Shown: in pieces, positions 1-58,924 of the stretch
Numbering within the stretch: position 1 is the stretch's first letter
Layout: each line of letters begins with the position of its first letter
Virus record (IMG/VR): IMGVR_UViG_3300037119_004955
Location: 1 to 58,924 of that record
Length of the DNA: 58,924 nucleotides
Strand: one strand, 5' to 3'
Origin: a virus
The notes under the pieces: model-generated
Database searches by the model: none
What the model saw: only the letters and a program-made list of their open reading frames with translations
Told to the model about the DNA's origin: nothing
Made by a program: the position numbers and the translations under genes

Positions 1-464
1 ACCTCTTCATCACCCTCATCCTCACCAGCCAGCTTGGTAACTTCAAACGATACATCTGAGTCAGTTACCCAGTTTAGCCCAAGCCTTGGACCTGCCTGCC
101 TAAAGCAGTCAGTAGTGAGTATGACGAAGCTGTGGGTTTCATCAGCGTTGTGAAGTTGCGACGTCATCACTAGCGCGAACTCAAATCTAACCTTCTCATT
201 CCAGTGGTTGGGGCCACTCTCTGAGTGGGTCTCGAGCGTGAGTTCATCTTGAAACAGCCCTAGCCGTCCCCTGCGAATCTCCAGCCTCGCCTGTGGATAA
301 CTGTCGTCAGACCGTGGCTTTCTATCCGGATCCTTATCACCTTCCACCGTTGTGTAGTTGATACGGTTCTGCACCGGGAACACCGCAGCCCAAGCAGCAT
401 TATCCTCCAGAATCTCCCACAGCTTGCTGTGGATCTGGCCGAAGATGTCGAGGGGAGCAGCCAA
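1..464 (-). CDS. Head-tail joining region protein, N-terminal part (gene continues at the right edge of the window)
   Basis: This minus-strand frame is open from position 464 to the left edge and continues, through the duplicated terminal 53 bases, into 58924-58792, where it stops. Joined across the circle it codes for about 180 residues. The likely start is TTG at 464, two codons after the stop of the upstream gene and preceded by GAAGG; no better start lies further in before well-conserved-looking sequence. The product is hydrophilic, starts with a helix-like stretch around FGQIHSKLWEIL and ends in an acidic segment. I do not recognise a family. Its place between the capsid gene and an HK97 gp10-like gene suggests a head completion or tail terminator protein; this is inferred from order only. 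Confidence 0.75.
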   Translation of the reverse strand, partial: MAAPLDIFGQIHSKLWEILEDNAAWAAVFPVQNRINYTTVEGDKDPDRKPRSDDSYPQARLEIRRGRLGLFQDELTLETHSESGPNHWNEKVRFEFALVMTSQLHNADETHSFVILTTDCFRQAGPRLGLNWVTDSDVSFEVTKLAGEDEGDEE

Positions 465-467
465 GGA

Positions 468-938
468 TTATCCGTTACCTTCGTCGGCTGGCTCTTGTGC
501 CGAAAGAAGATCGATGAGGTCCGACTTCTTCACGCCTTCGGCATATTCGATGCCGTGCTTGTCGGCGACCGCCATCAATTCTTCCCTGTTCATGCGCGCC
601 AGTTCATTCTTTGACGGGATAGCATCCTCGTCAACTTCTTCGCCTTCGCCAGCCTCAACGCCTTCGTCTCCCTCGCCTTCGCCGGATGATTCCCGCTCCT
701 CGGCAGCCTTATCCAGCTTGTCGCGCATGAGGTCAGCATGTGGTCCTGGTGGTACGGCACCTTTTGTGGCCGCATCTTCCGTGGACTCGATAGCCTTGAT
801 CTTAACAAGGTCATCAATATTTGCCCCCATCGACTTGAGTTCGTCGCGACTCACGATGCGCCCTTCGCGGTATGGGCCGAGCATCGAACGTCGCACAATG
901 AAGTTGGCAGCAGGTGCCTTTTCAGTTTTCTTAGCCAT
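468..938 (-). CDS. Capsid-adjacent acidic protein with C-terminal HeH/LEM or Rho-N-like fold
   Basis: The protein has 156 residues. The first 50 are basic and contain an SMLGPYREGRIVSRDEL stretch, the middle (about 75-115) is a Glu/Gly/Asp-rich linker, and the last 35 (NREELMAVADKHGIEYAEG and on) resemble the small helix-extended-helix folds (HeH/LEM, Rho N-terminal) often seen at the ends of phage head-tail connector proteins. The start is ATG at 938, with AGAAGGAG eight bases upstream; that ribosome binding site lies inside a copy of the dispersed TTCTGG motif. It follows the major capsid gene, so a head completion or joining role is likely but not proven. Confidence 0.8.
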   Translation of the reverse strand: MAKKTEKAPAANFIVRRSMLGPYREGRIVSRDELKSMGANIDDLVKIKAIESTEDAATKGAVPPGPHADLMRDKLDKAAEERESSGEGEGDEGVEAGEGEEVDEDAIPSKNELARMNREELMAVADKHGIEYAEGVKKSDLIDLLSAQEPADEGNG

Positions 939-1036
939 GACGGCTCCTTCTGGGAAAAAACAGTACTAAGTTCAAAACCGACTGATGAACATCCGATCAC
1001 CTGTCGGGCTGTCCTGTCGGATCAGTCGCGGTTAGT

Positions 1037-2092
1037 TTACAGGCCGGTCACGAGAACAACAGCGGATGGGAAGTAGATCACCGGACCACCATTGTGTCCT
1101 CGGTGCACTTCGATGTTTGCCGGGGTGCGCTTCTCGGCATTCACGCCGTTGGCGCGATCAACGACATATCGGTAACTGCCGGGACGGAAGTTGTTCGAAG
1201 CATTGCGGGTCATAGCGTAGTTGCCAATGACCGCATTGCCGGGACGATTTCCGATCAACACGCCGACGCCGTCAGCGATAAACTTCTTGAACGAAGACTG
1301 CGCCTCGCCGATTCTCTGTTGGTAACCGCGATCGTACACAATGATCTGCGGTACTTCCTGAGCAGCGAAGTAGCGGTTGAAGTCTGGCAGGGTATTCACC
1401 GTGCTGCCGTTGTTCACCAGTCGTCCGCCCATGTCAGATGCGTTGGTGTTGTTCAGCAACCGGTTAGCAGTAACAGAGTTGACGTACAGACGGGCAGCCG
1501 CGCCGAAGTCCACCGAGATACCAGACGCATTGCCAAGCTGCGCCATGGCTTGCAGGTCGCGAAGCGGAGTTGCCGTTGCGACTGTGGACCACGGAACGAC
1601 CGGAGTGTACGTCTGGAACGTAAACTGCGTGCGGTGCAGGTACTGTCCTGCTGGTGATCCGTCCACCTGGATCTCCAACACGCCGGTGGTGAGGAGTGTC
1701 CAGATCGAAGACTCCATTCGATCGTCTTCTCGCCCGATCAACTGAACGTCGTTCTCAGCGATGATGTCCGAGACGTCAATCGCGGTGGTCATGTCAATGA
1801 TCGAACCGGCACGCTTGGTGAGTTCCGTCTCGGTGACGTCGATAAACTCACCGAACACGCCGGGTTCGTACTCATAGGTGGACTCGCCGACTCGCACCAC
1901 TCTCGTGGGCTTACCGTCGAGGCCTCGCAGATGCTGGAGACCGTAGAAGTTGTCCTTCTGGGTCCACCGCACGTTGCCTGTGTTGAAGGGACGTGGCGGC
2001 ATGAGTTGCAGCCCAAGCCTGCCAGCACGGCTCGCCGTGACTAGCTCCGGCTCAATGGCAAAGTAAGCCGCCGAAGTAGGGTAAGTGAACAT
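1037..2092 (-). CDS. Major capsid protein, phage capsid E-like
   Basis: This 351-residue protein is the best candidate for the major coat protein. The segment NVRWTQKDNFYGLQHLRGLDG, followed by a VRVGESTYEYEPGVFGEF stretch about 70 residues in, is the pattern of capsid family E, in which an early loop carrying the residues that face the next subunit precedes the HK97-fold core. Length, lack of signal or membrane segments, and position directly after the protease and a decoration-like protein all fit. The start is ATG at 2092 with GGAGAG ten bases upstream. I did not see an N-terminal delta domain, so scaffold function probably comes from the fused C-terminal region of the protease gene. Confidence 0.85.
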   Translation of the reverse strand: MFTYPTSAAYFAIEPELVTASRAGRLGLQLMPPRPFNTGNVRWTQKDNFYGLQHLRGLDGKPTRVVRVGESTYEYEPGVFGEFIDVTETELTKRAGSIIDMTTAIDVSDIIAENDVQLIGREDDRMESSIWTLLTTGVLEIQVDGSPAGQYLHRTQFTFQTYTPVVPWSTVATATPLRDLQAMAQLGNASGISVDFGAAARLYVNSVTANRLLNNTNASDMGGRLVNNGSTVNTLPDFNRYFAAQEVPQIIVYDRGYQQRIGEAQSSFKKFIADGVGVLIGNRPGNAVIGNYAMTRNASNNFRPGSYRYVVDRANGVNAEKRTPANIEVHRGHNGGPVIYFPSAVVLVTGL

Positions 2093-2184
2093 GAGTTTCT
2101 CTCCAAAAGTGCTTTTGAGCTACGTTTCGTCTTTCCTGTTGCCCTCGTGCTACACATAGTGTCGGGGCATCTTCTGGGGAAAAA

Positions 2185-2943
2185 CTACCCAGGAATCAGC
2201 CAGAATCCATTGCCGGGCAAAACAACTGCGCCGGGTCGGCTGGTCGTAATGTCGCCGATGGAGCGACCGGTAGCCGCAGTCGTGACAACCTTCGTCAGGG
2301 TCTGGGTGTCGGCTGCTCCGCCGTTCACGGCGGTCGAAGTAAAGGCAGGAGCATTACCGGGTACGTTTGCAGTCAAAATGACCGTGACCGTGCCGGTCGC
2401 TGTGACCTCCTGGCTCATGATATCGTTGGCATTGACCAGGGCAACCAAAGCAGCTGCCACGTTGCCAGCAGTTGCCGCAGTTGCTGTAAACGTCACAGTC
2501 TCGGTGTTGCCGCCGCCGTCCGTAAAGATGATGCTGAAAATGTCGCCGATTTCGACATTTGTTGGAGTAAACGTCAGGACTTGCGTCGCTGGTGCGGCAG
2601 CGGTTCTCAAATCTAGCGGATCAAACGTGCCCGCATAGAAATACGGCATGGACTGGTTGCCCATGTTGAACCACGACGGGACGGCGGACGTACCAAAGTA
2701 CGCGATGCCGTTCGCATCAGTGGCGAAGTCATACATGGAGAACCCGGCGAACAGCTGCGTGCCGTCTGACGCACCGGATGCGAACGCATACATCAGGTTG
2801 TCGGCGGTCTTCTTCGCCACAGCCTGCCCTCGCAGGATTGAGATGCTAGGAGCAAACCTCCCAGCATGTGTCTTCGCATCCTCAGGCGACTGTGCCGGCT
2901 GAAGGATCCGAGAAGGATCGAACTGTTGGAATCGAGTGACCAT
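2185..2943 (-). CDS. Probable capsid decoration or head fibre protein
   Basis: With the start at ATG 2943, preceded by ACGGAGACC, the product has 252 residues; an upstream start at 2976 would add 11 residues but has no ribosome binding site. The first 110 residues look like a structural domain found beside capsid genes (GRFAPSISILRGQAVAKKTA, then YAGTFDPLDLR). Residues from about 120 on form a Thr/Ala/Val-rich beta domain with the pattern GNTETVTFTATAATAGNVAAAL and then TGTVTVILTANVPG, a module common in phage surface proteins. The place between protease and capsid genes is typical for decoration proteins. The precise role is inferred. Confidence 0.7.
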   Translation of the reverse strand: MVTRFQQFDPSRILQPAQSPEDAKTHAGRFAPSISILRGQAVAKKTADNLMYAFASGASDGTQLFAGFSMYDFATDANGIAYFGTSAVPSWFNMGNQSMPYFYAGTFDPLDLRTAAAPATQVLTFTPTNVEIGDIFSIIFTDGGGNTETVTFTATAATAGNVAAALVALVNANDIMSQEVTATGTVTVILTANVPGNAPAFTSTAVNGGAADTQTLTKVVTTAATGRSIGDITTSRPGAVVLPGNGFWLIPG

Positions 2944-3036
2944 TTTGGTCTCCGTAAAAGTTGAATCATCAGTCAAGGGTTGAGCAGCCCTACATCACTA
3001 CCGATCATACTCCCAGACGGCGCGTTCTGGATTGTA

Positions 3037-4527
3037 CTAGGCGGCAGGCTTCTTCTGGGATGAAACAATGCCTGGCGGAAGCACGTCCACAGGAGCAAGA
3101 CCATATGTCGCCCGCTGCATGTTGTACTCCGGCAGGGTCATCGTCGCCGCAGATTCGCTCGCTGCTCCGTCACCCTTCGGGGCAGGCTGCGCACCAGTCT
3201 GCACCTTGGTGACATCGCCGTTCGGCTTCTCGCCGAGACACTTCTCGACCGTGTCCAGCGAGACGAAGATCCTGCCGTCCGGTGCCACCATTGTGACATT
3301 AGGCTTACCGGCAGGGTTGATTTCGTTCTTGAGCACTTCGGCCTGCGCCGGAGTGATCGTGCCGGACTTCGCCATGAAGTCAATCCGCTTCGCACCGAGA
3401 GCGATGGTCTGGGCAGCGATATTCGGATCAACCACTTGGGCAGTCGCCTTCAACTGAGTGATCTGATTAGTCAGGCTTGTGACCTGACCGGAAAGCGACT
3501 CCCTCTCAGTTGAGAGTTGCGTCGCACGTGCAATCACCTTGTCGGCAGTATCCGGGAAGTTACCGGGATCCGCCGACTCAAGACCCTGGATTGCTCGAAT
3601 CCGGGCCATCTGAGGTTGGGTAAACATTGCAGGGCTCCTGTCGGCGGCTGCCAGTTTCTTCCGTTCGGTTCCGCCGGTGCCGATCGGTAGCGAACTTCCC
3701 TTGCTGAAACGATCCAGCAGTTCTTCGTACGGCATGATGCCGTCAAGAAGTCCGTTTTGCAAACCTTTTTCTGCTAAAAACGTCGCGGCCTCAAATCCTA
3801 AGATTGTTTCCTTGTCAATCCCCCTATGCTCGCTCACATGCGAGACAAACATGTCGTTCACTTCTTCAACCTGCTCCGTGATGCGGTCGATTTCTCCTTG
3901 GGTAATCTTAGACCCAGGGAATCCCATCATCTTGTACTTGCCAGTCTTGATTTTGATGATCTTGACCCCATGTTTCTCGGCAAGCTTGGACGTGTCAGCC
4001 ATTATCACCGCCGTGCCGATAGACCCGACATTTGCCATCCGGTTAGCGTACACGGCGTTTGTTGAGCACCCGATTAGGTACGCTGCGGAACACATCTCGT
4101 CATCAGCGTAAGTGATAGTCTCCTTCATCTGCGACAGCTTGCTCAGCCGCTCCGCCACATCGAAAGAACCTGCAGCAGTGCCTCCCGGCGAGTCTATCTT
4201 CACAAGGACTTTCTTCGCTGATTCATCCCTCATCAACGCATTTACCGCGTGGACAATCTCCGCAGTGGGGGTACCGCCGAACAGCCAGGCCAGAATCCCC
4301 TGAGTCTTCATGACCGGACCCTTGATCTCCAACACCGCTACCCCATCGTGCAGGGTGTACGGGCGGTGACCATCTTCTGGAGGAGAAAAAGGCATCAGGC
4401 TAGAAGATACGAATCGGTGCGCGGCATAGTTCAATCGACACAGCCAGATGTTCCTCTGGGCGAAAAGAGCGTACTGCGAACCTGATCCTGATCCTGACGG
4501 TCTCAGCTTTCCTAGCTTAGTTTTCAT
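3037..4527 (-). CDS. Prohead protease of the S49 (SppA/ClpP-fold) family fused to a scaffold-like C-terminal region
   Basis: Residues about 60-280 show the S49 peptidase pattern of lambda gpC type: VLVKIDSPGG near the oxyanion region, catalytic serine in DEMCSAAYLIG, GSIGTAV, and the general-base lysine region KIKTGKYKMMG. The last 200 residues are different: a Gln/Thr/Ser-rich coiled coil (STERESLSGQVTSLTNQI), then a Pro/Ala/Lys-rich tail ending in KKPAA. This resembles head scaffolds translated as the tail of a protease, as in lambda C/Nu3. The gene overlaps the portal stop by one base (TAATG) and has GGAGA upstream of ATG 4527. An internal start near ATG 3627 could give a free scaffold, but I cannot show this. 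Confidence 0.85.
   Translation of the reverse strand: MKTKLGKLRPSGSGSGSQYALFAQRNIWLCRLNYAAHRFVSSSLMPFSPPEDGHRPYTLHDGVAVLEIKGPVMKTQGILAWLFGGTPTAEIVHAVNALMRDESAKKVLVKIDSPGGTAAGSFDVAERLSKLSQMKETITYADDEMCSAAYLIGCSTNAVYANRMANVGSIGTAVIMADTSKLAEKHGVKIIKIKTGKYKMMGFPGSKITQGEIDRITEQVEEVNDMFVSHVSEHRGIDKETILGFEAATFLAEKGLQNGLLDGIMPYEELLDRFSKGSSLPIGTGGTERKKLAAADRSPAMFTQPQMARIRAIQGLESADPGNFPDTADKVIARATQLSTERESLSGQVTSLTNQITQLKATAQVVDPNIAAQTIALGAKRIDFMAKSGTITPAQAEVLKNEINPAGKPNVTMVAPDGRIFVSLDTVEKCLGEKPNGDVTKVQTGAQPAPKGDGAASESAATMTLPEYNMQRATYGLAPVDVLPPGIVSSQKKPAA
4373..4382 (+). repeat. Dispersed motif core, exact copy
   Basis: In the protease gene; on the coding strand SPPEDG. Three extra bases separate the core from the A-run. 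Confidence 0.8.
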
Positions 4528-6101
4528 TATTCGTTCTCCTTAGGTCTTCCGCCCTGAGGTTCCGGAGTGCCAGGACGCTTCTGAGGCCCGGCTTGTTGTT
4601 TTGCGGCTGATGCTTCCTTTACCGCTTCCATCACGGAATCAATGTCAAACTTCTTCAGGGTGCTAAGCCCCAACAAGTTGATAAGCTGGTTAACGTCCAC
4701 CGTGGCAGCAAGTTCTCGAGCAAGGTTCGGCTCGTTCGAGAATGCCAGCAGCATAGCCTTCGCAGCCTGAACCTTCCTGTCCACAAGGGATGACGGCTTG
4801 ACCAGTATCTTGCCAATGGCCGACTGACCGTGGTTCAGTTCCAGAAGAGCGTTGGCGATACTTTGCACTGCGGAAGCAAACCACATGTCCTCTTTCGTGG
4901 CGGACATCGTGCCAGTGTCGGTGTGAACGCCAGCTTCCTCTTTCGTGCCGTGCTGCGCTTCCAATCCAGTCCTCGCCGATCGGTGTCCACCATTAAACAT
5001 CAGTTCTTCGGCGTGCTTCATCCTCTCGATGAGCCCGTTAATGGCTGGGCCATGGTTGCCGTAATCCAACACCTGCACATTGGTCAGGGATTTGGAAGCC
5101 AGTTCAGCGAGTATTCTGGCGTGCTCAAGCGTATTGCTTGTGCCCTTGACGTCGGCGACTAGGGACATGGACGGGAACCACACGCCGGGTGCTCCGGTGG
5201 ACAATGCCCTAATTACCTGTTCGGCGTTTGACTTGAAGCTAACCTGCGTTGGTTTCCCGTCTTCTCCAGGAGGTCCCGCATACGTGCCAGAAGGCGACGT
5301 CACGATAGTGACCATCCCGGTAATTTTCACACCGAGGCGCGCCAGCTGCTGAGCGCAGTCAAGCCATTCTTTCCAGGCGGTATCGCGAACGTTTTCCAGC
5401 CAAGATCTCCCGTACACATATCCGCCAGTCCCGGCGTTATCGTAAGTGTACAGGAATCCTTTGTACGGCGTGGGGATGTCAACGTAAGCCGCATCCGTCC
5501 CATCCGGTCCTGGCACGTTGTTTCGGATGCCCACCGGTGCCCCGGTCTCGTCGGTCAGAACCTGTGTGGACTCGTTGAGCAAGTCCTTTATACCTGCCAA
5601 CTCGTACTGACCTTCGGAAAACTGCCATTTAAGTTCGCAGGTGGCCCATCCGAAATCTCGCGCCGGCACAAACACCTGGCTAAGTAAAGCCAGCCTGATC
5701 CGGTCGATGTTGCGCCGCACGGTGTCCACCCATTCATCTTTGATAGAAGTGTCCTCGGTATCCAACTTTACATAATCATAGCTGGAACAAAGGATGATGG
5801 CGGTGCAGATTTCGCGGACTAGCTGAATCACCGGATGTTTCAACATCCACCGGTAAGTCCATGGACTCGCAATGTACGGATTACTCCATCCGGGAAAACC
5901 ACACGGATTAAGCGCACTCCCGCCGTTCCCAAACAGGTTCGGCCCCATTAGGAAAGCAGATTCGAAAGGCGCAGGAGTCTTGACCACTGCTCCGTTTATG
6001 CGGGCGTGGCCGTTGTGCTGATCACCGGTGTTGAGTCCCAGCAACTGCTTGCGATCAAGCGGCGTGCTGGAGAACCGACCCTTGGTTGTACGTATTCTCA
6101 C
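4527..6101 (-). CDS. Portal protein, Mu gp29/DUF935-like
   Basis: This 524-residue protein lies between terminase and protease, the usual place of the portal. Recognisable parts are the early helix WTYRWMLKHPVIQLVREICT, the FVPARDFGWATCELKW strand, the YGRSWLENVRDTAWKEWLDC helix, and a C-terminal half of long helices ending in a Pro/Gln/Lys-rich tail. The YGRSxLE-type motif followed by an aromatic helix is typical of the DUF935 portals. Translation seems to start at GTG 6101, which overlaps the terminase C-terminus by 47 bases; no ATG fits better. It would form the dodecameric ring through which DNA is packaged and ejected. Confidence 0.8.
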   Translation of the reverse strand: MRIRTTKGRFSSTPLDRKQLLGLNTGDQHNGHARINGAVVKTPAPFESAFLMGPNLFGNGGSALNPCGFPGWSNPYIASPWTYRWMLKHPVIQLVREICTAIILCSSYDYVKLDTEDTSIKDEWVDTVRRNIDRIRLALLSQVFVPARDFGWATCELKWQFSEGQYELAGIKDLLNESTQVLTDETGAPVGIRNNVPGPDGTDAAYVDIPTPYKGFLYTYDNAGTGGYVYGRSWLENVRDTAWKEWLDCAQQLARLGVKITGMVTIVTSPSGTYAGPPGEDGKPTQVSFKSNAEQVIRALSTGAPGVWFPSMSLVADVKGTSNTLEHARILAELASKSLTNVQVLDYGNHGPAINGLIERMKHAEELMFNGGHRSARTGLEAQHGTKEEAGVHTDTGTMSATKEDMWFASAVQSIANALLELNHGQSAIGKILVKPSSLVDRKVQAAKAMLLAFSNEPNLARELAATVDVNQLINLLGLSTLKKFDIDSVMEAVKEASAAKQQAGPQKRPGTPEPQGGRPKENE

Positions 6102-7551
6102 TGTTCACCACCGTTGCTTCGTCCATACAGACGTCAAACTGCAGACCTTCCAATCCGTCCACGTAAGCGACTCCGTATCGCATAGTGTCCATTCCGTGAT
6201 TGTCTCTATCTTCAGGTACCTCCTTAGGGGTCTTGCCTTCCTTCTTCTGAGGGTAAGAGTACCCATCAAACTCAGCTGTCGTCTTAGTCGGCAGGGACTC
6301 TGCCACTAATTCTGGGTCCGTCTCATGCAGCGCGTCAGGCAGGAAGAATATCCTTGGCCGACCATCCTCCTGGACAAGAAGCCTACCACGCACCGCCTCG
6401 ATACCAGGTTCAATCGCTTTGAATGCTGGCTGCGTCGGTATTCCCGCACGTTCAAGCGTCGCCCTGTCTTCAGCATCGTGATCACAGATCGTGGCCTCAA
6501 TCTCTTCCCCTGCCGAAAGCAGTTGTATTGTCTCCGCATGATCGGCGACCAGTCTTCTGGAGAAATAGATCTCTCTATAGAGATACATCCTTTTGTCTTC
6601 GTCGATCGCCCACCACTGGCAGACGAATGGATTGATGAACCCGAAATCTATTACTCTAATCCTGCGCCATGATGCTGGCACATCCGCACGGTACTTGATT
6701 AGCGGGGTCCCGCTGTGGATGTCCTCGCTGAAATCTGGATATACCGAACCTTCGGCAGCAGCCCACAGTCCCTTAAGCAGTCGTGACTTACGCGCTCCGG
6801 TCAGCCTCGACAGCCTCGCAATATAGTTCGCGCCAAAAGCTGTTGGTGTGCCGTCAACATTGTACAGTATCGGATTGTCCTGGTGCCTGCTCCGCAGCCT
6901 AGTCATCACCTCACGGCGCGATGCCCTCTTGTTCAGCCAGTGACTCGGATACGTCGGGTTGCAGTCCACGATGATCTGCTGATAAGGCACCATCCCGTTA
7001 CGAAGTCTGGTAGTCAGATTTTCAAAGTCTTCCTCCGACGCTTCCGTCCCCTCGAAAAGTATGATAATGTCGTAGTCTGACGACATGATGCGAGTGGACT
7101 TGTCAAGGCCTCCCACAACAATGATAGATCCGTTAGGATACTTGTAACTCTGACGGAAGTTTCTCTGAGGGCCATACAATGCTGGGAAGTCCGCTTGTAC
7201 AACCTTCTCCTCATACGTCACCAGGACAGTCTCGCTAAGACTTTCGCGAGTTTTTCTAACGAGAAGTATTCTGCAACCAGGATACTTCATCGCTATGAGA
7301 TGTGCTTTCTCAAGAGCCCCGCGAGACTTCCCGGTGCCAGCAGGACCCTCGATCAAAATCTCAGGGTCCTTATTCTTCCATAGCTCCCTCGCAGCCCCTC
7401 GTGGCTCGTAGGCGCGTGACCCCACAGGAAACCTGAGGGAGGCACCTTCTGGAGAAAAAACGCCTGCGGCTGCGCTGGCGGCACGATAAACCTTCACGCG
7501 CATGCGCGGGCTACGGCTAGGGCTGCGAGGATCGAAAACCTTACACTTCAT
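6055..7551 (-). CDS. terL: Terminase large subunit
   Basis: The product is the packaging motor ATPase and headful or site nuclease. Walker A is GPAGTGKS at about residues 69-76, Walker B is the hydrophobic strand IIILFEG near 163, and the RNase H-like nuclease domain starts at VIDFGFINPF near residue 290, whose aspartate would be the first metal ligand. A later ICDHDAEDRAT segment gives the second acidic cluster. With the start at ATG 7551 the length is 498 residues, normal for the family; an upstream start at 7584 would overlap the preceding gene by 26 bases. A copy of the dispersed motif lies inside the nuclease domain at 6553 and another near the N-terminus at 7445. Confidence 0.92.
   Translation of the reverse strand: MKCKVFDPRSPSRSPRMRVKVYRAASAAAGVFSPEGASLRFPVGSRAYEPRGAARELWKNKDPEILIEGPAGTGKSRGALEKAHLIAMKYPGCRILLVRKTRESLSETVLVTYEEKVVQADFPALYGPQRNFRQSYKYPNGSIIVVGGLDKSTRIMSSDYDIIILFEGTEASEEDFENLTTRLRNGMVPYQQIIVDCNPTYPSHWLNKRASRREVMTRLRSRHQDNPILYNVDGTPTAFGANYIARLSRLTGARKSRLLKGLWAAAEGSVYPDFSEDIHSGTPLIKYRADVPASWRRIRVIDFGFINPFVCQWWAIDEDKRMYLYREIYFSRRLVADHAETIQLLSAGEEIEATICDHDAEDRATLERAGIPTQPAFKAIEPGIEAVRGRLLVQEDGRPRIFFLPDALHETDPELVAESLPTKTTAEFDGYSYPQKKEGKTPKEVPEDRDNHGMDTMRYGVAYVDGLEGLQFDVCMDEATVVNSENTYNQGSVLQHAA
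6553..6562 (+). repeat. Dispersed motif core, exact copy
   Basis: In the terminase gene; coding strand reads YFSRRL, a different frame from the protease copy. Confidence 0.8.
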
Positions 7552-7558
7552 CAGGAGA

Positions 7559-7891
7559 TCAGACCTCGTCCGTGGGAACGCCAACGTACATCTTCATGCT
7601 CTTGCCTTCGGCATCGGCGACGCGAGTGGGCACCTTGCCGTTCTCACGGTCTAGGTACTCTTTCAGATGAGCGAAGTTTCCGCCAATCATCATGTTGACG
7701 AATCCCTGCGCCGCGCTGTCCATGACGGTGCCGTCTACCGGCTTACCATCCTCACCAATTTTGGTCATCCTTGATCGCAGGATTTCGTTAATCCTGCCAA
7801 GCAGGGTGATGGGAGGCCCTCCGGAGACCGGGGCACGCACTGCCCTACGGACTGGGACGGTTTGACGATAAACTCTTGTTCTCATAGCCAT
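7559..7891 (-). CDS. Small protein before terL, possible small terminase or DUF5681-like protein
   Basis: The 110-residue protein starts with a basic stretch and has a helical core followed by MIGGNFAHLKEYLDRENGKVP. That last part resembles the segment found in DUF5681-type proteins, where a loop of the form G(D/N)xxxLKELLDRxxGKVP is typical; these genes are commonly found just before terminase. No helix-turn-helix is obvious, so calling it the small terminase rests on gene order. GAGG lies seven bases before ATG 7891, and the gene overlaps the end of its upstream neighbour by 10 bases. Confidence 0.7.
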   Translation of the reverse strand: MAMRTRVYRQTVPVRRAVRAPVSGGPPITLLGRINEILRSRMTKIGEDGKPVDGTVMDSAAQGFVNMMIGGNFAHLKEYLDRENGKVPTRVADAEGKSMKMYVGVPTDEV

Positions 7892-8679
7892 ACAAACACC
7901 TCGTCGTTAAACATACTTTCGAACGGATCACCTGCAACATCGGATGCGGTTACAACAGAAGCCCCCAGCGACAACGGTTCGGATTCGCCGGTCGCTGTTG
8001 CTACTTCCAGATCGATCTGTCGCAGCCCAGATCTTATCATCCCCAGAGTGTCGTAGCACCGCTTGACCATTTTGTCAATCTTGCCACCTTGCGCATCCTT
8101 CTCCCCCAAACCTCTCGCGCTGTAAAGATCGCCGAAAGCAATCCACATTACAAGACGTTTGAAGCTTTTTGGCACGTCTCCCGAAAACACAAGAGGCACC
8201 GTCACCATGCCACCCCTCATAGTGTCGTTGACGTCATCGTAGCTGTAATCAAAGCTGGATTGCACCTCATCATAGTCGATGCTAACACTAGTTCGAGTCT
8301 TGTTCGAAGCTACCTTCACATTCTCCGCTCCAAAGTACCTCTCAAACTCCGCGTAGGTGAACCACGGATGAGTCGGGACGTCTACTCCCTCTTCCGATAC
8401 CGTTTTCAGCTTTTCATACGTGATCGGCACTCCGCCAACTACAACGATCGGATAGTAGCGGTATGTCTCCCCGTCAACGAGAGCTTCGACATTAAACTGG
8501 TATAGCCCGAGACTTATTCTAGGGATAACAGTATCCACAGGCAGAATGATCTCATGGGTGTCAGCCACTTCCAACCCGTAACCTCCGCCCGGATCTCGGA
8601 GTGTCGGCGGAGCGTCAGCGTCAATCAGGTCACCAGTCTCCTGATCTCGCACCGTTATCGTGATTAGAAGGTCAGCCAT
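7882..8679 (-). CDS. Virion-associated protein with N-terminal beta domain and gp36-like connector segment
   Basis: The first about 85 residues form an Ig-like beta region (LLITITVRDQETGDLIDA, then GLYQFNVEALVDGETYRY). From about residue 95 the pattern WFTYAEFERYFGAENV, a long helical stretch, then VMWIAFGDLYSARGLGEKD resembles the helical adaptor proteins (DUF1320/gp36 type) that close the portal. Fusion of an Ig-like domain to an adaptor would be uncommon. The ATG at 8679 is preferred; a TTG two codons earlier is also possible. Its stop overlaps the following small gene, so the two are likely co-translated. Confidence 0.6.
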   Translation of the reverse strand: MADLLITITVRDQETGDLIDADAPPTLRDPGGGYGLEVADTHEIILPVDTVIPRISLGLYQFNVEALVDGETYRYYPIVVVGGVPITYEKLKTVSEEGVDVPTHPWFTYAEFERYFGAENVKVASNKTRTSVSIDYDEVQSSFDYSYDDVNDTMRGGMVTVPLVFSGDVPKSFKRLVMWIAFGDLYSARGLGEKDAQGGKIDKMVKRCYDTLGMIRSGLRQIDLEVATATGESEPLSLGASVVTASDVAGDPFESMFNDEVFVWL

Positions 8680-10204
8680 TGTCAATCTCAGTTTCGGAAG
8701 ACTCGATCAGCACAGAGGTTACTCCGCCTCCGCCTCCGCCAGTCGGCGCTAGTTCCAGAGCGTTAGCCGTCCACTGGAAGTCCGGACCGTCAGCTACCAT
8801 CATCCCGTCAAGGGCAGTCAAAGTAGAGTCTGCATTTAACGCTGCTTGCGCCCCTACACCGGCATCTGTTACTATCTGGGCGTGAGTGGCTGCGGACAGC
8901 TGGACCCCGTCTCCAAACGAGTTTGACACCGTATGGGAAGCCCTCAGAGCGTCCCACACAGCCGCAGCCGTCGCAGACCCGTCCAGGTCGTTGAAACCTG
9001 TTACACCGATGTCCTTGGCTAGCACTATGTTGTCTCCAGAAGTAAGCGTCCTATCAGGGTATTCCCAAACAATGCCAGCAATAGTGTCGATCTGAGCACC
9101 GTCTATTGAGCTAGCATGGGCGACCACCTTCTGGGAGAAAAGAGCAAGAGGAGCGATTCCAAGCCATGTGACCAGGTTCGCGTTCACAGGGTCAACTACC
9201 GAATCCACACTACCGACGACGTTCCCGTTTACATTACCACCCAAGTTTCCCGTCACCGATGCGACACTACCAACGACGTTGCCGCCGACGTTCCCCACCA
9301 CCGAGGCTACCGTCCCTGTGACGTTTCCTCCCACGTTCCCGGTCACAGAGCCCACTGCTCCGGTCACCGAAGCCACACTGCCAGCGATGTTTCCCAGCAC
9401 GCTCCCGACGCTACCGACAACGTTACCGGCCACGTTGCCCGCCACTGAAGCGACACTACCTGCGACGTCCCCGAACATCCCACCGATGACGTCCCCGCCC
9501 AGATCTCCTAGTACCGAAGCCACACTGCCGTTGACGTTGCCCGCAACGCTGCCTCCTACTCCACCTACCACTGACCCGACTGTGCCGGTAACATTGCCAC
9601 CAACGTTACCAGTCACACTGCCTACTGCTCCAGTAACGGAAGCTACGCTACCGCCCACATTGCCGGTGACGCTACCTACTGCCCCCACGACACTACCGAC
9701 TGAACCGGTCACATTTCCACCAACGTTCCCCGTCACCGAGGCTACACTACCCCCCACATTGCCGGTCACTGAACCTACCGCACCAGTCACCGAGCCGACG
9801 CTGCCAGTCACCGAACCTACACTGGTCATGAAGGCTGTCGCACTCTGGTTGTTAGTAGCTGTTAGTTCAATGACAAGATCGGCCTGATCCATGTTCGTCG
9901 CGCCACGTAGACTCACTACCGACATGTCGGCTCCTGATGCTATCGCAGCATCAGGCACGTCCAGACGGTACACCCCCTTCATATTGGTAGAGTCCACTTC
10001 CTTGAACCCACCGCTGGTGAACGCAGTCGTTGTGGCAGCTAGCGTGACTAGGGTGATCTGCACCGGCGCACTTCTGGTGCGAACATAATACGCAGTCAAC
10101 CCTGCCGAATCAAAGACCAGTCCGGTCAGCGGTGCTCCGAAGACGTCCACGATCTTAACGTATACGGTCTGCGAGGTTGTCCCGGCCAGTCTGCTTATCA
10201 GCAT
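8672..10204 (-). CDS. Long repeat protein with a Gly/Val/Thr-rich shaft, probable tail or surface fibre
   Basis: This 510-residue protein has an N-terminal domain of about 125 residues (TVYVKIVDVFGAPLTG; the later part LSAVxxLRGATN-like), then about 200 residues of short degenerate repeats built from GSVTG, NVGG and GSVAS units, then a C-terminal domain with the mixed segment AAAVWDALRASHTVSNSFG. In the shaft the valines recur every three or four residues and there is no proline, so it is not a collagen triple helix; a trimeric beta or heptad-like rod is more plausible. The underlying DNA is a tandem repeat of about 640 bp (9190-9830). The AVWDALR segment is common in phage structural proteins. 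Confidence 0.7.
   Translation of the reverse strand: MLISRLAGTTSQTVYVKIVDVFGAPLTGLVFDSAGLTAYYVRTRSAPVQITLVTLAATTTAFTSGGFKEVDSTNMKGVYRLDVPDAAIASGADMSVVSLRGATNMDQADLVIELTATNNQSATAFMTSVGSVTGSVGSVTGAVGSVTGNVGGSVASVTGNVGGNVTGSVGSVVGAVGSVTGNVGGSVASVTGAVGSVTGNVGGNVTGTVGSVVGGVGGSVAGNVNGSVASVLGDLGGDVIGGMFGDVAGSVASVAGNVAGNVVGSVGSVLGNIAGSVASVTGAVGSVTGNVGGNVTGTVASVVGNVGGNVVGSVASVTGNLGGNVNGNVVGSVDSVVDPVNANLVTWLGIAPLALFSQKVVAHASSIDGAQIDTIAGIVWEYPDRTLTSGDNIVLAKDIGVTGFNDLDGSATAAAVWDALRASHTVSNSFGDGVQLSAATHAQIVTDAGVGAQAALNADSTLTALDGMMVADGPDFQWTANALELAPTGGGGGGVTSVLIESSETEIDNG
9190..9830. repeat. Degenerate tandem repeat region coding for the fibre shaft
   Basis: The minus strand repeats units such as GTNACNGGNAACGTNGGNGG and variants with spacing that is a multiple of three. 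Unit borders are degenerate at third positions, which indicates selection on the protein and age rather than a fresh expansion. Such tracts can change length by recombination. Confidence 0.7.
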
Positions 10205-11253
10205 GCTGCACCACCCGTCATCCTAGACGCTCTGGTCACCCGCACTAGCTCTCTGGTGAGGAGGCACATTCTGGGGAGAGTAGCCCTATCGTCCGTCCAC
10301 CCACCACTGCCGTTGTCTATCGTACCGTAGATCATGTTGTTCGCATACCCTGCTGCCTGTAGGTCCGCGTACGCAGACCCGTCCTGGATGTTCCAATACG
10401 CGGGAGTGGTAGAGTTGCCGGTGAACGTCGTTACCACCCTGTAGTTCGTGCCAGCCTTCAACTTTATGTCCGGTATTAGGAATCCCTGCGCTCCTGCTTG
10501 TGAGTTCGTCGGAAACGCATCCGCAGCCCTCACCAGTGTGCCAGCAGGAGCAGTCGTCCCCTCATAAAACTCTAGATTACCCATACTGGCCGGCACGTTC
10601 ATCCTTACTCCGAAGACTGTGACCGGCGAGTCCAGCGACTCGATCCTTAACCCTCTCCTCAGTTGGTTACTGGCATAGTTTGCAGTCTGGGTGTACGGCA
10701 CGCCATACAGTATGGTCGTCGTCCCGTCCGTGAACCGCAACACCACCGTAGGCCATCCTGCTGTCGTGGGCGTGCCGGACGTCCAGGCGTTCGAGGTAGT
10801 GTGAGCCAGGAACATCGGCTGCTGCGCACCGATCTGTCCCACAAGCGATCCCTGTACTGTGGGGAAGTTCGTGGCCGGACTACCGTCAGCGTTCGCTATC
10901 GTCACCCAGTACACCACTCCGGCCGTCACGGTGAATGGCGAACCAAACGTGTACTTGTTCCACCGGTTCGCAGTCCCGTTCCACGCAGCAGTCACCGTCG
11001 AGTGATTGCCAGCTGCCGGCACTGTGGCAGACGATCCGTATGCCCGAAGCTGCACGGTGACATTTCCAGCAGCACCGGAGGAGGCAGTCGTGAAGATGTA
11101 GACGTCCACAAGGGGCAACGATGCTGGAGCCACAAAACGCCATCCCTCTCCAGAGTTAGCCGACGAGAGCGCGACGTTATGGTTCGTCCCGATGTTACCG
11201 GGACTTGCCCCAAGGTAGGGGCAGTTGATCATTCCGCCTAGAAAGTCCATCAT
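10198..11253 (-). CDS. Probable virion surface protein with jelly-roll-like repeats
   Basis: The 351-residue product contains two similar beta modules. The first (about residues 30-140) has GWRFVAPASLPLVDVYIFTTAS, an aromatic strand RWNKYTFGSPFTV and VYWVTIAN. The second (about 190-320) has LRRGLRIESLDSPVTVFGVRM and GTNYRVVTTF. Both look like the DUF4082-type jelly-roll modules that hold carbohydrate- or surface-binding strands. It overlaps the fibre gene start by 7 bases. I infer a tail-side adhesin or appendage; a capsid appendage is also possible. Confidence 0.65.
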   Translation of the reverse strand: MMDFLGGMINCPYLGASPGNIGTNHNVALSSANSGEGWRFVAPASLPLVDVYIFTTASSGAAGNVTVQLRAYGSSATVPAAGNHSTVTAAWNGTANRWNKYTFGSPFTVTAGVVYWVTIANADGSPATNFPTVQGSLVGQIGAQQPMFLAHTTSNAWTSGTPTTAGWPTVVLRFTDGTTTILYGVPYTQTANYASNQLRRGLRIESLDSPVTVFGVRMNVPASMGNLEFYEGTTAPAGTLVRAADAFPTNSQAGAQGFLIPDIKLKAGTNYRVVTTFTGNSTTPAYWNIQDGSAYADLQAAGYANNMIYGTIDNGSGGWTDDRATLPRMCLLTRELVRVTRASRMTGGAAC

Positions 11254-11291
11254 ACGTCGTCCGCCTAGTACGCCTTCACATCAACATTGTC

Positions 11292-12302
11292 CTACATCTT
11301 CCGGACCTGAGAGCTAAAGTTCTTGATGCGCCAGTTGCCACGCTCCCGATACTGGAGGATAGCGCTGTCATGTAGTTCGACGTTGTACGCAAAGAGACCA
11401 GCGATGTCAGTGTCGATACGGTAGTTGCTGGCGAACAGTTCTCTGTTACGTCCAGCATTGTCATCGTTTAGTTCGTTCCACTGGTTCGTCATGTCCACGC
11501 GAGACCCGCCAATAGCCCCGTCCACAAAGTAGTACAGCCATCTCGCGAACGAGCCCTCGATCCCCATGTTATCTATCCGCAGCAAGTTCTGGACGCCCAC
11601 CAGCTGTATCAGCCCATCCTGAGCAGACTGATCTACGATACCGTTAAAAGCGCAGACCCATCCAGAGAACGAAGACTTCTGCCGTGCTGTGCCGATGTAC
11701 ATCGCGTCGGCTTTACGCCCGGCATACACCATCTGAATGTTTGTCACGTTGTGTCGATAGTTGGTGTATGATATTTCTCCGCCTCCCATGACTTGCCCGA
11801 CAGACCCTCCGCTCTTGTGTCGCAGGTTGTGCATGTCCATCGCATAGCAGCCAAGCCCTGTCGTACTCGGATCGTCTGATCCCCACCGGAACCCTATGTT
11901 GTCGATCTCGATGCCCTGGGTCTCGTGCGCGATACAGGTCTCGGACAGTCCGATAGCACATTTCGGCTGTACATCAAAGTCTGTCCCACCTACGTCTACG
12001 ATCATATCCGACACCTTGCCGTTGGTGTAGAAGCCATGACCGTTGACGGACTCGAACAATGCTACCGGCATCCCATTCGTCGTAAACAGTCTGGTGCCGA
12101 GTCGCTCTCCACGCAGCCATACTCCTGGCTTAATGAGCAGCGGCGTAGCTGCGATCTCGATGTCGCCAATAGGTAGCTGCACAACACCGCCATACGTGCC
12201 GGATCCATGAAAGATCCTCGACCCATCGGTAGCTGCTGCGTTGGCAGCATCTATCGCTGCTTGGATGTCGGCTTGATCTGCGCCTGGGTCAAGAATACTC
12301 AT
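11292..12302 (-). CDS. Right-handed beta-helix protein, tailspike-like
   Basis: The start of this 336-residue protein, ADQADIQAAIDAANAAATDG followed by GGVVQLPIGDIEI and LLIKPGVWLRGE, is the classic entry into a pectate-lyase/tailspike beta-helix: a helical cap, then the PPG-like parallel beta rungs. Later rungs are visible at MIVDVGGTDFD, IEIDNIGFRWG and NITNIQ-like segments. Such proteins bind or cut surface polysaccharide. I cannot assign catalytic residues. The start ATG 12302 overlaps the upstream stop by four bases and follows GGCGGAG. Confidence 0.75.
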   Translation of the reverse strand: MSILDPGADQADIQAAIDAANAAATDGSRIFHGSGTYGGVVQLPIGDIEIAATPLLIKPGVWLRGERLGTRLFTTNGMPVALFESVNGHGFYTNGKVSDMIVDVGGTDFDVQPKCAIGLSETCIAHETQGIEIDNIGFRWGSDDPSTTGLGCYAMDMHNLRHKSGGSVGQVMGGGEISYTNYRHNVTNIQMVYAGRKADAMYIGTARQKSSFSGWVCAFNGIVDQSAQDGLIQLVGVQNLLRIDNMGIEGSFARWLYYFVDGAIGGSRVDMTNQWNELNDDNAGRNRELFASNYRIDTDIAGLFAYNVELHDSAILQYRERGNWRIKNFSSQVRKM

Positions 12303-13285
12303 GCTCCGCCACCTTCCACCGGGAATACATACGGTGTAGACGTAAAGGGACTATCGAAGTGCCATCCGGTCACCGGCTCGCTGGTAACCGTCAGCGTCCT
12401 ATCCTGGATGGCACCGCCGGGAGAGTACGTGATTGTCACGAAGTCCGCGCTCTTGTCGAATATAGAGACTGGCGTCCCCATGCCGGATACCTGAAACATT
12501 GAAATGTCCGCCCCGGTATCAGGCTGAGCACTCATTGTTGGTTCAAACGTAAATGTCACTCTCGTCGAGGTTGTCTGCTCAGCAAAGATCAGAACCGTCT
12601 CTACTGTTGGCTCCACAGTAGTGCCGGTGGTCGGGACAATGAGGAACGAGTCTCCGAACGTCAGACCAGACGGAGCAGCATCAATCACATACGTCTGTGA
12701 ACCGGTGGAGTTCTCTGGGACAACCACTTGTATGATGTTGGCTCCCAAAGAAGTCGGCGTCGCGCTCACGTACTGCCCACCGATCTCGATCTCGTAAGGA
12801 ACCACCCCTGGGGTGATCGCTACCGTAGTGGTGAACGTCAGGCTGAACGTATTGGTTCCAGTTCTGGCCACCGACACAAGAGTGCCGGACACCGGAGCGA
12901 TGATGTCGGTAGAGGTGTTGCCGATATGTCCGTGTGTGATGTTTGCCGAAATACTCACCCCGACCATACCACGCATCCTAACCTCTTTTGCCTCGGCGTC
13001 CAGATACACGTCCACATCGCTCAGATTGTCTAGTTTGACATTATCTTCCAGAAGATGGTCTATCACAAAGTCGCCATCCTCCTCTACTTTCAGTGCATAT
13101 ACGTGACGAATCCACCCTCCCCCGACGAACCCATCCGCCCTCTTGAGCGCAGCGTTGATCTCATAAAAGTGGTAACCAGGACTTAACGACACAGATGCTA
13201 CGGTCTCGATAGTGCCGCCGTCAGACTCTGGACTGACGTTACTTGAGCTACTCCCGCTCCCGCTACCTGCTCTGTAGTATAGCAT
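12299..13285 (-). CDS. Ig-like beta-sandwich virion protein
   Basis: The 328-residue product begins with a Ser/Gly-rich stretch and then holds several beta modules: VASVSLSPGYHFYEINAALKR, a middle IPT-like module with NTFSLTFTTTVAITPGVVPY and TPTSLGANIIQVVVP, and a third around VTFTFEPTMSAQPDTG. The modules match the style of immunoglobulin-like adhesion domains in phage tails and fibres. No enzyme signature is visible. It is translationally coupled to the beta-helix gene downstream. Confidence 0.65.
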   Translation of the reverse strand: MLYYRAGSGSGSSSSNVSPESDGGTIETVASVSLSPGYHFYEINAALKRADGFVGGGWIRHVYALKVEEDGDFVIDHLLEDNVKLDNLSDVDVYLDAEAKEVRMRGMVGVSISANITHGHIGNTSTDIIAPVSGTLVSVARTGTNTFSLTFTTTVAITPGVVPYEIEIGGQYVSATPTSLGANIIQVVVPENSTGSQTYVIDAAPSGLTFGDSFLIVPTTGTTVEPTVETVLIFAEQTTSTRVTFTFEPTMSAQPDTGADISMFQVSGMGTPVSIFDKSADFVTITYSPGGAIQDRTLTVTSEPVTGWHFDSPFTSTPYVFPVEGGGA

Positions 13286-13300
13286 AGATCACCGCAACCA

Positions 13301-13310
13301 TCTTCTGGAG
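13301..13310 (+). repeat. Dispersed motif core, exact copy
   Basis: Intergenic between two late genes; AACCAT and AAAAACAG flanks match the long consensus. Confidence 0.85.
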
Positions 13311-13355
13311 AAAAACAGACTAACCTACCACTGCTGCTACTAGCTGCCGGTCCGA

Positions 13356-13748
13356 CTAGAACCCGAACTGCAACTCCACTGTGCATCCGTCATCGCTCTT
13401 GGCATAGAACTTCACCGCGCCGGTCCCCTCAAAGTTGAACGTGAACTGAAAGTCGTCACCGTCCGCCGTAGTCCAAAGTCCCTCGGTGGCAGACTGCATC
13501 ATCTCGGACACCAGATCCCAGTCCGAGTCTTCCATCGCCGTCACGTACGTACCTCCGTTGTAGCTGGCACAGTCCATGCGGAACCCTGTGAGATCACCGC
13601 CACCACGCACCTTTCCGGTGACCCTGGTCACTCCCGGCAGCAGACTCACATCTACCGTCGCCACCAGTTCAAACTCGTCGTTACCCGACACCGTGACGGC
13701 ACCGGTAGTCTTCGCACCCACGTTGTCGAGAGACAGAGACGTTGACAT
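13356..13748 (-). CDS. Small beta-rich virion protein
   Basis: This 130-residue protein is almost entirely predicted strand (FELVATVDVSLLPGVTRVTG, then DFQFTFNFEGTGAVKFYAK) with no signal peptide or membrane segment. GGAGAAG lies five bases before ATG 13748. It belongs to the run of surface-protein genes, so a minor virion protein or fibre-associated protein is likely. I do not recognise the family. Confidence 0.65.
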   Translation of the reverse strand: MSTSLSLDNVGAKTTGAVTVSGNDEFELVATVDVSLLPGVTRVTGKVRGGGDLTGFRMDCASYNGGTYVTAMEDSDWDLVSEMMQSATEGLWTTADGDDFQFTFNFEGTGAVKFYAKSDDGCTVELQFGF

Positions 13749-13777
13749 GACTTCTCCTACCTGATGTAGATAGCCGA

Positions 13778-15427
13778 CTAACGTTGAGGTTGAGTTGCCG
13801 GCACTGAATGAGCCTTCGTCTTCACAACGTTACCATGCTTGTCGAGTTCGGTCTCCGTGATCACAATGGTGCCGGCATCTTCTGGAGGTAAAGGTGGGAC
13901 AGTCGGGTCAGGACGAAGGCCGACCTGAGTCCATACCTCACTGCTTTCGCTTGTCCCCTTCAACGCCTTGAACCCGAACTCCCACTTGTTCTCGCTGATG
14001 TCAGGCGGGTCTGGCGGCACCTTCACATCCATCTTGTTCACGCCGTCCGGGAGGGTGCCGATGTTCTCCCAGTCCGTGCCGCGCGTCCGACGCATGATGG
14101 TAAGCACGCCTGGCTCTCTCGTTATCTGCCACGTGAGCGTCGAGAACGAATACCAGGACTCAGCGGTGAAGTTCAGCGTAGGTAGTGTGGTCGGCGGTAT
14201 CGGTGGTATCGGCACGACTGGGCCTGTCGTAGCACGAGGAGGGGTGGGTGGCATCTCGGATAACGGCCTGTTCGTGTTTGGTCTGCCAAGATCGACCCAC
14301 GTACCGTTGCCGCCATGACCAGATGGTTCTCCACCCACCGCTGCCCCGCCATACCACTCAAAGCTATCGCCGTACGAGATAGCAGTGCTGCGCTTGTCTC
14401 CCTTGAAGGCATAGTTCTCGTATATCGGCCTATTCTTGCCGCAGGTCACGATACCAGCGATACCGATACCGCCGTAAGTGTTCCAGCGGCAGTACCCGGA
14501 CAGGCCAGCATCCTCGATGAAGTAGCTACCACGCAACACACCGCTGCTGTCCTTCTGTCCGGGTCCACCGTTGTTGATTCGTCCGTCCAGGAAGTTCTTT
14601 TCGATCACGACGTTGTGCGAGAACTGGAGCGGCACAGACACGTGCATTCCGTCCCAAAACTGCTGCCACTTGGATGCGATGATGTTCTCCGCGTAGGTGA
14701 ACGCACCTCCTGGGTTCGCCAGCGTGCAGCCGTGATCTTGAGCCTCCCACGACATCCTGCGTAGGTTCGTGAAGTAGTTTCCCCGTACCTCAAAGCCGTG
14801 GTGCCGGCCATCGGAGTGACCGCCATCGTGCACCCTGTCAAAGAGGTTCCACGACACCCTCCCACCCACGTTCCACAGGTCGTGGGCACGATCAGAGTTG
14901 AGGGAGTTCACGTACCGGTTGTCCTCGGACACAAAGTTCTCGTTATATCCGTACGCCCGCAACGCGATACGGTTGTAGTATGAGCCGTCATACCCCCACG
15001 TGAACGTACACTTTCGCCACTCCATGTCTTTGGACCCATCCATCCAGAAGAGTCCGTTGTTGCTCACAAACATCAAGTTCTTGAACTTGGCACCCACGAT
15101 ATTCTGCACCGCTGCAGTCCATGCGTGACAACGCTTGTTCTGCTGACCCAGAGCAGCATCTTTCGGCACCACACTCCAGAGGACGGCACTTTCTGGAGAT
15201 GAACAGGTGTAAGTTATGTCGCCGCGGAACACGACGGATCCGTTCAAGTTTGTCGTGCCGGCGGGGAACATGATGATTGATTTAGGTGCGGCAGCGTTGA
15301 TAGCGTTCTGCACCGACACCAGATCATCCCCACCATCATTTGTGGTGTGCGTGAGGGTGATGGTCTGTCCCACGCACGGCAGGCAGGCGACAGCAAGGAC
15401 GATGGAAGCCGAGACTGGCTTGATCAT
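13778..15427 (-). CDS. Secreted-type parallel beta-helix protein
   Basis: The first 21 residues (MIKPVSASIVLAVACLPCVGQ) are a good signal peptide, which is unusual for a virion protein. Residues 25-380 read as a beta-helix: VQNAINAAAPKSIIMFPAGT opens it, followed by rungs such as GAKFKNLMFVSNNGLFW, HHGFEVRGNYFTNLRR and VVIEKNFLDG. After a Pro-rich linker (PTPPRATTGPVVPIPPIPPT) comes a fibronectin-like module up to about residue 515. The gene may encode a polysaccharide depolymerase acting outside the cell or carried on the virion. Translation uses GGAG, part of a perfect copy of the dispersed motif, seven bases before ATG 15427. Confidence 0.7.
   Translation of the reverse strand: MIKPVSASIVLAVACLPCVGQTITLTHTTNDGGDDLVSVQNAINAAAPKSIIMFPAGTTNLNGSVVFRGDITYTCSSPESAVLWSVVPKDAALGQQNKRCHAWTAAVQNIVGAKFKNLMFVSNNGLFWMDGSKDMEWRKCTFTWGYDGSYYNRIALRAYGYNENFVSEDNRYVNSLNSDRAHDLWNVGGRVSWNLFDRVHDGGHSDGRHHGFEVRGNYFTNLRRMSWEAQDHGCTLANPGGAFTYAENIIASKWQQFWDGMHVSVPLQFSHNVVIEKNFLDGRINNGGPGQKDSSGVLRGSYFIEDAGLSGYCRWNTYGGIGIAGIVTCGKNRPIYENYAFKGDKRSTAISYGDSFEWYGGAAVGGEPSGHGGNGTWVDLGRPNTNRPLSEMPPTPPRATTGPVVPIPPIPPTTLPTLNFTAESWYSFSTLTWQITREPGVLTIMRRTRGTDWENIGTLPDGVNKMDVKVPPDPPDISENKWEFGFKALKGTSESSEVWTQVGLRPDPTVPPLPPEDAGTIVITETELDKHGNVVKTKAHSVPATQPQR
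13878..13887 (+). repeat. Dispersed motif core, exact copy
   Basis: In the secreted beta-helix gene; coding strand PPEDAG, with GCCGGCAT on the left matching the consensus strongly. Confidence 0.8.
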
Positions 15428-15434
15428 TGTTTTT

Positions 15435-15444
15435 CTCCAGAAGA
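15435..15444 (-). repeat. Dispersed motif core, exact copy
   Basis: On the minus strand this reads CATCTTCTGGAGAAAAACA directly before ATG 15427, so its GGAG serves as the ribosome binding site of the beta-helix gene. Confidence 0.85.
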
Positions 15445-15465
15445 TGCTTCGCGATCGCGGTCAGC

Positions 15466-15550
15466 TTAGCTTATCGGAGCTTATCGGAGCTTATCGGAGC
15501 TTATCGGAGCTTATCGGAGCTTATCGGAGCTTAGCTTATCGGAGCTTAGC
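15466..15550. repeat. 10-bp tandem repeat (TTATCGGAGC units)
   Basis: Six consecutive units of TTATCGGAGC are followed, after an extra TTAGC, by a further TTATCGGAGC. The array lies in the 125-base gap between two minus-strand genes, immediately upstream of the motif and start codon of the beta-helix gene. On the minus strand the unit reads GCTCCGATAA. The near-perfect identity implies a recent expansion. It does not have the unit size or spacers of a CRISPR array. It could be a protein-binding array or a slippage-prone promoter element. Confidence 0.95.
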
Positions 15551-15552
15551 AG

Positions 15553-15735
15553 TCAGCTTTGAGCAGCCGCTACCACTCGCACCTCGTGCGGCGCAGGAGC
15601 GTGACCCACATAGTAATCACATAGCACCTTCCACCGAGCATTGTCGCCTTCCGGGAGGTGTGGGTTCGGGTCACCGCCGCTAAACATCTGACGGGGTTCC
15701 AGACGCTCTACGAACGTGGGACGCAGGACGTTCAT
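15553..15735 (-). CDS. 60-residue protein with an LEPR-type N-terminal motif
   Basis: The residues VERLEPRQMFSGGDPNPHLP near the N-terminus match the LEPR-x-LL type motif that starts many large surface proteins of planctomycetes and a few other bacteria. There the motif is followed by thousands of residues; here the protein ends after 60, with WKVLCDYYVGHAPAPHEVRV. ATG 15735 overlaps the stop of the upstream membrane protein by four bases, so the gene is coupled to it. It may be a decoy for, or inhibitor of, a host sorting system, or an exported peptide. This is inference from one short motif. Confidence 0.6.
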   Translation of the reverse strand: MNVLRPTFVERLEPRQMFSGGDPNPHLPEGDNARWKVLCDYYVGHAPAPHEVRVVAAAQS

Positions 15736-16145
15736 GACTTGTCTTTCTGAGGTTCTTGGACCTCTGACAACGACTTCTTAGGACCACTTAGTATCTCCCC
15801 CAGACGGCGCTCCACCCGCACCTGAAAGATCGTGAGCACGATCAGGCAGTACGGACCAATCACACGTAGAAGGACCGCATCAAAGTGATTGTCGAGGTGG
15901 AGGGTGTGGATACGATGAGCAGATATGGCACCGCCCCACAACGCCAGGGATGTGATCACCCAATACGTAAGGGCTGCGCCGATATGTAGCTTAGTCAGCA
16001 TGCGGATGCCTTCACAGTCACGACGCTGGAGGACCCTTTTTCGGTCTCGCCACTCTTTTACTACGAGCAGGGTCTGCCACACCAGAGCCATGAGCGTCAC
16101 CGCTAGCATCGCTAGGTTCACGACGTTCCAGTTTAAGGCCGGCAT
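15732..16145 (-). CDS. Membrane protein with about three transmembrane segments, holin-like
   Basis: The 137-residue product has hydrophobic segments at about 9-28 (VVNLAMLAVTLMALVWQTLL), 57-75 (ALTYWVITSLALWGGAIS) and 88-108 (LLRVIGPYCLIVLTIFQVRV), and a charged C-terminal tail. Size, segment number and position at the head of the late operon suit a holin. The gene overlaps the 3' end of its upstream neighbour by 128 bases. No endolysin gene can be recognised beside it, so the lysis role is a guess. Confidence 0.65.
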   Translation of the reverse strand: MPALNWNVVNLAMLAVTLMALVWQTLLVVKEWRDRKRVLQRRDCEGIRMLTKLHIGAALTYWVITSLALWGGAISAHRIHTLHLDNHFDAVLLRVIGPYCLIVLTIFQVRVERRLGEILSGPKKSLSEVQEPQKDKS

Positions 16146-16392
16146 ATAAGTCCTTGAAAAAGTCTTCTGTGAACTTAAGACGCGCTTCTAGTGACTCAGA
16201 GCCATCAGCGGAAATCGACCTAGTTTTAGCTTTAGCTCGCTGTAGCTGTATCTCCGCATTGAGGTTTTCTTCGACCTGCTCGACGTACCACCCCGGCACA
16301 AACCACTTCATCCAGATAGCTACGATGACCATCACCAGGATGGCACCTGGTAGTCCGAACGTCCTGACAAGATCATTCAGTTCTTCGGCCAT
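16018..16392 (-). CDS. Single-span membrane protein with coiled-coil tail, spanin- or holin-like
   Basis: One transmembrane segment (about residues 15-33, GAILVMVIVAIWMKWFVPGW) follows a short N-terminus. Then comes a charged helix (YVEQVEENLNAEIQLQRAKA) likely to form a coiled coil, and a Lys/Arg/Pro-rich end. This resembles an inner-membrane spanin or a one-span holin. The last 128 bases are shared in another frame with the next gene, recalling nested Rz/Rz1 pairs, but the partner here has three membrane spans and no lipobox. The start codon at 16392 is preceded by a copy of the dispersed motif. Confidence 0.65.
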   Translation of the reverse strand: MAEELNDLVRTFGLPGAILVMVIVAIWMKWFVPGWYVEQVEENLNAEIQLQRAKAKTRSISADGSESLEARLKFTEDFFKDLYAGLKLERREPSDASGDAHGSGVADPARSKRVARPKKGPPAS

Positions 16393-16399
16393 GTCGGCA

Positions 16400-16409
16400 T
16401 CTTCTGGAG
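16400..16409 (+). repeat. Dispersed motif core, exact copy
   Basis: The copy lies between two minus-strand genes, eight bases upstream of ATG 16392. Flanks GTCGGCAT and AGAAG match the long consensus except for one base in the A run. Confidence 0.85.
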
Positions 16410-16426
16410 AAGAAGCTGAGGGCGGG

Positions 16427-16522
16427 TCACCGAATACCGTCCTCAGCTAGGGTACCGTAACGCACGGGACCCACCCTCGGAAATACTTTCTCCGTGCCAT
16501 CGGGGTATTGGTTATCAAACAT
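16427..16522 (-). CDS. 31-residue hypothetical protein
   Basis: This short frame starts at ATG 16522 with GAGGTG five bases upstream and codes for a peptide with MFDNQYPDGTEKVFPRVGPV at its N-terminus. It fills the gap between two late genes with only a few bases to spare on the 5' side. No signal, membrane segment or motif is visible. The good ribosome binding site and tight packing support expression. Confidence 0.5.
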   Translation of the reverse strand: MFDNQYPDGTEKVFPRVGPVRYGTLAEDGIR

Positions 16523-16525
16523 CCG

Positions 16526-16780
16526 TCACCTCGGAGCGGCAGGTCGAGGACGCTCCGATGCTGGGATATCATTTTGAAACTTCAGCACGGCACTTCCTCC
16601 AGTCGATATCAGCGTCGGTGATGATAGGGCGGAGGGAGCGGCAGAGTCGCCGGTGGTGGATGAATCATGGCTGAGGGTATGTCGAGAACAACCTATAGTG
16701 CCGGTGATGGCGAGAATCGTCAGAATCAATAGGACGATAGCAGCGACTAAGTATGTGATGTTTTCTGAGCGTTTAGTCAT
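16526..16780 (-). CDS. Small membrane-anchored protein, first gene of the late strand
   Basis: From ATG 16780 the product has 84 residues: MTKRSENI, one hydrophobic segment (TYLVAAIVLLILTILAITG), then TIGCSRH and a Ser/Thr/Pro/Ala-rich tail. The cysteine directly after the membrane segment could be a lipid attachment site, although TIGC is a poor lipobox; an outer-membrane spanin-like role is possible. A longer frame back to 17026 covers a structured repeat region of non-coding character, so I use the inner start, which has AGAGGA nine bases upstream within a degenerate motif copy. Confidence 0.6.
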   Translation of the reverse strand: MTKRSENITYLVAAIVLLILTILAITGTIGCSRHTLSHDSSTTGDSAAPSALSSPTLISTGGSAVLKFQNDIPASERPRPAAPR

Positions 16781-17079
16781 GATGCGCCGTCCTCTGGAGG
16801 AAAACATGACGAGGGTCGAAGACGAGGATCGTTGAGCGTAGAGGAAAACACGACGAGCCTGCCGGCAGGAAAGACCGATGGCCGGAGGTCCTAGCTTGCT
16901 CAGGGCTCGACCGCGCTTCAGACTCGCCGTGAGTGCCGTGAGTGTCGAGATCGCGCGCCGCATTAGCGGCGAAGCCGCACTCACCCTGAGTGCCGTGATT
17001 GCTGACGCTGAGATCGCGCATCGCATGAGTGCTGATGCGTCGATGATAGGAACCCGCTTTTCGCGGCTGGAGGGGCGAG
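16781..17079 (-). other. Structured, repeat-bearing leader region upstream of the late genes
   Basis: No convincing gene lies here. Two imperfect direct repeats of about 45 bases (16931-16971 and 16988-17034) share GAGTGCCGTGA and GAGATCGCGC. Between them are strong hairpins: GCGGC-GAA-GCCGC (about 16966-16978) and GCACTCA-CCC-TGAGTGC (16977-16993). If transcription starts near 17079, this would be a 300-base untranslated leader, a possible site of RNA processing, regulation or antitermination. Confidence 0.5.
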
Positions 17080-17085
17080 GCTGAG

Positions 17086-17115
17086 GCTATAAAGCCTTTC
17101 AACATGCGCAGTCAA
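17086..17115 (-). promoter_or_regulatory. Candidate late promoter
   Basis: On the minus strand TTGACT (17115-17110) is followed after 18 bases by TATAGC (17091-17086), a fair sigma70-type pair. It is the only good candidate in the gap upstream of the first late gene. It does not share the A-tract design of the plus-strand promoters, which fits a different class of control. Not proven. Confidence 0.4.
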
Positions 17116-17145
17116 TGGCAGCAAGGCGGGGTTTTAGCAAAAGTT

Positions 17146-17165
17146 ATTTACGCGGTCGCGTAAAT
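17146..17165. promoter_or_regulatory. 20-bp perfect palindrome, possible operator
   Basis: The sequence ATTTACGCGGTCGCGTAAAT is an inverted repeat with 9-base arms around GT. Such sites are bound by dimeric regulators or initiators. It lies between the divergent late and early transcription units, about 30 bases behind the candidate late promoter. Confidence 0.65.
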
Positions 17166-17231
17166 ACGCAAAAAACAGTAAAAAGGGATGATAGTGATAA
17201 CTATAGCAAATAAGCGCGGTGACGTGACGGT

Positions 17232-17351
17232 TAAAAGTGATGATAGCCTAAAACGTGATGTGGGTGGGGACGAGTAAAAGTGAGGAGAGGCTAGAACGTG
17301 ATGCGTTTAAGGGTACGGGCTAGAGGAGAGGAGAGACTAGAACGTGATGCG
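17232..17351. repeat. Three 31-bp iteron-like direct repeats
   Basis: Copies at 17232-17262, 17275-17305 and 17321-17351 share TAAAAGTGAnGAnAGnCTA and end in (G/A)AACGTGATGCG. Their start-to-start distances are 43 and 46 bases, about four helical turns, so a protein would bind all of them on one face of the DNA. They lie upstream of the first early promoter in the only divergent gap. Candidate roles are replication origin or operator array. Confidence 0.75.
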
Positions 17352-17448
17352 TTTCACGGGAGAGGGAGACGCCGGGATCCGCGCTTCCATGCGCCGCGGC
17401 GAACCGGGAGGGGCCTGAAAAAAAAAGCTTTTTTTTCGGCTTTTTCTT

Positions 17449-17477
17449 TTGCTTTTCTCCCGGCTTTCGGTTAAACT
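17449..17477 (+). promoter_or_regulatory. Early promoter P1
   Basis: TTGCTT (17449-17454), 17 bases, TAAACT (17472-17477). It is preceded by A- and T-tracts (17418-17450) that may act as an UP element. It would drive the small-gene array beginning at 17553. Confidence 0.75.
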
Positions 17478-17552
17478 TCCCCCTTCGGAAGCGCGGCCCG
17501 CCGGGCCCGCCCGAAAAAAAGTTCAACCCCGCGCAGCGGGAAAGGAAACGCC

Positions 17553-17735
17553 GTGGCAGACTCCCTAGAAAACCTTTTAGCCCTTCAAGCCGGACTTTTG
17601 GCCGCGCAGGAAAAATTGGCTGAAACCGAAAAACTTTCAGCGGGCTACGCCAAGCGCGTTCTGAAAGAGCAAGGTTTGGTTAAAGTTCTGGAAGAAAAGT
17701 TTGCGGCCGCCAAGGCAAACTTCGGTAAAAAGTAG
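17553..17735 (+). CDS. Small coiled-coil protein, paralogue of 18615-18818
   Basis: The 60-residue protein starts at GTG with GCGGGAAAGGA upstream. It is a single amphipathic helix (LALQAGLLAAQEKLAETEKL, then GYAKRVLKEQG) ending in AAKANFGKK. The later gene at 18615 has the same plan and the ending AAKASFGKK, so the two arose by duplication. No function is known to me. Being first behind an early promoter, it may be an immediate-early host-directed protein. Confidence 0.75.
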   Translation: MADSLENLLALQAGLLAAQEKLAETEKLSAGYAKRVLKEQGLVKVLEEKFAAAKANFGKK

Positions 17736-17794
17736 GCCGGGGCCGGGGGGGGCCCTTGCCTTTTCTCTAACTCTCAGAAAGGAGAGGTTACAGG

Positions 17795-18022
17795 TTGACA
17801 GGACCAAGAAAAGCTCTTTGTGAGGCCCTTCGACTCTGGGCAGTCGAGGGAACTCCTCCTCACCCGTCCGTGTTTCGCGCAGCCTCTGAGGCTGCAGTCG
17901 AGGGTCTCGACTGTGACTCAGAGGGGCAGCCTCCCGACAGCGTGCAAGAAGCTAGACTGCACCTGCTGTGTAACGCGCTCGACGAAGTTGAGCGAGACTG
18001 GGAGGTGCCTCCCGGCTTCTAA
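17795..18022 (+). CDS. Small hypothetical protein (TTG start)
   Basis: The 75-residue product begins at TTG 17795, chosen because GGAGAGG lies seven bases upstream and no ATG is near. It is acidic and helical with a LHLLCNALDEVERDWEVP segment near the end. It sits between two hairpins. Family unknown. Confidence 0.6.
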   Translation: MTGPRKALCEALRLWAVEGTPPHPSVFRAASEAAVEGLDCDSEGQPPDSVQEARLHLLCNALDEVERDWEVPPGF

Positions 18023-18031
18023 CCGAGACCC

Positions 18032-18075
18032 TCAAGCCAACCCGCTTCTGCAAGGAACAGGAGCGGGCTGCTTGA
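18032..18075 (+). other. Strong hairpin after a small gene (type A)
   Basis: TCAAGC pairs with GCTTGA and CCCGCTTCTG (18041-18050) with CAGGAGCGGG (18058-18067). No T-run follows, so it is more likely an RNA-stability or processing element than a classic terminator. A close relative lies at 18491-18527. Confidence 0.7.
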
Positions 18076-18130
18076 AGGTTACGTTATGCAACCCCTAGAA
18101 AAAAAAAGCGTTTTTTTCCCGGTTTTTCTT

Positions 18131-18159
18131 TTGCTTTTTCCCGCCCGCCCGGCGAAAAT
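18131..18159 (+). promoter_or_regulatory. Early promoter P2
   Basis: TTGCTT (18131-18136), 17 bases, GAAAAT (18154-18159), with A/T-tracts from 18097 on. The -10 box is the weakest of the six related promoters. It would drive the gene at 18228. Confidence 0.6.
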
Positions 18160-18227
18160 CGGGCCTCGCCCGCCCGGCGGCGCGACCCCGGTTCCAGGGA
18201 ATGGAACGAAACGAGAAAGGAAACGAC

Positions 18228-18485
18228 ATGCCAGAGGACACGAAAAAGGACAGCCCGCTTTTGCGGTGGGCCAAGCACATTCGACAAGGAGAGAACACCC
18301 TAGCGGCCCTCGCCTTGCACGAGGCGGTTCAACAGGCAACCGGCACAAAAGTTGGGGAAACAACCGTCCGGGTTCAAGCCACTCCAAGGGAGTACTTGTG
18401 CCGGATGAAAAGCCTTTTCAGGCTAGCAGCCGACGAGGCCCTGGAAGAAGAGGTTAAAGGTTACGAAGCCCGCAACCCCGGTTAG
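18228..18485 (+). CDS. Small hypothetical protein
   Basis: With ATG 18228 (GAGAAAGGA eight bases upstream) the product has 85 residues. An in-frame ATG at 18201 would add nine residues but lacks a ribosome binding site and lies close to the P2 start point. The protein is helical and charged (SPLLRWAKHIRQGENTLAAL; later DEALEEEVKGYEARN). No family recognised. Confidence 0.65.
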   Translation: MPEDTKKDSPLLRWAKHIRQGENTLAALALHEAVQQATGTKVGETTVRVQATPREYLCRMKSLFRLAADEALEEEVKGYEARNPG

Positions 18486-18490
18486 TCCCC

Positions 18491-18527
18491 CAAGCCAACC
18501 CGCCCCAGCAATGGGACGGGCTGCTTG
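18491..18527 (+). other. Strong hairpin after a small gene (type A)
   Basis: CAAGC pairs with GCTTG and CCCGCCCCA (18499-18507) with TGGGACGGG (18512-18520). The outer sequence CAAGCCAACCCG and the inner GGGCTGCTTG are shared with the hairpin at 18032, so the element was duplicated with its gene. Confidence 0.7.
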
Positions 18528-18614
18528 TGGAACTTCCACCCGGTTGTCCTGCCCGGTAAGACAGGACAGAACCCCTCAACCGTCACCCACTGGGTGCGGG
18601 AAAGGAACCGTATC

Positions 18615-18818
18615 ATGGCAGAGGCAACCAAGCCAGCCAAGGGCTCATTGGACGAACTGTTCGCACTCCAACAGGAGATGGATGCAGCCAACCGCAAGTT
18701 GGCCGAGACTGAGAAGGCATCCAAGGGTTACGCGAATCGCGTGATCAAGGAGCGTGCCATCGCGCAGGACCTGGAAGCCAAGTTCACGGCTGCCAAGGCA
18801 TCGTTCGGCAAGAAGTAA
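18615..18818 (+). CDS. Small coiled-coil protein, paralogue of 17553-17735
   Basis: The 67-residue product from ATG 18615 (GCGGGAAAGGAACCGT upstream) repeats the plan of the first gene: LFALQQEMDAANRKLAETEK, GYANRVIKERA, and the ending TAAKASFGKK. Its third-position base use is closer to the structural genes than that of the paralogue, so the copies have diverged for some time. Confidence 0.75.
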   Translation: MAEATKPAKGSLDELFALQQEMDAANRKLAETEKASKGYANRVIKERAIAQDLEAKFTAAKASFGKK

Positions 18819-18839
18819 TCAGCCGGAGGCCGGAGCAAC

Positions 18840-18866
18840 CCTCTCCTGGAGAAAAACCAGGAGAGG
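18840..18866 (+). other. Strong hairpin (type B)
   Basis: CCTCTCCTGG (18840-18849) and CCAGGAGAGG (18857-18866) form a perfect 10-bp stem with loop AGAAAAA. The left arm and loop also read CTGGAGAAAAA, the right half of the dispersed motif. Confidence 0.75.
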
Positions 18867-18904
18867 CCTCTCCGACAACCTGTTGGTTGCGGGAAAGGAC
18901 TGTT

Positions 18905-19090
18905 ATGAGGAACCCAAGAACGGGACGGGTCCGCTTGGACACGGAGTCCGCCTACCAGGAGGCGACTGCTGGTCGCGATGAGGAAGTGCCGGTGCGCTTC
19001 CTTGCCGAGGAAGGCAACGGCTGGGATTATATCGACACCAGTTGCCCCGGCCAACCCAAGGATCCGGATTACGAATACGGCCCGGATTAG
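18905..19090 (+). CDS. Small acidic hypothetical protein
   Basis: ATG 18905 follows GCGGGAAAGGACTGTT. The 61-residue product ends in an acidic, aromatic stretch (GWDYIDTSCPGQPKDPDYEY) reminiscent of small DNA-mimic or inhibitor proteins, but no family can be named. Confidence 0.65.
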   Translation: MRNPRTGRVRLDTESAYQEATAGRDEEVPVRFLAEEGNGWDYIDTSCPGQPKDPDYEYGPD

Positions 19091-19103
19091 ACACCCGGAG
19101 CAA

Positions 19104-19126
19104 CCCTCTCCTACCACAGGAGAGGG
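19104..19126 (+). other. Strong hairpin (type B)
   Basis: CCCTCTCCT pairs perfectly with AGGAGAGGG around the loop ACCAC. Its right arm AGGAGAGG has the form of a Shine-Dalgarno sequence, held closed by the left arm. Confidence 0.75.
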
Positions 19127-19166
19127 CTCTCCGATTGTCTGATTCTGGACACGGAAAGGAGTTTCT

Positions 19167-19376
19167 ATGGATCCGATTCGAGTGGCAGTGCCCGACAGCA
19201 AGGCGGTGCTTTGCGCGGTCATTTCGCCTGCTGGTCAATTCGACACGCCCAAGATTGAAATCTGGGCACGAGACCCGGCTATGGAGCCGGACGACAGCCG
19301 TCTTCCCACCAGAAAGGAAATCGCCGACGCAGGAATGGCGCTCGTCAGTTTCATTCAAGACGCTCTGCCGGGATAA
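19167..19376 (+). CDS. Small hypothetical protein
   Basis: The 69-residue product starts at ATG 19167 behind GGAAAGGAG. It has a beta-rich first half (VAVPDSKAVLCAVISPAGQF) and a helix near the end (RKEIADAGMALVSFIQDAL). It has the same hairpin-leader-gene arrangement as its neighbours. Function unknown. Confidence 0.65.
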   Translation: MDPIRVAVPDSKAVLCAVISPAGQFDTPKIEIWARDPAMEPDDSRLPTRKEIADAGMALVSFIQDALPG

Positions 19377-19402
19377 CGGGTTATTGAACCGGCTAGCGGA
19401 TC

Positions 19403-19427
19403 CCTCCCCTGGATGTTCCGGGGGAGG
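19403..19427 (+). other. Strong hairpin (type B)
   Basis: CCTCCCCTGG (19403-19412) pairs with CCGGGGGAGG (19418-19427) with one G-U pair and loop ATGTT. It is followed by the leader and GCGGGAAAGGACTGT of the next gene. Confidence 0.7.
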
Positions 19428-19464
19428 ATTCCGACGGCTTGTTGCTGCGGGAAAGGACTGTATC

Positions 19465-19692
19465 ATGTACGATGAGAACGAAGACCGATACGATCGTTGC
19501 GAGGATGAGGACAGCGGATGTGACTTTGCTGATCCCGGAGGTAGGTCCGCGTTGCGTGCTGCTTCCAAGAGGAACCCACGCAACCTACCGTGTCCCACGT
19601 GTGGGGCACCAAACCGCCTGACGCCAGCGGATCGTGCTCGCGGGTACCAGTGCGACAGTTGTGCTGATCGTGCTGAGAGGGGAGGTGACTAA
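19465..19692 (+). CDS. Small zinc-ribbon protein
   Basis: The 75-residue protein has an acidic N-terminal half (YDENEDRYDRCEDEDSG) and a C-terminal zinc ribbon with CPTCGAPN and CDSC, 17 residues apart. ATG 19465 follows GCGGGAAAGGACTGTATC. Zinc ribbons of this size often contact RNA polymerase or nucleic acid. Confidence 0.7.
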   Translation: MYDENEDRYDRCEDEDSGCDFADPGGRSALRAASKRNPRNLPCPTCGAPNRLTPADRARGYQCDSCADRAERGGD

Positions 19693-19694
19693 CC

Positions 19695-19925
19695 ATGTAC
19701 GACACCGACACCAGGATGTCAGCGATACTCGACATCACCCTGATCACAGGGTGTCGCCTCCCTCTGGAGGACCGCACCCAATTCTCTCATGCGTTCCAGA
19801 AAGCGTTACATCAGTATCAGAACGACGCGCGCCCTCAGTTTAAAGCCCTGAAATTCGAGGCCTTAGCTAAGTGCGTGCTCGCGTGGGCTGATCACGCTAT
19901 CGATCTCCGACTAAAGTCTCGTTAG
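19695..19925 (+). CDS. Small helical hypothetical protein
   Basis: The gene starts two bases after the previous stop, with GGGGAGGTGA upstream of ATG 19695. Its 76 residues are mostly helical (THFSHAFQKALHQYQN-like middle, then ALAKCVLAWADHAIDLRLK). No family recognised. Confidence 0.65.
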   Translation: MYDTDTRMSAILDITLITGCRLPLEDRTQFSHAFQKALHQYQNDARPQFKALKFEALAKCVLAWADHAIDLRLKSR

Positions 19926-19963
19926 GTGACGAGACCCTTTGATGAAAGGATAAGGATAAGCTT

Positions 19964-20296
19964 ATGGCTACTAAGCAACAGATGTTCGATCGTGCTAACC
20001 ACATCAGGATCCGAAAGGTACAGAAGGTCAAGTCAGGACATCATGTCCTCACGACCGGCGGGACTGTCGCCTTGAACGTGAGGCCATACATCCCTCCCTC
20101 GAAGCAAGAAGAGGCGAGGGCCATGGGTGATAACTATGTCCCCTATCCCAGCAAATGGGGATGGGTCGGCGACATGCTAAGAGGCGGGACAGTACGCTTC
20201 AGCCAGGATGCGGTGGACATTGCCGCCCCTCCTGGAATCTTCGAACAGGCCTGCATCTACTACGGGAGAGATGTCAGGACCCAGAGAGCATCGTGA
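19964..20296 (+). CDS. Hypothetical protein
   Basis: The 110-residue, basic protein begins ATKQQMFDRANHIRIRKVQK and has a beta-rich middle (VLTTGGTVALNVRPYIPP). GAAAGGATAAGG lies ahead of ATG 19964. It ends before a good terminator. Family unknown. Confidence 0.65.
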   Translation: MATKQQMFDRANHIRIRKVQKVKSGHHVLTTGGTVALNVRPYIPPSKQEEARAMGDNYVPYPSKWGWVGDMLRGGTVRFSQDAVDIAAPPGIFEQACIYYGRDVRTQRAS

Positions 20297-20310
20297 TCCT
20301 TTCCCGTTTG

Positions 20311-20346
20311 GGACCTCGGTGCTGAAAAGTGCCGGGGTCCATTTTA
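20311..20346 (+). terminator. Rho-independent terminator candidate
   Basis: GGACCTCGG (20311-20319) pairs with CCGGGGTCC (20332-20340), with one G-U pair, and is followed by ATTTTAG. It would end the transcript of the small-gene array. Confidence 0.65.
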
Positions 20347-20364
20347 GTCGCTTAGGGAGAACCA

Positions 20365-20374
20365 TCTTCTGGAG
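20365..20374 (+). repeat. Dispersed motif core, exact copy
   Basis: The copy is intergenic. Its GGAG lies seven bases before ATG 20382 and is the only ribosome binding site there, so the motif sets translation of that gene. Confidence 0.85.
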
Positions 20375-20381
20375 ATAAATA

Positions 20382-20720
20382 ATGCTGAACGATGAGTTGC
20401 GGCGGCGGATTGTGTCGCTCGAAGAGGCGCATAACCGCCAGAGGCCCCTTCAGGTGGTTCTAGACGGTTCCGGTCGGTATAGGGGTTCGATCCCCGAGGT
20501 GAGGCCTAAGGAACCTGCAGCATCGTCCTCAGAGCCTGGAAAGAACCCTTACGGACATCCGGTGTGGGGTGCGGTGTCTGGGGTGCTGAAAGGCAGTTTT
20601 AACGTCGAAAAGAAACTAGCGGAGTCTCTGGCGAGGGGTTGGGTAGAATCCCACCCTCACGCGGGGATGGAATCATTGGAGACTGCAGTGCGAGACTGTT
20701 TGGCGGAACTAAAGCACTAA
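20382..20720 (+). CDS. Hypothetical protein
   Basis: The 112-residue product is charged: a first helix ELRRRIVSLEEAHNRQRP, a Pro/Gly-rich middle, and a C-terminal helix pair (NVEKKLAESLARGWVESH; SLETAVRDCLAELKH). It stands alone between a terminator and a 1-kb gene-free stretch. Function unknown. Confidence 0.6.
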   Translation: MLNDELRRRIVSLEEAHNRQRPLQVVLDGSGRYRGSIPEVRPKEPAASSSEPGKNPYGHPVWGAVSGVLKGSFNVEKKLAESLARGWVESHPHAGMESLETAVRDCLAELKH

Positions 20721-20893
20721 TCATGCGAGATGATCGCTTCAAACGTCGCTGCCTTTCGTGTTTGGGTGCCTGTACACCTCCAAATCATTCGAATACGCCT
20801 CCCAAAGTTCCTTTTACCCACTCCCACCCCTCAAAAAGGCGTAACTTCAGCTTCTTACGCATAACTTCCTATAGTTACCGTAGTACGGATGAA

Positions 20894-20919
20894 AAAGACC
20901 CCGACAACTCGGGGGGTCT
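20894..20919 (-). terminator. Rho-independent terminator on the minus strand
   Basis: Read on the minus strand, AGACCCC(CC) pairs with GGGGTCT across the loop GAGTTGTC and is followed directly by TTTTTC. On the plus strand the hairpin is not followed by T. All annotated genes nearby are on the plus strand, so the terminator must serve a minus-strand transcript or block read-through. Confidence 0.7.
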
Positions 20920-21008
20920 ACAGAGTCACCTTTACCTTAAACGTAACTTAACTTACTACTACTCAAGAAGCTTCATGGCTGCAGTCGTCCTAGACGGTGC
21001 GTACGGTC
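20895..21008 (-). ncRNA. Possible small RNA on the minus strand
   Basis: A -10 element of the form GGTAAAATGG is seen on the minus strand near 21017-21022, the same form as in promoter P5, although no good -35 box is present. About 110 bases downstream is a hairpin with a T-run. A transcript between them would contain no gene longer than a few codons. Evidence is sequence signals only. Confidence 0.3.
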
Positions 21009-21544
21009 AACCCATTTTACCAAAAAAAGGGGTGTCCATTGGGAAACGAAAATACGCGCGTTTAGCAAAGTTGCGGCGCTATCACCTACCGAAAGACACG
21101 GCCCAAAAGCGAAAAACAGCTATAAACCACTGCCCCATCAAGCCTTTACCCCCAAAAGCGCCACGGGCGAAAAAGCCTCTTACGTACGATTCGCGACGAT
21201 CGTCCCATACCCCTAAAAACAACGGCGAGGTCTCGTCCCGTAGTAGTACGTTTGTACATTCATCGTACGCATTGACATCTCTAATACCAGTTATCAAAAC
21301 TCCACGCAAATCCCTGCGATCATCCCAGAACCCCCATTGCCCCAAGCTGTCGCCTCAAAAACGTCAAATAACTAAACAGAGAGCCCTTATAGAACTACTA
21401 GAACGCGGTTACCCCTTCCTATACCGCTCCTCTCGCCTTAGTTATAGCCCTGATAACGAGTTTCGTAGCGCTCCTCCCCTGAGTCCGAGCCCGCTACCCC
21501 AAGTCACTCCTGCGAAAAAAAAGCGAAAAAAAGCGAAAAAACTT

Positions 21545-21573
21545 TTGCTTTTTCGCCGCCCGTTGTTTACACT
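21545..21573 (+). promoter_or_regulatory. Early promoter P3
   Basis: TTGCTT (21545-21550), 17 bases, TACACT (21568-21573). Three A-runs (GAAAAAAAAGCGAAAAAAAG type) lie directly upstream. It drives the gene string from 21722 on. Confidence 0.8.
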
Positions 21574-21721
21574 GCTTTCGCGAGGTCGGACCCGCCCAAC
21601 CGAAAGGAGAGACTTGTGTCTCTTCAAGGATCAAAGGGTTCGCCTCTTTACTTCCAGAAGATCCCTCTTACCTACGCGATTGGTCAGGTAGAGAGTGGAA
21701 ACCTTCCGGGAAAGGTAGTCC

Positions 21722-22036
21722 ATGTTCACTGAAGCCCAAGCACGCGACGCCCTGCGACGTCTAGCTGATGACGCCATAAGAGTGCAGGATGCCTGCAATC
21801 TCTCTGGCGTGGCCCAGAGTTTTGCCGAAGCCTGCATCACCCTTCGCCTCATAGCCCAGGCCCTCGGCCTCCCCGGCGATACCGAATGGTGTAACCGACA
21901 TCCGATCGTCACCCTCTGGGTGGACAAGCTCTGTGATCTCAACGGCCACTGCGGTCCTGCCTCCGCCCTCAACGATGAGTACTCGCAAGCAGTCAAGATT
22001 GTGCAGGATATTGCTCACAACGGTAAGATCGTCTAA
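21722..22036 (+). CDS. Hypothetical helical protein
   Basis: The 104-residue product is all-helical (EAQARDALRRLADDAIRVQD at the start) with two Cys and two His residues, and starts behind CCGGGAAAGG. It is the first gene after promoter P3. No family recognised. Confidence 0.65.
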   Translation: MFTEAQARDALRRLADDAIRVQDACNLSGVAQSFAEACITLRLIAQALGLPGDTEWCNRHPIVTLWVDKLCDLNGHCGPASALNDEYSQAVKIVQDIAHNGKIV

Positions 22037-22063
22037 CCGGCGTATTCACAAGGAGTTACAACC

Positions 22064-22363
22064 ATGCCTCGCCCCACAAAGTCCAAGCCACCCGAACGGT
22101 GGCTCCCCAAGACAACCTTGATCAGAGACGCGCTCTACAATACCTCGAACCAATCTGGTTCATCCCCAGAATATGCTAAGGGCGTCGTCTTGGGAGTCGT
22201 CTCCACTCTGATGGCAGCAGGGTGTGACTACGACACCGCCATCAAGTTCGTCTCTCGTCACCTTCCCCATGGCGTCACGAACGATCGCGTCCCCAAAGAC
22301 TGGCTCGTGGACCTGGAAATGATGCCGCCGTCGGAACCATCTTCTGGAGAAAAAGGAGCGTAA
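22064..22363 (+). CDS. Hypothetical protein
   Basis: The 99-residue product has a basic, Pro-rich start and a helical middle (EYAKGVVLGVVSTLMAAG). AAGGAG lies nine bases before ATG 22064. Its last residues, SSGEKGA, are coded by an exact copy of the dispersed motif. Confidence 0.65.
   Translation: MPRPTKSKPPERWLPKTTLIRDALYNTSNQSGSSPEYAKGVVLGVVSTLMAAGCDYDTAIKFVSRHLPHGVTNDRVPKDWLVDLEMMPPSEPSSGEKGA
22340..22349 (+). repeat. Dispersed motif core, exact copy
   Basis: The copy lies at the end of a gene, read in frame as SSGEK. The long flanks ACCAT and AAAAA both match the consensus. Confidence 0.85.
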
Positions 22364-22366
22364 GTC

Positions 22367-22609
22367 ATGGGTCCCGATTTATCAGTCATGTATACCGACG
22401 ATCAAGGCGAAGATCAGGAACTGTACAACGAGGCTGCCGCCTCCCACATACTCGCTAACCGCGCACGCGGTGAGACCGAAGTCGATGACTCTATGGAGGA
22501 CGAGTTCGCTGCATTGTGCCAAAGTTGGTACATCCCGTACTACCCTCCCAAGTATCGCCCGTCAAAGTACGAGATCGTGAATGGTCAGGTAACGAAGAAA
22601 GGAGTCTGA
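22367..22609 (+). CDS. Hypothetical acidic protein
   Basis: The 80-residue product starts three bases after the previous stop. It is acidic in the first 45 residues and has an aromatic, Pro-rich end (WYIPYYPPKYRPSKYEI). AAGGAGCG precedes the start. Function unknown. Confidence 0.6.
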   Translation: MGPDLSVMYTDDQGEDQELYNEAAASHILANRARGETEVDDSMEDEFAALCQSWYIPYYPPKYRPSKYEIVNGQVTKKGV

Positions 22610-22611
22610 AC

Positions 22612-22887
22612 ATGCTCGCCAAAGTTATACAATTAATAGCCGACATCAAAAAGGATGTGGAGTATTGCGCCTACTGTAACGATATGGAAAGCCATCGCCC
22701 CGGTCGCCGCACGCCGGCAGTCCGCAACTGGCTAGTGGCGTTCGAGATAATTGCCCGTCACTGCTTTTACTCCAGAATATGCCGACTTCGGGGTCACCGC
22801 CTAACCGAATCCGGTGTAAGTGTCGAAAACGGCACCTCCCGCATGTCTTGCTCAAGGTGTGGCGAAGACTGGGATGTGCAGTGGTAG
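22612..22887 (+). CDS. Zinc-binding hypothetical protein
   Basis: From ATG 22612, with AAAGGAG upstream, the product has 91 residues with two Cys pairs: YCAYC near residue 19 and CSRCGEDW at the end. These could form one zinc site. An earlier in-frame ATG at 22516 lies inside the preceding gene and lacks a ribosome binding site. Confidence 0.6.
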   Translation: MLAKVIQLIADIKKDVEYCAYCNDMESHRPGRRTPAVRNWLVAFEIIARHCFYSRICRLRGHRLTESGVSVENGTSRMSCSRCGEDWDVQW

Positions 22888-22939
22888 AAACGAGTGACTC
22901 TAACAGTGTAGTAGTTTTCTCCAGAAGGAGGTTAGCCCG

Positions 22940-23668
22940 ATGGCTGACGATCGTGAAGTGATAGTTAACCGAATCAAGAAACTGATGGCTTACGCATCAG
23001 ACGGTTCTGCTACCGAAGCGGAAGTCGAGGCTGCCACCGGTCGCGTGCGTAAGTTGATGGACGAGTGGAACATCGCTCACTCCGAGATATCAACTAATCA
23101 CGACGCTGCCGAGACTGCTTACCAGAGCATCATCGAGGTGTCCTGCTTCGATCGCGCCAACGCGGTGCCGAAGTTCTTCCGGAGGCTAGCCCACGTGCCG
23201 GACAAGATCTGCGACACTAGCCATTACCTCGACAGCCGTGCCGATCCGAAGAAGCCGGGTAAGACCCGCGAGCACGTCGTGTACTATGGCCTGCCGCGTG
23301 ACGTCGAGGTGGCAGTAGCTCTCTTTAGAGAGTTACTCGCTACCTGCCACGCCATGACTTGGTTCCGCTGTGGTAAGGAAGGCTGGGGCGCAGACCACAA
23401 CAGCTACGCCATGGGCTTCGCCGATAGGCTCCTCGAGCGTGCCAAGGCCCAGCTGGCTGCCTCCCAAGTCGCTTGCAACACAACCGCCATAGTCCTGGTG
23501 AAGGGTAATCTGCTCAAGCGTTACCATGACAAGATCGGCCTAAGCCCGATGCGTTCTCGAGCAGGGCGCATGTCTGGCGGTAAATACGATCAAGGTTACT
23601 CCGACGGCGCAGGCGTCTCTCTGGGGGTAAACCAGATCAGTCGCGCTCCGAAAGGTCTCTTAGATTAG
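22940..23668 (+). CDS. DUF2786/DUF7168 family protein
   Basis: The first 50 residues (IVNRIKKLMAYASDGSATEA, then EVEAATGRVRKLMDEWNI) match the DUF2786 helical hairpin found in many phage and plasmid proteins. The rest (about 60-230) matches the style of the partner domain, with FFRRLAH, ELLATCHAMTWFRCG and a C-terminal SGGKYDQGYSDGAGVSLG. The role of the family is unknown; a metalloprotease-like fold has been suggested for relatives. AGAAGGAGG before ATG 22940 is part of a dispersed motif copy. Confidence 0.75.
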   Translation: MADDREVIVNRIKKLMAYASDGSATEAEVEAATGRVRKLMDEWNIAHSEISTNHDAAETAYQSIIEVSCFDRANAVPKFFRRLAHVPDKICDTSHYLDSRADPKKPGKTREHVVYYGLPRDVEVAVALFRELLATCHAMTWFRCGKEGWGADHNSYAMGFADRLLERAKAQLAASQVACNTTAIVLVKGNLLKRYHDKIGLSPMRSRAGRMSGGKYDQGYSDGAGVSLGVNQISRAPKGLLD

Positions 23669-23676
23669 CTCAGAAC

Positions 23677-23698
23677 TTCATTGGGTTTCATCCCAGAA
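23677..23698 (+). promoter_or_regulatory. Small hairpin ahead of a ribosome binding site
   Basis: TTGGGTTTCATCCCAGAAAG forms a 4-bp hairpin (TGGG/CCCA) directly before a purine run. The same element, TTGGGTTTTCACCCAGAAAGAGG, precedes the next gene at 24010-24030. Confidence 0.5.
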
Positions 23699-23714
23699 AG
23701 TAGTAGGTTCAAAG

Positions 23715-24002
23715 ATGTCAAAGCGTAAGTTCGAACGAATGCAGCACGCCGAAGGCCACCTCAAAGACTGCATGGACGTCTTAGTCGGGTGGGTCCAGTG
23801 TCGGGTACGCACCGGAGAGTACGACACTAACCAGTACGCGCTCTGCGAGGATGCCGCCGATGTCTTCGACCTCCGACGTGCCGACGGTTCCCTTCCCGAC
23901 TGGTTGCCGAGGATCGTCCAACACGAGATGTCTGTTTACGCACCTAATCTCAGCAACGAACGTCAGCTGAACCCAGATTACGGTCTAGATTACGGTCGGT
24001 AG
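23715..24002 (+). CDS. Hypothetical protein
   Basis: The 95-residue product (SKRKFERMQHAEGHLKDCMD at the start) is charged and probably helical, and ends in a YGLDYGR stretch. Two nearly identical leader hairpins flank it, one before it and one before the next gene. Confidence 0.65.
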   Translation: MSKRKFERMQHAEGHLKDCMDVLVGWVQCRVRTGEYDTNQYALCEDAADVFDLRRADGSLPDWLPRIVQHEMSVYAPNLSNERQLNPDYGLDYGR

Positions 24003-24009
24003 GATTATA

Positions 24010-24030
24010 TTGGGTTTTCACCCAGAAAGA
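24010..24030 (+). promoter_or_regulatory. Small hairpin ahead of a ribosome binding site (second copy)
   Basis: TGGGT pairs with ACCCA around TTTC, and AGAAAGAGG follows as ribosome binding site for GTG 24039. Confidence 0.5.
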
Positions 24031-24038
24031 GGTGCTCT

Positions 24039-24512
24039 GTGGATTCAGTGTTAGAAAAGAAGATGGACGAGACTACACTCGTGACCATGGCTGTGCCATA
24101 CCTAATCACAGAAGGGAGGGTGTGGAACCTATTGGTGTCGGCGTTCGAGGGAGGTAGCAACTACTGGTACTGCGTGGACAACACTAAGCTGATCACGCCA
24201 GGAGGGGAGATCGATGTGTCGAAAAAGAGCCTGCGCAAGCTAGTAGGCGAACTCTCCCACACTCACGTCGAATACCTCCACCAGATCCCGCTCATACCGG
24301 GATACGGATTGGTAATGCTCGACGCGAGCGATGACGGCCCCGGCGAACGTACCAAGTACCCCCTGACCCGCGAACGTCTTCTGGCAGGTCTCGAACTGAT
24401 GGTTCTACACCACCCCACTCACTTCACCAATTTCCTGACACAAAACGATGACGCCGAGACCGCTGATGTGTTCCTTCAGCTGTGCGTGCTCGGCGAACTG
24501 ACGTACGGGTAA
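24039..24512 (+). CDS. Hypothetical protein (GTG start)
   Basis: The 157-residue product begins at GTG 24039 behind AGAAAGAGG. Sequence features are a mixed alpha/beta first half (GGSNYWYCVDNTKLITPG; VGELSHTHVEYLHQIPLIPG) and a helical second half (LLAGLELMVLHHPTHFTNF). The layout recalls small phage proteins of unknown role with an AdoMet-like or hydrolase-like name in databases, but I cannot place it. Confidence 0.65.
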   Translation: MDSVLEKKMDETTLVTMAVPYLITEGRVWNLLVSAFEGGSNYWYCVDNTKLITPGGEIDVSKKSLRKLVGELSHTHVEYLHQIPLIPGYGLVMLDASDDGPGERTKYPLTRERLLAGLELMVLHHPTHFTNFLTQNDDAETADVFLQLCVLGELTYG

Positions 24513-24517
24513 CCATT

Positions 24518-24796
24518 ATGGCCACAAAGTTTTACAAAGGACATCCTCCGCCTTCTGACGTACATGCCTACCTCACCGGCGGCGGACCGTTCGATGGCGA
24601 CGTCACTACCGTGAAAACGTTGTTCCAGCGACCGCCCACTAGCATCTGGCTACGCACCAGTCGCGGAAAGGTGCACTACTGCTACTCGCTGGTCCCAGGT
24701 GCACTGGCTTCCGATACAAGGATCAACGCGCTGGTGTACCGTTTTTCTCCAGAAGAGACCGCCGCAGGTCCGGGAGACAAAGCACCTAATGGCTAG
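24518..24796 (+). CDS. Hypothetical protein
   Basis: From ATG 24518 the product has 92 residues with a beta-rich core (GPFDGDVTTVKTLFQRPPTS; SRGKVHYCYSLVPGAL). An upstream in-frame start at 24482 would overlap the preceding gene. Near its end RFSPEET is coded by an exact dispersed motif. It overlaps the next gene by eight bases. Confidence 0.6.
   Translation: MATKFYKGHPPPSDVHAYLTGGGPFDGDVTTVKTLFQRPPTSIWLRTSRGKVHYCYSLVPGALASDTRINALVYRFSPEETAAGPGDKAPNG
24747..24756 (-). repeat. Dispersed motif core, exact copy
   Basis: Read on the plus strand as GTTTTTCTCCAGAAGAGACC, coding for FSPEE within a gene. Orientation is opposite to the copy at 22340. Confidence 0.85.
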
Positions 24797-24965
24797 ATGG
24801 ATACCAATCGGTGACCGTGTTTATCTCCAGAGAGGTAACCACGACCTCCGTACACTGCGTAAACAGTACAAGGCTTACAAAGCGAAGTACTCCGGCACTA
24901 TGACGTTCGAGCGATGGCTCGTGTTTTCTGGAAAAGTATACGTATCTAAGAAAGGACAGAGATGA
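24789..24965 (+). CDS. Small basic hypothetical protein
   Basis: The 58-residue product from ATG 24789 is strongly basic with a Tyr/Lys-rich middle (TLRKQYKAYKAKYSGTMTFE). It overlaps genes on both sides by a few bases. A longer frame from 24699 lies inside the previous gene. Nucleic-acid binding is possible. Confidence 0.55.
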   Translation: MARWIPIGDRVYLQRGNHDLRTLRKQYKAYKAKYSGTMTFERWLVFSGKVYVSKKGQR

Positions 24966-25477
24966 CGATTATAAAACAGAAGCTTGGTGGCGAACCAACA
25001 GACATAGCGTCTAATAGCCCGATTCGCAGAGGAGTTAAGCAAGGAGGGAAAGTGAAACGCCCCACATTAATAAGCCTTCGCGGAACACTGCTTAACGCAG
25101 CGACCAATCTCGATAGACTTGTAGTTCTGACTGGCGGTGATGATTTAACGCAAGGCGATTATTACGCCTCTGCGCTGCGCGAAATCGCAAGGCACGCCGA
25201 ACAGGTTGAAAACGGCGAATCTAGCCTGATTGATTTTGCGTCCTTTTACTGCCTTTGCCCTCGTCGTTCCCCGCCCACGAATTTAGGGAACGCGCAAGCG
25301 GATAGAGAATCCGGCGAGGCAATGGCTTGTATGAGGTTGCTTTTGTTGGCGGACTGGTTCGATAGGGAAACCCCCAATCATCCAGAGTGGAAAAGCGATG
25401 AAGTGCAAAGGGATTTAAGGGATTTGGCTTCCCGCATAAGCAAAAGCGCCGTCGCGAAAGCCGAGAGCCAACAGTAA
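24962..25477 (+). CDS. Hypothetical protein at the start of a probable imported block
   Basis: The frame opens at ATG 24962, overlapping the previous stop. However, GTG 25052 with AAGGAGG five bases upstream is the stronger start and gives 141 residues beginning MKRPTLISLRGTLL. Base and codon use change near the inner start, which suggests that the first 30 codons are an older junction. The product is helical (YYASALREIARHAEQVENGE; CMRLLLLADWFDRE). Function unknown. Confidence 0.6.
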   Translation: MTIIKQKLGGEPTDIASNSPIRRGVKQGGKVKRPTLISLRGTLLNAATNLDRLVVLTGGDDLTQGDYYASALREIARHAEQVENGESSLIDFASFYCLCPRRSPPTNLGNAQADRESGEAMACMRLLLLADWFDRETPNHPEWKSDEVQRDLRDLASRISKSAVAKAESQQ

Positions 25478-25502
25478 ACCAATCAACCAAACAGGAGCAC
25501 TT

Positions 25503-26159
25503 ATGCCAAACCATTGTGAAAACGATCTGACGATCATCGGCCCGTTGCCCGATCTGGAGTCATTTCTTGCCGGATGCGAGGTCATTGACGACAACGGAGA
25601 AAAGATGCTGCGCATTTGCCGAGGTCATTACCCAATGCCGGGGAGCTTGTGCGTGGATAGCATTGCGTCCAGCAACGCGGAGGGCGCTTATGCCGCGAAG
25701 TACGGCACTCAGGAGCAGCTTGACTACTGGTTGAATATGCCGTGGGCACCGGGCAAGGGGATTGTTGACCGCGCTACGTTGCTGCGGCATTTCTGTGAAC
25801 AAAGGCCGGATGCGGAGTTGCAAGCGGATTGCCGTCGTGACAATCTCCAGAAGTACGGCCACGCCGACTGGTACGATTGGGCGTGTGAGAAATGGGGTAC
25901 GAAATGGGGCGACTACGAGACAGAGAAGGAATTGGTTATCCAGAAACCGGGCCGGTTGCCGCAGGTTACGCTTCACTTCCGTTCGGCGTGGAGTCCGCCA
26001 ATCCCGGCGTTGCTGCATATCAGCACGAAATGGCCAACCCTTACATTTGACTTAGCATATTTTGAAAGTGGAATGGGGTTCAAGGGCACGGCTCGCATTC
26101 GCGGCGGCCATGAGCACGAGAAAACGCACGGCAAGTATTCGGGGAGTCGCGGAGGATAA
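25503..26159 (+). CDS. Api92-like / YubB ferredoxin-like domain protein
   Basis: The opening MPNHCENDLTIIGPLPDLES is typical of the Api92-like family (PF18406, DUF1281), in which a conserved MPNWCxN start leads into a ferredoxin-like fold. The later part also fits: WYDWACEKWGTKWGDYET, then HFRSAWSPPIPALLHISTKW and a final strand. These proteins are frequent on plasmids and phages; their role is unknown. The gene has strong GGAG, its own base composition and only a weak motif copy. Confidence 0.85.
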   Translation: MPNHCENDLTIIGPLPDLESFLAGCEVIDDNGEKMLRICRGHYPMPGSLCVDSIASSNAEGAYAAKYGTQEQLDYWLNMPWAPGKGIVDRATLLRHFCEQRPDAELQADCRRDNLQKYGHADWYDWACEKWGTKWGDYETEKELVIQKPGRLPQVTLHFRSAWSPPIPALLHISTKWPTLTFDLAYFESGMGFKGTARIRGGHEHEKTHGKYSGSRGG

Positions 26160-26228
26160 AAACGATTCTCTGTTCCTGTTCCCCGTTCAGCGTGACAGTA
26201 GCTAGGGGTCGCGTCCTAGCGCGGGGTT

Positions 26229-26336
26229 ATGTCCAAAATCATCGACTATCTATTCGCCCGCGTCAAGTCTGTCGAGACTTACAAAAGCCAGATCGAAAAT
26301 ATAGTGACGGCGGTGATGATGACTAACGTTATCTAA
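26229..26336 (+). CDS. Possible 35-residue protein
   Basis: ATG 26229 opens a frame coding for SKIIDYLFARVKSVETYKSQ and a hydrophobic end (VTAVMMTNVI). The upstream GCGGGG is a weak ribosome binding site and no relative is known to me, so this may be chance. Confidence 0.3.
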   Translation: MSKIIDYLFARVKSVETYKSQIENIVTAVMMTNVI

Positions 26337-26384
26337 ACCGGTCGCAGACGTGAGAAAAAAGATTTGAAAAAAACGAAAAAACTT

Positions 26385-26413
26385 TTGCTTTTTTGGCAGC
26401 CCCGGTTTACAAT
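26385..26413 (+). promoter_or_regulatory. Early promoter P4
   Basis: TTGCTT (26385-26390), 17 bases, TACAAT (26408-26413), the closest of the six to the sigma70 consensus. A-tracts (GAAAAAA, GAAAAAAACGAAAAAA) fill 26353-26381. Transcription would begin about 15 bases before the CsrA gene. Confidence 0.85.
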
Positions 26414-26433
26414 GCCGGCTGCGAAAGGATTCT

Positions 26434-26652
26434 ATGCTTGTGTTATCGAGACAGCGCGACGAGTCGATCATGATCGGTGACGACATCAAGGTCACCGTCG
26501 TGGATATAAGGGGTGATAAGGTGCGGCTAGGCATCGAAGCTCCAAGCGATGTGTCCGTACACCGCCGAGAGGTGTATATCGCCATCAAGCGTGAGCGGGA
26601 GGCTAACCAGAAAGCATCCGATGCGCCACCCAGCGGTGATATGACTGAGTAG
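26434..26652 (+). CDS. csrA: CsrA/RsmA translational regulator
   Basis: The 72-residue protein is a clear Csr[21 protein letters not shown], then [19 protein letters not shown], with the RNA-contacting arginine in VHRREV and the L4 region near the N-terminus. CsrA dimers bind GGA motifs in hairpin loops at ribosome binding sites. The C-terminal tail is about ten residues longer than usual. The gene lies directly behind promoter P4 with GAAAGGA upstream. It could retune host carbon and motility genes or regulate the phage's own GGA-rich ribosome binding sites. Confidence 0.95.
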
Positions 26653-26679
26653 TTCAATCGAAAGAAAGTGGTGAACCGT

Positions 26680-26919
26680 ATGAAAGGTGCAGTGATGGAT
26701 ATGACAAAGACCATTGGTCGGTTCCCAAGGGACCTGGCTGAGAAGCTGATCAAACTTCTCCCACACGAGTGGCCGGGGCTGGAGCTATCTCTGGAGAAAA
26801 ACCCAGCCAACCCACAGTTACCCAACCTCGTGATTGCGAATGGGAACCGGGTGACCACGAACTCAATGAATGCGATCAGAAAAGCGTGTGCGGTGGCGTA
26901 CGCGCTCCACGGCATTTAA
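26680..26919 (+). CDS. Hypothetical protein downstream of CsrA
   Basis: The start is uncertain: ATG 26680 is used, while ATG 26695 has the better spaced AAAGG and GTG 26668 is also open. The product, about 79 residues, contains RFPRDLAEKLIKLLPHEWPG and a hydrophilic end. LSLEKN is coded by a near-exact motif copy at 26787-26799. Family unknown. Confidence 0.55.
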   Translation: MKGAVMDMTKTIGRFPRDLAEKLIKLLPHEWPGLELSLEKNPANPQLPNLVIANGNRVTTNSMNAIRKACAVAYALHGI

Positions 26920-26944
26920 CCACGGCCACCTCTAACTGGTTTTT

Positions 26945-26954
26945 CTCCAGAAGA
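26945..26954 (-). repeat. Dispersed motif core, exact copy
   Basis: An intergenic copy between 26919 and 26980. The plus strand reads GGTTTTTCTCCAGAAGAGG, with all five T's conserved. Confidence 0.85.
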
Positions 26955-26979
26955 GGTTGCCCCTTTTAGGGGATGCGAT

Positions 26980-27252
26980 ATGGCTACCGACCCAGACACA
27001 AGAGAGCATCGTCGTCGAAGTAAGATCCGCACATCGGCGGCACGTTGCTGCCGAGCACGCGGTCATACGATGAGTCGCTTCTCCACGCATACCGTCACAC
27101 AAGGTATCGCGAAGTGTCGCGTGTGTAAGATGGAAGTGATTGTGAACTACAAGCCGACACCGAATGAGACAGAGGCAGCAGGTCCCGCCCTAGCTCTGAC
27201 TTGTTCTAAGCCGACTCCTCACCCAGAGGACGTCCCTCTGACGGCTGCTTAA
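26980..27252 (+). CDS. Small Cys/His-rich protein, possible zinc ribbon
   Basis: The 90-residue product has RCCRARGH near residue 25 and KCRVCK near 45, with another Cys at TCSK, suitable for one zinc site. It starts behind AGGGGATG. Function unknown. Confidence 0.6.
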   Translation: MATDPDTREHRRRSKIRTSAARCCRARGHTMSRFSTHTVTQGIAKCRVCKMEVIVNYKPTPNETEAAGPALALTCSKPTPHPEDVPLTAA

Positions 27253-27260
27253 GGAGACCG

Positions 27261-27476
27261 ATGCGACAAAAAGAGGAACATGATCCAGTGGTTGTGCAGG
27301 AGATAGAGGCAGCTGCCGCGAAGGCTGGTATCTCCGACGACAACAAGCGAATAGTCATGAGAATCGCAATGGTGATAATGGACCACATAACCACCAGAGA
27401 GCAACAGCGTCAGATCCTTACCGGCCTCAAAATCTGGTGCGACATAACGCTGCGAGTAAATGATAGCAGTAACTAA
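27261..27476 (+). CDS. Small helical hypothetical protein
   Basis: The 71-residue product is helical (VVQEIEAAAAKAGISDDNKR; TREQQRQILTGLKIWCDITL). AAGGAG lies four bases upstream. No family recognised. Confidence 0.6.
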   Translation: MRQKEEHDPVVVQEIEAAAAKAGISDDNKRIVMRIAMVIMDHITTREQQRQILTGLKIWCDITLRVNDSSN

Positions 27477-27500
27477 CCGACTACTCGAAAGGAGTATGCG

Positions 27501-28118
27501 ATGCGTGCAACATGTTTGAAGTATGGCCGGGATTTGAAGGTAGGGGACATCTACCTCAATCGCGGTTACGAATGGGTGATCGACAACATCACACCAGAGC
27601 CTGACCACGGAAAACTGGGCCGGCACGTGGTGCGGGCGCATTGGTCCGGTTACGGTAAGAACCCTTGCTACCGCACCGACAACATATTGGCAGGTCTTCA
27701 GGACGGCGAGCACTGGGTCGTCGTGGCAGATCCTGTTCTTCCTCCGCCGTACCTCACCCATCTGGTGAAGATTGTATGGGGACAGCCAGACGTCGAGAGC
27801 GACGACACCGCCCGTCGCATCATCCCCACCGCGATAGATGCTGGCGCCTACGGGATCGCGAACCCCATCCGCCCTAGCGGCGAGTACCACGACGGCGACC
27901 CTTACTTCGTGCGGATCACTGGAGTGCGCAATCGCAAGAGGCAGATGGTTCTGATGGGGAAGGTAATTACCTGCATGCCATCCGAACTCGAACTGGCCTC
28001 AGCATCTCTGGGGCAATACCAGCCTGAACCTGGCGGCAAAATCCCATTTACTCCGTGTAGCATTTACAACGTCATCGGCACCGTATCCGGGAGGACTCAA
28101 TGTCGTCACCCGAACTGA
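27501..28118 (+). CDS. Hypothetical protein
   Basis: The 205-residue product is rich in beta strands and aromatic residues (GRDLKVGDIYLNRGYEWVID; YFVRITGVRNRKRQMVLMGK). Its start has GAAAGGAG upstream and its stop overlaps the next gene by 19 bases. No known family is apparent. Confidence 0.65.
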   Translation: MRATCLKYGRDLKVGDIYLNRGYEWVIDNITPEPDHGKLGRHVVRAHWSGYGKNPCYRTDNILAGLQDGEHWVVVADPVLPPPYLTHLVKIVWGQPDVESDDTARRIIPTAIDAGAYGIANPIRPSGEYHDGDPYFVRITGVRNRKRQMVLMGKVITCMPSELELASASLGQYQPEPGGKIPFTPCSIYNVIGTVSGRTQCRHPN

Positions 28119-28447
28119 AAACTAAACCGCCTAAAACGCTGCAAGAGATGGACCTCGATCGCAGGTTGCGAATCATAGAGATGACTTACGGGATTTGCAG
28201 CGTGTGTGGCCACGAGATAACGCACGACATGACCGAGCCATTTGCGTCCTGCAGCAATCCAGCGTGCGTGAACGCCGGCACTATGGAGTGGACCGGTAAC
28301 CCTCCCATCATCAGCCAGTTGCGTAGCGACCTCTGGGAGATAGATCGCTCCCGGCGTCGTTGGAGGCGCGCAGCCTTATTTGAATTAGTGTGCTGCGTAT
28401 GGATCTTCGCGTGCTGCATCTACCTCGGTATCACGCTTAGCAAATAA
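28100..28447 (+). CDS. Zinc-ribbon protein with C-terminal membrane anchor
   Basis: The 115-residue product has a zinc ribbon (CSVCGHEI and CSNPAC, about residues 33-56) and a C-terminal hydrophobic segment of about 22 residues (ALFELVCCVWIFACCIYLGI). It is therefore likely a tail-anchored inner-membrane protein with a cytoplasmic metal-binding domain. Partner unknown. Confidence 0.65.
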   Translation: MSSPELKTKPPKTLQEMDLDRRLRIIEMTYGICSVCGHEITHDMTEPFASCSNPACVNAGTMEWTGNPPIISQLRSDLWEIDRSRRRWRRAALFELVCCVWIFACCIYLGITLSK

Positions 28448-28456
28448 GGAAAACAC

Positions 28457-28753
28457 ATGAAAAAGAACCATCACCCAGTCAGTGAGCCCCGTCGCCCCGG
28501 CAAACCAAACATTCAGCGCGTCAAGAGAGGCATGCTACGGGACATAGCCTTAATGGTTGGCGCAGATATGAAGGAAGTTGATCGTAAGGTGCTAGCGTCG
28601 TCAGTGAGAAATCGCGAAATCCGTCAAGCGGCTTTACAGATCCTCTGCGCGACGCTAGCTTCACAAGCTGAATACGAGCGTATCGAACACGTTGTCGATG
28701 CTGCTTACTCGACTGCCCGCACTTTCGTGGCGCGAGGGGAGGAGTTGCGATGA
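28457..28753 (+). CDS. Hypothetical protein
   Basis: A 98-residue product with a basic N-terminus and helical rest (GMLRDIALMVGADMKEVDRK; ALQILCATLASQAEYER). AAGGAAA precedes the start. It ends with an ATGA-type overlap into the next gene. Confidence 0.6.
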   Translation: MKKNHHPVSEPRRPGKPNIQRVKRGMLRDIALMVGADMKEVDRKVLASSVRNREIRQAALQILCATLASQAEYERIEHVVDAAYSTARTFVARGEELR

Positions 28754-29082
28754 AAGAGAGACTAGTACTAGTAAGGTTAGATTGTCCGGACGACGAGGAC
28801 GCAGAAATCACGCGGAGGCGTGTGCAGAATGCCTTGAAGGTAGGCATCGGCTTTGTCTCCGCAGACATCACCGGGGCGCAGTCAAAGCACAAGACCAACA
28901 TGACCGCACAGCTGGAGATCGATCACCTTCGCGGCGTCCTCTATGTGCACGCGCTAGAGGGTCCTCTGGCGGGACGATCTGTCCTGCGCATCTGTCGCCT
29001 CCCCGCTCCGATACCTGAGGACACACAACTCGACATCACCCACATGCACGCGGCTAGCTGGAGAGGCGGTGACGACGAATGA
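28750..29082 (+). CDS. Hypothetical protein
   Basis: A 110-residue mixed alpha/beta protein (LVLVRLDCPDDEDAEITRRR at the start; RGVLYVHALEGPLAGRSVL in the middle). It is linked to both neighbours by four-base overlaps, so it is part of one translational unit. Family unknown. Confidence 0.6.
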   Translation: MKERLVLVRLDCPDDEDAEITRRRVQNALKVGIGFVSADITGAQSKHKTNMTAQLEIDHLRGVLYVHALEGPLAGRSVLRICRLPAPIPEDTQLDITHMHAASWRGGDDE

Positions 29083-29330
29083 TCTGGATTGATGAAACCG
29101 TCGACCATCCAGTATTCGCGGGTGAAGCGCGTCTTGTGCCGGAGTGTGAAATTGTAGTTGACGACACCGGCCAGATCGTCACCCGCGACTGCTGCGCATT
29201 TTTCCCCAGAAGTGGCGTCGCCACCTTGTATTGCAGAGACTCATCTGATAGGTTGATGCTGCTATACAAGGGTGGTCGCCGTTTCGGGATCAGAAAGACC
29301 TTTGTGAGAGCCAAGATTGTGCGACTATGA
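29079..29330 (+). CDS. Hypothetical protein
   Basis: An 83-residue, beta-rich product (AGEARLVPECEIVVDDTGQI; RLMLLYKGGRRFGI). FFPRSG in its middle is coded by a good motif copy (29198-29216). Coupled by four-base overlaps. Confidence 0.6.
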   Translation: MIWIDETVDHPVFAGEARLVPECEIVVDDTGQIVTRDCCAFFPRSGVATLYCRDSSDRLMLLYKGGRRFGIRKTFVRAKIVRL

Positions 29331-30307
29331 AAATTATAGACGAAGACATCTATCGCCCATTCGAGTATGCCAAGTACAAAGCGGAGCGAGACAAGATCAA
29401 CCACCTGCAGCGCAGGCGCGATGCCGGCACTAAGCCGGACGGGCGCAAGGTGCCGCGTAAGCCAAAGAAGGGTGCGCTAGCCGAAGTCTGGTTCGATATC
29501 TTTCGCGCCAACGAGCTACTGCACCCTCTGGACAAGTTGACCGATATGGAAATCAATCTGCTAATGGTGCAGATCTTCCCACACAAGCATCCAAGGTTCT
29601 ACAGGGGAGTGTGGATATATCGGTGGAGGTACAACAAGGGCCTGCTTGCGCTAAAGGAGCGTCAACCTCCGCCTCCGCCGGGTGCCGAAGCGTGGCGTTA
29701 CACCAGGGTCCCATACAGTTTTTGCCCAGAATATGCCACCCCCAAGGACATAAAAGGGTGGACTAGGTGGATGTACCATCTGGAGAAGATGCTGACCGAC
29801 AAGATATGCTCCTCCATAACGGCGGATCAAAGGGCGTACGACATGTCGCTCGAATCGATCGACTCCATCTTCGCCAGGTTTCCTGGTAAATCTCCCCGGT
29901 CAGCTGATGATGTTCTTCTACCAGGACGAGTAGTGCGTTGTAGGGCTGGAGGTTCCGCCGTGGAGGTTGTGTACGAGGATTCGCCCGGTAAAGCAACCCC
30001 TCCAGCGAAAATAGAGCATCCGCAGCTGACGATGCGAGGGTACGAGGCCTCGGTGAGGCAGGAATGTGCCTACGAGCTACTGCGGCTGCCAGACGGGCGG
30101 GAGGTCATCGTGCCGAACCGCACTTTCGACCGGGCAGTCCGTTCATCGCTCACCCGGTACGTGGCCGAGGCAGAAAAGGCTGCTGCTGCGAACTGGAAGG
30201 CTTGGAACGCGACTGGGGATCCGCCCAAGTTGCCGGTCTGGCTGTACAAGATCATCGAGCGAGGATTTGACTCCGCCCGACACGTATACGAAAGCGAGCA
30301 CAGATGA
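29327..30307 (+). CDS. Hypothetical protein of 326 residues
   Basis: The product is highly charged, with a helical N-terminal half (YAKYKAERDKINHLQRRRDA; FDIFRANELLHPLDKLTDME) and a mid-protein YRGVWIYRWRYNKG stretch. Around residue 200 a small beta region (GRVVRCRAGGSAVEVVYEDS) appears. No enzyme motif is visible. SFCPEYA near residue 135 is coded by a motif copy. It closes the block before the motif-free cassette. Confidence 0.65.
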   Translation: MKIIDEDIYRPFEYAKYKAERDKINHLQRRRDAGTKPDGRKVPRKPKKGALAEVWFDIFRANELLHPLDKLTDMEINLLMVQIFPHKHPRFYRGVWIYRWRYNKGLLALKERQPPPPPGAEAWRYTRVPYSFCPEYATPKDIKGWTRWMYHLEKMLTDKICSSITADQRAYDMSLESIDSIFARFPGKSPRSADDVLLPGRVVRCRAGGSAVEVVYEDSPGKATPPAKIEHPQLTMRGYEASVRQECAYELLRLPDGREVIVPNRTFDRAVRSSLTRYVAEAEKAAAANWKAWNATGDPPKLPVWLYKIIERGFDSARHVYESEHR

Positions 30308-30852
30308 GTGAAATCATGACGCGAGCAGCTTTGAACGCGAAATACGAAATCGTGGTGGGAGACAATCTGCCGTTGAGTCAAAACTTGCAGGCCAGCATCA
30401 TCCGCTCTCACCTCGCCGCCCTCGACGAGATCGACCGGCTTAATGCGTGGCACCGAGCCGGGGATAAACTGCCGGACGCTGGAGTGCTGGTCTTGCTCGC
30501 TCAGGTATCCACGGCAATGCCGGGAGGGTATTTCCGCTCTACTGTAGCGCTGTGTTGTTCAGGCAAATACTGGAGTCACGACAGCTGGAACGGCACTCTT
30601 CCGATTCACCCGGATGATCTGTGGATGGATCTCCCCGCCCCCATGCCCGAGACAAAGGTGGGAGTCGATGAAACTGTTGGTATCGATTCGATGATCTACT
30701 TGCCGAACCAGCCAAGCTATCGCTGCGAGTGCGGCTGTAACGTATTCCGCAAAAGCAAGCTGAACGAATACAGATTCAAGTGTAACGCCTGCGGAGCATG
30801 GCACGTTGGCGGTCCCGCCCCCATGCCCGCCGAGAAAGAGGTGCAGAAATGA
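30304..30852 (+). CDS. DUF551-like domain fused to a zinc ribbon
   Basis: Residues about 40-120 follow the DUF551 pattern of phage accessory proteins (RAGDKLPDAGVLVLLAQVST, then WMDLPAPMPE). The C-terminus has a zinc ribbon with CECGC and CNACGAWH. PAPMPE recurs at the very end. The gene opens a run of small genes with different base use and no dispersed motif. Confidence 0.7.
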   Translation: MSEIMTRAALNAKYEIVVGDNLPLSQNLQASIIRSHLAALDEIDRLNAWHRAGDKLPDAGVLVLLAQVSTAMPGGYFRSTVALCCSGKYWSHDSWNGTLPIHPDDLWMDLPAPMPETKVGVDETVGIDSMIYLPNQPSYRCECGCNVFRKSKLNEYRFKCNACGAWHVGGPAPMPAEKEVQK

Positions 30853-31070
30853 GCAGCAACTTTCCACCGGGATACAGCGAGGACGGAGACGCGATCACTC
30901 ACGGTCGCGATTCCGCGATGTATCAAGAGCTTTGCCCAATCAAGGAGAAGTTCGATAAGTGGGCCGAGGCTTTTGGAAAAGAGTTTTTCAGCGTGACGAT
31001 GGAACAGGATGTAGCGAACGTCGGGATTCTTCTTGAGCACATCGCCCACGAACTCAACCAACCGCTTTAA
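30849..31070 (+). CDS. Small hypothetical protein
   Basis: From ATG 30849, overlapping the previous stop by four bases, the product has 73 residues with a helical middle (ELCPIKEKFDKWAEAFGKEF). GAAAGAGG lies upstream. A longer frame from 30798 is embedded in the previous gene. Confidence 0.6.
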   Translation: MSSNFPPGYSEDGDAITHGRDSAMYQELCPIKEKFDKWAEAFGKEFFSVTMEQDVANVGILLEHIAHELNQPL

Positions 31071-31082
31071 GAGGGACCAACC

Positions 31083-31307
31083 ATGATCGACCCCGCAAGA
31101 TTATCTGAGGACGACGTTGGCCGACTCGTGATTTATCACCGCGAGCATTGCAACCGAGAGGAAGGCAAACTCTCAAGCTGGAACGACAAGTTTGTATTCG
31201 TTCGGTTCAAAGGTCCGGGCGGCGAAGCATGTGAACCATCCGACGTTTCATTCGCGCTCGGCAATGGAGTTTACGGAATGGGAAAAGCAAAGGAGCCAAC
31301 GCCATGA
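31083..31307 (+). CDS. Small hypothetical protein, WYL/SH3-like phage accessory type
   Basis: The 74-residue protein begins MIDPARLSEDDVGRLVIYH and contains GKLSSWNDKFVFVRFKGPGG, a small beta-barrel-like pattern common in phage accessory genes. It is coupled to the next gene by a four-base overlap. Role unknown. Confidence 0.6.
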   Translation: MIDPARLSEDDVGRLVIYHREHCNREEGKLSSWNDKFVFVRFKGPGGEACEPSDVSFALGNGVYGMGKAKEPTP

Positions 31308-31600
31308 GCAGCAGATTCGCGAGAGAAGCGGCGGATAAGTTTTACAAAGTCTGCTGCGACGACTCGGTTTGGTTTACCGAGTGGCTTGCCGAGATCATCG
31401 ACACCCAATACGCCCCGCTGATTGCGGCGATAAGAAAGGTAAGTATGGTGAGAAACAGTTTGGCATCACGCAATCAGCTAAATCGAGCGATAGGTAGACT
31501 TTGCCGGCAACTCGCCCTTCACGATCAGGAGACAACATCGAAGGAGAGAAGTAAAAAAGATCACGACGAAATGATCCGAGATTACAGGAGAGAAATGTGA
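31304..31600 (+). CDS. Small hypothetical protein
   Basis: The 98-residue product is basic and helical (SRFAREAADKFYKVCCDDSV; LNRAIGRLCRQLALHDQETT). It belongs to the motif-free accessory run. No family recognised. Confidence 0.55.
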   Translation: MSSRFAREAADKFYKVCCDDSVWFTEWLAEIIDTQYAPLIAAIRKVSMVRNSLASRNQLNRAIGRLCRQLALHDQETTSKERSKKDHDEMIRDYRREM

Positions 31601-31614
31601 AAGGAGCCAACACC

Positions 31615-32100
31615 ATGACCGACCAACCACGACGGACGGATGCGGAGATAGACGATTTCTTGACTGTGGCCGAAGCAATCGAAGCCGAAGCCACGCCGGG
31701 ACCGTGGAGAGCCGCCCCGATGGAGGAACTTTTCCCTGAATGCAAGGACAAGCCATACGCGAAGCAATGGGGCTGCGCTTGGCCCCACAAAGAGCGAGAG
31801 ATGGGCAACGAAGCCGATGCGAAGTTCAAGGCTTACGCCCGCACCGCTCTGCCTCAAGCCCTCGCCATCATCCGACAGCTTCAAACGCAACTCGCGGAGG
31901 CACGGGCGGTGATAGCGAAATTAAGACGCGAGGTAGAGAACATTGATGGCGAGGATGACATTGTGTTTAAGGGGCACGTTCTCAAAGTGATTGACACCGC
32001 CCTCGCCGCTCAATCCGCCGACGATGCGAAGCGGGGAGAGCAAAAAACCGACAAATCCAAACCATCACATCCCAGCAACGATGAAGGAGAAAAGGCATGA
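31615..32100 (+). CDS. Ead/Ea22-like protein
   Basis: From ATG 31615 (AAAGGAG nine bases upstream) the product has 161 residues. ATPGPWRAAP near residue 30, then NEADAKFKAYARTALPQAL and a long C-terminal coiled coil (QTQLAEARAVIAKLRREVEN), is the signature of Ead/Ea22-like accessory proteins of tailed phages. Their role is not settled. A GTG six codons upstream would hide the ribosome binding site inside the gene. Confidence 0.75.
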   Translation: MTDQPRRTDAEIDDFLTVAEAIEAEATPGPWRAAPMEELFPECKDKPYAKQWGCAWPHKEREMGNEADAKFKAYARTALPQALAIIRQLQTQLAEARAVIAKLRREVENIDGEDDIVFKGHVLKVIDTALAAQSADDAKRGEQKTDKSKPSHPSNDEGEKA

Positions 32101-32642
32101 GAGTTAAGACCGTGGCTGCGGCAATATTCCCTCCCTTGTTCAAGGTCTTGTCACCGGACATTGAGGTATGGAGGTTCTTTTGGAAAGGAAAGAAGGGCAA
32201 CCGATATTCCCTAAGACCGTCCGCCCCCTTCACCGGCACCGTAGACAAGGCTATTACTTACGCACGTAAACAATGGCCTAACCTACGAGGTCAAATCGAG
32301 ATCGAGGAGGTCACCGTACATAAGGAATATCACGAGGCCCTCAAAAACCAAGAGTTCCGAGATGTGGTTGCCGGCAGGCAGCACCTGTACTACTTTGTAT
32401 ACTGGCGTTCCGATACGAAAGGACCGCATGGATTCCTTAACTTCTGTGGTCTGGCCAAGGCACACAGCCGCGCCCTTGCCGAAAGCGAGGCCTTACGCCG
32501 TTATGGGCTTATCAGCCGTCGCCTCACGGTCTTGCCTTGCCACCCCGGCGATCGAGACAAAGGCGAACTGGACCTTCTGCATCGGGCTGCTTCTACTCCA
32601 GAAGTGGCGCGCCTCTCGCTGCGGGTTCGGAGGGCTAAATGA
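32097..32642 (+). CDS. Hypothetical protein
   Basis: The 181-residue product is basic, with RFFWKGKKGNRYSLRPSAPF early on and a helical end. A motif copy at 32593-32609 reappears here after a gap of nearly 3 kb. It is coupled to both neighbours by four-base overlaps. Function unknown. Confidence 0.6.
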   Translation: MRVKTVAAAIFPPLFKVLSPDIEVWRFFWKGKKGNRYSLRPSAPFTGTVDKAITYARKQWPNLRGQIEIEEVTVHKEYHEALKNQEFRDVVAGRQHLYYFVYWRSDTKGPHGFLNFCGLAKAHSRALAESEALRRYGLISRRLTVLPCHPGDRDKGELDLLHRAASTPEVARLSLRVRRAK

Positions 32643-33016
32643 TTTCGGAGTCGAAGGAGATTGACGGATACGAAGTATCTTTGAAGGACATCGTGCGCTT
32701 CCTATCGTTTGTCAAGGAAGACGAAAAAGGGTGCTGGGTGTGGCAAGGACACCGCGACGCTAAAGGGTATGGTCAGTTCTGGTGGAACGGAAACCCAGTA
32801 TGGGCTCATCGTTTCGCGCATGCCATATTCATCGGTATCGTTCCAAAGAAGCATCATGTGCACCATAAGCATGGGTGTCGCAATCCGTCATGCTGCAACC
32901 CGGAGCACATCCAGCAGATAACCCACAAAGCAAACTCAAAGGACGGTGCGTGGGTGCGCGAACACCGTAGGAAGATACTAGTGGACGCGACCTGCCTTTT
33001 ATTCGAAAGGGACTGA
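32639..33016 (+). CDS. HNH endonuclease
   Basis: The 125-residue protein is an HNH nuclease of the HNH_3 type: GCWVWQGHRDAKGYGQFWWN, AHRFAHAIFIG, and the metal site VHHKHGCRNPSCCNPEHIQQ. Free-standing genes of this size are often homing endonucleases that move between phage genomes. It lies at the border of the motif-free cassette, which fits such mobility. It could also cut host or rival phage DNA. Confidence 0.85.
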   Translation: MISESKEIDGYEVSLKDIVRFLSFVKEDEKGCWVWQGHRDAKGYGQFWWNGNPVWAHRFAHAIFIGIVPKKHHVHHKHGCRNPSCCNPEHIQQITHKANSKDGAWVREHRRKILVDATCLLFERD

Positions 33017-33019
33017 ACG

Positions 33020-33547
33020 ATGATATTTAAAGTAATCTCCGGCGGACAAACCGGTGTGGATATCTCAGGACTCCGCGCCGCCAAAAGTCTGGGCATAGAA
33101 ACTGGGGGGTGGATGCCACGACAGTACATGACTCATGATGGTTCTCACCCAGAATACGCTACCGAGTACGGTGTAAAGGTATTTGGTAGTTATAAAGATC
33201 GCACGTGGATGAACGTAAAGGCTTCCGACATCACCATCCGCATTGCGAAGGATTGGAACTCTTCTGGGGAAAACTGCACGCTCAATGCTTTGAAACATTA
33301 CGGTAAGACTTACTGGGATGTGGAGGTTGCGAACAATGGCGACGATGGACAGCTAATGTTTGTAAACTGTGTGAAAAACTCCATCGATGTAGTTTCAACG
33401 TTGATAGTTGCCGCAAAGCCGTACCAAAAAATCACAACTGTGAACATCGCTGGCAATAGTGAGAAGACCTGTCCAGGTATCGAAGAAATATCGCTTGTAT
33501 TTCTAACGGAACTATTCAAAAAGGTACTGCAATGGGACTCAAAGTAA
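33020..33547 (+). CDS. YpsA/SLOG-fold protein (putative molybdenum carrier family)
   Basis: The start, VISGGQTGVDISGLRAAKSL followed by GGWMPRQYMT, matches the putative molybdenum carrier family, a member of the SLOG/Rossmann-like superfamily that binds nucleotides. SLOG proteins sense nucleotide second messengers in several anti-phage systems, so a phage copy could be a ligand sponge or decoy; this is speculation. NTIRIAKDW- and NSSGENC-type loops precede a C-terminal helix. Two dispersed motif copies fall within the gene. It overlaps the next gene by 16 bases. Confidence 0.8.
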   Translation: MIFKVISGGQTGVDISGLRAAKSLGIETGGWMPRQYMTHDGSHPEYATEYGVKVFGSYKDRTWMNVKASDITIRIAKDWNSSGENCTLNALKHYGKTYWDVEVANNGDDGQLMFVNCVKNSIDVVSTLIVAAKPYQKITTVNIAGNSEKTCPGIEEISLVFLTELFKKVLQWDSK

Positions 33548-33792
33548 AACGTGTCGCCACTGCTCCGACAGGCGTAGTTACCATTGGTAAACTTGCCATG
33601 GGAGACTTGTTCTGCTTCACAGATGACCCGTCGAAGCTATGCTGGAAAGATCCGGAGTACCACGTGCCGGGGAAGACTTGGTACAAAGTAGTTGGCGTCG
33701 TCTCACCGGATAGTCTCTTTATGTGGCGCGTGAGCGATTGGTCGGCCCATTATTGCGCGGCGGACCTCGCCGTTATCCCTTTCAAGCCATGA
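33532..33792 (+). CDS. Small beta-barrel-like hypothetical protein
   Basis: The 86-residue product resembles small phage proteins with a GKLAMGDLFCFTDDPSKLCW core, WYKVVGV strand and SLFMWRVSDW strand. It starts within the YpsA-like gene and overlaps the following gene by four bases. Function unknown. Confidence 0.6.
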   Translation: MGLKVKRVATAPTGVVTIGKLAMGDLFCFTDDPSKLCWKDPEYHVPGKTWYKVVGVVSPDSLFMWRVSDWSAHYCAADLAVIPFKP

Positions 33793-34286
33793 TAATAAAA
33801 GTTGACAAGACTCCAATCCTGTTTGAAACGATAGCTCACAGGGATTTCAAATGCGCGGTGTGCAAAGGATGGATAAGAAGAACTCAATGGATGCTTGTGG
33901 AGCAGCATCTTCTGGGAGTAAACATATGGCATCATGGATGCTGCCCTCGACCGGCACTCGCAAAAGGTACCGCATCGCACAACCGGGTGGAGTTCAAACA
34001 GATGGGGAGCCGGATGGTGTGGGCACAGTTCGACGGAAACGATTACTACGACGTGATACAAAGACCACTGACTGGATTCAACAAGGTGAGAAACCAAAGA
34101 ATACTAGCCATGCCGATGTTCTCGTCATTCAAAAATCGCATCATAATGCTCGGCGGCCACAACACAATAGCGGATGCATTCTTCTGCTGCCAGCAGGAAG
34201 CGGTGTTCAAGATATATGCCAGTAGAAACTCAAACGAGCCGCTGGAACGACAAGGTGTTTTTCAGAAAAAGTTTTTGCGTTTTTGA
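33789..34286 (+). CDS. Hypothetical protein
   Basis: The 165-residue product from ATG 33789 has a CAVCKGWI pair and a CCPR segment that could bind zinc, then a beta-rich middle. A longer frame from 33723 lies in the preceding gene. The last eight codons run into the A-tract of promoter P5, so the gene end and the promoter share DNA. HLLGVN is coded by a motif copy. Confidence 0.6.
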   Translation: MIIKVDKTPILFETIAHRDFKCAVCKGWIRRTQWMLVEQHLLGVNIWHHGCCPRPALAKGTASHNRVEFKQMGSRMVWAQFDGNDYYDVIQRPLTGFNKVRNQRILAMPMFSSFKNRIIMLGGHNTIADAFFCCQQEAVFKIYASRNSNEPLERQGVFQKKFLRF

Positions 34287-34297
34287 AAAGATTTGTT

Positions 34298-34326
34298 TTG
34301 CTTTTCGTTCTCGTTTCGGTTAAAAT
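34298..34326 (+). promoter_or_regulatory. Early promoter P5
   Basis: TTGCTT (34298-34303), 17 bases, TAAAAT (34321-34326). Upstream are AGAAAAAG and TGAAAAG tracts. It drives the Ala/Lys-rich protein gene at 34416. Confidence 0.8.
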
Positions 34327-34415
34327 GGGAAGCGTTCGGGCGGAAAAAAGTAACCGCCGCGAGGAACCGATACCGCCCCGGATATCCTTGCGAGCATGTT
34401 GAAAGGAAAGACGTC

Positions 34416-35033
34416 ATGGGACTGAAAGTTACTCGACCCGCAGGCACTGTGCCGAATAAGGCTCCGGCTGCCAAGGCAGCCAAGGCTCCGAAGGAACCCA
34501 AGCCAGCCCGACCCAAGATCTCCGCCACCGATGAAGAGATCATGGCTCTGTGCGCAGGGAAGTTGAACCCTCGCGACTACAAGGGCACGGCGCAACAGGA
34601 CGCACTCACGCAGGTCTCGGAAGATGGCAAGGCAGTCGGTCGTCCTCTGGGGGTATCCACCGGACTGCCCATCCAGCTGGCCTTTGGATACATGTTCCAG
34701 GAAAACCAGAAGGTCGCGTCCGCGTGTCGCATCAAGGGACTTGGTCACGCCACCGATGAGAAGTGCTCCGCGTGGATCAAGCGCGAGTTTCCTGGACGAG
34801 GTGCCGGTACCTTTGACAACATTGCCTACTGTCGCCGATACTTCAATAACGGTCAAGGCACCAAAGGCAACAAGCCGAAGTGGACCTCCGACCGGTTCGA
34901 CGACAACGGCGCAGCGATGGCCCCCGGCACTCGCGGCTTCAGCAAGAAGGAAGCCGTGCCTGCGAAGGCTGCCGTCGCCACCAAGCCGGTACTGGCGAAA
35001 CCCAAGGTAGTCGCCCGAAAGGCTGCGGCCTAA
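34416..35033 (+). CDS. Ala/Lys/Pro-tailed protein, possible DNA-binding
   Basis: The 205-residue protein has a histone-H1-like N-terminal tail (PNKAPAAKAAKAPKEPKPAR) and a C-terminal tail of the same kind (KEAVPAKAAVATKPVLAKPK). Between them is a compact domain of about 110 residues (FGYMFQENQKVASACRIKGL; YCRRYFNNGQG). I do not recognise that domain. The basic tails suggest binding to DNA or RNA polymerase. It has its own promoter and a GAAAGGAAAG ribosome binding site, so it is probably made in quantity. Confidence 0.7.
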   Translation: MGLKVTRPAGTVPNKAPAAKAAKAPKEPKPARPKISATDEEIMALCAGKLNPRDYKGTAQQDALTQVSEDGKAVGRPLGVSTGLPIQLAFGYMFQENQKVASACRIKGLGHATDEKCSAWIKREFPGRGAGTFDNIAYCRRYFNNGQGTKGNKPKWTSDRFDDNGAAMAPGTRGFSKKEAVPAKAAVATKPVLAKPKVVARKAAA

Positions 35034-35045
35034 TCACGATTTGGA

Positions 35046-35168
35046 TCTGACGGCGCACTATGGTTAAGTGCCAGTGATGACGATGGACCCGGCTAGGTGT
35101 GGTCATCCCCAGAGACTTACGTCTCGTTTGAGGAAACCGGGTGAGCAGGTTCGAATCCTGCCGTCAGA
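35046..35168 (+). tRNA. tRNA-like element without a clear anticodon arm
   Basis: TCTGACG (35046-35052) pairs perfectly with CGTCAGA (35162-35168). GCAC-TATGGTTAA-GTGC makes a D-arm with the expected GG loop, and GCAGG-TTCGAAT-CCTGC makes a canonical T-arm. Between the D- and T-arms are about 75 bases instead of 22. These fold into other stems (ACCCGG/CCGGGT and GAGAC-TTAC-GTCTC) and give no standard 5-bp stem with 7-base loop. No CCA is encoded. It may be a tRNA with an intron or insertion, or a tRNA-mimic used for 3' end processing. Confidence 0.6.
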
Positions 35169-35209
35169 TTTGTTGCGAAAAAATATTTGAAAAAAGTGCA
35201 AAAAAACTT

Positions 35210-35238
35210 TAGCTTTTCAAGAACGTTTCGGTTAAGCT
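35210..35238 (+). promoter_or_regulatory. Early promoter P6
   Basis: TAGCTT (35210-35215), 17 bases, TAAGCT (35233-35238), with A-tracts (GAAAAAATATTTGAAAAAAG) upstream. It drives the replication and recombination block. Confidence 0.75.
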
Positions 35239-35256
35239 GTACGCTCACGCATCCCA

Positions 35257-35288
35257 GGTGGGGTGGCTCGTCGGTTAGCCACCTCACC
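35257..35288 (+). promoter_or_regulatory. 12-bp leader hairpin before the helicase gene
   Basis: GGTGGGGTGGCT and AGCCACCTCACC pair with a single G-U around the loop CGTCGGTT. It begins about 12 bases after the predicted P6 start point. It may protect the mRNA 5' end or attenuate transcription. Confidence 0.65.
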
Positions 35289-35317
35289 CTGTGGTGCAAA
35301 AACCTAGGAAAGACACC

Positions 35318-36790
35318 GTGCCGGCTACCACGGAACTGCTCACTAACCCCGTCAACGCGCGCCTATCAAGGCGTTATGATCCTTTCTCGCCGCCCGCGAG
35401 GCCTCCACTCGCCCATCAGGTAGAATGCCTGAAGCGAATGAGAAGGCCTCGTGTGCTATGCGGCGCAGAGACACGCCTCGGCAAGATCACGATGTTTTTC
35501 CACTGGCTCCACCTAGCGAAGGTGGCTGGCCCTACGCTAGTAGTTTCCCCAATCTCAGCCCACGATGGATGGGTGTCCGACGCTGAAGCGGATGGTGTAG
35601 AACTATTGCAGTATTCGGATGGAGCCGCCCGAGTCCTCGACCGCTTTCTCTCCAGAGAAACGCGCACCCCTTTCTGTGTACTCACCAACAGCGAACAACT
35701 ATTCACCACAAAGCGACGTTCAGAGTCTGGCGCAGTGGAGTTAAAATCTATCGCTCAAATGCCATGGGCCGCGATATGCTACGATGAGGTTCAAGGACTG
35801 CGCAACGTTCGCTCGCAAAGGTTCTCTGCCATCTGTAGCCTGCGAGAACCGATACAAAATCGCTGCGCCCTCACCGGACAGCTACGCCCAGAAAGCCTGC
35901 TGGATCTGTATGGGCAGATGTTCTTCCTACACGGCTTCTTCATGGGATGTCGCAACTTCTGGCAGTGGCGTAGCAAATACTTTGAACTGAAAGGATATGA
36001 CTGGGTGCCGAAGCCGGGCATGGCTGACCTAATCAAAGCAGCTGCTCACTCCAACGGGGCAGTAATGACGAGGAAGGAAGCCGGCATTGAGATACCGGTG
36101 ACCGTCCGTAAAGAAGTGGTGCGGATAGATCCTTGGGAGAAGAAGATATACAGTTATGTGCGTAAGCACTGGTACTGGCCCGACAAACAGCTGAGCACGA
36201 AGTTTGCTGTCGTGACTTACGCATGGCTGTCAATGATCTCTGGGGGATCATACGCTCATTTACTCCCAGAAGGTGCGCCCCGTCAATGGATACCGGCGAA
36301 GCGGTTAGCTCTGCTGCGAATGCTCGCGAATGAGCCAAGGCAAGTTGTGGTGGCATACCGCTTCAACAAGGAGTTAGACGACTGTTGGCTATTCCTGGAG
36401 AAAAACGGAATCAAAGTGTCGCCGCCAATAACCGGCAGAATGAGTCGCGCCGATCGGGCTGCGCACTGCCGGATGTTCCGGAGGGGAGATTACGACGTGC
36501 TGCTGGCGCAGGCGAAAGCAATTAACTTAGGGGTGGACCTAGCTTGCGCCTCGGTGCTTGTGTGGTATTCCGTGGTGCTGGACAATCTTAGCTTTAAGCA
36601 GGTGTCCGACCGGCTGTTCCACCCACTCAAGAAGACAAGCATTGAAGTAGTATATCTGGTGGCGAAGGACACAGTTGACGAAGAGAATGTCGAACTGCTG
36701 CTGGACAAGCGTCTCGACTCCAGACTGTTCCAAAGTCGTCTGCATCGTAAGATAACCGACATCGTAGGAAAGAGGCCCTTGTGCGCGTGA
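35318..36790 (+). CDS. SNF2-family DEAD-like helicase
   Basis: The 490-residue protein follows the SF2/SNF2 plan: motif I CGAETRLGKITMF (residues 48-60), TLVVSPISAHDGW (motif Ia region), DEVQ (156-159, motif II), ALTGQL (motif III), and a second lobe with VVVAYRFNKELDD, VLLAQAKAINLGVDLACAS and QVSDRLFHP (motifs V-VI). The usual GKT is GKI here, which is unusual because the threonine binds Mg. The start is GTG 35318 with AGGAAAG upstream; a GTG nine codons earlier lacks one. Phage helicases of this type act in replication fork or recombination reactions. Confidence 0.88.
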   Translation: MPATTELLTNPVNARLSRRYDPFSPPARPPLAHQVECLKRMRRPRVLCGAETRLGKITMFFHWLHLAKVAGPTLVVSPISAHDGWVSDAEADGVELLQYSDGAARVLDRFLSRETRTPFCVLTNSEQLFTTKRRSESGAVELKSIAQMPWAAICYDEVQGLRNVRSQRFSAICSLREPIQNRCALTGQLRPESLLDLYGQMFFLHGFFMGCRNFWQWRSKYFELKGYDWVPKPGMADLIKAAAHSNGAVMTRKEAGIEIPVTVRKEVVRIDPWEKKIYSYVRKHWYWPDKQLSTKFAVVTYAWLSMISGGSYAHLLPEGAPRQWIPAKRLALLRMLANEPRQVVVAYRFNKELDDCWLFLEKNGIKVSPPITGRMSRADRAAHCRMFRRGDYDVLLAQAKAINLGVDLACASVLVWYSVVLDNLSFKQVSDRLFHPLKKTSIEVVYLVAKDTVDEENVELLLDKRLDSRLFQSRLHRKITDIVGKRPLCA

Positions 36791-37356
36791 AAACGGCCAA
36801 ACCGGACCCACAGCCCGCAGCTGGAGGGTTCTTTCAAACTGGGAAGCGGCAACCGAGCCTCCCGGCACGCGGGACTGTCCTAGGCGTTGACTCAGGCGTG
36901 GGAGGGGCTGGATATGCCGTGGTTGGATACCTGGGCAAGGTGGTATCGCTTGAGAGCGCGGTAATTGTGAACACTAGCCCCAAAGAGTTCATGGCCGAGA
37001 GACTGAGGCAAATATGCGCTCCGTTGCGTGGGCTGATAGTATCGCTCGGAGTCAAGAACGTAGTGATTGAAAAGCCAGTGGTGTACGGCAACGAGATAAG
37101 CCAGGCTGCCGCCGTGAAGGGTGACCTGCACACGCTGTCGTTCAGCGTAGGTGCGATATGTCTCTGCTGTCTCGAGGCTGGAGTGTCGGCGGAAAACATT
37201 GAACTGATAAATCCAAACCAATGGAAGGGGCAACTGAGTAAGGGGCAGGTTGCGGAACGAGTGTATCCGCTAGTTGATCAACACAGGTTCTCACTTAAAA
37301 GCCACTCGATCGATGCTGCCGGCATTGCTCTATGGTGGTTAGGAATGTTTGTATGA
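36781..37356 (+). CDS. RuvC-like Holliday junction resolvase
   Basis: The RNase H-fold resolvase pattern is complete: GVDSGVGGAGYAVV with the first catalytic Asp (37), VVIEKPVVYG with the Glu (97), and SHSIDAAGIALW with the last Asp (178) and the preceding His. The N-terminal 30 residues are basic and probably flexible. The gene overlaps the helicase by 10 bases and MazG by four. It would resolve branched DNA before packaging. Confidence 0.88.
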   Translation: MRVKTAKPDPQPAAGGFFQTGKRQPSLPARGTVLGVDSGVGGAGYAVVGYLGKVVSLESAVIVNTSPKEFMAERLRQICAPLRGLIVSLGVKNVVIEKPVVYGNEISQAAAVKGDLHTLSFSVGAICLCCLEAGVSAENIELINPNQWKGQLSKGQVAERVYPLVDQHRFSLKSHSIDAAGIALWWLGMFV

Positions 37357-37769
37357 AGTTATCCGACACTGACATCTGTGCGTTACGCTCGGCTGCCGAC
37401 ATGGTACATAATACTGACTTCAGACTCGATGAGGTAGTGACGGCATGTAGGATCACCGACAAACGTCTGCATTTCGGCAGCGCGTTCTCGATCCTTCGCG
37501 CCGCCACCCGACTGGCTGGCGAAGCCGGTGAGTTTTGCAACGAGATCGGCAAGGTGGCATGCGCAGTCGGCCCCGGCTTCGAACTCACCGAGGAGCAGAA
37601 GAAGCGAGCCTCGCTCGAACTGTTCGACGCTTTCTGGTACATCCTCAAGAGTCTGCGCGAGATCGATGTTTCTCCCCAGAAGATGCTTGAGCTAGGCTTT
37701 ACAAAACTGGCCGATAAGTTCTCACAAGACAGACAGGAGTTAGAAAATGTTGAACCAACAGGACATTGA
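37353..37769 (+). CDS. MazG-like nucleotide pyrophosphohydrolase
   Basis: The 138-residue protein has the helical MazG site: LAGEAGEFCNEIGKV supplies the ExxE pair and ELFDAFWYILKSL the ExxxD pair. The C-terminal FTKLADKFSQDR is also typical. It hydrolyses (d)NTPs or ppGpp to monophosphates; in phages it can adjust nucleotide pools or lower stringent alarm. The start ATG 37353 overlaps the resolvase stop. VSPQKM is coded by a motif copy. Confidence 0.85.
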   Translation: MKLSDTDICALRSAADMVHNTDFRLDEVVTACRITDKRLHFGSAFSILRAATRLAGEAGEFCNEIGKVACAVGPGFELTEEQKKRASLELFDAFWYILKSLREIDVSPQKMLELGFTKLADKFSQDRQELENVEPTGH

Positions 37770-37941
37770 TAAGCTGGCAGAATTAGTTGAAAAAATGGGC
37801 CAGCATATCCAGAAGCAGATAAAGTGCACGATGGTGTCGGTGAAGCTGGCCGGCATGATCGCTCACAACAACTCTGCTACTGACCCAGACGAGATCTATT
37901 CGCAGGCCAGCTTTGAAGAGTTAGCAAAGGAACTGGAGTGA
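37747..37941 (+). CDS. Small helical protein
   Basis: The 64-residue product (IDKLAELVEKMGQHIQKQIK at the start) is one or two amphipathic helices with an acidic end. It overlaps MazG by 23 bases and the glycosylase by four. Function unknown. Confidence 0.6.
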   Translation: MLNQQDIDKLAELVEKMGQHIQKQIKCTMVSVKLAGMIAHNNSATDPDEIYSQASFEELAKELE

Positions 37942-38516
37942 TCGAACGCCGCCTGAATCTTCTCGGTAAACCCACCGCCCTGTCGTGGGCTGCGCACATT
38001 CTACCTTGGAACTTCTGCACCAAGTGTGATATTGCAGAACGTTGCAAGCATAAAGTCCTCGCTGCTGGAGTGCTGCCTTGCCAGGTGCTGTTCATCGGCG
38101 AAGGCCCAGGTGAGAACGAAGATAATACCGGCATGCCTTTCGTAGGACGTGCCGGCGACGTGTTGCAAAAGTGGATCGATCAATCGCTTTCCGTCACGCA
38201 GTATAGCTACGCAATCACCAATGTTGTGGCCTGTCGCCCTACTAGTCCGGAGGGGATAAATCGTCCCCCAACCGCATTCGAGATAGAAAACTGCAAGGCA
38301 CGTCTGATCAAGACTATCTCGATAGCGAATCCAAAAGGGATTGTACTGTTAGGAGGTATTGCAAGGGACAATCTACCAAACTCATATGCTGGAGAAACGC
38401 TCCACCTTTACCACCCGGCGTATATGTTTCGCGTAGGCAGTCGAAACTCAGATCTGAGTGACAGCCAGGCTGCTAGGTTAACTGATTGGGTCAAGCATCT
38501 TCTGGAGAAAAAATGA
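37938..38516 (+). CDS. Family 4 uracil-DNA glycosylase with iron-sulfur cluster
   Basis: The 192-residue protein shows CTKCDIAERC (Cys 27 and 30, plus 36), GEGPGENED (motif A, about 54-62), PFVGRAG, NVVACRPTSPEGINRP and the motif B HPAY near 159-162. Cys 99 and 119 would complete the 4Fe-4S ligands. The usual GEAPG is GEGPG. A phage making its own uracil excision enzyme would remove dUMP from its DNA, or could act on another modified base. The C-terminal HLLEKK is coded by a perfect motif. Confidence 0.87.
   Translation: MIERRLNLLGKPTALSWAAHILPWNFCTKCDIAERCKHKVLAAGVLPCQVLFIGEGPGENEDNTGMPFVGRAGDVLQKWIDQSLSVTQYSYAITNVVACRPTSPEGINRPPTAFEIENCKARLIKTISIANPKGIVLLGGIARDNLPNSYAGETLHLYHPAYMFRVGSRNSDLSDSQAARLTDWVKHLLEKK
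38498..38507 (+). repeat. Dispersed motif core, exact copy
   Basis: The copy spans the end of the glycosylase gene (HLLEKK) and supplies GGAG five bases before ATG 38513 of the nuclease gene. Confidence 0.85.
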
Positions 38517-39628
38517 GAGTAGCACTAGCCAAGAAGAAGATGCCAACCGTTCGGTGCCCGCGCAGCTTGGAGTGGGTGCCGAATGATGGCTTGTTCCAAG
38601 GGCGCGAGGAATCGATATGGAACTTCTGGCGGGATGGGGTGACTGCGACTCTCGGTGCGAAGTTCCTCGAATGCAACTACCAGTGTTATCTGATGTTCGT
38701 GAAAGGACTCCGTGCTAGAGAGGTTCCAATCTCGCTGGAGTTCGGCACTGCGATGCACTGGTGTCTAGAACAGATCTACACCCAGTTCCGCAACAGCGGT
38801 AAGAAGTTATGGACGCTGGTCGAGGTTATAGGAATCGCTGCTAGGTACATGGATCGTTGGCGGAGGCTCAACCCGATGCCAACTAAGAGCCAGACCGCGA
38901 TAATGGAGCACGCCATCGGGATGGCCGAGATAATCCTGCCGAGGTATCTTGAGGTGTGGAAGTCTGACTTCGATCCGAAGATCAAGTCGGTGGGCGGGGT
39001 CATTTCTCCAGCGAAGTATCTATCTCTGGAGGAGAAGTTCAAAGTGATGTATACCTATCCGGATGGGCGCAGTGTGCCGCTGCAAGGGAAGCGCGACGTA
39101 AAGTTTGAGAGTGCCGCCGGAATCAAATACATCCGCGATACTAAGTGCCTTTCCATAATCAAAACTAGTGACATACTGGCGACGATACAGTATGACTTTC
39201 AACAGATGCTCTATCTGACGTGCGCCCGCGCAGAAGAGGAAGCAACAGGAATGGATCCAAAGAGAATGACTAAGGGTATCACGATGGATATTATCCGTCG
39301 CCCCGGTCAGAAAATAAGTAAGTACAGGACGCTGCGCGATCTTCTGGAGAAGGTACGAGCCGAAGTGCAGAACGCCAAGAAGGTGGATCACTACTTTGTA
39401 CGCCCGCAAGCATTGGTGTCGCAGTTTGAAATCAAACGATGGGCGGATATGGTGCTGCATCCCACAATGCGAGCGATACGGGAATGGTGGGAAGGAAAAC
39501 GTCCACTAAGTATCACCCCGGCGGCACTAGCCGGCAAGTATGGCATCAGCCCTTATCTCGCGCCGACTAATGGGGACTTCCGAAACACATACGTGTGTCC
39601 AGTGGTATTCCCAGAACTGGAGGATTAA
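38513..39628 (+). CDS. PD-(D/E)XK nuclease, RecB/Cas4-like
   Basis: The 371-residue protein has LEFGTAMHWCLEQIY (His-containing motif I, about 75-90), a Glu in SLEEKFKV, GKRDVKF (Asp 195) and IRDTKC (Asp 209, Lys 211), followed by YDFQQMLYLTCARAE, the QxxxY motif. This is the RecB-type exonuclease fold (PDDEXK_1, Cas4-like). With the Sak4-like ATPase and single-strand binding protein next to it, it likely resects DNA ends for annealing. Confidence 0.87.
   Translation: MRVALAKKKMPTVRCPRSLEWVPNDGLFQGREESIWNFWRDGVTATLGAKFLECNYQCYLMFVKGLRAREVPISLEFGTAMHWCLEQIYTQFRNSGKKLWTLVEVIGIAARYMDRWRRLNPMPTKSQTAIMEHAIGMAEIILPRYLEVWKSDFDPKIKSVGGVISPAKYLSLEEKFKVMYTYPDGRSVPLQGKRDVKFESAAGIKYIRDTKCLSIIKTSDILATIQYDFQQMLYLTCARAEEEATGMDPKRMTKGITMDIIRRPGQKISKYRTLRDLLEKVRAEVQNAKKVDHYFVRPQALVSQFEIKRWADMVLHPTMRAIREWWEGKRPLSITPAALAGKYGISPYLAPTNGDFRNTYVCPVVFPELED
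39340..39349 (+). repeat. Dispersed motif core, exact copy
   Basis: Inside the nuclease gene, coding for DLLEKVR. Confidence 0.85.
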
Positions 39629-39629
39629 C

Positions 39630-39866
39630 GTGGTACGCACAGGAACAATCGTGACCGGCGGAGTTTTGCCGTCCGGAACAAGAGTGAGAATAAATCTAGT
39701 AAGCGTAATCGCCGTGGATGGAGAAGGTGGCTATCGAGGCCACCCACCCATAGCGTATTTTCGCCCAGAAGATGTCGCCCTAGACCAGGAGACCACACAT
39801 GCCGTTGATGGCCAAGAGATCCGTGCTGGCAAAGAAGGAAATAAGCTCCCTTCTACCCAGGCGTAG
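39630..39866 (+). CDS. Small beta-rich protein (GTG start)
   Basis: The 78-residue product starts at GTG 39630, with CTGGAGG upstream and one base after the nuclease stop. TGTIVTGGVLPSGTRVRINL suggests a small barrel. RPEDVA is coded by a motif copy. It overlaps the next gene by 68 bases, which is long for this genome. Function unknown. Confidence 0.55.
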   Translation: MVRTGTIVTGGVLPSGTRVRINLVSVIAVDGEGGYRGHPPIAYFRPEDVALDQETTHAVDGQEIRAGKEGNKLPSTQA

Positions 39867-40704
39867 CCCAATCATCGATACTTTATCTCTGCCGACAGAG
39901 AAGAGCGAGGCTTCGCACAATATTGAGGACTATCTGTACCTCATTCACGGTCTGAAGAAGATCGGCAAGACCACATTCTCCATCCAAGGCGGAAATGTGT
40001 TACTGCTGACCTTCGACCCGGTGGAACCAGCGTACGAGATATTTCAACGGCACTGCCCGAACTGGGAAACGTTCGAGGGATACATCACCCTGCTGGAGCA
40101 AGCTGCTGCGAATGGCTCGTACCCGTATTCGCGCGTAGTGTTCGACCGCACCGACATAGCGTATCGCGAATGCCAAAAGTATATATGTAAGAAGGCGAAG
40201 GTGCGTCACCCCACTGAGGCGAATGATTTCGGTATGACTTGGGACGAGCTATACAAGACGTACGAAGGGGCGGTCAAGAGACTGATGGCCCTCCCCGGCG
40301 GATGTTGGTTTCTCTGCCACTCCGAAAATCAGGAGACAGAGAACCGCAAGGGTGAAAAGCATCAGCTGCTTGCGCCAATGATGAAAGACAAAGCGTCGGA
40401 GGCAATCACTGGCAGGGTGCAGGCTTGGTTTGCCTACACCTATGACGGATCCGACCGGGTGCTTGTAACCCTGGGAGACGAGCGTACAAATGCAGGACAC
40501 AAAATCAAGGGACACTTTCTGACCCAAGACGGTCGGCGGGTGCGCGAAATATACATGGGCGAAAACGAAGAACAGTCGTGGGACAACTTCGTAAACGCAT
40601 TCAACAACAATCAGACTTACGCTACCATCGCCGAGTTGCGCGCAGCAAAGGTGGCGGAGAAACGACTGAAAGGAGGCGGACTAAAGATTAAGCGCGCTGT
40701 GTGA
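39799..40704 (+). CDS. Sak4-like RecA-fold ATPase (AAA_24)
   Basis: The 301-residue protein has Walker A GLKKIGKTTF (51-60), a SRVVFDRTDIAYREC Walker B strand and an LMALPGGCWFLCHSEN sensor strand, matching the AAA_24/Sak4 group. Sak4 proteins are short RecA relatives that help single-strand annealing with a phage single-strand binding protein, here probably the next gene. The start ATG 39799 has AGGAG seven bases upstream. Confidence 0.85.
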   Translation: MPLMAKRSVLAKKEISSLLPRRSPIIDTLSLPTEKSEASHNIEDYLYLIHGLKKIGKTTFSIQGGNVLLLTFDPVEPAYEIFQRHCPNWETFEGYITLLEQAAANGSYPYSRVVFDRTDIAYRECQKYICKKAKVRHPTEANDFGMTWDELYKTYEGAVKRLMALPGGCWFLCHSENQETENRKGEKHQLLAPMMKDKASEAITGRVQAWFAYTYDGSDRVLVTLGDERTNAGHKIKGHFLTQDGRRVREIYMGENEEQSWDNFVNAFNNNQTYATIAELRAAKVAEKRLKGGGLKIKRAV

Positions 40705-40730
40705 TCACAATTTCTGAGAAGGAGCCATCA

Positions 40731-41591
40731 ATGGCTATCGCGAAAAAAGCAGCGGCACCGGTTGCAAAAGCAGCCCCCGCTAAAGTTACGAAGTCAGCAC
40801 CGGCGGTGAAGAGTGCAATGAGTGACGTGGAAAAAGCCTTGCGCGCTATGAAGGACAAATTCAACGCAGCGAAGGAAGCGAGTAACCGTCCGCAGTCCGA
40901 TACTACGCTGACCCATGGCCCGCACATCTGCCGCCTCACTGACGGTGACTTGAAGGTCACCAAGTACGGGCTGTCCATGGTGCTCGAGTGGACCTGCGTT
41001 GAAGAGGTGGAGACCGGCGAGAAAGCAGTTTCAATGCACAGTTTCGGCGAGGCGGACTACATGGAACGCTCGCTCCGCACGCTTCGCATGCTCGGAGCCG
41101 ATGTGGACTCGATCGTGCCCGAGAATCTCCACACTGCGTTGCCTGCCGCTGTAGCTGGCGTCATCGAGGCGCAGCCGTTTGCCAAGATCGGCGTGAATGT
41201 CACCGACTCGGCGGTGAAGGCGTACGTCAACGACGTACTCACCGAGGAGGAAGCCGCTGAGTTCGCAGCTGCTGCCGACTCAATCGCTGAACCCGCTGCC
41301 GAGGAGGAGGTTCCTGCTGAGGAGGAAGCCCCTGCCGAGGAGGAAGCCCCCGCTGAGGAAGAGGCTGCCGCAGAGGAAGCTGTTCCAGATGACGAAGAGG
41401 TGAACATCGGCGACTCGGTGCGGTTCGAATGTGTTCCGCCTACCACATGGAAACTGCCAGCCAAGAAGACAGTCTTCACCGGCAAGGTGACGGCCATAAA
41501 CGAGGCCGAAGGCAAGGCCACCGTGAAGGAAGATAAGACCGGCAAGAGCGTCGTGCTCACCGGTGATCGAATCGAGAAGATCCTGACCTGA
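40731..41591 (+). CDS. DUF669-like single-strand DNA binding protein
   Basis: From ATG 40731 (GAAGGAGCC upstream) the product has 286 residues: a basic Ala-rich tail (PVAKAAPAKVTKSAPAVKSA), an OB-fold-like core with HICRLTDGDLKVTKYGLSMV and EWTCVEEVETGEKAVSMHSF, a tandem acidic repeat (EEEAPAEEEAPAEEEAAAEE, about 200-225) and a C-terminal SH3/KOW-like region (DSVRFECVP; TGKVTAINEAEGKATV). Acidic tails recruit partners in single-strand binding proteins. Position after Sak4 agrees. Confidence 0.75.
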   Translation: MAIAKKAAAPVAKAAPAKVTKSAPAVKSAMSDVEKALRAMKDKFNAAKEASNRPQSDTTLTHGPHICRLTDGDLKVTKYGLSMVLEWTCVEEVETGEKAVSMHSFGEADYMERSLRTLRMLGADVDSIVPENLHTALPAAVAGVIEAQPFAKIGVNVTDSAVKAYVNDVLTEEEAAEFAAAADSIAEPAAEEEVPAEEEAPAEEEAPAEEEAAAEEAVPDDEEVNIGDSVRFECVPPTTWKLPAKKTVFTGKVTAINEAEGKATVKEDKTGKSVVLTGDRIEKILT

Positions 41592-41669
41592 AGGCGTCCC
41601 ACGCCCCACTAAGGATTGGACCGCAGGCCGGAGAGGGTAGGGAGTAGTCGCTCTGCCCCTCCGGTCTGA

Positions 41670-41679
41670 TCTTCTGGAG
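41670..41679 (+). repeat. Dispersed motif core, exact copy
   Basis: An intergenic copy; its GGAGG lies nine bases before ATG 41690 and is the ribosome binding site. Confidence 0.85.
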
Positions 41680-41689
41680 GAAAACAAAC

Positions 41690-42238
41690 ATGAAGTTTTA
41701 CATCGCTGCTCCGTTTTTCAACGACGTACAGTTGGGTGCAGTCAAAGCACTCGAACTCATCATCGAGGAACACGGACATCAGTATCATTCTCCCCGCCTA
41801 CACCCACGTAACGCTGGCGCTAGTAAGCTTGAGAAGCTGACGCAGGATCAGGCTGAGGAGATCTTTCAAGACGACGTCAAAGGCATCGTGCATTCGAATG
41901 CCGTCATCGCCACCCTTGACTGGCTACTCCCAGAGAATGACGTCGTCCAGCATGTCAGAACTACCGGTAGCGAAGTCAAGGTTACGCCGCTTAACCTCCC
42001 CGACACCGGCACCGTGTTCGAGATGGGCTATGCCTACTCATACGGCAGGCCCATCTTCGGGCTTACGTACCGACCAGTCGGAGACCGCCTCAACCTGATG
42101 CTAACGCAGTCTTGCAAGGCCGTGATCTACGGTCTTGATCAGCTTCGTGGTTTTATGTCGAGCGTCAAGACTGGGGTGGCAGGCGACATCTCCTGGGACA
42201 GAACAATAATAGGCGGATGGAAAGGTGAGCACCGATGA
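41690..42238 (+). CDS. Nucleoside 2-deoxyribosyltransferase-like protein
   Basis: The 182-residue protein shows the family start KFYIAAPFFNDVQLGAVK, an IVHSNAVIATLDWL strand with the Asp, and DTGTVFEMGYAYSYGRPIFG with the catalytic Glu. The fold binds deoxynucleosides or their phosphates and exchanges or cuts bases. Relatives include dNMP N-glycosidases. A hairpin (CCGGAG...CTCCGG) lies in the 98-base gap before it. It overlaps the next gene by four bases. Confidence 0.85.
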   Translation: MKFYIAAPFFNDVQLGAVKALELIIEEHGHQYHSPRLHPRNAGASKLEKLTQDQAEEIFQDDVKGIVHSNAVIATLDWLLPENDVVQHVRTTGSEVKVTPLNLPDTGTVFEMGYAYSYGRPIFGLTYRPVGDRLNLMLTQSCKAVIYGLDQLRGFMSSVKTGVAGDISWDRTIIGGWKGEHR

Positions 42239-42897
42239 AACTGTCCATCGAAGCAATGATGCGTGGCCAAGCCGCAAGGCTTCGAGCCGTTCAACGCTAC
42301 AGTACCTGCGACGTCCACTATCCAGAGAATGTCGCCGAGCACTCGTTCCACGTCGCCTTCTACGCGCTGATGGTCGGCACGTGGTATCTGGATAACGCCA
42401 CCAAGGACCGCATCAGCAACGTGTATTATGATGGCGATTTGTCTCTGGAGAAGTTGCTAAGCCGAGCGATACTCCACGATCTGGAGGAGGCTCGCACCGG
42501 AGACTTCCCGCGATCTTTCAAGCATTCATCCCAGCAGTTGATGCACCAGCTGGACCAGATGGCTAGTGATGCTTTAGTGTCGATACTCGGGGAACTGTGC
42601 CCAGACGCTTTCTCCGCCAATAGCACGGTAGGTGCAAACCTCCTGTCTCACTGGGAAATGGCTAAGGATGAAACTCTCGAAGGTAGTATCATCCTGTTCT
42701 GCGATTACCTTGCCGTTCTCTCATACGTAATGCGAGAGATAGATTCAGGCAACTACTCGATAGTCCGGCATGTGGCGGAAATGGATAAGTATGCCGAAGA
42801 GTTCAAAAATCAAAGGTTTGACTTCATCCGACCTCTCGTTAGCGAGTCGTGGGAACTCCACCAAGCAGTTCTCAAGATCGGACCTAGTCAAACTTAG
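42235..42897 (+). CDS. YfbR-like HD-domain 5'-nucleotidase
   Basis: The 220-residue product has AEHSFHVAFYAL (metal His 36), ILHDLEEARTGD (HD 80-81) and DAFSANSTVG-type later helices. YfbR enzymes remove phosphate from deoxynucleoside monophosphates. With MazG, the deoxyribosyltransferase-like protein and ThyX it forms a nucleotide-handling set. The gene ends within the start of the next frame. Confidence 0.83.
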   Translation: MKLSIEAMMRGQAARLRAVQRYSTCDVHYPENVAEHSFHVAFYALMVGTWYLDNATKDRISNVYYDGDLSLEKLLSRAILHDLEEARTGDFPRSFKHSSQQLMHQLDQMASDALVSILGELCPDAFSANSTVGANLLSHWEMAKDETLEGSIILFCDYLAVLSYVMREIDSGNYSIVRHVAEMDKYAEEFKNQRFDFIRPLVSESWELHQAVLKIGPSQT

Positions 42898-43267
42898 GAA
42901 ACAACGCGAGGCGATGTACGGCAACACTGCGCATAACATGCGCACGCTGGGCATCGCCTTCACTTCGCTAATCGAGGCGCAGTACGGAATAAGGCTTCCG
43001 TACGCGATTCCTCCCCACGTGGCTGCGCTTGTGATGGTCCATATCAAGACGGTGCGCGCCTGTGGGCCGACGTACCACGGCGACAATTACGACGACGCGC
43101 ACAACTTTCTAACTTTTGCACAGGAATGCGATGAACATATTACTAACCGGCGGCACAAGCGGAATAGGAAGAACGATAGAGCGAAAATTGCGGGAACAGA
43201 AGCACAAGGTATTCGTGGCGGGAAAGGGGGAGCAGTCAGATTACCAGGCGGACTTCAACACCTGTGA
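42791..43267 (+). CDS. DUF6378-like protein overlapping both neighbours
   Basis: The core (REAMYGNTAHNMRTLGIAFT; ALVMVHIKTVRACGPTYHGD; DDAHNFLTFAQEC) matches the helical DUF6378 domain of tailed phages, whose function is unknown. The N-terminal helix of the domain begins before ATG 42914, so I place the start at ATG 42791, inside the HD gene (107-base overlap). The 3' end runs 137 bases into the SDR gene and its product there is basic and low in structure. A frameshift or recent stop-codon loss may explain the tail. Confidence 0.55.
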   Translation: MPKSSKIKGLTSSDLSLASRGNSTKQFSRSDLVKLRKQREAMYGNTAHNMRTLGIAFTSLIEAQYGIRLPYAIPPHVAALVMVHIKTVRACGPTYHGDNYDDAHNFLTFAQECDEHITNRRHKRNRKNDRAKIAGTEAQGIRGGKGGAVRLPGGLQHL

Positions 43268-43871
43268 CGAGGAAGGAGTAAAAGACATATTCGAGGACGC
43301 TAGTGACGCGATGGGCGGACCGATCGAATGTCTTATCAACAACGCCGGTTGGACGAATATCGATTGGCTAGAAGATCAGGATCCGAGTAAGATGAGCGAG
43401 AACATCAGAGCTAACTTGATATTCCCTATGTTTTTCTCCAGAGAGATGGCGCGCCTAACGCCGGTATCTCCTGGGGGAAAAGCGGGTCTGCGAAAGAGAA
43501 TCATTAACACTGGGTCGATGGCCACCAAGATGTCAATGCGGGCGAGTGCCCCTTACTGCGCTTCCAAGGGTGGGCTGGAAGCGTTCACTCGCCAGGCTGC
43601 AAAGGAATTTGCCGGCAGGAAACCGATAGACATCTTCATGGTATCCCCGTGTACTATTGCCGACACCGCCATGTCCGAGCAGGTAGTCCATGATCTGGTA
43701 AGGACTAGGAGAATGACCGAGGCAGAAGCTCGCAAGTATGCTATGCAGTCTCCGCTCGGTCGCGTCGCCACTCACGAGGAGGTGTGGAGAGCCTTTGACT
43801 TCTTCGTGAATAGAGCAACCTCAGCGTACTCCGGAACTGTATTATACCTAACAGCAGGGATGGGACTATGA
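43131..43871 (+). CDS. Short-chain dehydrogenase/reductase
   Basis: The 246-residue protein has the full SDR set: TGGTSGIG (6-13) for NAD(P), INNAGW, the serine in INTGSMATKM, and YCASK with the catalytic Tyr and Lys, then a VSPCTIADTAMS substrate loop. Substrate cannot be told from sequence. SDRs are uncommon in phages; here, in a nucleotide block, it might modify a sugar or base precursor. A motif copy (FFSREMA) lies near residue 100. ATG 43131 has AGGA upstream. Confidence 0.88.
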   Translation: MNILLTGGTSGIGRTIERKLREQKHKVFVAGKGEQSDYQADFNTCDEEGVKDIFEDASDAMGGPIECLINNAGWTNIDWLEDQDPSKMSENIRANLIFPMFFSREMARLTPVSPGGKAGLRKRIINTGSMATKMSMRASAPYCASKGGLEAFTRQAAKEFAGRKPIDIFMVSPCTIADTAMSEQVVHDLVRTRRMTEAEARKYAMQSPLGRVATHEEVWRAFDFFVNRATSAYSGTVLYLTAGMGL

Positions 43872-44086
43872 CAAGGAAAGAACTAGTTATAGCAGTAATC
43901 ACCAGATGTATAAAGCACGATGATTCTGATCCCGACGTGATCATCGCAAGGCTAGCTAAGGATATCGGCAAGGCCAACTTAATAAGCTTTATGACCATGC
44001 CGATCAGGGACATAGTTCAAACACTCGGCGAGCTAACGATCCAAGAGGCGTACGAGATATACAAAAAGTCGAAAGGAGAAGCATGA
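43868..44086 (+). CDS. Small helical hypothetical protein
   Basis: A 72-residue product (ELVIAVITRCIKHDDSDPDV; TLGELTIQEAYEIYKKSKGE), coupled to SDR and ThyX by four-base overlaps. Function unknown. Confidence 0.6.
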   Translation: MTRKELVIAVITRCIKHDDSDPDVIIARLAKDIGKANLISFMTMPIRDIVQTLGELTIQEAYEIYKKSKGEA

Positions 44087-45354
44087 AAGCCAAGATCACT
44101 TTAATGGCGTGGACGCAGCCGCTCATCGAGACGATCTACTGTGAATGGGAGTTGAGTCGATCCGAGGGACCGGTGCCGACTCCGCAGGAGGTGCGGCAGC
44201 TTATCGCTGATGAAAGAATGGTCTCGCGACTGGCCCGGCAAAGAGGAGTAAGCCGCGAGCAAGCCACCGAGATGTTCAAGAGCCATGAGTTCTCGGTCGA
44301 GTTCATCCCAGAAGATCCTCCACTCCCGATGATGGATTATGAGCGTAAGGTGCGGAAGGTGTTCGAAGACTGTGTGCAGATGAAGGTGCCCTTGGCGGAG
44401 ACGGTGGGGTTCGTATTCGCGCTCGAAAACATCTCTATCTCACTCCGCGAACAGCTAGTGCGGCACCGCGTCGGACACAAGTTCGGACCCAACTTCGCAG
44501 TCGGGCTCATGCCAGATGAGCCGTCGTCAAGCTATTGGTCCCAGTCGATGCGGGCGTATAACGTTGGGGCGTTCGCCAAGAACAAGCAATATCTTGTGCC
44601 GACATGGATCGAGGAGCATCTCAACGACCAGATTAATAATCCTGGCATTATGATGGCTGGCGGGGACAAGTGCACGGTGGAGACCGTATATCGAAGGGGG
44701 ATGCGGATGGCAGAGGAACACTACCGATGGCTGATCGAGGCTGGTTGTCCTCCAGAAGATGCCCGCAACCTGCTGCCTGTCGGTATTAATCACCGTCTCA
44801 CATGGTCCTGCAACCTGTCCTCTCTCGTGCACCTGCTCAGCAAACGAGGGTGCTGGATCGCCCAGATGGATATGTGGGAGCCGATCGTCCGCGGTATCGT
44901 GGATGAACTCTGTACCAAAGTGGACCCGTACTTTCGCACCCTGATCGACCCGCCGTGCGTGAGCGGGAATGAGTTCGTCGGCTGCAAGTTCCACAAGGAG
45001 AACAAAGAGTACATTAAAGGAACCGATCCACACTACCCCTGCCCACTCTGGCTACACAACCATGAAGACAAAGTGAGCGAAGGAATCAACGAGGCACAAT
45101 ACGGGCAAGAGACGTGGGGGTGGAACCATTCCCTGGGTGAAAACAAATCGGTGCCTGTAAAGGCGAAGAATGCGTCGGGCGGCCAGATCACCGCTTCTCC
45201 CAGAAGATCGTACGTAAGTGGGGAGCGGAAGATAGGCGAGTCCAAGACCGAAAGTCTCCGTCGTGAGTGGGATGGGTTCGCCAAGCGTAGGGAAGTTTAC
45301 GCGAGTCTGTGGGGGCGTGATCCTTACACTGGCAAAAGGGTTAGGATGGGTTAG
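44083..45354 (+). CDS. thyX: Flavin-dependent thymidylate synthase ThyX, divergent
   Basis: The 423-residue protein is about twice usual ThyX length. LREQLVRHRVG (RHR at 127-129) and DARNLLPVGINHRLTWSCNL, then SLVHLLSKR, are ThyX hallmarks. The canonical RHRxxSxNExSxR is interrupted by about 18 residues, and its second half reads SYWSQSMR, so Asn-Glu is replaced. A Cys/His-rich insertion (CVSGNEFVGCKFHKENKEYI) follows near residue 300. Changed active-site residues may mean altered substrate, for example making a modified pyrimidine. PPEDAR is both a family motif and a dispersed motif copy. Confidence 0.87.
   Translation: MKAKITLMAWTQPLIETIYCEWELSRSEGPVPTPQEVRQLIADERMVSRLARQRGVSREQATEMFKSHEFSVEFIPEDPPLPMMDYERKVRKVFEDCVQMKVPLAETVGFVFALENISISLREQLVRHRVGHKFGPNFAVGLMPDEPSSSYWSQSMRAYNVGAFAKNKQYLVPTWIEEHLNDQINNPGIMMAGGDKCTVETVYRRGMRMAEEHYRWLIEAGCPPEDARNLLPVGINHRLTWSCNLSSLVHLLSKRGCWIAQMDMWEPIVRGIVDELCTKVDPYFRTLIDPPCVSGNEFVGCKFHKENKEYIKGTDPHYPCPLWLHNHEDKVSEGINEAQYGQETWGWNHSLGENKSVPVKAKNASGGQITASPRRSYVSGERKIGESKTESLRREWDGFAKRREVYASLWGRDPYTGKRVRMG
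44750..44759 (-). repeat. Dispersed motif core, exact copy
   Basis: It codes for PPEDAR, a segment conserved in ThyX proteins generally, so here the match may be partly imposed by the protein. Confidence 0.7.
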
Positions 45355-45374
45355 AACTGAATAAAAGGAAAGAC

Positions 45375-45434
45375 ATGCTCTCTCGAGGACCGTACAATGT
45401 CAAGGTTGATAGAAGGGGACCTGATAGCGTTTGA
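45375..45434 (+). CDS. Possible 19-residue leader peptide before the polymerase
   Basis: ATG 45375 has AAAGGA at ideal spacing and opens a 19-codon frame (MLSRGPYNVKVDRRGPDSV) that overlaps the polymerase start in another frame. The polymerase ATG 45397 has only GAGG. Leader translation could control polymerase output. Confidence 0.35.
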   Translation: MLSRGPYNVKVDRRGPDSV

Positions 45435-47559
45435 CACAGAAACGACGGGGCTATACCCATGGAAAGGAGACAAGCCGTTTGCGTTTTCATTCTGTAACGA
45501 AAAGTTTGAGACCGCGTACATCGAGTTCGAAGTAAATCCGTTCAACCGCCAGCCGATCGTAGATCACGACGCACTGGACCTGGCTAGGAAGGTACTGGAA
45601 GATGAGTCCGTTGTCAAAGTAATGCACAACGGTAAGTTTGACGTGCGCATGTGCGATATGGGATACGGCATACATCTGGCCGGTCCTGGCGGGAGGGTTA
45701 GTCAAGGAGGAGACTTCGAAGAAACAATGTTCGCAGCGCATTGCTGCAACTCCCTCGAGCCTACTCTCAAACTCAAAAGGCTCGGTGATAAATACACCCC
45801 GGTGAGTTCAGCCGATGAGAAGGAGTTAAAATCATGCGTCACCAGACTGCGCAAGAAGGCTGAAAAGCTTGGCTGGATGATCAAGATCGAACCGCGCCTC
45901 AAGCCAGAGGGGGAGGTGAAGAGGAAGAAGGATGCTGAGGGCCCAGCTGACTACTGGATACCGTACACGCTCCACCGTCGCCACCCAGAACTCTGTTCCG
46001 AATACGAATCAACGCTGTGCGAGAAGTACGCGGTGTTCGACGCAGTCCGCACAATGTATCTGCATATCCTGTATCGCGACCTGCGGGAGCGGCTGGACGT
46101 AAACCACACCTACCAGTTTGAAAAAACCATATGGCCAATAGTTTACCATATGGAGTATCGCGGCGTGCACGCCTTCCCGGACAAGCTTGAAGATCGGATG
46201 AATGACTGTATCAAGGCGCGCGCCGATCTCTGGAAAAGAATCATCGCTATCAACGATGGACCGCTGAATACCGGCAAGTACTCGGACATGTACAACTACA
46301 TCTACAACATTTGCGAGATACCGTTTGACGAGCGTTGGATGACTAAGAAGTCCCACAAGCCGTCCACCGGTCGCAAGGTGATGGAGATGAATCGCGCTGA
46401 CGAGCGTATTGACATGGTCATCAAGTACAAGGCTAACGGCAAGGCTTTTGATTACTTCGCCGACTATCAGCGGTTGTCTGTCCCAGAAGGTGCCGGCACC
46501 ATCTTACACCCGGATTTCCAGCAGATAGGACCCAAGACCGGACGGTTCGCTTGTCGCAGCCCGAACATCCAGCAAGTCACCGACATTTCCAGCGCGACAT
46601 CGCTCGAGCCTCAAGACATTCGCTGCGTGTTCGGTCCTCGCCCCGGTTACGTGTGGTTCCACAATGACTACAAAGGAATGGAAGTCAACGTGTACGCTGA
46701 TTGCTCGCAGGAGCCTAACATGCTCCGAGCCATCGCCGAAGGCCGAGAGATTCACGATGAGGTCACGAACCGTGCTTGGGGAGGTCGAGGAAACGAACGA
46801 GGTCTAAAGGAGTGCGTACACGTACTGGGGTTGGACGGCACTGACCCAGGCAATAACGATGACTTGGTCAAGCTACTGCGGTCGTGGAGTATTACCCCAG
46901 GTCGTAAGCTGCCGGTGCAAGAAGCGTATGATATCGCTGATGCCTGGATGAGAAAGTTCGACTGGGATATCGTGAAGGCTCAAGCAAGCATCGGAAAAAA
47001 GGTCACCAAGAATAAAGCTAAGATGGTGACCTTCCTGAAGATCTATGGCGGGGGCGTGGATGGTGCAATGACTTTGCTCAAGATGAGCAGAGAAGAGACG
47101 TATGACTTCCTACAGCACTACAACAACACCTTCCCCCGAATCCCAGAATACCAAGCAGAATTATCTGAGCAGGCTAAGCTAGATGGGTACGTCAGAACTT
47201 TGTATGGCAGGCGTCTTGAAGTTCGCCGCTACAAGGCTTATCAAGCGGTGAACTACGTTGTACAAGGTACTTCCGCCGACCTGCTCAAGGCCGCCATGAT
47301 CAAATGTTCCAACCACTTCCATAGAAACTGGCTAGACGCTCACATCATTATGCCGGTACACGACGAACTAGCTTTTGAAATCAACAGGCGGGATATGACT
47401 TATCGACTCGCCAACGAGATCTGCGACTTTATGGAGGACACCGATGGAAATATAAACGTGCCGATGAAGGTTGATCCCTCTCTTGTGACCGAGCGGTGGT
47501 CAATCAAGGAAAAGGTTACGCTTGATAGGAAAGCGTGGGCATTGAGGAAGGCGGCATGA
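45397..47559 (+). CDS. Family A DNA polymerase with 3'-5' exonuclease domain
   Basis: The 720-residue protein has exonuclease motifs FDTETTG (12-18) and HNGKFDVRM, and polymerase motifs GRFACRSPNIQQV, motif A NDYKGMEVNVYADCSQ, the O-helix KNKAKMVTFLKIYGGG, LYGRRLEVRRYKAYQAVNY and motif C PVHDELAFE. In the O-helix the Phe matching E. coli Phe762 is kept, the first Arg is Lys, and the Gly after Phe is Leu. An insertion between motif A and the O-helix is about 60 residues longer than usual. It is the replicative polymerase. Confidence 0.95.
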   Translation: MSRLIEGDLIAFDTETTGLYPWKGDKPFAFSFCNEKFETAYIEFEVNPFNRQPIVDHDALDLARKVLEDESVVKVMHNGKFDVRMCDMGYGIHLAGPGGRVSQGGDFEETMFAAHCCNSLEPTLKLKRLGDKYTPVSSADEKELKSCVTRLRKKAEKLGWMIKIEPRLKPEGEVKRKKDAEGPADYWIPYTLHRRHPELCSEYESTLCEKYAVFDAVRTMYLHILYRDLRERLDVNHTYQFEKTIWPIVYHMEYRGVHAFPDKLEDRMNDCIKARADLWKRIIAINDGPLNTGKYSDMYNYIYNICEIPFDERWMTKKSHKPSTGRKVMEMNRADERIDMVIKYKANGKAFDYFADYQRLSVPEGAGTILHPDFQQIGPKTGRFACRSPNIQQVTDISSATSLEPQDIRCVFGPRPGYVWFHNDYKGMEVNVYADCSQEPNMLRAIAEGREIHDEVTNRAWGGRGNERGLKECVHVLGLDGTDPGNNDDLVKLLRSWSITPGRKLPVQEAYDIADAWMRKFDWDIVKAQASIGKKVTKNKAKMVTFLKIYGGGVDGAMTLLKMSREETYDFLQHYNNTFPRIPEYQAELSEQAKLDGYVRTLYGRRLEVRRYKAYQAVNYVVQGTSADLLKAAMIKCSNHFHRNWLDAHIIMPVHDELAFEINRRDMTYRLANEICDFMEDTDGNINVPMKVDPSLVTERWSIKEKVTLDRKAWALRKAA

Positions 47560-49709
47560 GAGTACGCAAAAACAAAAGCTACCTCGCTACGCTCGCCCGA
47601 CTCGGCATATCGGTCGAAGATGCTGGCGACGAGCAGTACCGTGGAGTGTGTCCGTTTTGTGGAGACCAGAATAAGGATGATGCGGACCACTTCTACATAC
47701 ACGAAATGAGCGGACAATGGGATTGCAAGAAGTGTGGCGCCAGGGGAAACATGTTCAGCTTTCTTACTAAGCTAGCAGCTAAGTTTCACAGGCAGGTCAC
47801 TGAGACCGAGTGGACATTTCTTTCCAGAAATAGGGGCATCCCTTCCGAGGCGTTCAAGCTTGACGGGATTGGGTTCAACCTCGGCCAATGGTGGTTGCCG
47901 GTAAAGTCCGAAACCGGGATGGTGCGTGATATGCCCCATTGGACCCCAGAAGGGAAGATGATAACGCTTGACGGATGTGAAACTCAGCTGTGGGGAGCAG
48001 AGGAACTCGTCAAGGCTCCAGCCGGTGCCAAGGTTTGGGTGTGCGAAGGTAGATGGGATGGCCCAGTGTGGCGGTGGTTGCTCTGGAAAGCGAACAAGCA
48101 CAAGCATGTAGTGGTGGCGGTGCCGGGTGCCAACACCTTCAAAGACCAGTGGGTTGAATGGTTTAAGAAAAAGTCGGTTATACTGTGTTATGATAACGAC
48201 ACCCCAGGAGACAACGGCGCGGAGCGTGCTGCAGAAAAACTTGAGGGCACCGCTGCTGACATTAAATATCTTTGCTGGCCAGAATCACTACCATCCAAGT
48301 GGGACCTAAGGGATCAAGTAAAGTCTGGGCTCGAGCAGAAGAAATCTCCGCAAGATATATACAGCAGCGTTAACTCAATCGTTCGATCAAAACACAGACG
48401 GGCATCTTCTGGAGAAAAAAAAGCTGATCAAACTATCGGCCCGCCGATATCGTTTGAGAAGCTAATCGAAATGCAATCCAAATGGGTCGAGATGCAACAG
48501 GACCTAAAGGATGGGTGGGCAGTGTCCCTCGCGACTTGTCTTGGCAACGAGGTGTCCGGCGAACCTCTGTGGATATATCTAGTGGGGCCTCCGGCTAGTG
48601 GCAAGACGCTAATACTCCTGTCCCTGCAAACGGCGGAGCGATGCGTGTTCAGGTCAACTATTACCCCAGCTGGTCTGGTATCCGGGTTCAATACTCATCC
48701 TGATCCTAGCCTGCTGCCAAAGCTGGACGGCCGTACTGCCATCTTTAAGGACGGCACCGAACTGCTGGCCATGCATCAGGATGCTCGTCGGGAAGCTTTC
48801 TCAACCTTGCGCGGAGCCTATGACGGATTTGTCAGTAAGAGTTTCGGCAACGGAGTGATCCGCGAATACAAGCTGCACTTCAATATGCTGGTGGGCATAA
48901 CTCCAGCCATCCACGCCGACAATCAGGCCACGATGGGAGAGAGGTTTCTGAAGTTCGAAATACGGGAGGACCTAGCCACGGTCGAGGCTCAGATCCGCGC
49001 CGCTGCCAGCAACCTCACGTATGAGGAAGCCATGAGCGAGGATATGCAGGAAGCGTGCAATCGTTTTCTAAATAGAGAAGTTGATGACAAGAAGCTGCCA
49101 ATGATCAACGAGGATATGATGGACAGGATAGTGGCGCTATCCCGTATGCTGGGAATGCTTCGCGCCAAGGTAGAGAGGACAGCCGGAAGAGATCCTGAGC
49201 TAGCATACCGACCCACGTATGAACTTGGCACCAGAATAGCTAAGCAGATGTGCAAGATGGCTCGGCTCCTTGCTTTCGTGTACGGCTTGGACGCTGTGGA
49301 CGAATCGGTATACAGGGTTATAAAGAAGCTTGCGATTGATTCGTCCATCGGCTACCACATGGACATTGTGCGCAACTATATGAGAGACGGCAACCCAGGT
49401 CGTTCTCTCCCAGAAGTAGCCTCGATGAGCAGGATTCCTATTGATACCTGTAGGGCTAGGTTCAAGGACTTGGAGAGCCTAAACGTTCTGCGCCCGCTCA
49501 CCAGAGAGGAGAGCGCGGCGTATCAGGTAAGTCAACTTGGTCTTGTGCCGGCAAGGTGGAAAGTTTCTCAGCTGGTAGTATCCTTGTGGCAGCGGAGCAT
49601 GGCGAAAGGCGGTCCCAAAACCCCCATCCGACTCAGAAACAATGCCGACGCCAACGGCAGCCACGTAGCCGGTTCCAAGGGGCTAAGGGTCCGAACGGCC
49701 CGCCTTTGA
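47556..49709 (+). CDS. Primase-helicase
   Basis: From ATG 47556 the 717-residue protein combines a CHC2-like zinc domain (CPFCGDQNKDDADHF and CKKCGARGN), a Toprim primase domain (KVWVCEGRWDG; CYDNDTPGDNGAE, about 160-240) and an AAA-type helicase domain (YLVGPPASGKTLI Walker A; RTAIFKDGTELL Walker B region; a sensor strand LHFNMLVGITPAI). The C-terminal 150 residues are helical with a winged-helix-like segment (LPEVASMSRIPIDTCRARF). It overlaps the polymerase stop by four bases, so primer synthesis and extension are co-expressed. Confidence 0.92.
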   Translation: MRVRKNKSYLATLARLGISVEDAGDEQYRGVCPFCGDQNKDDADHFYIHEMSGQWDCKKCGARGNMFSFLTKLAAKFHRQVTETEWTFLSRNRGIPSEAFKLDGIGFNLGQWWLPVKSETGMVRDMPHWTPEGKMITLDGCETQLWGAEELVKAPAGAKVWVCEGRWDGPVWRWLLWKANKHKHVVVAVPGANTFKDQWVEWFKKKSVILCYDNDTPGDNGAERAAEKLEGTAADIKYLCWPESLPSKWDLRDQVKSGLEQKKSPQDIYSSVNSIVRSKHRRASSGEKKADQTIGPPISFEKLIEMQSKWVEMQQDLKDGWAVSLATCLGNEVSGEPLWIYLVGPPASGKTLILLSLQTAERCVFRSTITPAGLVSGFNTHPDPSLLPKLDGRTAIFKDGTELLAMHQDARREAFSTLRGAYDGFVSKSFGNGVIREYKLHFNMLVGITPAIHADNQATMGERFLKFEIREDLATVEAQIRAAASNLTYEEAMSEDMQEACNRFLNREVDDKKLPMINEDMMDRIVALSRMLGMLRAKVERTAGRDPELAYRPTYELGTRIAKQMCKMARLLAFVYGLDAVDESVYRVIKKLAIDSSIGYHMDIVRNYMRDGNPGRSLPEVASMSRIPIDTCRARFKDLESLNVLRPLTREESAAYQVSQLGLVPARWKVSQLVVSLWQRSMAKGGPKTPIRLRNNADANGSHVAGSKGLRVRTARL
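48405..48414 (+). repeat. Dispersed motif core, exact copy
   Basis: The copy lies in the linker between the primase and helicase domains and codes for ASSGEKKA. The full 19-base consensus is matched. Confidence 0.85.
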
Positions 49710-49785
49710 CCGGAGAACGTTTATACGCACGCCTGCGGGTTCCGTTAAGGCCTCAAAACGCCCCCACCGGGGTTAGAAAGGGTTT

Positions 49786-50190
49786 ATGAACTCATGGGCT
49801 TATCAGACGCTGCTTCAGGCGGTTGAACCGATGATCGGTCGCGGCTTGTTCATAGTCCTAAACGAGAATGGTAAGCTACTCCGCATGGCGTTCGCCGGGC
49901 ACTCCAATGAACTACGCCGCGAGGGGGAGTTTCCCATGCTAGTGCATCGCCCATGCTCGTTCAGGTTTATCACGCTCGTGATGACCGGGGACACAATCTC
50001 CACATGGTGGCTGGTATCTTCTGGGGAAGAACCACTCGGCTACGCCCATGGAGAACAGTCGCGAGCAGCAGCAGGGTACGCCCGCAAACTGTTTCCATGG
50101 GCGGTAGGCCGAATGGATCTGACAGAGGTTCCGAAGTCTGGAAAGTTCATTAGTAGTAGTCGAAACCACCTGCTACATCCCACCGAATAA
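49786..50190 (+). CDS. Hypothetical protein at the end of the early strand
   Basis: The 134-residue product is mixed alpha/beta (MIGRGLFIVLNENGKLLRMA; SFRFITLVMTGDTISTWWLV). GAAAGGG lies four bases before ATG 49786. Its last 41 bases overlap the end of the convergent tail gene, and I see no terminator between the two strands. VSSGEEP is coded by a motif copy. Confidence 0.65.
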   Translation: MNSWAYQTLLQAVEPMIGRGLFIVLNENGKLLRMAFAGHSNELRREGEFPMLVHRPCSFRFITLVMTGDTISTWWLVSSGEEPLGYAHGEQSRAAAGYARKLFPWAVGRMDLTEVPKSGKFISSSRNHLLHPTE

Positions 50191-53125
50191 GAGAGTCTTC
50201 TCCGGCACTGATCCACCCGAACACAGCTTCCTCACCACCGGCTGGATAGTCTGGCCAGTTCGGGCACGCTCCCAAGCTACCGATCTCCCCCACCAGTCTC
50301 TCGAAGAACGAGTCGTCTGGCGCGGACGTCGTGAACAGGCTCCACTTGTTGTCTCCCAGAACTGGGTCCCCCTGACCGTCAAACTCATCATTCGGTCCAG
50401 TTCCGTACGGAGCAGTCTTTAGATACGCCTCGAACGACACCTTCTTCCTTCGGTCTCCTGAGCCGTATGCTATCTTAGCATGCTTCATGCGGCGTTGCAT
50501 CTCGTACAATGCTGCTGGTCCAGAACACGTATGATTCGCATGAGCCTTCTTGTTAAAGGCATAAGGACCGTCTGCAAAGATAACGTGGCTCTGCCCTGCT
50601 AAGAAGTTCGTCGTAGCCTCTGCCATCGCATCGGCATCCGTGTGTGGGTCACAACCACCGCTCGTGTCGGTAATAGGTTCGCGTGCAGTGCCGACGCCGT
50701 GGTTGTCCGGCGTGCTATGCGTAGGCTCCTCTGGAGGATAGATGTTTGGGTCCGGACAGTCCGGCCAGTCCTCGTAGTAGAACGCGCCTCCCGAAGTCTT
50801 CACCAGTTCTTTGAGACTCTGCACGATCTCATCCATCACGTGCTCGCCGAAGTAGTCTCCATTCATGACCCAGCCGTATCTGGTCACGATAGTCGGTGGT
50901 ATTTTGGTCTGGTTTTCTCCAGAAAACTCGCCGGTCGGTTCGATCCAAGATCCGCTGCTTCGTTCCCAGGTGGTCCCCGGTTGTCGTTCCAATACCTCGC
51001 AAGTCCATCCCACATCAACTGTGAAGGCCTGGTCAGCGTAGTAGAATGTGTCGTTGTCGTTGTGCGTGATCGTCACATCGTGCGTGGTAGTTCCGTCGTC
51101 CTCAGTGATGCGCAACGTCCGATTCTTCCAATCATTCAGGATGTGCGCAGGTTCGTAGATGCGGTAAGCCTTACCGTTCGCCGTCGTGCTAAGTGCTTTT
51201 GTCCACGTTAGCGTACCGGAACCGTAAGTGGTGGTTAACACAGGTCGCCGTTCCCATACTCCCGCTGACGTTTCTACCTCCACGATAAAGTTGTTCCACC
51301 TACCGGTCGCGGTATTCCACAGCCCGGTTCCGGCTTTCGTCGAGTCGGACAAGCTGGTCGTGCTGCCCCCGGTGGCTGTACCGGTCTCGGTGCGCAGAAC
51401 CCCTCCAAACAGGTTCAGCGACGAGTCCCTGAAGAACCATATGTCTCCCTCTGTTGCGATACCAGACGGCGTCAACCTGTATCCAGTAAAGAAGGCATCG
51501 CGGTATTCTATATCATCGGTCGGGGTCTCATCTCCCAGAGTAGGGTCCCCGTGATTGTCTCCTCTGTATCTTGCGAAGTCTCCGTTTACAAGAGCAACTG
51601 TATCAGTAATAGTGCCGTGATCGTTGAACTCCGCGTAAGCATTGCTAGCCGCGCGGGTAGTCCACGATCCGGGATCGGTGTCGGTCGGCGGAATGACAAT
51701 GCTGGGTCCGCTAAAGTCTGGGAGGAAGCCGGTCTTTTCGTACATGTATCGGAACTCTCTCGGGATACGTCGCGTGCGTCCGAGAGAGATTGTGATCTGA
51801 TGACCATCATCTGTCGGCTCGAAGTCACTAGATTGGAGTACGGTTGCGCTGGTGAGGGTTGCGGCGCCATCCGCGAGCAGTTCGTTTGTGGTAGCGTTGC
51901 GTATCTCGTACCAACAGGGATGCGGATAGAAGGGTGCAGTCACAGAACCCACGTTGATCTCAGTGCTGCTCACGTAATCCACAGAAGTGACCACGTAGTG
52001 TGCGAGCGAGTTCTTCAAGAGTATCGCGGTGGACAGATGGATGATGTGCTCATAGCCGCTATGGTCTTTGTTCTCGTAGAACGTCCCCGCAAAGATGTCC
52101 ATCCAGGTTTGGCAGAACCGCAACGACTTTGCGACGTTCGGATTCAGGGGCTCGTCGTTCGGAGTATTACACTGATCGTCAAACTCAATCCAAGGGTCCC
52201 GGTCAAAGATAGTGACGACTTCTTCTTCATCGCAAGACTCCCCAGTCAGGATGGTGGTTGTATCTCTGGGGTAAAGAGGTAGTGAACCTATTTCTCCCAG
52301 AAGATCGCCCTCGAGTGGGACATGTGTGGACACGTTGTTTCGCGTCCCTCGATACCATATTTGGGTAGAAGCTTCTCCTCCAGACACTATGTTGGGGCGC
52401 CACTTCTTGAGATGCTCCACTACGACGAAGCTGGCTCCGACGTTCGGAGTCCACGACATAATGTCAAACGTCAGCACGGTAGCGGTATTGCTGATGATCT
52501 GAGCGCGATGCCAGAACCCGTCCGTCCCCACCACCAGTACATCCATGTCTTCGAACTGGTCTGTAGTCCAGGTCTGGGCGGTATCGGTGAGGGTGGACGT
52601 TGTGCCAGAAGTAACCGATCCGTTCCCTTTGATGCTCGGTCCCGGCCATTCTGGCCACCGCGTCAGATAGAAGTCCCCGTTTCGCTTGATGATAGTCGCG
52701 TCCCACCCTACCAGTTCAGAGAGGTCCTCTACGATGCCGAACGCGACGTTATCGCGTATGTCGGAGATAGTCAGAGTGTCGGAAGTATTAGAAGAGATCT
52801 GAGCGCGGATCAAGTCACTGGGATCAGATTCGAAACGGCGGTAGATCACGACGTCATAGTCCGAAGGGTAGTATGCCACGCCATCGTTATCTATCCAGCG
52901 ATCGGTGACCCACGACACTGGTGCTTCGCCGGGCTGTGATTCAAGCTGTAGTGTTGTCGCGGTGACGGCAGCTATCTTTCCACCACTCCAGTGAAAGCAT
53001 GATCTGGGGAAAGACGCCTGACCGATCGCGAATGCCCTCTCGTTCAAGGCATGGTAGATCGTCATTATGTTCGCGTAGGTAAGCGGGTTCCCTGCCGCCG
53101 GATAGATGTCGTCAAAACCTGGCAT
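50150..53125 (-). CDS. Large tail tip or baseplate-type virion protein
   Basis: The 991-residue protein is the last gene of the late strand. It contains at least three copies of a 60-residue beta module: GTTSTLTDTAQTWTTDQFED...AQIISNTATVLTF, AAVTATTLQLESQPG...AQISSNTSDTLTISDI, and GGSTTSLSDSTKAGTGLWNT...YGSGTLTWTKAL. Such modules occur in structural proteins at tail tips. A histidine-rich DGPYAFNKKAHANHTCSG segment near 890 is notable. The role is inferred from position after the tape measure and two tail genes. Confidence 0.7.
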   Translation of the reverse strand: MPGFDDIYPAAGNPLTYANIMTIYHALNERAFAIGQASFPRSCFHWSGGKIAAVTATTLQLESQPGEAPVSWVTDRWIDNDGVAYYPSDYDVVIYRRFESDPSDLIRAQISSNTSDTLTISDIRDNVAFGIVEDLSELVGWDATIIKRNGDFYLTRWPEWPGPSIKGNGSVTSGTTSTLTDTAQTWTTDQFEDMDVLVVGTDGFWHRAQIISNTATVLTFDIMSWTPNVGASFVVVEHLKKWRPNIVSGGEASTQIWYRGTRNNVSTHVPLEGDLLGEIGSLPLYPRDTTTILTGESCDEEEVVTIFDRDPWIEFDDQCNTPNDEPLNPNVAKSLRFCQTWMDIFAGTFYENKDHSGYEHIIHLSTAILLKNSLAHYVVTSVDYVSSTEINVGSVTAPFYPHPCWYEIRNATTNELLADGAATLTSATVLQSSDFEPTDDGHQITISLGRTRRIPREFRYMYEKTGFLPDFSGPSIVIPPTDTDPGSWTTRAASNAYAEFNDHGTITDTVALVNGDFARYRGDNHGDPTLGDETPTDDIEYRDAFFTGYRLTPSGIATEGDIWFFRDSSLNLFGGVLRTETGTATGGSTTSLSDSTKAGTGLWNTATGRWNNFIVEVETSAGVWERRPVLTTTYGSGTLTWTKALSTTANGKAYRIYEPAHILNDWKNRTLRITEDDGTTTHDVTITHNDNDTFYYADQAFTVDVGWTCEVLERQPGTTWERSSGSWIEPTGEFSGENQTKIPPTIVTRYGWVMNGDYFGEHVMDEIVQSLKELVKTSGGAFYYEDWPDCPDPNIYPPEEPTHSTPDNHGVGTAREPITDTSGGCDPHTDADAMAEATTNFLAGQSHVIFADGPYAFNKKAHANHTCSGPAALYEMQRRMKHAKIAYGSGDRRKKVSFEAYLKTAPYGTGPNDEFDGQGDPVLGDNKWSLFTTSAPDDSFFERLVGEIGSLGACPNWPDYPAGGEEAVFGWISAGEDSLIRWDVAGGFDYY

Positions 53126-53128
53126 CGT

Positions 53129-53572
53129 TCAAACCGTCCCGAATCGGAAGAGGTCCCATCCCGGCACATGGTCTTCGACCATCTGGTGTATTTGTCCTTG
53201 TTTCAATCCCATGTCTTCTGCCCCTCCGCCACCTAAAATCAAGAGTAGGTCACCTACTGGGGAAAAACAAGCTAAAGCCTTATCAGTCGAGTCGTCCGGT
53301 GTGCCGAGCCAGATCTCTATCTCTTCTCCGATCAAGTCCCCGTCCAGAGTGTGGACAGTAAACGTTAGCGGGTCTCCGGCGGGGTCACTCAAGTTCACCG
53401 GGAAGGCTCGCCCGCCGGTCATCATGGGCTGCGAAGGCGTGCCGTTAGATTCTGTTTGATAGTTCAGAGCATCTACGATCTCATTAGTCGTGTTCGTGCT
53501 GGCAATTTTGCCGGGAGTCTTTCGGGAAACCAGCTTGCCTACAATCTTGTCTTCTGTCAAGTAGTCGTTCAT
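53129..53572 (-). CDS. Minor tail protein
   Basis: The 147-residue product starts DYLTEDKIVGKLVSRKTPGK and ends with a Gly-rich LLLILGGGGAEDMGL stretch. It lies between two tail genes and shares a four-base overlap with the upstream one. Family unknown; a tail-tip component by position. Confidence 0.6.
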   Translation of the reverse strand: MNDYLTEDKIVGKLVSRKTPGKIASTNTTNEIVDALNYQTESNGTPSQPMMTGGRAFPVNLSDPAGDPLTFTVHTLDGDLIGEEIEIWLGTPDDSTDKALACFSPVGDLLLILGGGGAEDMGLKQGQIHQMVEDHVPGWDLFRFGTV

Positions 53573-54402
53573 GCGAATCCAAATAGTGCTTCAAAGTCAG
53601 TTTCCGGGTATGGATCAGCCCTAATGATGCCGTTCGCTATGTGAGTGCCGTAAGAGTACGGAATTGACATAAGCGCGGTTATCAGGTCTGGATCTATGTC
53701 GATGTACTTCCCGGTTATAGTGTTTCTTAGCGTCCCAAACGTGGACCAGCTTTCGAGATTCTTTGTGGCAGCAGTTAACTGCCTGGACCAATATCCAGAA
53801 TACTTGGAATCCTCCGCCTCAGTGCCCTCTGTTCGCCAATACCCTGCCGGCAACCCTTGCCACGTAGCGTCATTTACATAACCAGTAAACTCCCCGGTGG
53901 CGTCTGGTGGGTCGCCGGTATTTAGTACCGTAACCGATATAACTCTCGTCGGCATGCCGAATCCCATAGGAACAACGTCTTCTGGGACGTTCTTAGTGGC
54001 ATCCAGCGGGTCCACGTAAGCGACGGTTAACTTTTCGCGGGTACCCGGCAGGTAGTGGCTAGTAATCTGGGTTATGCCACTTGATCTCCGTATGATGTAG
54101 GCCGAAGGATTGGTTCCCTGAAACGTAGAATACTGCAAAGCGACTCGCACTTGATCTTTGGTTATCGCCAGAATACGACACCGCTGAAAGATCAGTTCCG
54201 GATGCTCGACGTTATACACGGAATTCGGAACGGCATGCCCAGCAGCCTGCAATGCCTCTAACGCTTTGAACATAACTTCCTCGTCTGGACATCCTTCTAC
54301 CTCTATCTGCGTGATCAGACCTGTGCGCACGTAAGCCTGCGACTGCTGGCCGACCACTTCCAGTTCGGTTCCCTCAACGGTATCCATTTTGACGATAGCC
54401 AT
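53569..54402 (-). CDS. Distal tail-like protein
   Basis: The 277-residue product follows the tape measure directly (ATG overlaps its stop), which is where distal tail proteins are found. It has mixed alpha/beta structure (AYVRTGLITQIEVEGCPDEE; KLTVAYVDPLD) without a named motif. Role inferred from order. Confidence 0.6.
   Translation of the reverse strand: MAIVKMDTVEGTELEVVGQQSQAYVRTGLITQIEVEGCPDEEVMFKALEALQAAGHAVPNSVYNVEHPELIFQRCRILAITKDQVRVALQYSTFQGTNPSAYIIRRSSGITQITSHYLPGTREKLTVAYVDPLDATKNVPEDVVPMGFGMPTRVISVTVLNTGDPPDATGEFTGYVNDATWQGLPAGYWRTEGTEAEDSKYSGYWSRQLTAATKNLESWSTFGTLRNTITGKYIDIDPDLITALMSIPYSYGTHIANGIIRADPYPETDFEALFGFA

Positions 54403-58924: not shown

Follow-up and report, generated by a model that had tools for sequence, protein, structure and literature searches.

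The DNA stretch analyzed here (the window; 58,924 nt) contains, starting 11 bases past the stop codon (35033) of a 205-amino-acid protein gene (gene X), an element that is very probably a conserved non-decoding tRNA-like RNA. The record, a phage genome, has the same sequence at its two ends (positions 2 to 54 are repeated at 58872 to 58924) and is therefore close to complete.

Structure and genomic setting of the element

The features of the element and its surroundings are as follows (window coordinates, strand, description).

34292 to 34326, +, promoter-like repeat predicted to drive gene X and the element (repeat family)
34416 to 35033, +, gene X, 205 amino acids, kept in three relatives, with the element in its probable 3' untranslated region (UTR)
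35045 to 35169, +, whole tRNA-like RNA element (single descriptor match in the genome; same place in two relatives)
35045 to 35052, +, acceptor stem 5' strand, ATCTGACG (8 Watson-Crick pairs with 35162 to 35169; covaries in relatives)
35055 to 35071, +, D-arm of 4 bp (35055 to 35058 with 35068 to 35071), loop TATGGTTAA with GG
35073 to 35144, +, 72-base insert at the position of the anticodon and variable arms
35076 to 35107, +, stem S1, GATGAC (35076 to 35081) with GTCATC (35102 to 35107), which crosses S2 (possible H-type pseudoknot)
35087 to 35142, +, stem S2, ACCCGG (35087 to 35092) with CCGGGT (35137 to 35142), the anticodon-stem analogue adjoining the T-arm
35112 to 35125, +, insert hairpin GAGAC-TTAC-GTCTC
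35145 to 35161, +, T-arm GCAGG-TTCGAAT-CCTGC (35145 to 35149 with 35157 to 35161)
35162 to 35169, +, acceptor stem 3' strand, CGTCAGAT, followed by TTG
35204 to 35236, +, predicted promoter-like repeat P6 of the next transcript (repeat family; absent in relatives)
35291 to 36790, +, DNA helicase, the next gene downstream (phrog_62, E = 1.8e-46)

A preliminary description had placed a tRNA-like RNA at 35046 to 35168, and our analysis confirmed it, the acceptor stem being lengthened from 7 to 8 pairs by A35045-U35169. The arms had been called textbook; this was right for the acceptor stem and the perfect T-arm but too strongly put for the D side, where G and C occupy positions 8 and 9 and U occupies position 14, and the U8-A14 tertiary pair is therefore missing. 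This pair is present in the relative G056, and T8 and A14 are present in the relative G057 (see below). Compared with a canonical tRNA, the window copy has the 7-bp acceptor stem, the D-arm, and the T-arm with consensus loops, and it lacks the 5-bp anticodon stem, the 7-nt loop, U33, and the U8-A14 core pair. The D-stem and T-stem are 73 bases apart (C35072 plus the 72-base insert), close to the earlier estimate of about 75 for the anticodon and variable arms. This region, reported to fold differently, is indeed enlarged, but the supposedly missing arm corresponds to S2 with a greatly enlarged loop. Because S2, which lies outside our search descriptor, was found next to the T-arm in all three known copies, the RNA is a cloverleaf with an enlarged anticodon arm.

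The element folds strongly (z about -2.5). Crossing 6-bp helices of the S1/S2 type arose in 1.45% of the shuffled inserts, and in 0.1% when the extra hairpin was also included. We treat the S1/S2 pseudoknot of the window insert as possible because S1 was found in neither G056 nor G057 and because nested folds with S1 or with S2 were nearly equal in energy (-44.7 and -42.6 kcal/mol). The arrangement of S1, S2, and the hairpin is similar to that of HDV-like ribozymes, a candidate that was rejected on comparison with their consensus (the 9-nt spacing between S2 and S1' leaves too little room for P3/L3, and there is no J4/2 signature). A degenerate motif copy (CATCCCCAGAGA) previously noted inside the insert looks like a chance occurrence; none of the three relatives has the motif (CATCTTCTGGAG).

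As had been described, the element lies between the stop codon of one gene (35033) and P6 (starting near 35204). Given that gene X has its own promoter-like repeat upstream and that the P6 copy follows the element, before the helicase gene, the simplest reading is that the element forms the gene X 3' UTR. Members of this repeat family (CTTTTGCTTTT, with an A/T-rich upstream part) occur at window positions 17446, 18128, 21542, 26382, 34295, and 35207, all on the plus strand, and the family was not shared by the three relatives. Another recurrent motif, CATCTTCTGGAGAAAAA, occurs on both strands (e.g., 2167, 13875, 15447 [minus strand], 38495, 48402, and 57428), with some copies immediately upstream of start codons; it is absent from the three relatives. 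The window also carries a tandem 10-bp repeat (AGCTTATCGG) at 15458 to 15562.

Detection and chance controls

The full descriptor matched the 58.9-kb genome once (both strands searched) and, with the D-arm included, never matched in 100 dinucleotide shuffles. A stricter descriptor gave 2 matches in 5.86 Mb of shuffled sequence, or about 0.02 expected per genome. No Rfam family, introns included, matched the element at gathering or permissive thresholds. ARAGORN, plain and with lowered thresholds, called no tRNA at the element, bearing out the reported lack of a standard anticodon arm, and there was no tmRNA call. It also found no ordinary tRNA in the window phage or its relatives. Annotation programs search for anticodons, and RNAs of this kind are therefore overlooked.

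Conservation and covariation in diverged relatives

No close relatives were recovered with the helicase, gene X, the DNA polymerase, or the motif CATCTTCTGGAGAAAAA as query. The terminase retrieved many phages having essentially only this gene in common with the window phage. The capsid protein retrieved three diverged relatives (G055, G056, and G057; 54 to 59% capsid identity), together with a short contig of the same phage. All three relatives encode gene X (36 to 38% identity). The sole strict descriptor match in G056 begins within the gene X stop codon (L206, 6835 to 6955), and the sole one in G057 lies 154 nt past this codon (L207, complement of 7282 to 7366); the window, G056, and G057 thus have one strict match each, all 0 to 154 nt behind the gene X stop. 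G055 has no strict match anywhere in its genome, although gene X is present, and its gene X is separated from the next gene by just 82 bases. G056 also contains tandem 9-bp repeats (GGACTGTTC; L206, about 2330 to 2500).

The stem sequences are almost wholly different among the three copies, yet they pair. In a helix-only alignment, 12 of the 22 pairs were changed on both sides, a result that comes from three sequences aligned helix by helix. Paired cells made up 95.5% of this alignment, a value approached by none of 500 shuffles and by no slid register; the acceptor, D-, and T-helices had been picked by the descriptor, and the descriptor shuffle rate given above is thus the cleaner control. 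S2, outside the descriptor, reads ACCCGG/CCGGGT in the window and G056 and is replaced by the compensatory CCCTTA/TAAGGG in G057. In G057 it takes the place of the anticodon stem and closes an 18-nt loop; in G056 it rests on a stem of 4 bp and is topped by a long, irregular hairpin. Beyond S2, neither the sequence nor the length of the enlarged arm (36 to 72 nt) is kept. The shape is retained at the same place in two distant relatives with different letters, which argues, from comparative sequence data, that the element is a real, selected structure.

These comparisons bear on three readings in which the element would derive from an ordinary tRNA, two of which, an intron-containing tRNA and a degraded tRNA, had been proposed in the preliminary description beside the tRNA mimic; the mimic is the one that fits a structure kept in two relatives. 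We consider it very unlikely that the element is a decaying tRNA gene. The anticodon is absent and U8-A14 is lost in the window copy, as decay would predict, but compensatory changes have kept the stems intact at the same position in diverged relatives, and none of these phages has another tRNA found by ARAGORN.

It is highly improbable that the element is a tRNA whose anticodon arm is interrupted by an intron and which is spliced into a decoding form. With introns allowed, ARAGORN did call a tRNA-Arg(ACG) with a 39-nt intron in the window copy, but 42 to 43% of the shuffled window inserts were also called, and the relatives were called as Thr with a 31-nt intron and Leu with a 13-nt intron instead. 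The calls on shuffled inserts reached 43%, 91%, and 26% for the Arg, Thr, and Leu copies, respectively, and the valid anticodon arm that would have supported this reading was therefore neither above chance nor consistent among the copies. Moreover, no intron family in Rfam matched, the acceptor stems differ completely between copies, and bacterial tRNA introns are mostly group I introns of much larger size.

A third reading, exceedingly improbable in our view, takes the element for an attP-type tRNA fragment used in integration. The T-arm and 3' acceptor strand are the usual attP piece, and the annotated attP cores of VWB and RP3 were among the blastn matches; such a fragment, however, needs neither a 5' acceptor strand nor a D-arm. 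The 24-mer string of T-arm and acceptor occurred in none of 84,980 species genomes, and a search covering tyrosine integrases found none in the four phages. Identity to the 3' half of a host tRNA together with such an integrase was not found.

Processing of the element as a tRNA mimic

We judge the chances a little better than even that the element acts as a non-decoding tRNA mimic within the gene X 3' UTR and is cut by tRNA-processing enzymes as follows. The acceptor/T-arm stack and the D-arm would be retained as the features that these enzymes read, with the anticodon loop replaced by a large structured extension on the anticodon-stem analogue. Host RNase P would most likely cut at or near the 5' end of the element, at or just past the stop codon of gene X, with the opposite end trimmed by an activity that acts on tRNA 3' ends. 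As a result, the gene X message would have a defined end and be separate from the transcript that follows, and the excised element would persist as a stable RNA of about 124 nt. We infer the cotranscription of gene X and the element, the cleavage, and the stability of the product.

The acceptor sequences differ among the three copies (TCTGACG, TAGAGTG, and ACCGTGG), as does the base after the stem; the kept feature would therefore be an enzyme-readable shape and not an aminoacylation identity. The acceptor/T stack is the part that RNase P reads in model substrates, and the element has it. Bacterial RNase P also binds the RCC(A) motif. No encoded CCA or RCCA motif is present in the window copy (TTG follows the acceptor stem) or in G056, and cutting may therefore be weak before CCA addition. 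In G056, the canonical +1 cut would land exactly before the gene X stop codon and yield a nonstop mRNA; if the processing explanation is true, this cut could also control gene X translation. Phage RNAs and pseudoknotted viral tRNA-like structures have been reported to be cut by RNase P (PMC12710915). Counting against processing, G055 has gene X without the element. Placement behind the gene X stop in all three copies is consistent with the transcript separation suggested earlier; the promoter repeat downstream, however, belongs to the window phage alone, and the cleavage remains conjectural.

Two readings without this processing step at their center were weighed. In one, which we regard as rather unlikely, the fold remains part of an uncut gene X mRNA, where it simply shields the 3' end or serves as a binding site for a protein, perhaps protein X. 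The position behind gene X in three phages, the missing CCA, and the strong fold would all suit such a cap, but a protective hairpin needs neither a consensus T-loop nor a D-arm. Protein X, moreover, had no detectable RNA-binding domain or fold match (the fold search used a moderate-confidence model). In the other, a possible but doubtful one, the element is a free RNA that acts through its enlarged arm as an antisense RNA, a protein sponge, or a decoy of tRNA-binding enzymes, and the tRNA-like part supplies ends and stability. All three copies have a large, structured arm, as does T4 RNA C (PMC3014915), but the sequence and length of the arm vary among them beyond S2, so that no common target is visible. 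This second reading shares ground with the processing explanation and would be an extension of it.

tRNA-like elements in streptococcal prophages and other viral contigs

Elements in streptococcal prophages, reached through the shared T-arm string GCAGGTTCGAATCCTGC, keep the T-arm and the 3' half of the acceptor stem around a middle of 8 to about 92 nt, and most have no anticodon. They form arrays of two to three elements (L002 to L067; e.g., L047 at 1718 to 2308, L007, L004, and L006) in the non-coding stretch before methylase/terminase genes and were unannotated in the phage records examined. Three array types (CGTCTCA, GGTCT, and TGTTCCT) were observed. Elements with the CGTCTCA 3' half measured 32, 37, 43, 65, 66, and 78 nt in total and those of the TGTTCCT type 41, 100, 105, and 123 nt, the middle shrinking to leave a minihelix of 32 to 41 nt or growing to give 123 nt. 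The constant acceptor/T half and free middle argue that the acceptor/T stack is the functional part of these elements, as RNase P reads it, and the independent retention of acceptor and T-arm is expected if this half alone is read. Unlike the window element, they were not accompanied by a gene X homolog in the two records tested.

Other viral contigs gave further observations. A 58.6-kb contig (L058, 1640 to 2100) carries an odd tRNA-like cluster with a repeated insert-like motif (GAGCCGAA...TTCGGTTATC), and a 59-kb contig (L042, 1200 to 1317) carries a tRNA-like element in which both the D-loop and the anticodon region seem to hold inserts. In L004, L005, L037, and L206, tRNA-like elements of unrelated phages adjoin ParB-like or DNA methyltransferase genes, which could be chance or a shared module. 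The L037 element (119 nt) has the same acceptor and T-arm as the window copy, an identity that does not speak for shared descent because the search pattern had fixed most of these letters.

The window copy, its two relatives, and the streptococcal arrays suggest that such RNAs may be common in phages. We put forward only tentatively the broader idea that anticodon-less tRNA mimics have repeatedly been retained or created in unrelated phages as gene-junction "punctuation." Host tRNA-processing enzymes would cut phage messages at these points, and the stable tRNA-like RNAs left behind would use the enlarged arm for a task particular to the phage.

Comparison with known systems

Apart from the T4 RNAs, the literature search yielded no comparable tRNA-like elements lacking an anticodon in DNA phages, which is weak evidence of absence because coverage of subscription papers was limited. 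GOLLD and ROOL are structured non-coding RNAs of phages and prophages that span several hundred nucleotides, a size far from that of the window element, which had no Rfam match. tmRNA likewise has tRNA-like ends flanking an anticodon-less, possibly pseudoknotted middle; the window element, however, is far shorter, has no called tag reading frame, and has U-A instead of G-U at pair 3-70. The tRNA-like structures of plant RNA viruses (TYMV and TMV) resemble it in tRNA mimicry with a pseudoknot and are RNase P substrates (PMC12710915). In those viruses the acceptor arm is formed by the pseudoknot, lies at the terminus of an RNA genome, and finishes with CCA, whereas the acceptor of the window element is an ordinary helix in a DNA phage.

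The nearest known kind, by anatomy, is phage T4 RNA C; T4 was absent from the listed blastn matches of the window element. T4 RNA C (species 1 RNA; 139 nt) and RNA D (119 nt) are phage small RNAs without a known role (PMC3014915) and were classed as late RNAs and checked by northern blotting (PMC9697503). In RNA C, a consensus T-arm (CCGGG-TTCGAAT-CCCGG) lies close to the 3' end, the long middle has no anticodon arm, and CCA is not encoded; the window element likewise combines a T-arm and tRNA-like 3' end with an anticodon-less middle. RNA C lies in a tRNA-gene cluster, and we found just 5 acceptor-like pairs in it; in contrast, the window element has an 8-bp acceptor stem and a D-arm and stands alone behind a protein gene in a phage without ARAGORN-found tRNAs. 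With the relatives described here, the old question of the purpose of T4-type tRNA-like phage RNAs can be tested directly, as can the idea that phages have their own messages cut by the tRNA-processing enzymes of the host.

What the first reader, a model, noticed from the sequence alone, without database searches (positions are those of the whole stretch)
37353..45354. Nucleotide-handling set that could make a modified base
MazG, family 4 uracil glycosylase, deoxyribosyltransferase-like protein, YfbR-like nucleotidase, DUF6378, SDR and a ThyX with altered active-site motif (RHR, about 18-residue insertion, then SYWSQSMR) are grouped before the polymerase. In other phages such sets accompany replacement of a normal pyrimidine or of dU-containing intermediates. 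The sequence does not show which base.
Basis: inference. Interest (0 to 1): 0.6.

Follow-up and report, generated by a model that had tools for sequence, protein, structure and literature searches.

The report
Phage gene cassette replacing thymine
This phage carries a conserved set of enzymes, related to sets in two laboratory phages known to replace much of their thymine with bulky modified bases, and the set suggests how such a base is built: by attaching a sugar-derived chain to uracil with a repurposed thymidylate synthase.

Summary
In detail: MazG-like, family-4 UDG, NDT-family protein, YfbR-like HD hydrolase, DUF6378, SDR and an unusual ThyX precede PolA. A syntenic contig keeps NDT-HD-DUF6378-SDR-ThyX-PolA at 33-49% identity. 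The ThyX has intact RHR, a conserved insertion, Trp at the canonical Asn position, a KRxxWIAQxxxW signature and a three-Cys C-terminal extension. That signature found 76 IMG/VR contigs encoding relatives; with two more, 70 of 78 carry NDT and 63 of 78 HD nearby, against 0 of 80 canonical-ThyX contigs. The family includes proteins of Bacillus phage SP-15 (5-(4',5'-dihydroxypentyl)uracil DNA) and Yersinia phage YerA41 (about 1 kDa on T). The closest isolate relative, LIS04_124, lies near NDT in an SP-15-type phage that also encodes ordinary ThyA. Best reading: a cassette that lowers dTMP and makes a 5-substituted dUMP, probably by flavin-dependent coupling of a deoxyribose-derived aldehyde. Membership and co-occurrence are shown; thymine replacement is inferred by association; the pentose chemistry is inference. 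Z-DNA is unlikely (no PurZ).

The parts
41690..42238 (+). NDT-family protein (nucleoside 2-deoxyribosyltransferase / dNMP N-glycosidase superfamily) with the catalytic-Glu motif DTGTVFEMG
   Evidence: PF05014 7.5e-15; phrog_7995; PDB 6evs N-deoxyribosyltransferase 5.9e-12; 49% identical, syntenic copy in L040
42235..42897 (+). YfbR-like HD phosphohydrolase; probable dTMP/dTTP remover
   Evidence: PF12917 7.5e-19; YfbR 2paq 4e-7 with HD..E..TGD.P conserved; best phage hits include 1.031.O, 150E35-1, GXN1, SP-15, phiXF1, LIS04
42770..43267 (+). DUF6378 protein; start uncertain, overlaps both neighbours in another frame
   Evidence: PF19905 8.7e-8; same place and domain in L040 and L036
43131..43871 (+). 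Short-chain dehydrogenase/reductase; probable side-chain reductase
   Evidence: PF00106 1.2e-25; syntenic in L040 (33%) and L036 (42%); an SDR (gp129) directly precedes the ThyX-like gp130 in SP-15
43868..44086 (+). 72-aa ORF between SDR and ThyX, function unknown
   Evidence: no Pfam hit
44083..45354 (+). ThyX-like flavoenzyme, 423 aa; proposed dUMP C5-alkylating enzyme
   Evidence: PF02511 1.5e-20; model matches only ThyX structures at Z>=8 among rows shown; family evidence
44461..44469 (+). RHR motif of ThyX (aa 127-129)
44470..44529 (+). 20-residue stretch between RHR and SYWSQSMR (about 17-18 inserted), conserved in window-type relatives
44530..44553 (+). SYWSQSMR (aa 150-157): substrate loop with Trp at the canonical Asn position
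44842..44877 (+). KRGCWIAQMDMW signature (aa 254-265; R255 aligns with T. maritima R174)
44878..45072 (+). C-terminal extension with C292, C301, C320 (possible metal site), shared with the tandem-type relatives
   Evidence: A7 invariant columns, A6 invariant cysteines, profile match 96%, E 2e-9
45397..47559 (+). PolA-type DNA polymerase with 3'-5' exonuclease domain, next to the cassette
   Evidence: PF00476 1.1e-55, PF01612 4e-9; 41% identical and next to the cassette in L040
37938..38516 (+). Family-4 uracil-DNA glycosylase; possible guard against dU in DNA
   Evidence: PF03167 7e-24; TIGR00758 6.8e-29; homologue in SP-15 gp100 E 8e-20 and L053 42%
37353..37769 (+). MazG-like protein, weak assignment; link to the cassette not shown
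   Evidence: phrog_229 1.9e-4

Best explanation
The 41.7-45.4 kb cluster is a pre-replicative thymine-replacement cassette. Step 1: the HD hydrolase, perhaps with the NDT-family protein, removes dTMP. Step 2: the NDT-family glycosidase frees 2-deoxyribose 5-phosphate from a deoxynucleotide. Step 3: the ThyX-like flavoenzyme couples the C1 aldehyde of that pentose, instead of a folate methylene, to C5 of dUMP through a reduced-flavin N5 adduct and reduces it, giving a 5-(polyhydroxypentyl)-dUMP. Step 4: the SDR adjusts the side chain. Step 5: kinases and the phage PolA put it into DNA; the UDG removes stray uracil. Shown: the cassette, its homologies, its conservation and its co-occurrence with the ThyX subfamily that includes SP-15 and YerA41 proteins. 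Inferred by association: thymine replacement (I put this part alone at about 0.7). Inferred from chemistry only: steps 2-4.
For: Family contigs (76 signature hits encoding relatives plus L097 and L098): NDT 70/78, HD 63/78, both 62/78; 80 canonical-ThyX contigs: 0, 0, 0 despite longer flanks. Counting whole records too, I count 20 of 22 ThyX clusters (50% identity) with both. Among isolates, SP-15, YerA41, phiXF1, Carin-5, GXN1, 1.031.O and LIS04 have ThyX-like protein, NDT and HD; five canonical-ThyX phages have neither NDT nor HD. SP-15 order NDT-128-SDR-ThyX(gp130) parallels the window. SP-15 and LIS04 each also carry an ordinary thymidylate synthase as gene 9 (ThyX in SP-15, ThyA in LIS04), leaving the ThyX-like protein near NDT free for another reaction; LIS04 keeps most of the DHPU-decorating genes. 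The window ThyX is closest among isolates to LIS04_124 (3e-19) and matches both parts and the three-Cys region of the tandem type. SP-15 literature as cited in PMC5977210: DHPU made as a nucleoside triphosphate, labelled from ribose. HD precedent: DSS3_VP1 Dtm, YfbR family, removes dT nucleotide (PMC12697855). NDT precedent: DmtZ hydrolyses dAMP and transfers dR5P (PMC12884076). Chemistry precedent: ThyX uses formaldehyde via a flavin carbinolamine (PMC8316439). Mass arithmetic: dU + deoxyribose - H2O + H2 = 346.14, equal to the 346 difference that the YerA41 authors read as T + 104; one more dehydration/reduction gives 330.14, the SP-15 core.
Against: No chemical data for this phage. The window ThyX is single-domain with intact RHR, so plain dTMP synthesis is not excluded. 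L097 (82 kb) has a window-type ThyX with no NDT or HD found; L098 lacks both too; the records may be fragments. Direct BLASTP of window ThyX, SDR and NDT against SP-15 gp130, gp129, gp127 is weak (2e-4, 3e-4, 8e-4 as single comparisons). No glycosyltransferase seen among the window proteins scanned. The 346 Da match is nominal mass only and rests on a published interpretation; other formulae fit. Controls are mostly one Firmicutes ThyX lineage. The window model is of low confidence (pLDDT 63.5).
Confidence: 0.45

Rival explanations
1. The cassette makes 5-hydroxymethyl-dUMP: the ThyX-like enzyme transfers a one-carbon unit from folate and lets water quench it; HD and NDT only deplete dTMP. Any further decoration is done later.
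For: The SP-15 authors proposed gp130 as hydroxymethyluridylate synthase (PMC5977210). HD and NDT fit a dT-depletion role.
Against: The SP-15 base is a C5 chain made as a nucleoside triphosphate with label from ribose (cited in PMC5977210), which a one-carbon unit does not explain. An SDR sits by the ThyX-like gene in window, L040 and SP-15. No dedicated scan for hmdU kinase was run in this window.
Confidence: 0.25
2. Ordinary nucleotide metabolism: the ThyX is a divergent thymidylate synthase, and NDT, HD, MazG and SDR are general salvage and pool-sanitising genes.
For: RHR and the residues aligned with R147, N163, R174 are kept. No other thymidylate synthase (ThyA or ThyX) was found in the window. 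L097 has the ThyX without NDT/HD.
Against: Canonical-ThyX phage contigs never carry NDT or HD nearby (0/80), while this subfamily nearly always does; SP-15 and LIS04 keep a second, ordinary thymidylate synthase.
Confidence: 0.2
3. 2-aminoadenine (Z) genome: HD acts as DatZ, MazG as MazZ, NDT as DmtZ, PolA as DpoZ.
For: HD has its best PHROG match in a dATP triphosphohydrolase family; NDT-family DmtZ and YfbR-family DatZ occur in Z phages (PMC12884076).
Against: No PurA/PurZ homologue in the window; DpoZ model 125 bits against a cut-off of 500, and plain PolA scores better; HD matches YfbR (4e-7) better than DatZ (0.005).
Confidence: 0.04
4. dU-DNA: thymine replaced by uracil, with HD removing dTMP as in DSS3_VP1.
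For: YfbR-family Dtm precedent (PMC12697855).
Against: A family-4 uracil-DNA glycosylase is encoded, which would attack such DNA; a ThyX-like enzyme would consume dUMP.
Confidence: 0.05

Closest known systems
Bacillus phage SP-15 and Listeria phage LIS04 (Thornevirus SP15) thymine hypermodification genes
   Same: NDT, HD, ThyX-like protein, in SP-15 also an SDR directly before the ThyX-like gene and a family-4-like UDG; LIS04_124 is the closest isolate relative of the window ThyX and shares part of its C-terminal extension
   Different: SP-15 gp130 is of the tandem type without an intact RHR in its first part; HD lies elsewhere in those genomes; both carry sugar-transfer genes for decorating the base that were not seen here; LIS04 lacks the three-Cys motif, the insertion after RHR and a detectable SDR
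Yersinia phage YerA41 (about 1 kDa thymidine substitution)
   Same: ThyX-like protein with the KRxxWIAQ signature, NDT and HD in the genome; reported T + 104 Da core equals a trihydroxypentyl-dU by nominal mass
   Different: tandem ThyX, genes dispersed, more sugar genes; no SDR next to ThyX
Canonical ThyX (PF02511; T. maritima TM0449)
   Same: fold, RHR, residues aligned with R147, N163 and R174
   Different: Trp at the Asn85 position, 17-18 extra residues after RHR, W..SR N-terminus, KRxxWIAQ, three-Cys C-terminal extension
Z-phage DmtZ/DatZ and dU-phage Dtm nucleotide-pool enzymes
   Same: same NDT and YfbR superfamilies used to clear a normal nucleotide
   Different: different target base; no PurZ here; linked to a ThyX-like enzyme

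Membership tests
ThyX flavin-dependent thymidylate synthase (PF02511) | ThyX fold / profile match | tested here: met
   PF02511 1.5e-20 over cut-off; fold matches with Z 7.7 or more are all ThyX, best 9.9, rmsd 6.9 over 178 residues, model pLDDT 63.5
ThyX flavin-dependent thymidylate synthase (PF02511) | RHR followed at short fixed spacing by the S.N..S.R loop | tested here: not met
   RHR present, but 20 residues precede SYWSQSMR and the Asn85 position is Trp
ThyX flavin-dependent thymidylate synthase (PF02511) | dUMP-to-dTMP activity | not testable with these tools
   needs the purified enzyme
NDT + HD + ThyX-like cassette (SP-15/YerA41 group, defined here) | ThyX-like protein with Trp at the Asn85 position and the KRxxWxAQ-type signature | tested here: met
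NDT + HD + ThyX-like cassette (SP-15/YerA41 group, defined here) | NDT with catalytic-Glu motif DxG[TV]xxExG nearby | tested here: met
   DTGTVFEMG in window; 70 of 70 family NDTs have the motif
NDT + HD + ThyX-like cassette (SP-15/YerA41 group, defined here) | YfbR-like HD hydrolase nearby | tested here: met
   PF12917 7.5e-19; HDxxExxTGDxP
SP-15 gp130-type tandem ThyX | two ThyX-like parts in one chain | tested here: not met
   window ThyX has one domain; the tandem type shows a full ThyX fold at 17-201 plus a second part
DHPU-type hypermodified thymine DNA | 5-(dihydroxypentyl)uracil in virion DNA | not testable with these tools
   needs mass spectrometry
Z (2-aminoadenine) genome | PurZ (PurA homologue) | tested here: not met
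   PF00709 no match in the record, 14 of 14 controls ring; the record may be incomplete
Z (2-aminoadenine) genome | DpoZ polymerase | tested here: not met
   NF038380 125 bits, cut-off 500
dU-DNA phages | no uracil-DNA glycosylase acting on own DNA | tested here: inconclusive
   phage encodes a family-4 UDG; activity untested
5hmdU-kinase / aG/PT-PPlase hypermodification pathway | hmdU kinase and PPlase genes | tested here: inconclusive
   none seen among the window proteins scanned by Pfam/PHROGs; no dedicated search made

The most novel reading that the evidence does not exclude
A widespread, so far unrecognised phage pathway in which a repurposed ThyX joins a deoxyribose-derived aldehyde, supplied by an NDT-family glycosidase, to C5 of dUMP, building hydroxypentyl-uracil nucleotides that replace thymine; this would solve the biosynthesis of the SP-15 base and predict the core of the YerA41 base.
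Probability: 0.35. Interest if true: 0.9.

Novelty: new variant of a known kind. Interest (0 to 1): 0.72.

Why it matters
The biosynthesis of the SP-15 base, reported in 1972, has not been worked out in the papers I could search, and the 2018 genome paper stated that gp130 has no homologues. The comparison here shows that gp130 belongs to a large phage ThyX subfamily that travels with NDT and HD, supplies single-domain members suited to expression, and gives a specific reaction and masses to test. If true, it adds a new carbon-carbon bond-forming reaction to the ThyX repertoire and a sequence signature with which thymine-replacing phages can be predicted from genomes.

Tried and rejected
The search for related loci with single window proteins ThyX and PolA found nothing; the DNA signature search worked. 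PurZ search for a Z genome: negative. Genome-contig scan with window-type ThyX: 68 pattern hits, none a relative (strict patterns, so absence from cellular genomes is not proven); an earlier try with a broader alignment found no searchable stretch. Direct alignment of window ThyX with tandem SP-15 gp130 was misaligned by MAFFT; solved by comparing the two parts as profiles. The tree does not resolve whether window-type, LIS04-type and canonical ThyX form nested groups. The first and second parts of the tandem type show no detectable profile similarity to each other, so the word 'tandem' rests on each part matching the window ThyX (over different stretches) and on the repeated strand-helix pattern of the model. 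MazG as a member of the cassette: not found near the family contigs with my two-sequence model. Papers of 1978 on the SP-15 base were not held; their results are quoted from PMC5977210.
Full report
Observation. The compact part is 41690-45354: NDT, HD, DUF6378, SDR, a 72-aa ORF and ThyX, followed by PolA at 45397. NDT/HD, SDR/ORF and ORF/ThyX overlap by a few bases, as in an operon. The ThyX motif is as described: RHR at 127-129, SYWSQSMR at 150-157. The MazG assignment is weak (phrog_229 E 2e-4, no Pfam match).

Conservation. IMG/VR contig L040 keeps NDT (49%), HD (42%), DUF6378 (36%), SDR (33%), ThyX (40%), PolA (41%) and primase/helicase (43%) in the same order. L053 keeps UDG, exonuclease, NDT, HD (by profile) and ThyX; L036 keeps DUF6378, SDR and ThyX. 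The inserted stretch after RHR is shared by window, L040, L053, L036 and L097 and is absent from LIS04-type relatives. It is therefore a subfamily trait.

The ThyX subfamily. Window, LIS04 and SP-15 gp130-type proteins share an N-terminal W..SR, Trp at the Asn85 position of the substrate loop, and a C-terminal extension with a DP-type motif; many also share KR..WIAQ...W. A DNA pattern for KR..WIAQ...W in IMG/VR returned 81 contigs; 76 of the loci encode ThyX relatives. Tandem-type proteins (phiXF1, YerA41, SP-15 gp130 and most IMG/VR hits) contain two parts: the first matches window residues 95-251 (92%, E 8e-7) and folds as a full ThyX domain (Z 10.5, rmsd 3.3 over 172 residues); the second matches window residues 232-329 (99%, E 6e-21) and carries an RHR segment of its own. 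The three-Cys extension of window-type proteins matches that of the tandem type (96%, E 2e-9). The window type matches canonical ThyX well (E 9e-24) and thus bridges the two. The window model itself is of low confidence but all strong fold matches are ThyX.

Co-occurrence. Near these ThyX genes NDT is found in 70 of 78 contigs and HD in 63; near 80 canonical phage ThyX genes, with longer flanks, none has NDT, HD or SDR by the same models. Whole-record scans find NDT and HD in 15 of 18 family records; the three without are a 29-kb fragment (L036), L097 (82 kb) and L098 (40 kb). Counting by ThyX clusters at 50% identity, I find 20 of 22 with both. The Fisher value overstates significance because contigs are related and the control is mostly one lineage. 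All 70 family NDTs keep the catalytic-Glu motif. An SDR lies near 19 of 78 at a looser threshold against 0 of 80.

Link to known modified DNA. SP-15 DNA carries 5-(4',5'-dihydroxypentyl)uracil; its genome paper cites synthesis as a nucleoside triphosphate and label from ribose, and reports two ThyX proteins and no homologues of gp130 (PMC5977210). Its genes 127-130 are NDT, unknown, SDR, ThyX-like. YerA41 carries about 1 kDa on thymidine (PMC9023294) and has ThyX-like protein, NDT and HD. LIS04, assigned to the same species as SP-15, has a ThyX-like protein of the single-domain type close to NDT and, as its gene 9, a ThyA where SP-15 gene 9 is a canonical ThyX. Ordinary dTMP synthesis is thus covered in both, which frees the ThyX-like protein for another reaction. 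I found no report of an analysis of LIS04 DNA.

Mechanism. HD: a YfbR-family phage enzyme removes dT nucleotide in dU phage DSS3_VP1 (PMC12697855). NDT: phage DmtZ hydrolyses dAMP and transfers deoxyribose 5-phosphate (PMC12884076). ThyX: a bacterial enzyme uses formaldehyde through a flavin carbinolamine (PMC8316439). Joined, these suggest coupling of a deoxyribose aldehyde to dUMP. The arithmetic fits: dU + deoxyribose - H2O + H2 = 346.138; a further - H2O + H2 = 330.143 is the SP-15 nucleoside core. The YerA41 authors report a constant difference of 346 between precursor and fragment ions (918/572, 1102/756, 1286/940) and read it as T + 104. This is nominal-mass agreement and only suggestive. 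The SDR would reduce the chain. These steps are inference.

Alternatives. Hydroxymethylation by ThyX is the main rival; ordinary dTMP synthesis cannot be excluded because the RHR and nucleotide-binding positions are intact and no other thymidylate synthase is in the record. Z-DNA lacks PurZ and a DpoZ-grade polymerase. dU-DNA conflicts with an encoded UDG.

Verdict. A real, conserved cassette, most likely for replacing thymine, linked here to the SP-15 and YerA41 enzymes; I found no earlier report of this link in the literature I could search. The exact base is a testable prediction, not a result.

Noticed in passing
window 15553-15735 (-): Short ORF beginning MNVLRPTFVERLEPRQMFSG resembles, from memory, an N-terminal motif common in Planctomycetota proteins; possible hint at the host.
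   Followed up: no
window 33020-33547 (+): cpYpsA-type SLOG protein (PF12694 8.6e-22); from memory, a nucleotide-binding superfamily sometimes linked to signalling or defence.
   Followed up: no
L009 3930-4880 and L001 4170-5135: NDT of SP-15 and LIS04 contain two NDT-like halves; the second half lacks the catalytic-Glu motif.
   Followed up: partly
L097 9809-10756 and 11954-12589: Window-type ThyX in an 82-kb contig without detectable NDT or HD, with a P-loop kinase-like ORF just downstream: an exception to the cassette.
   Followed up: partly
L179 7971-11971: Rhizobium phage RHph_TM30 has a related HD gene directly before its PolA and a dCMP deaminase nearby; may be another thymine-altering phage group.
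   Followed up: no
window 22940-23668 (+): DUF2786/DUF7168 protein among the many small unknown ORFs left of the replication genes.
   Followed up: no
L013 9821-10108: Acyl-carrier-like protein between the NDT-like ORF and MazG, next to the ThyX-like gene in Vibrio phage 1.031.O; role in the modification unknown.
   Followed up: no
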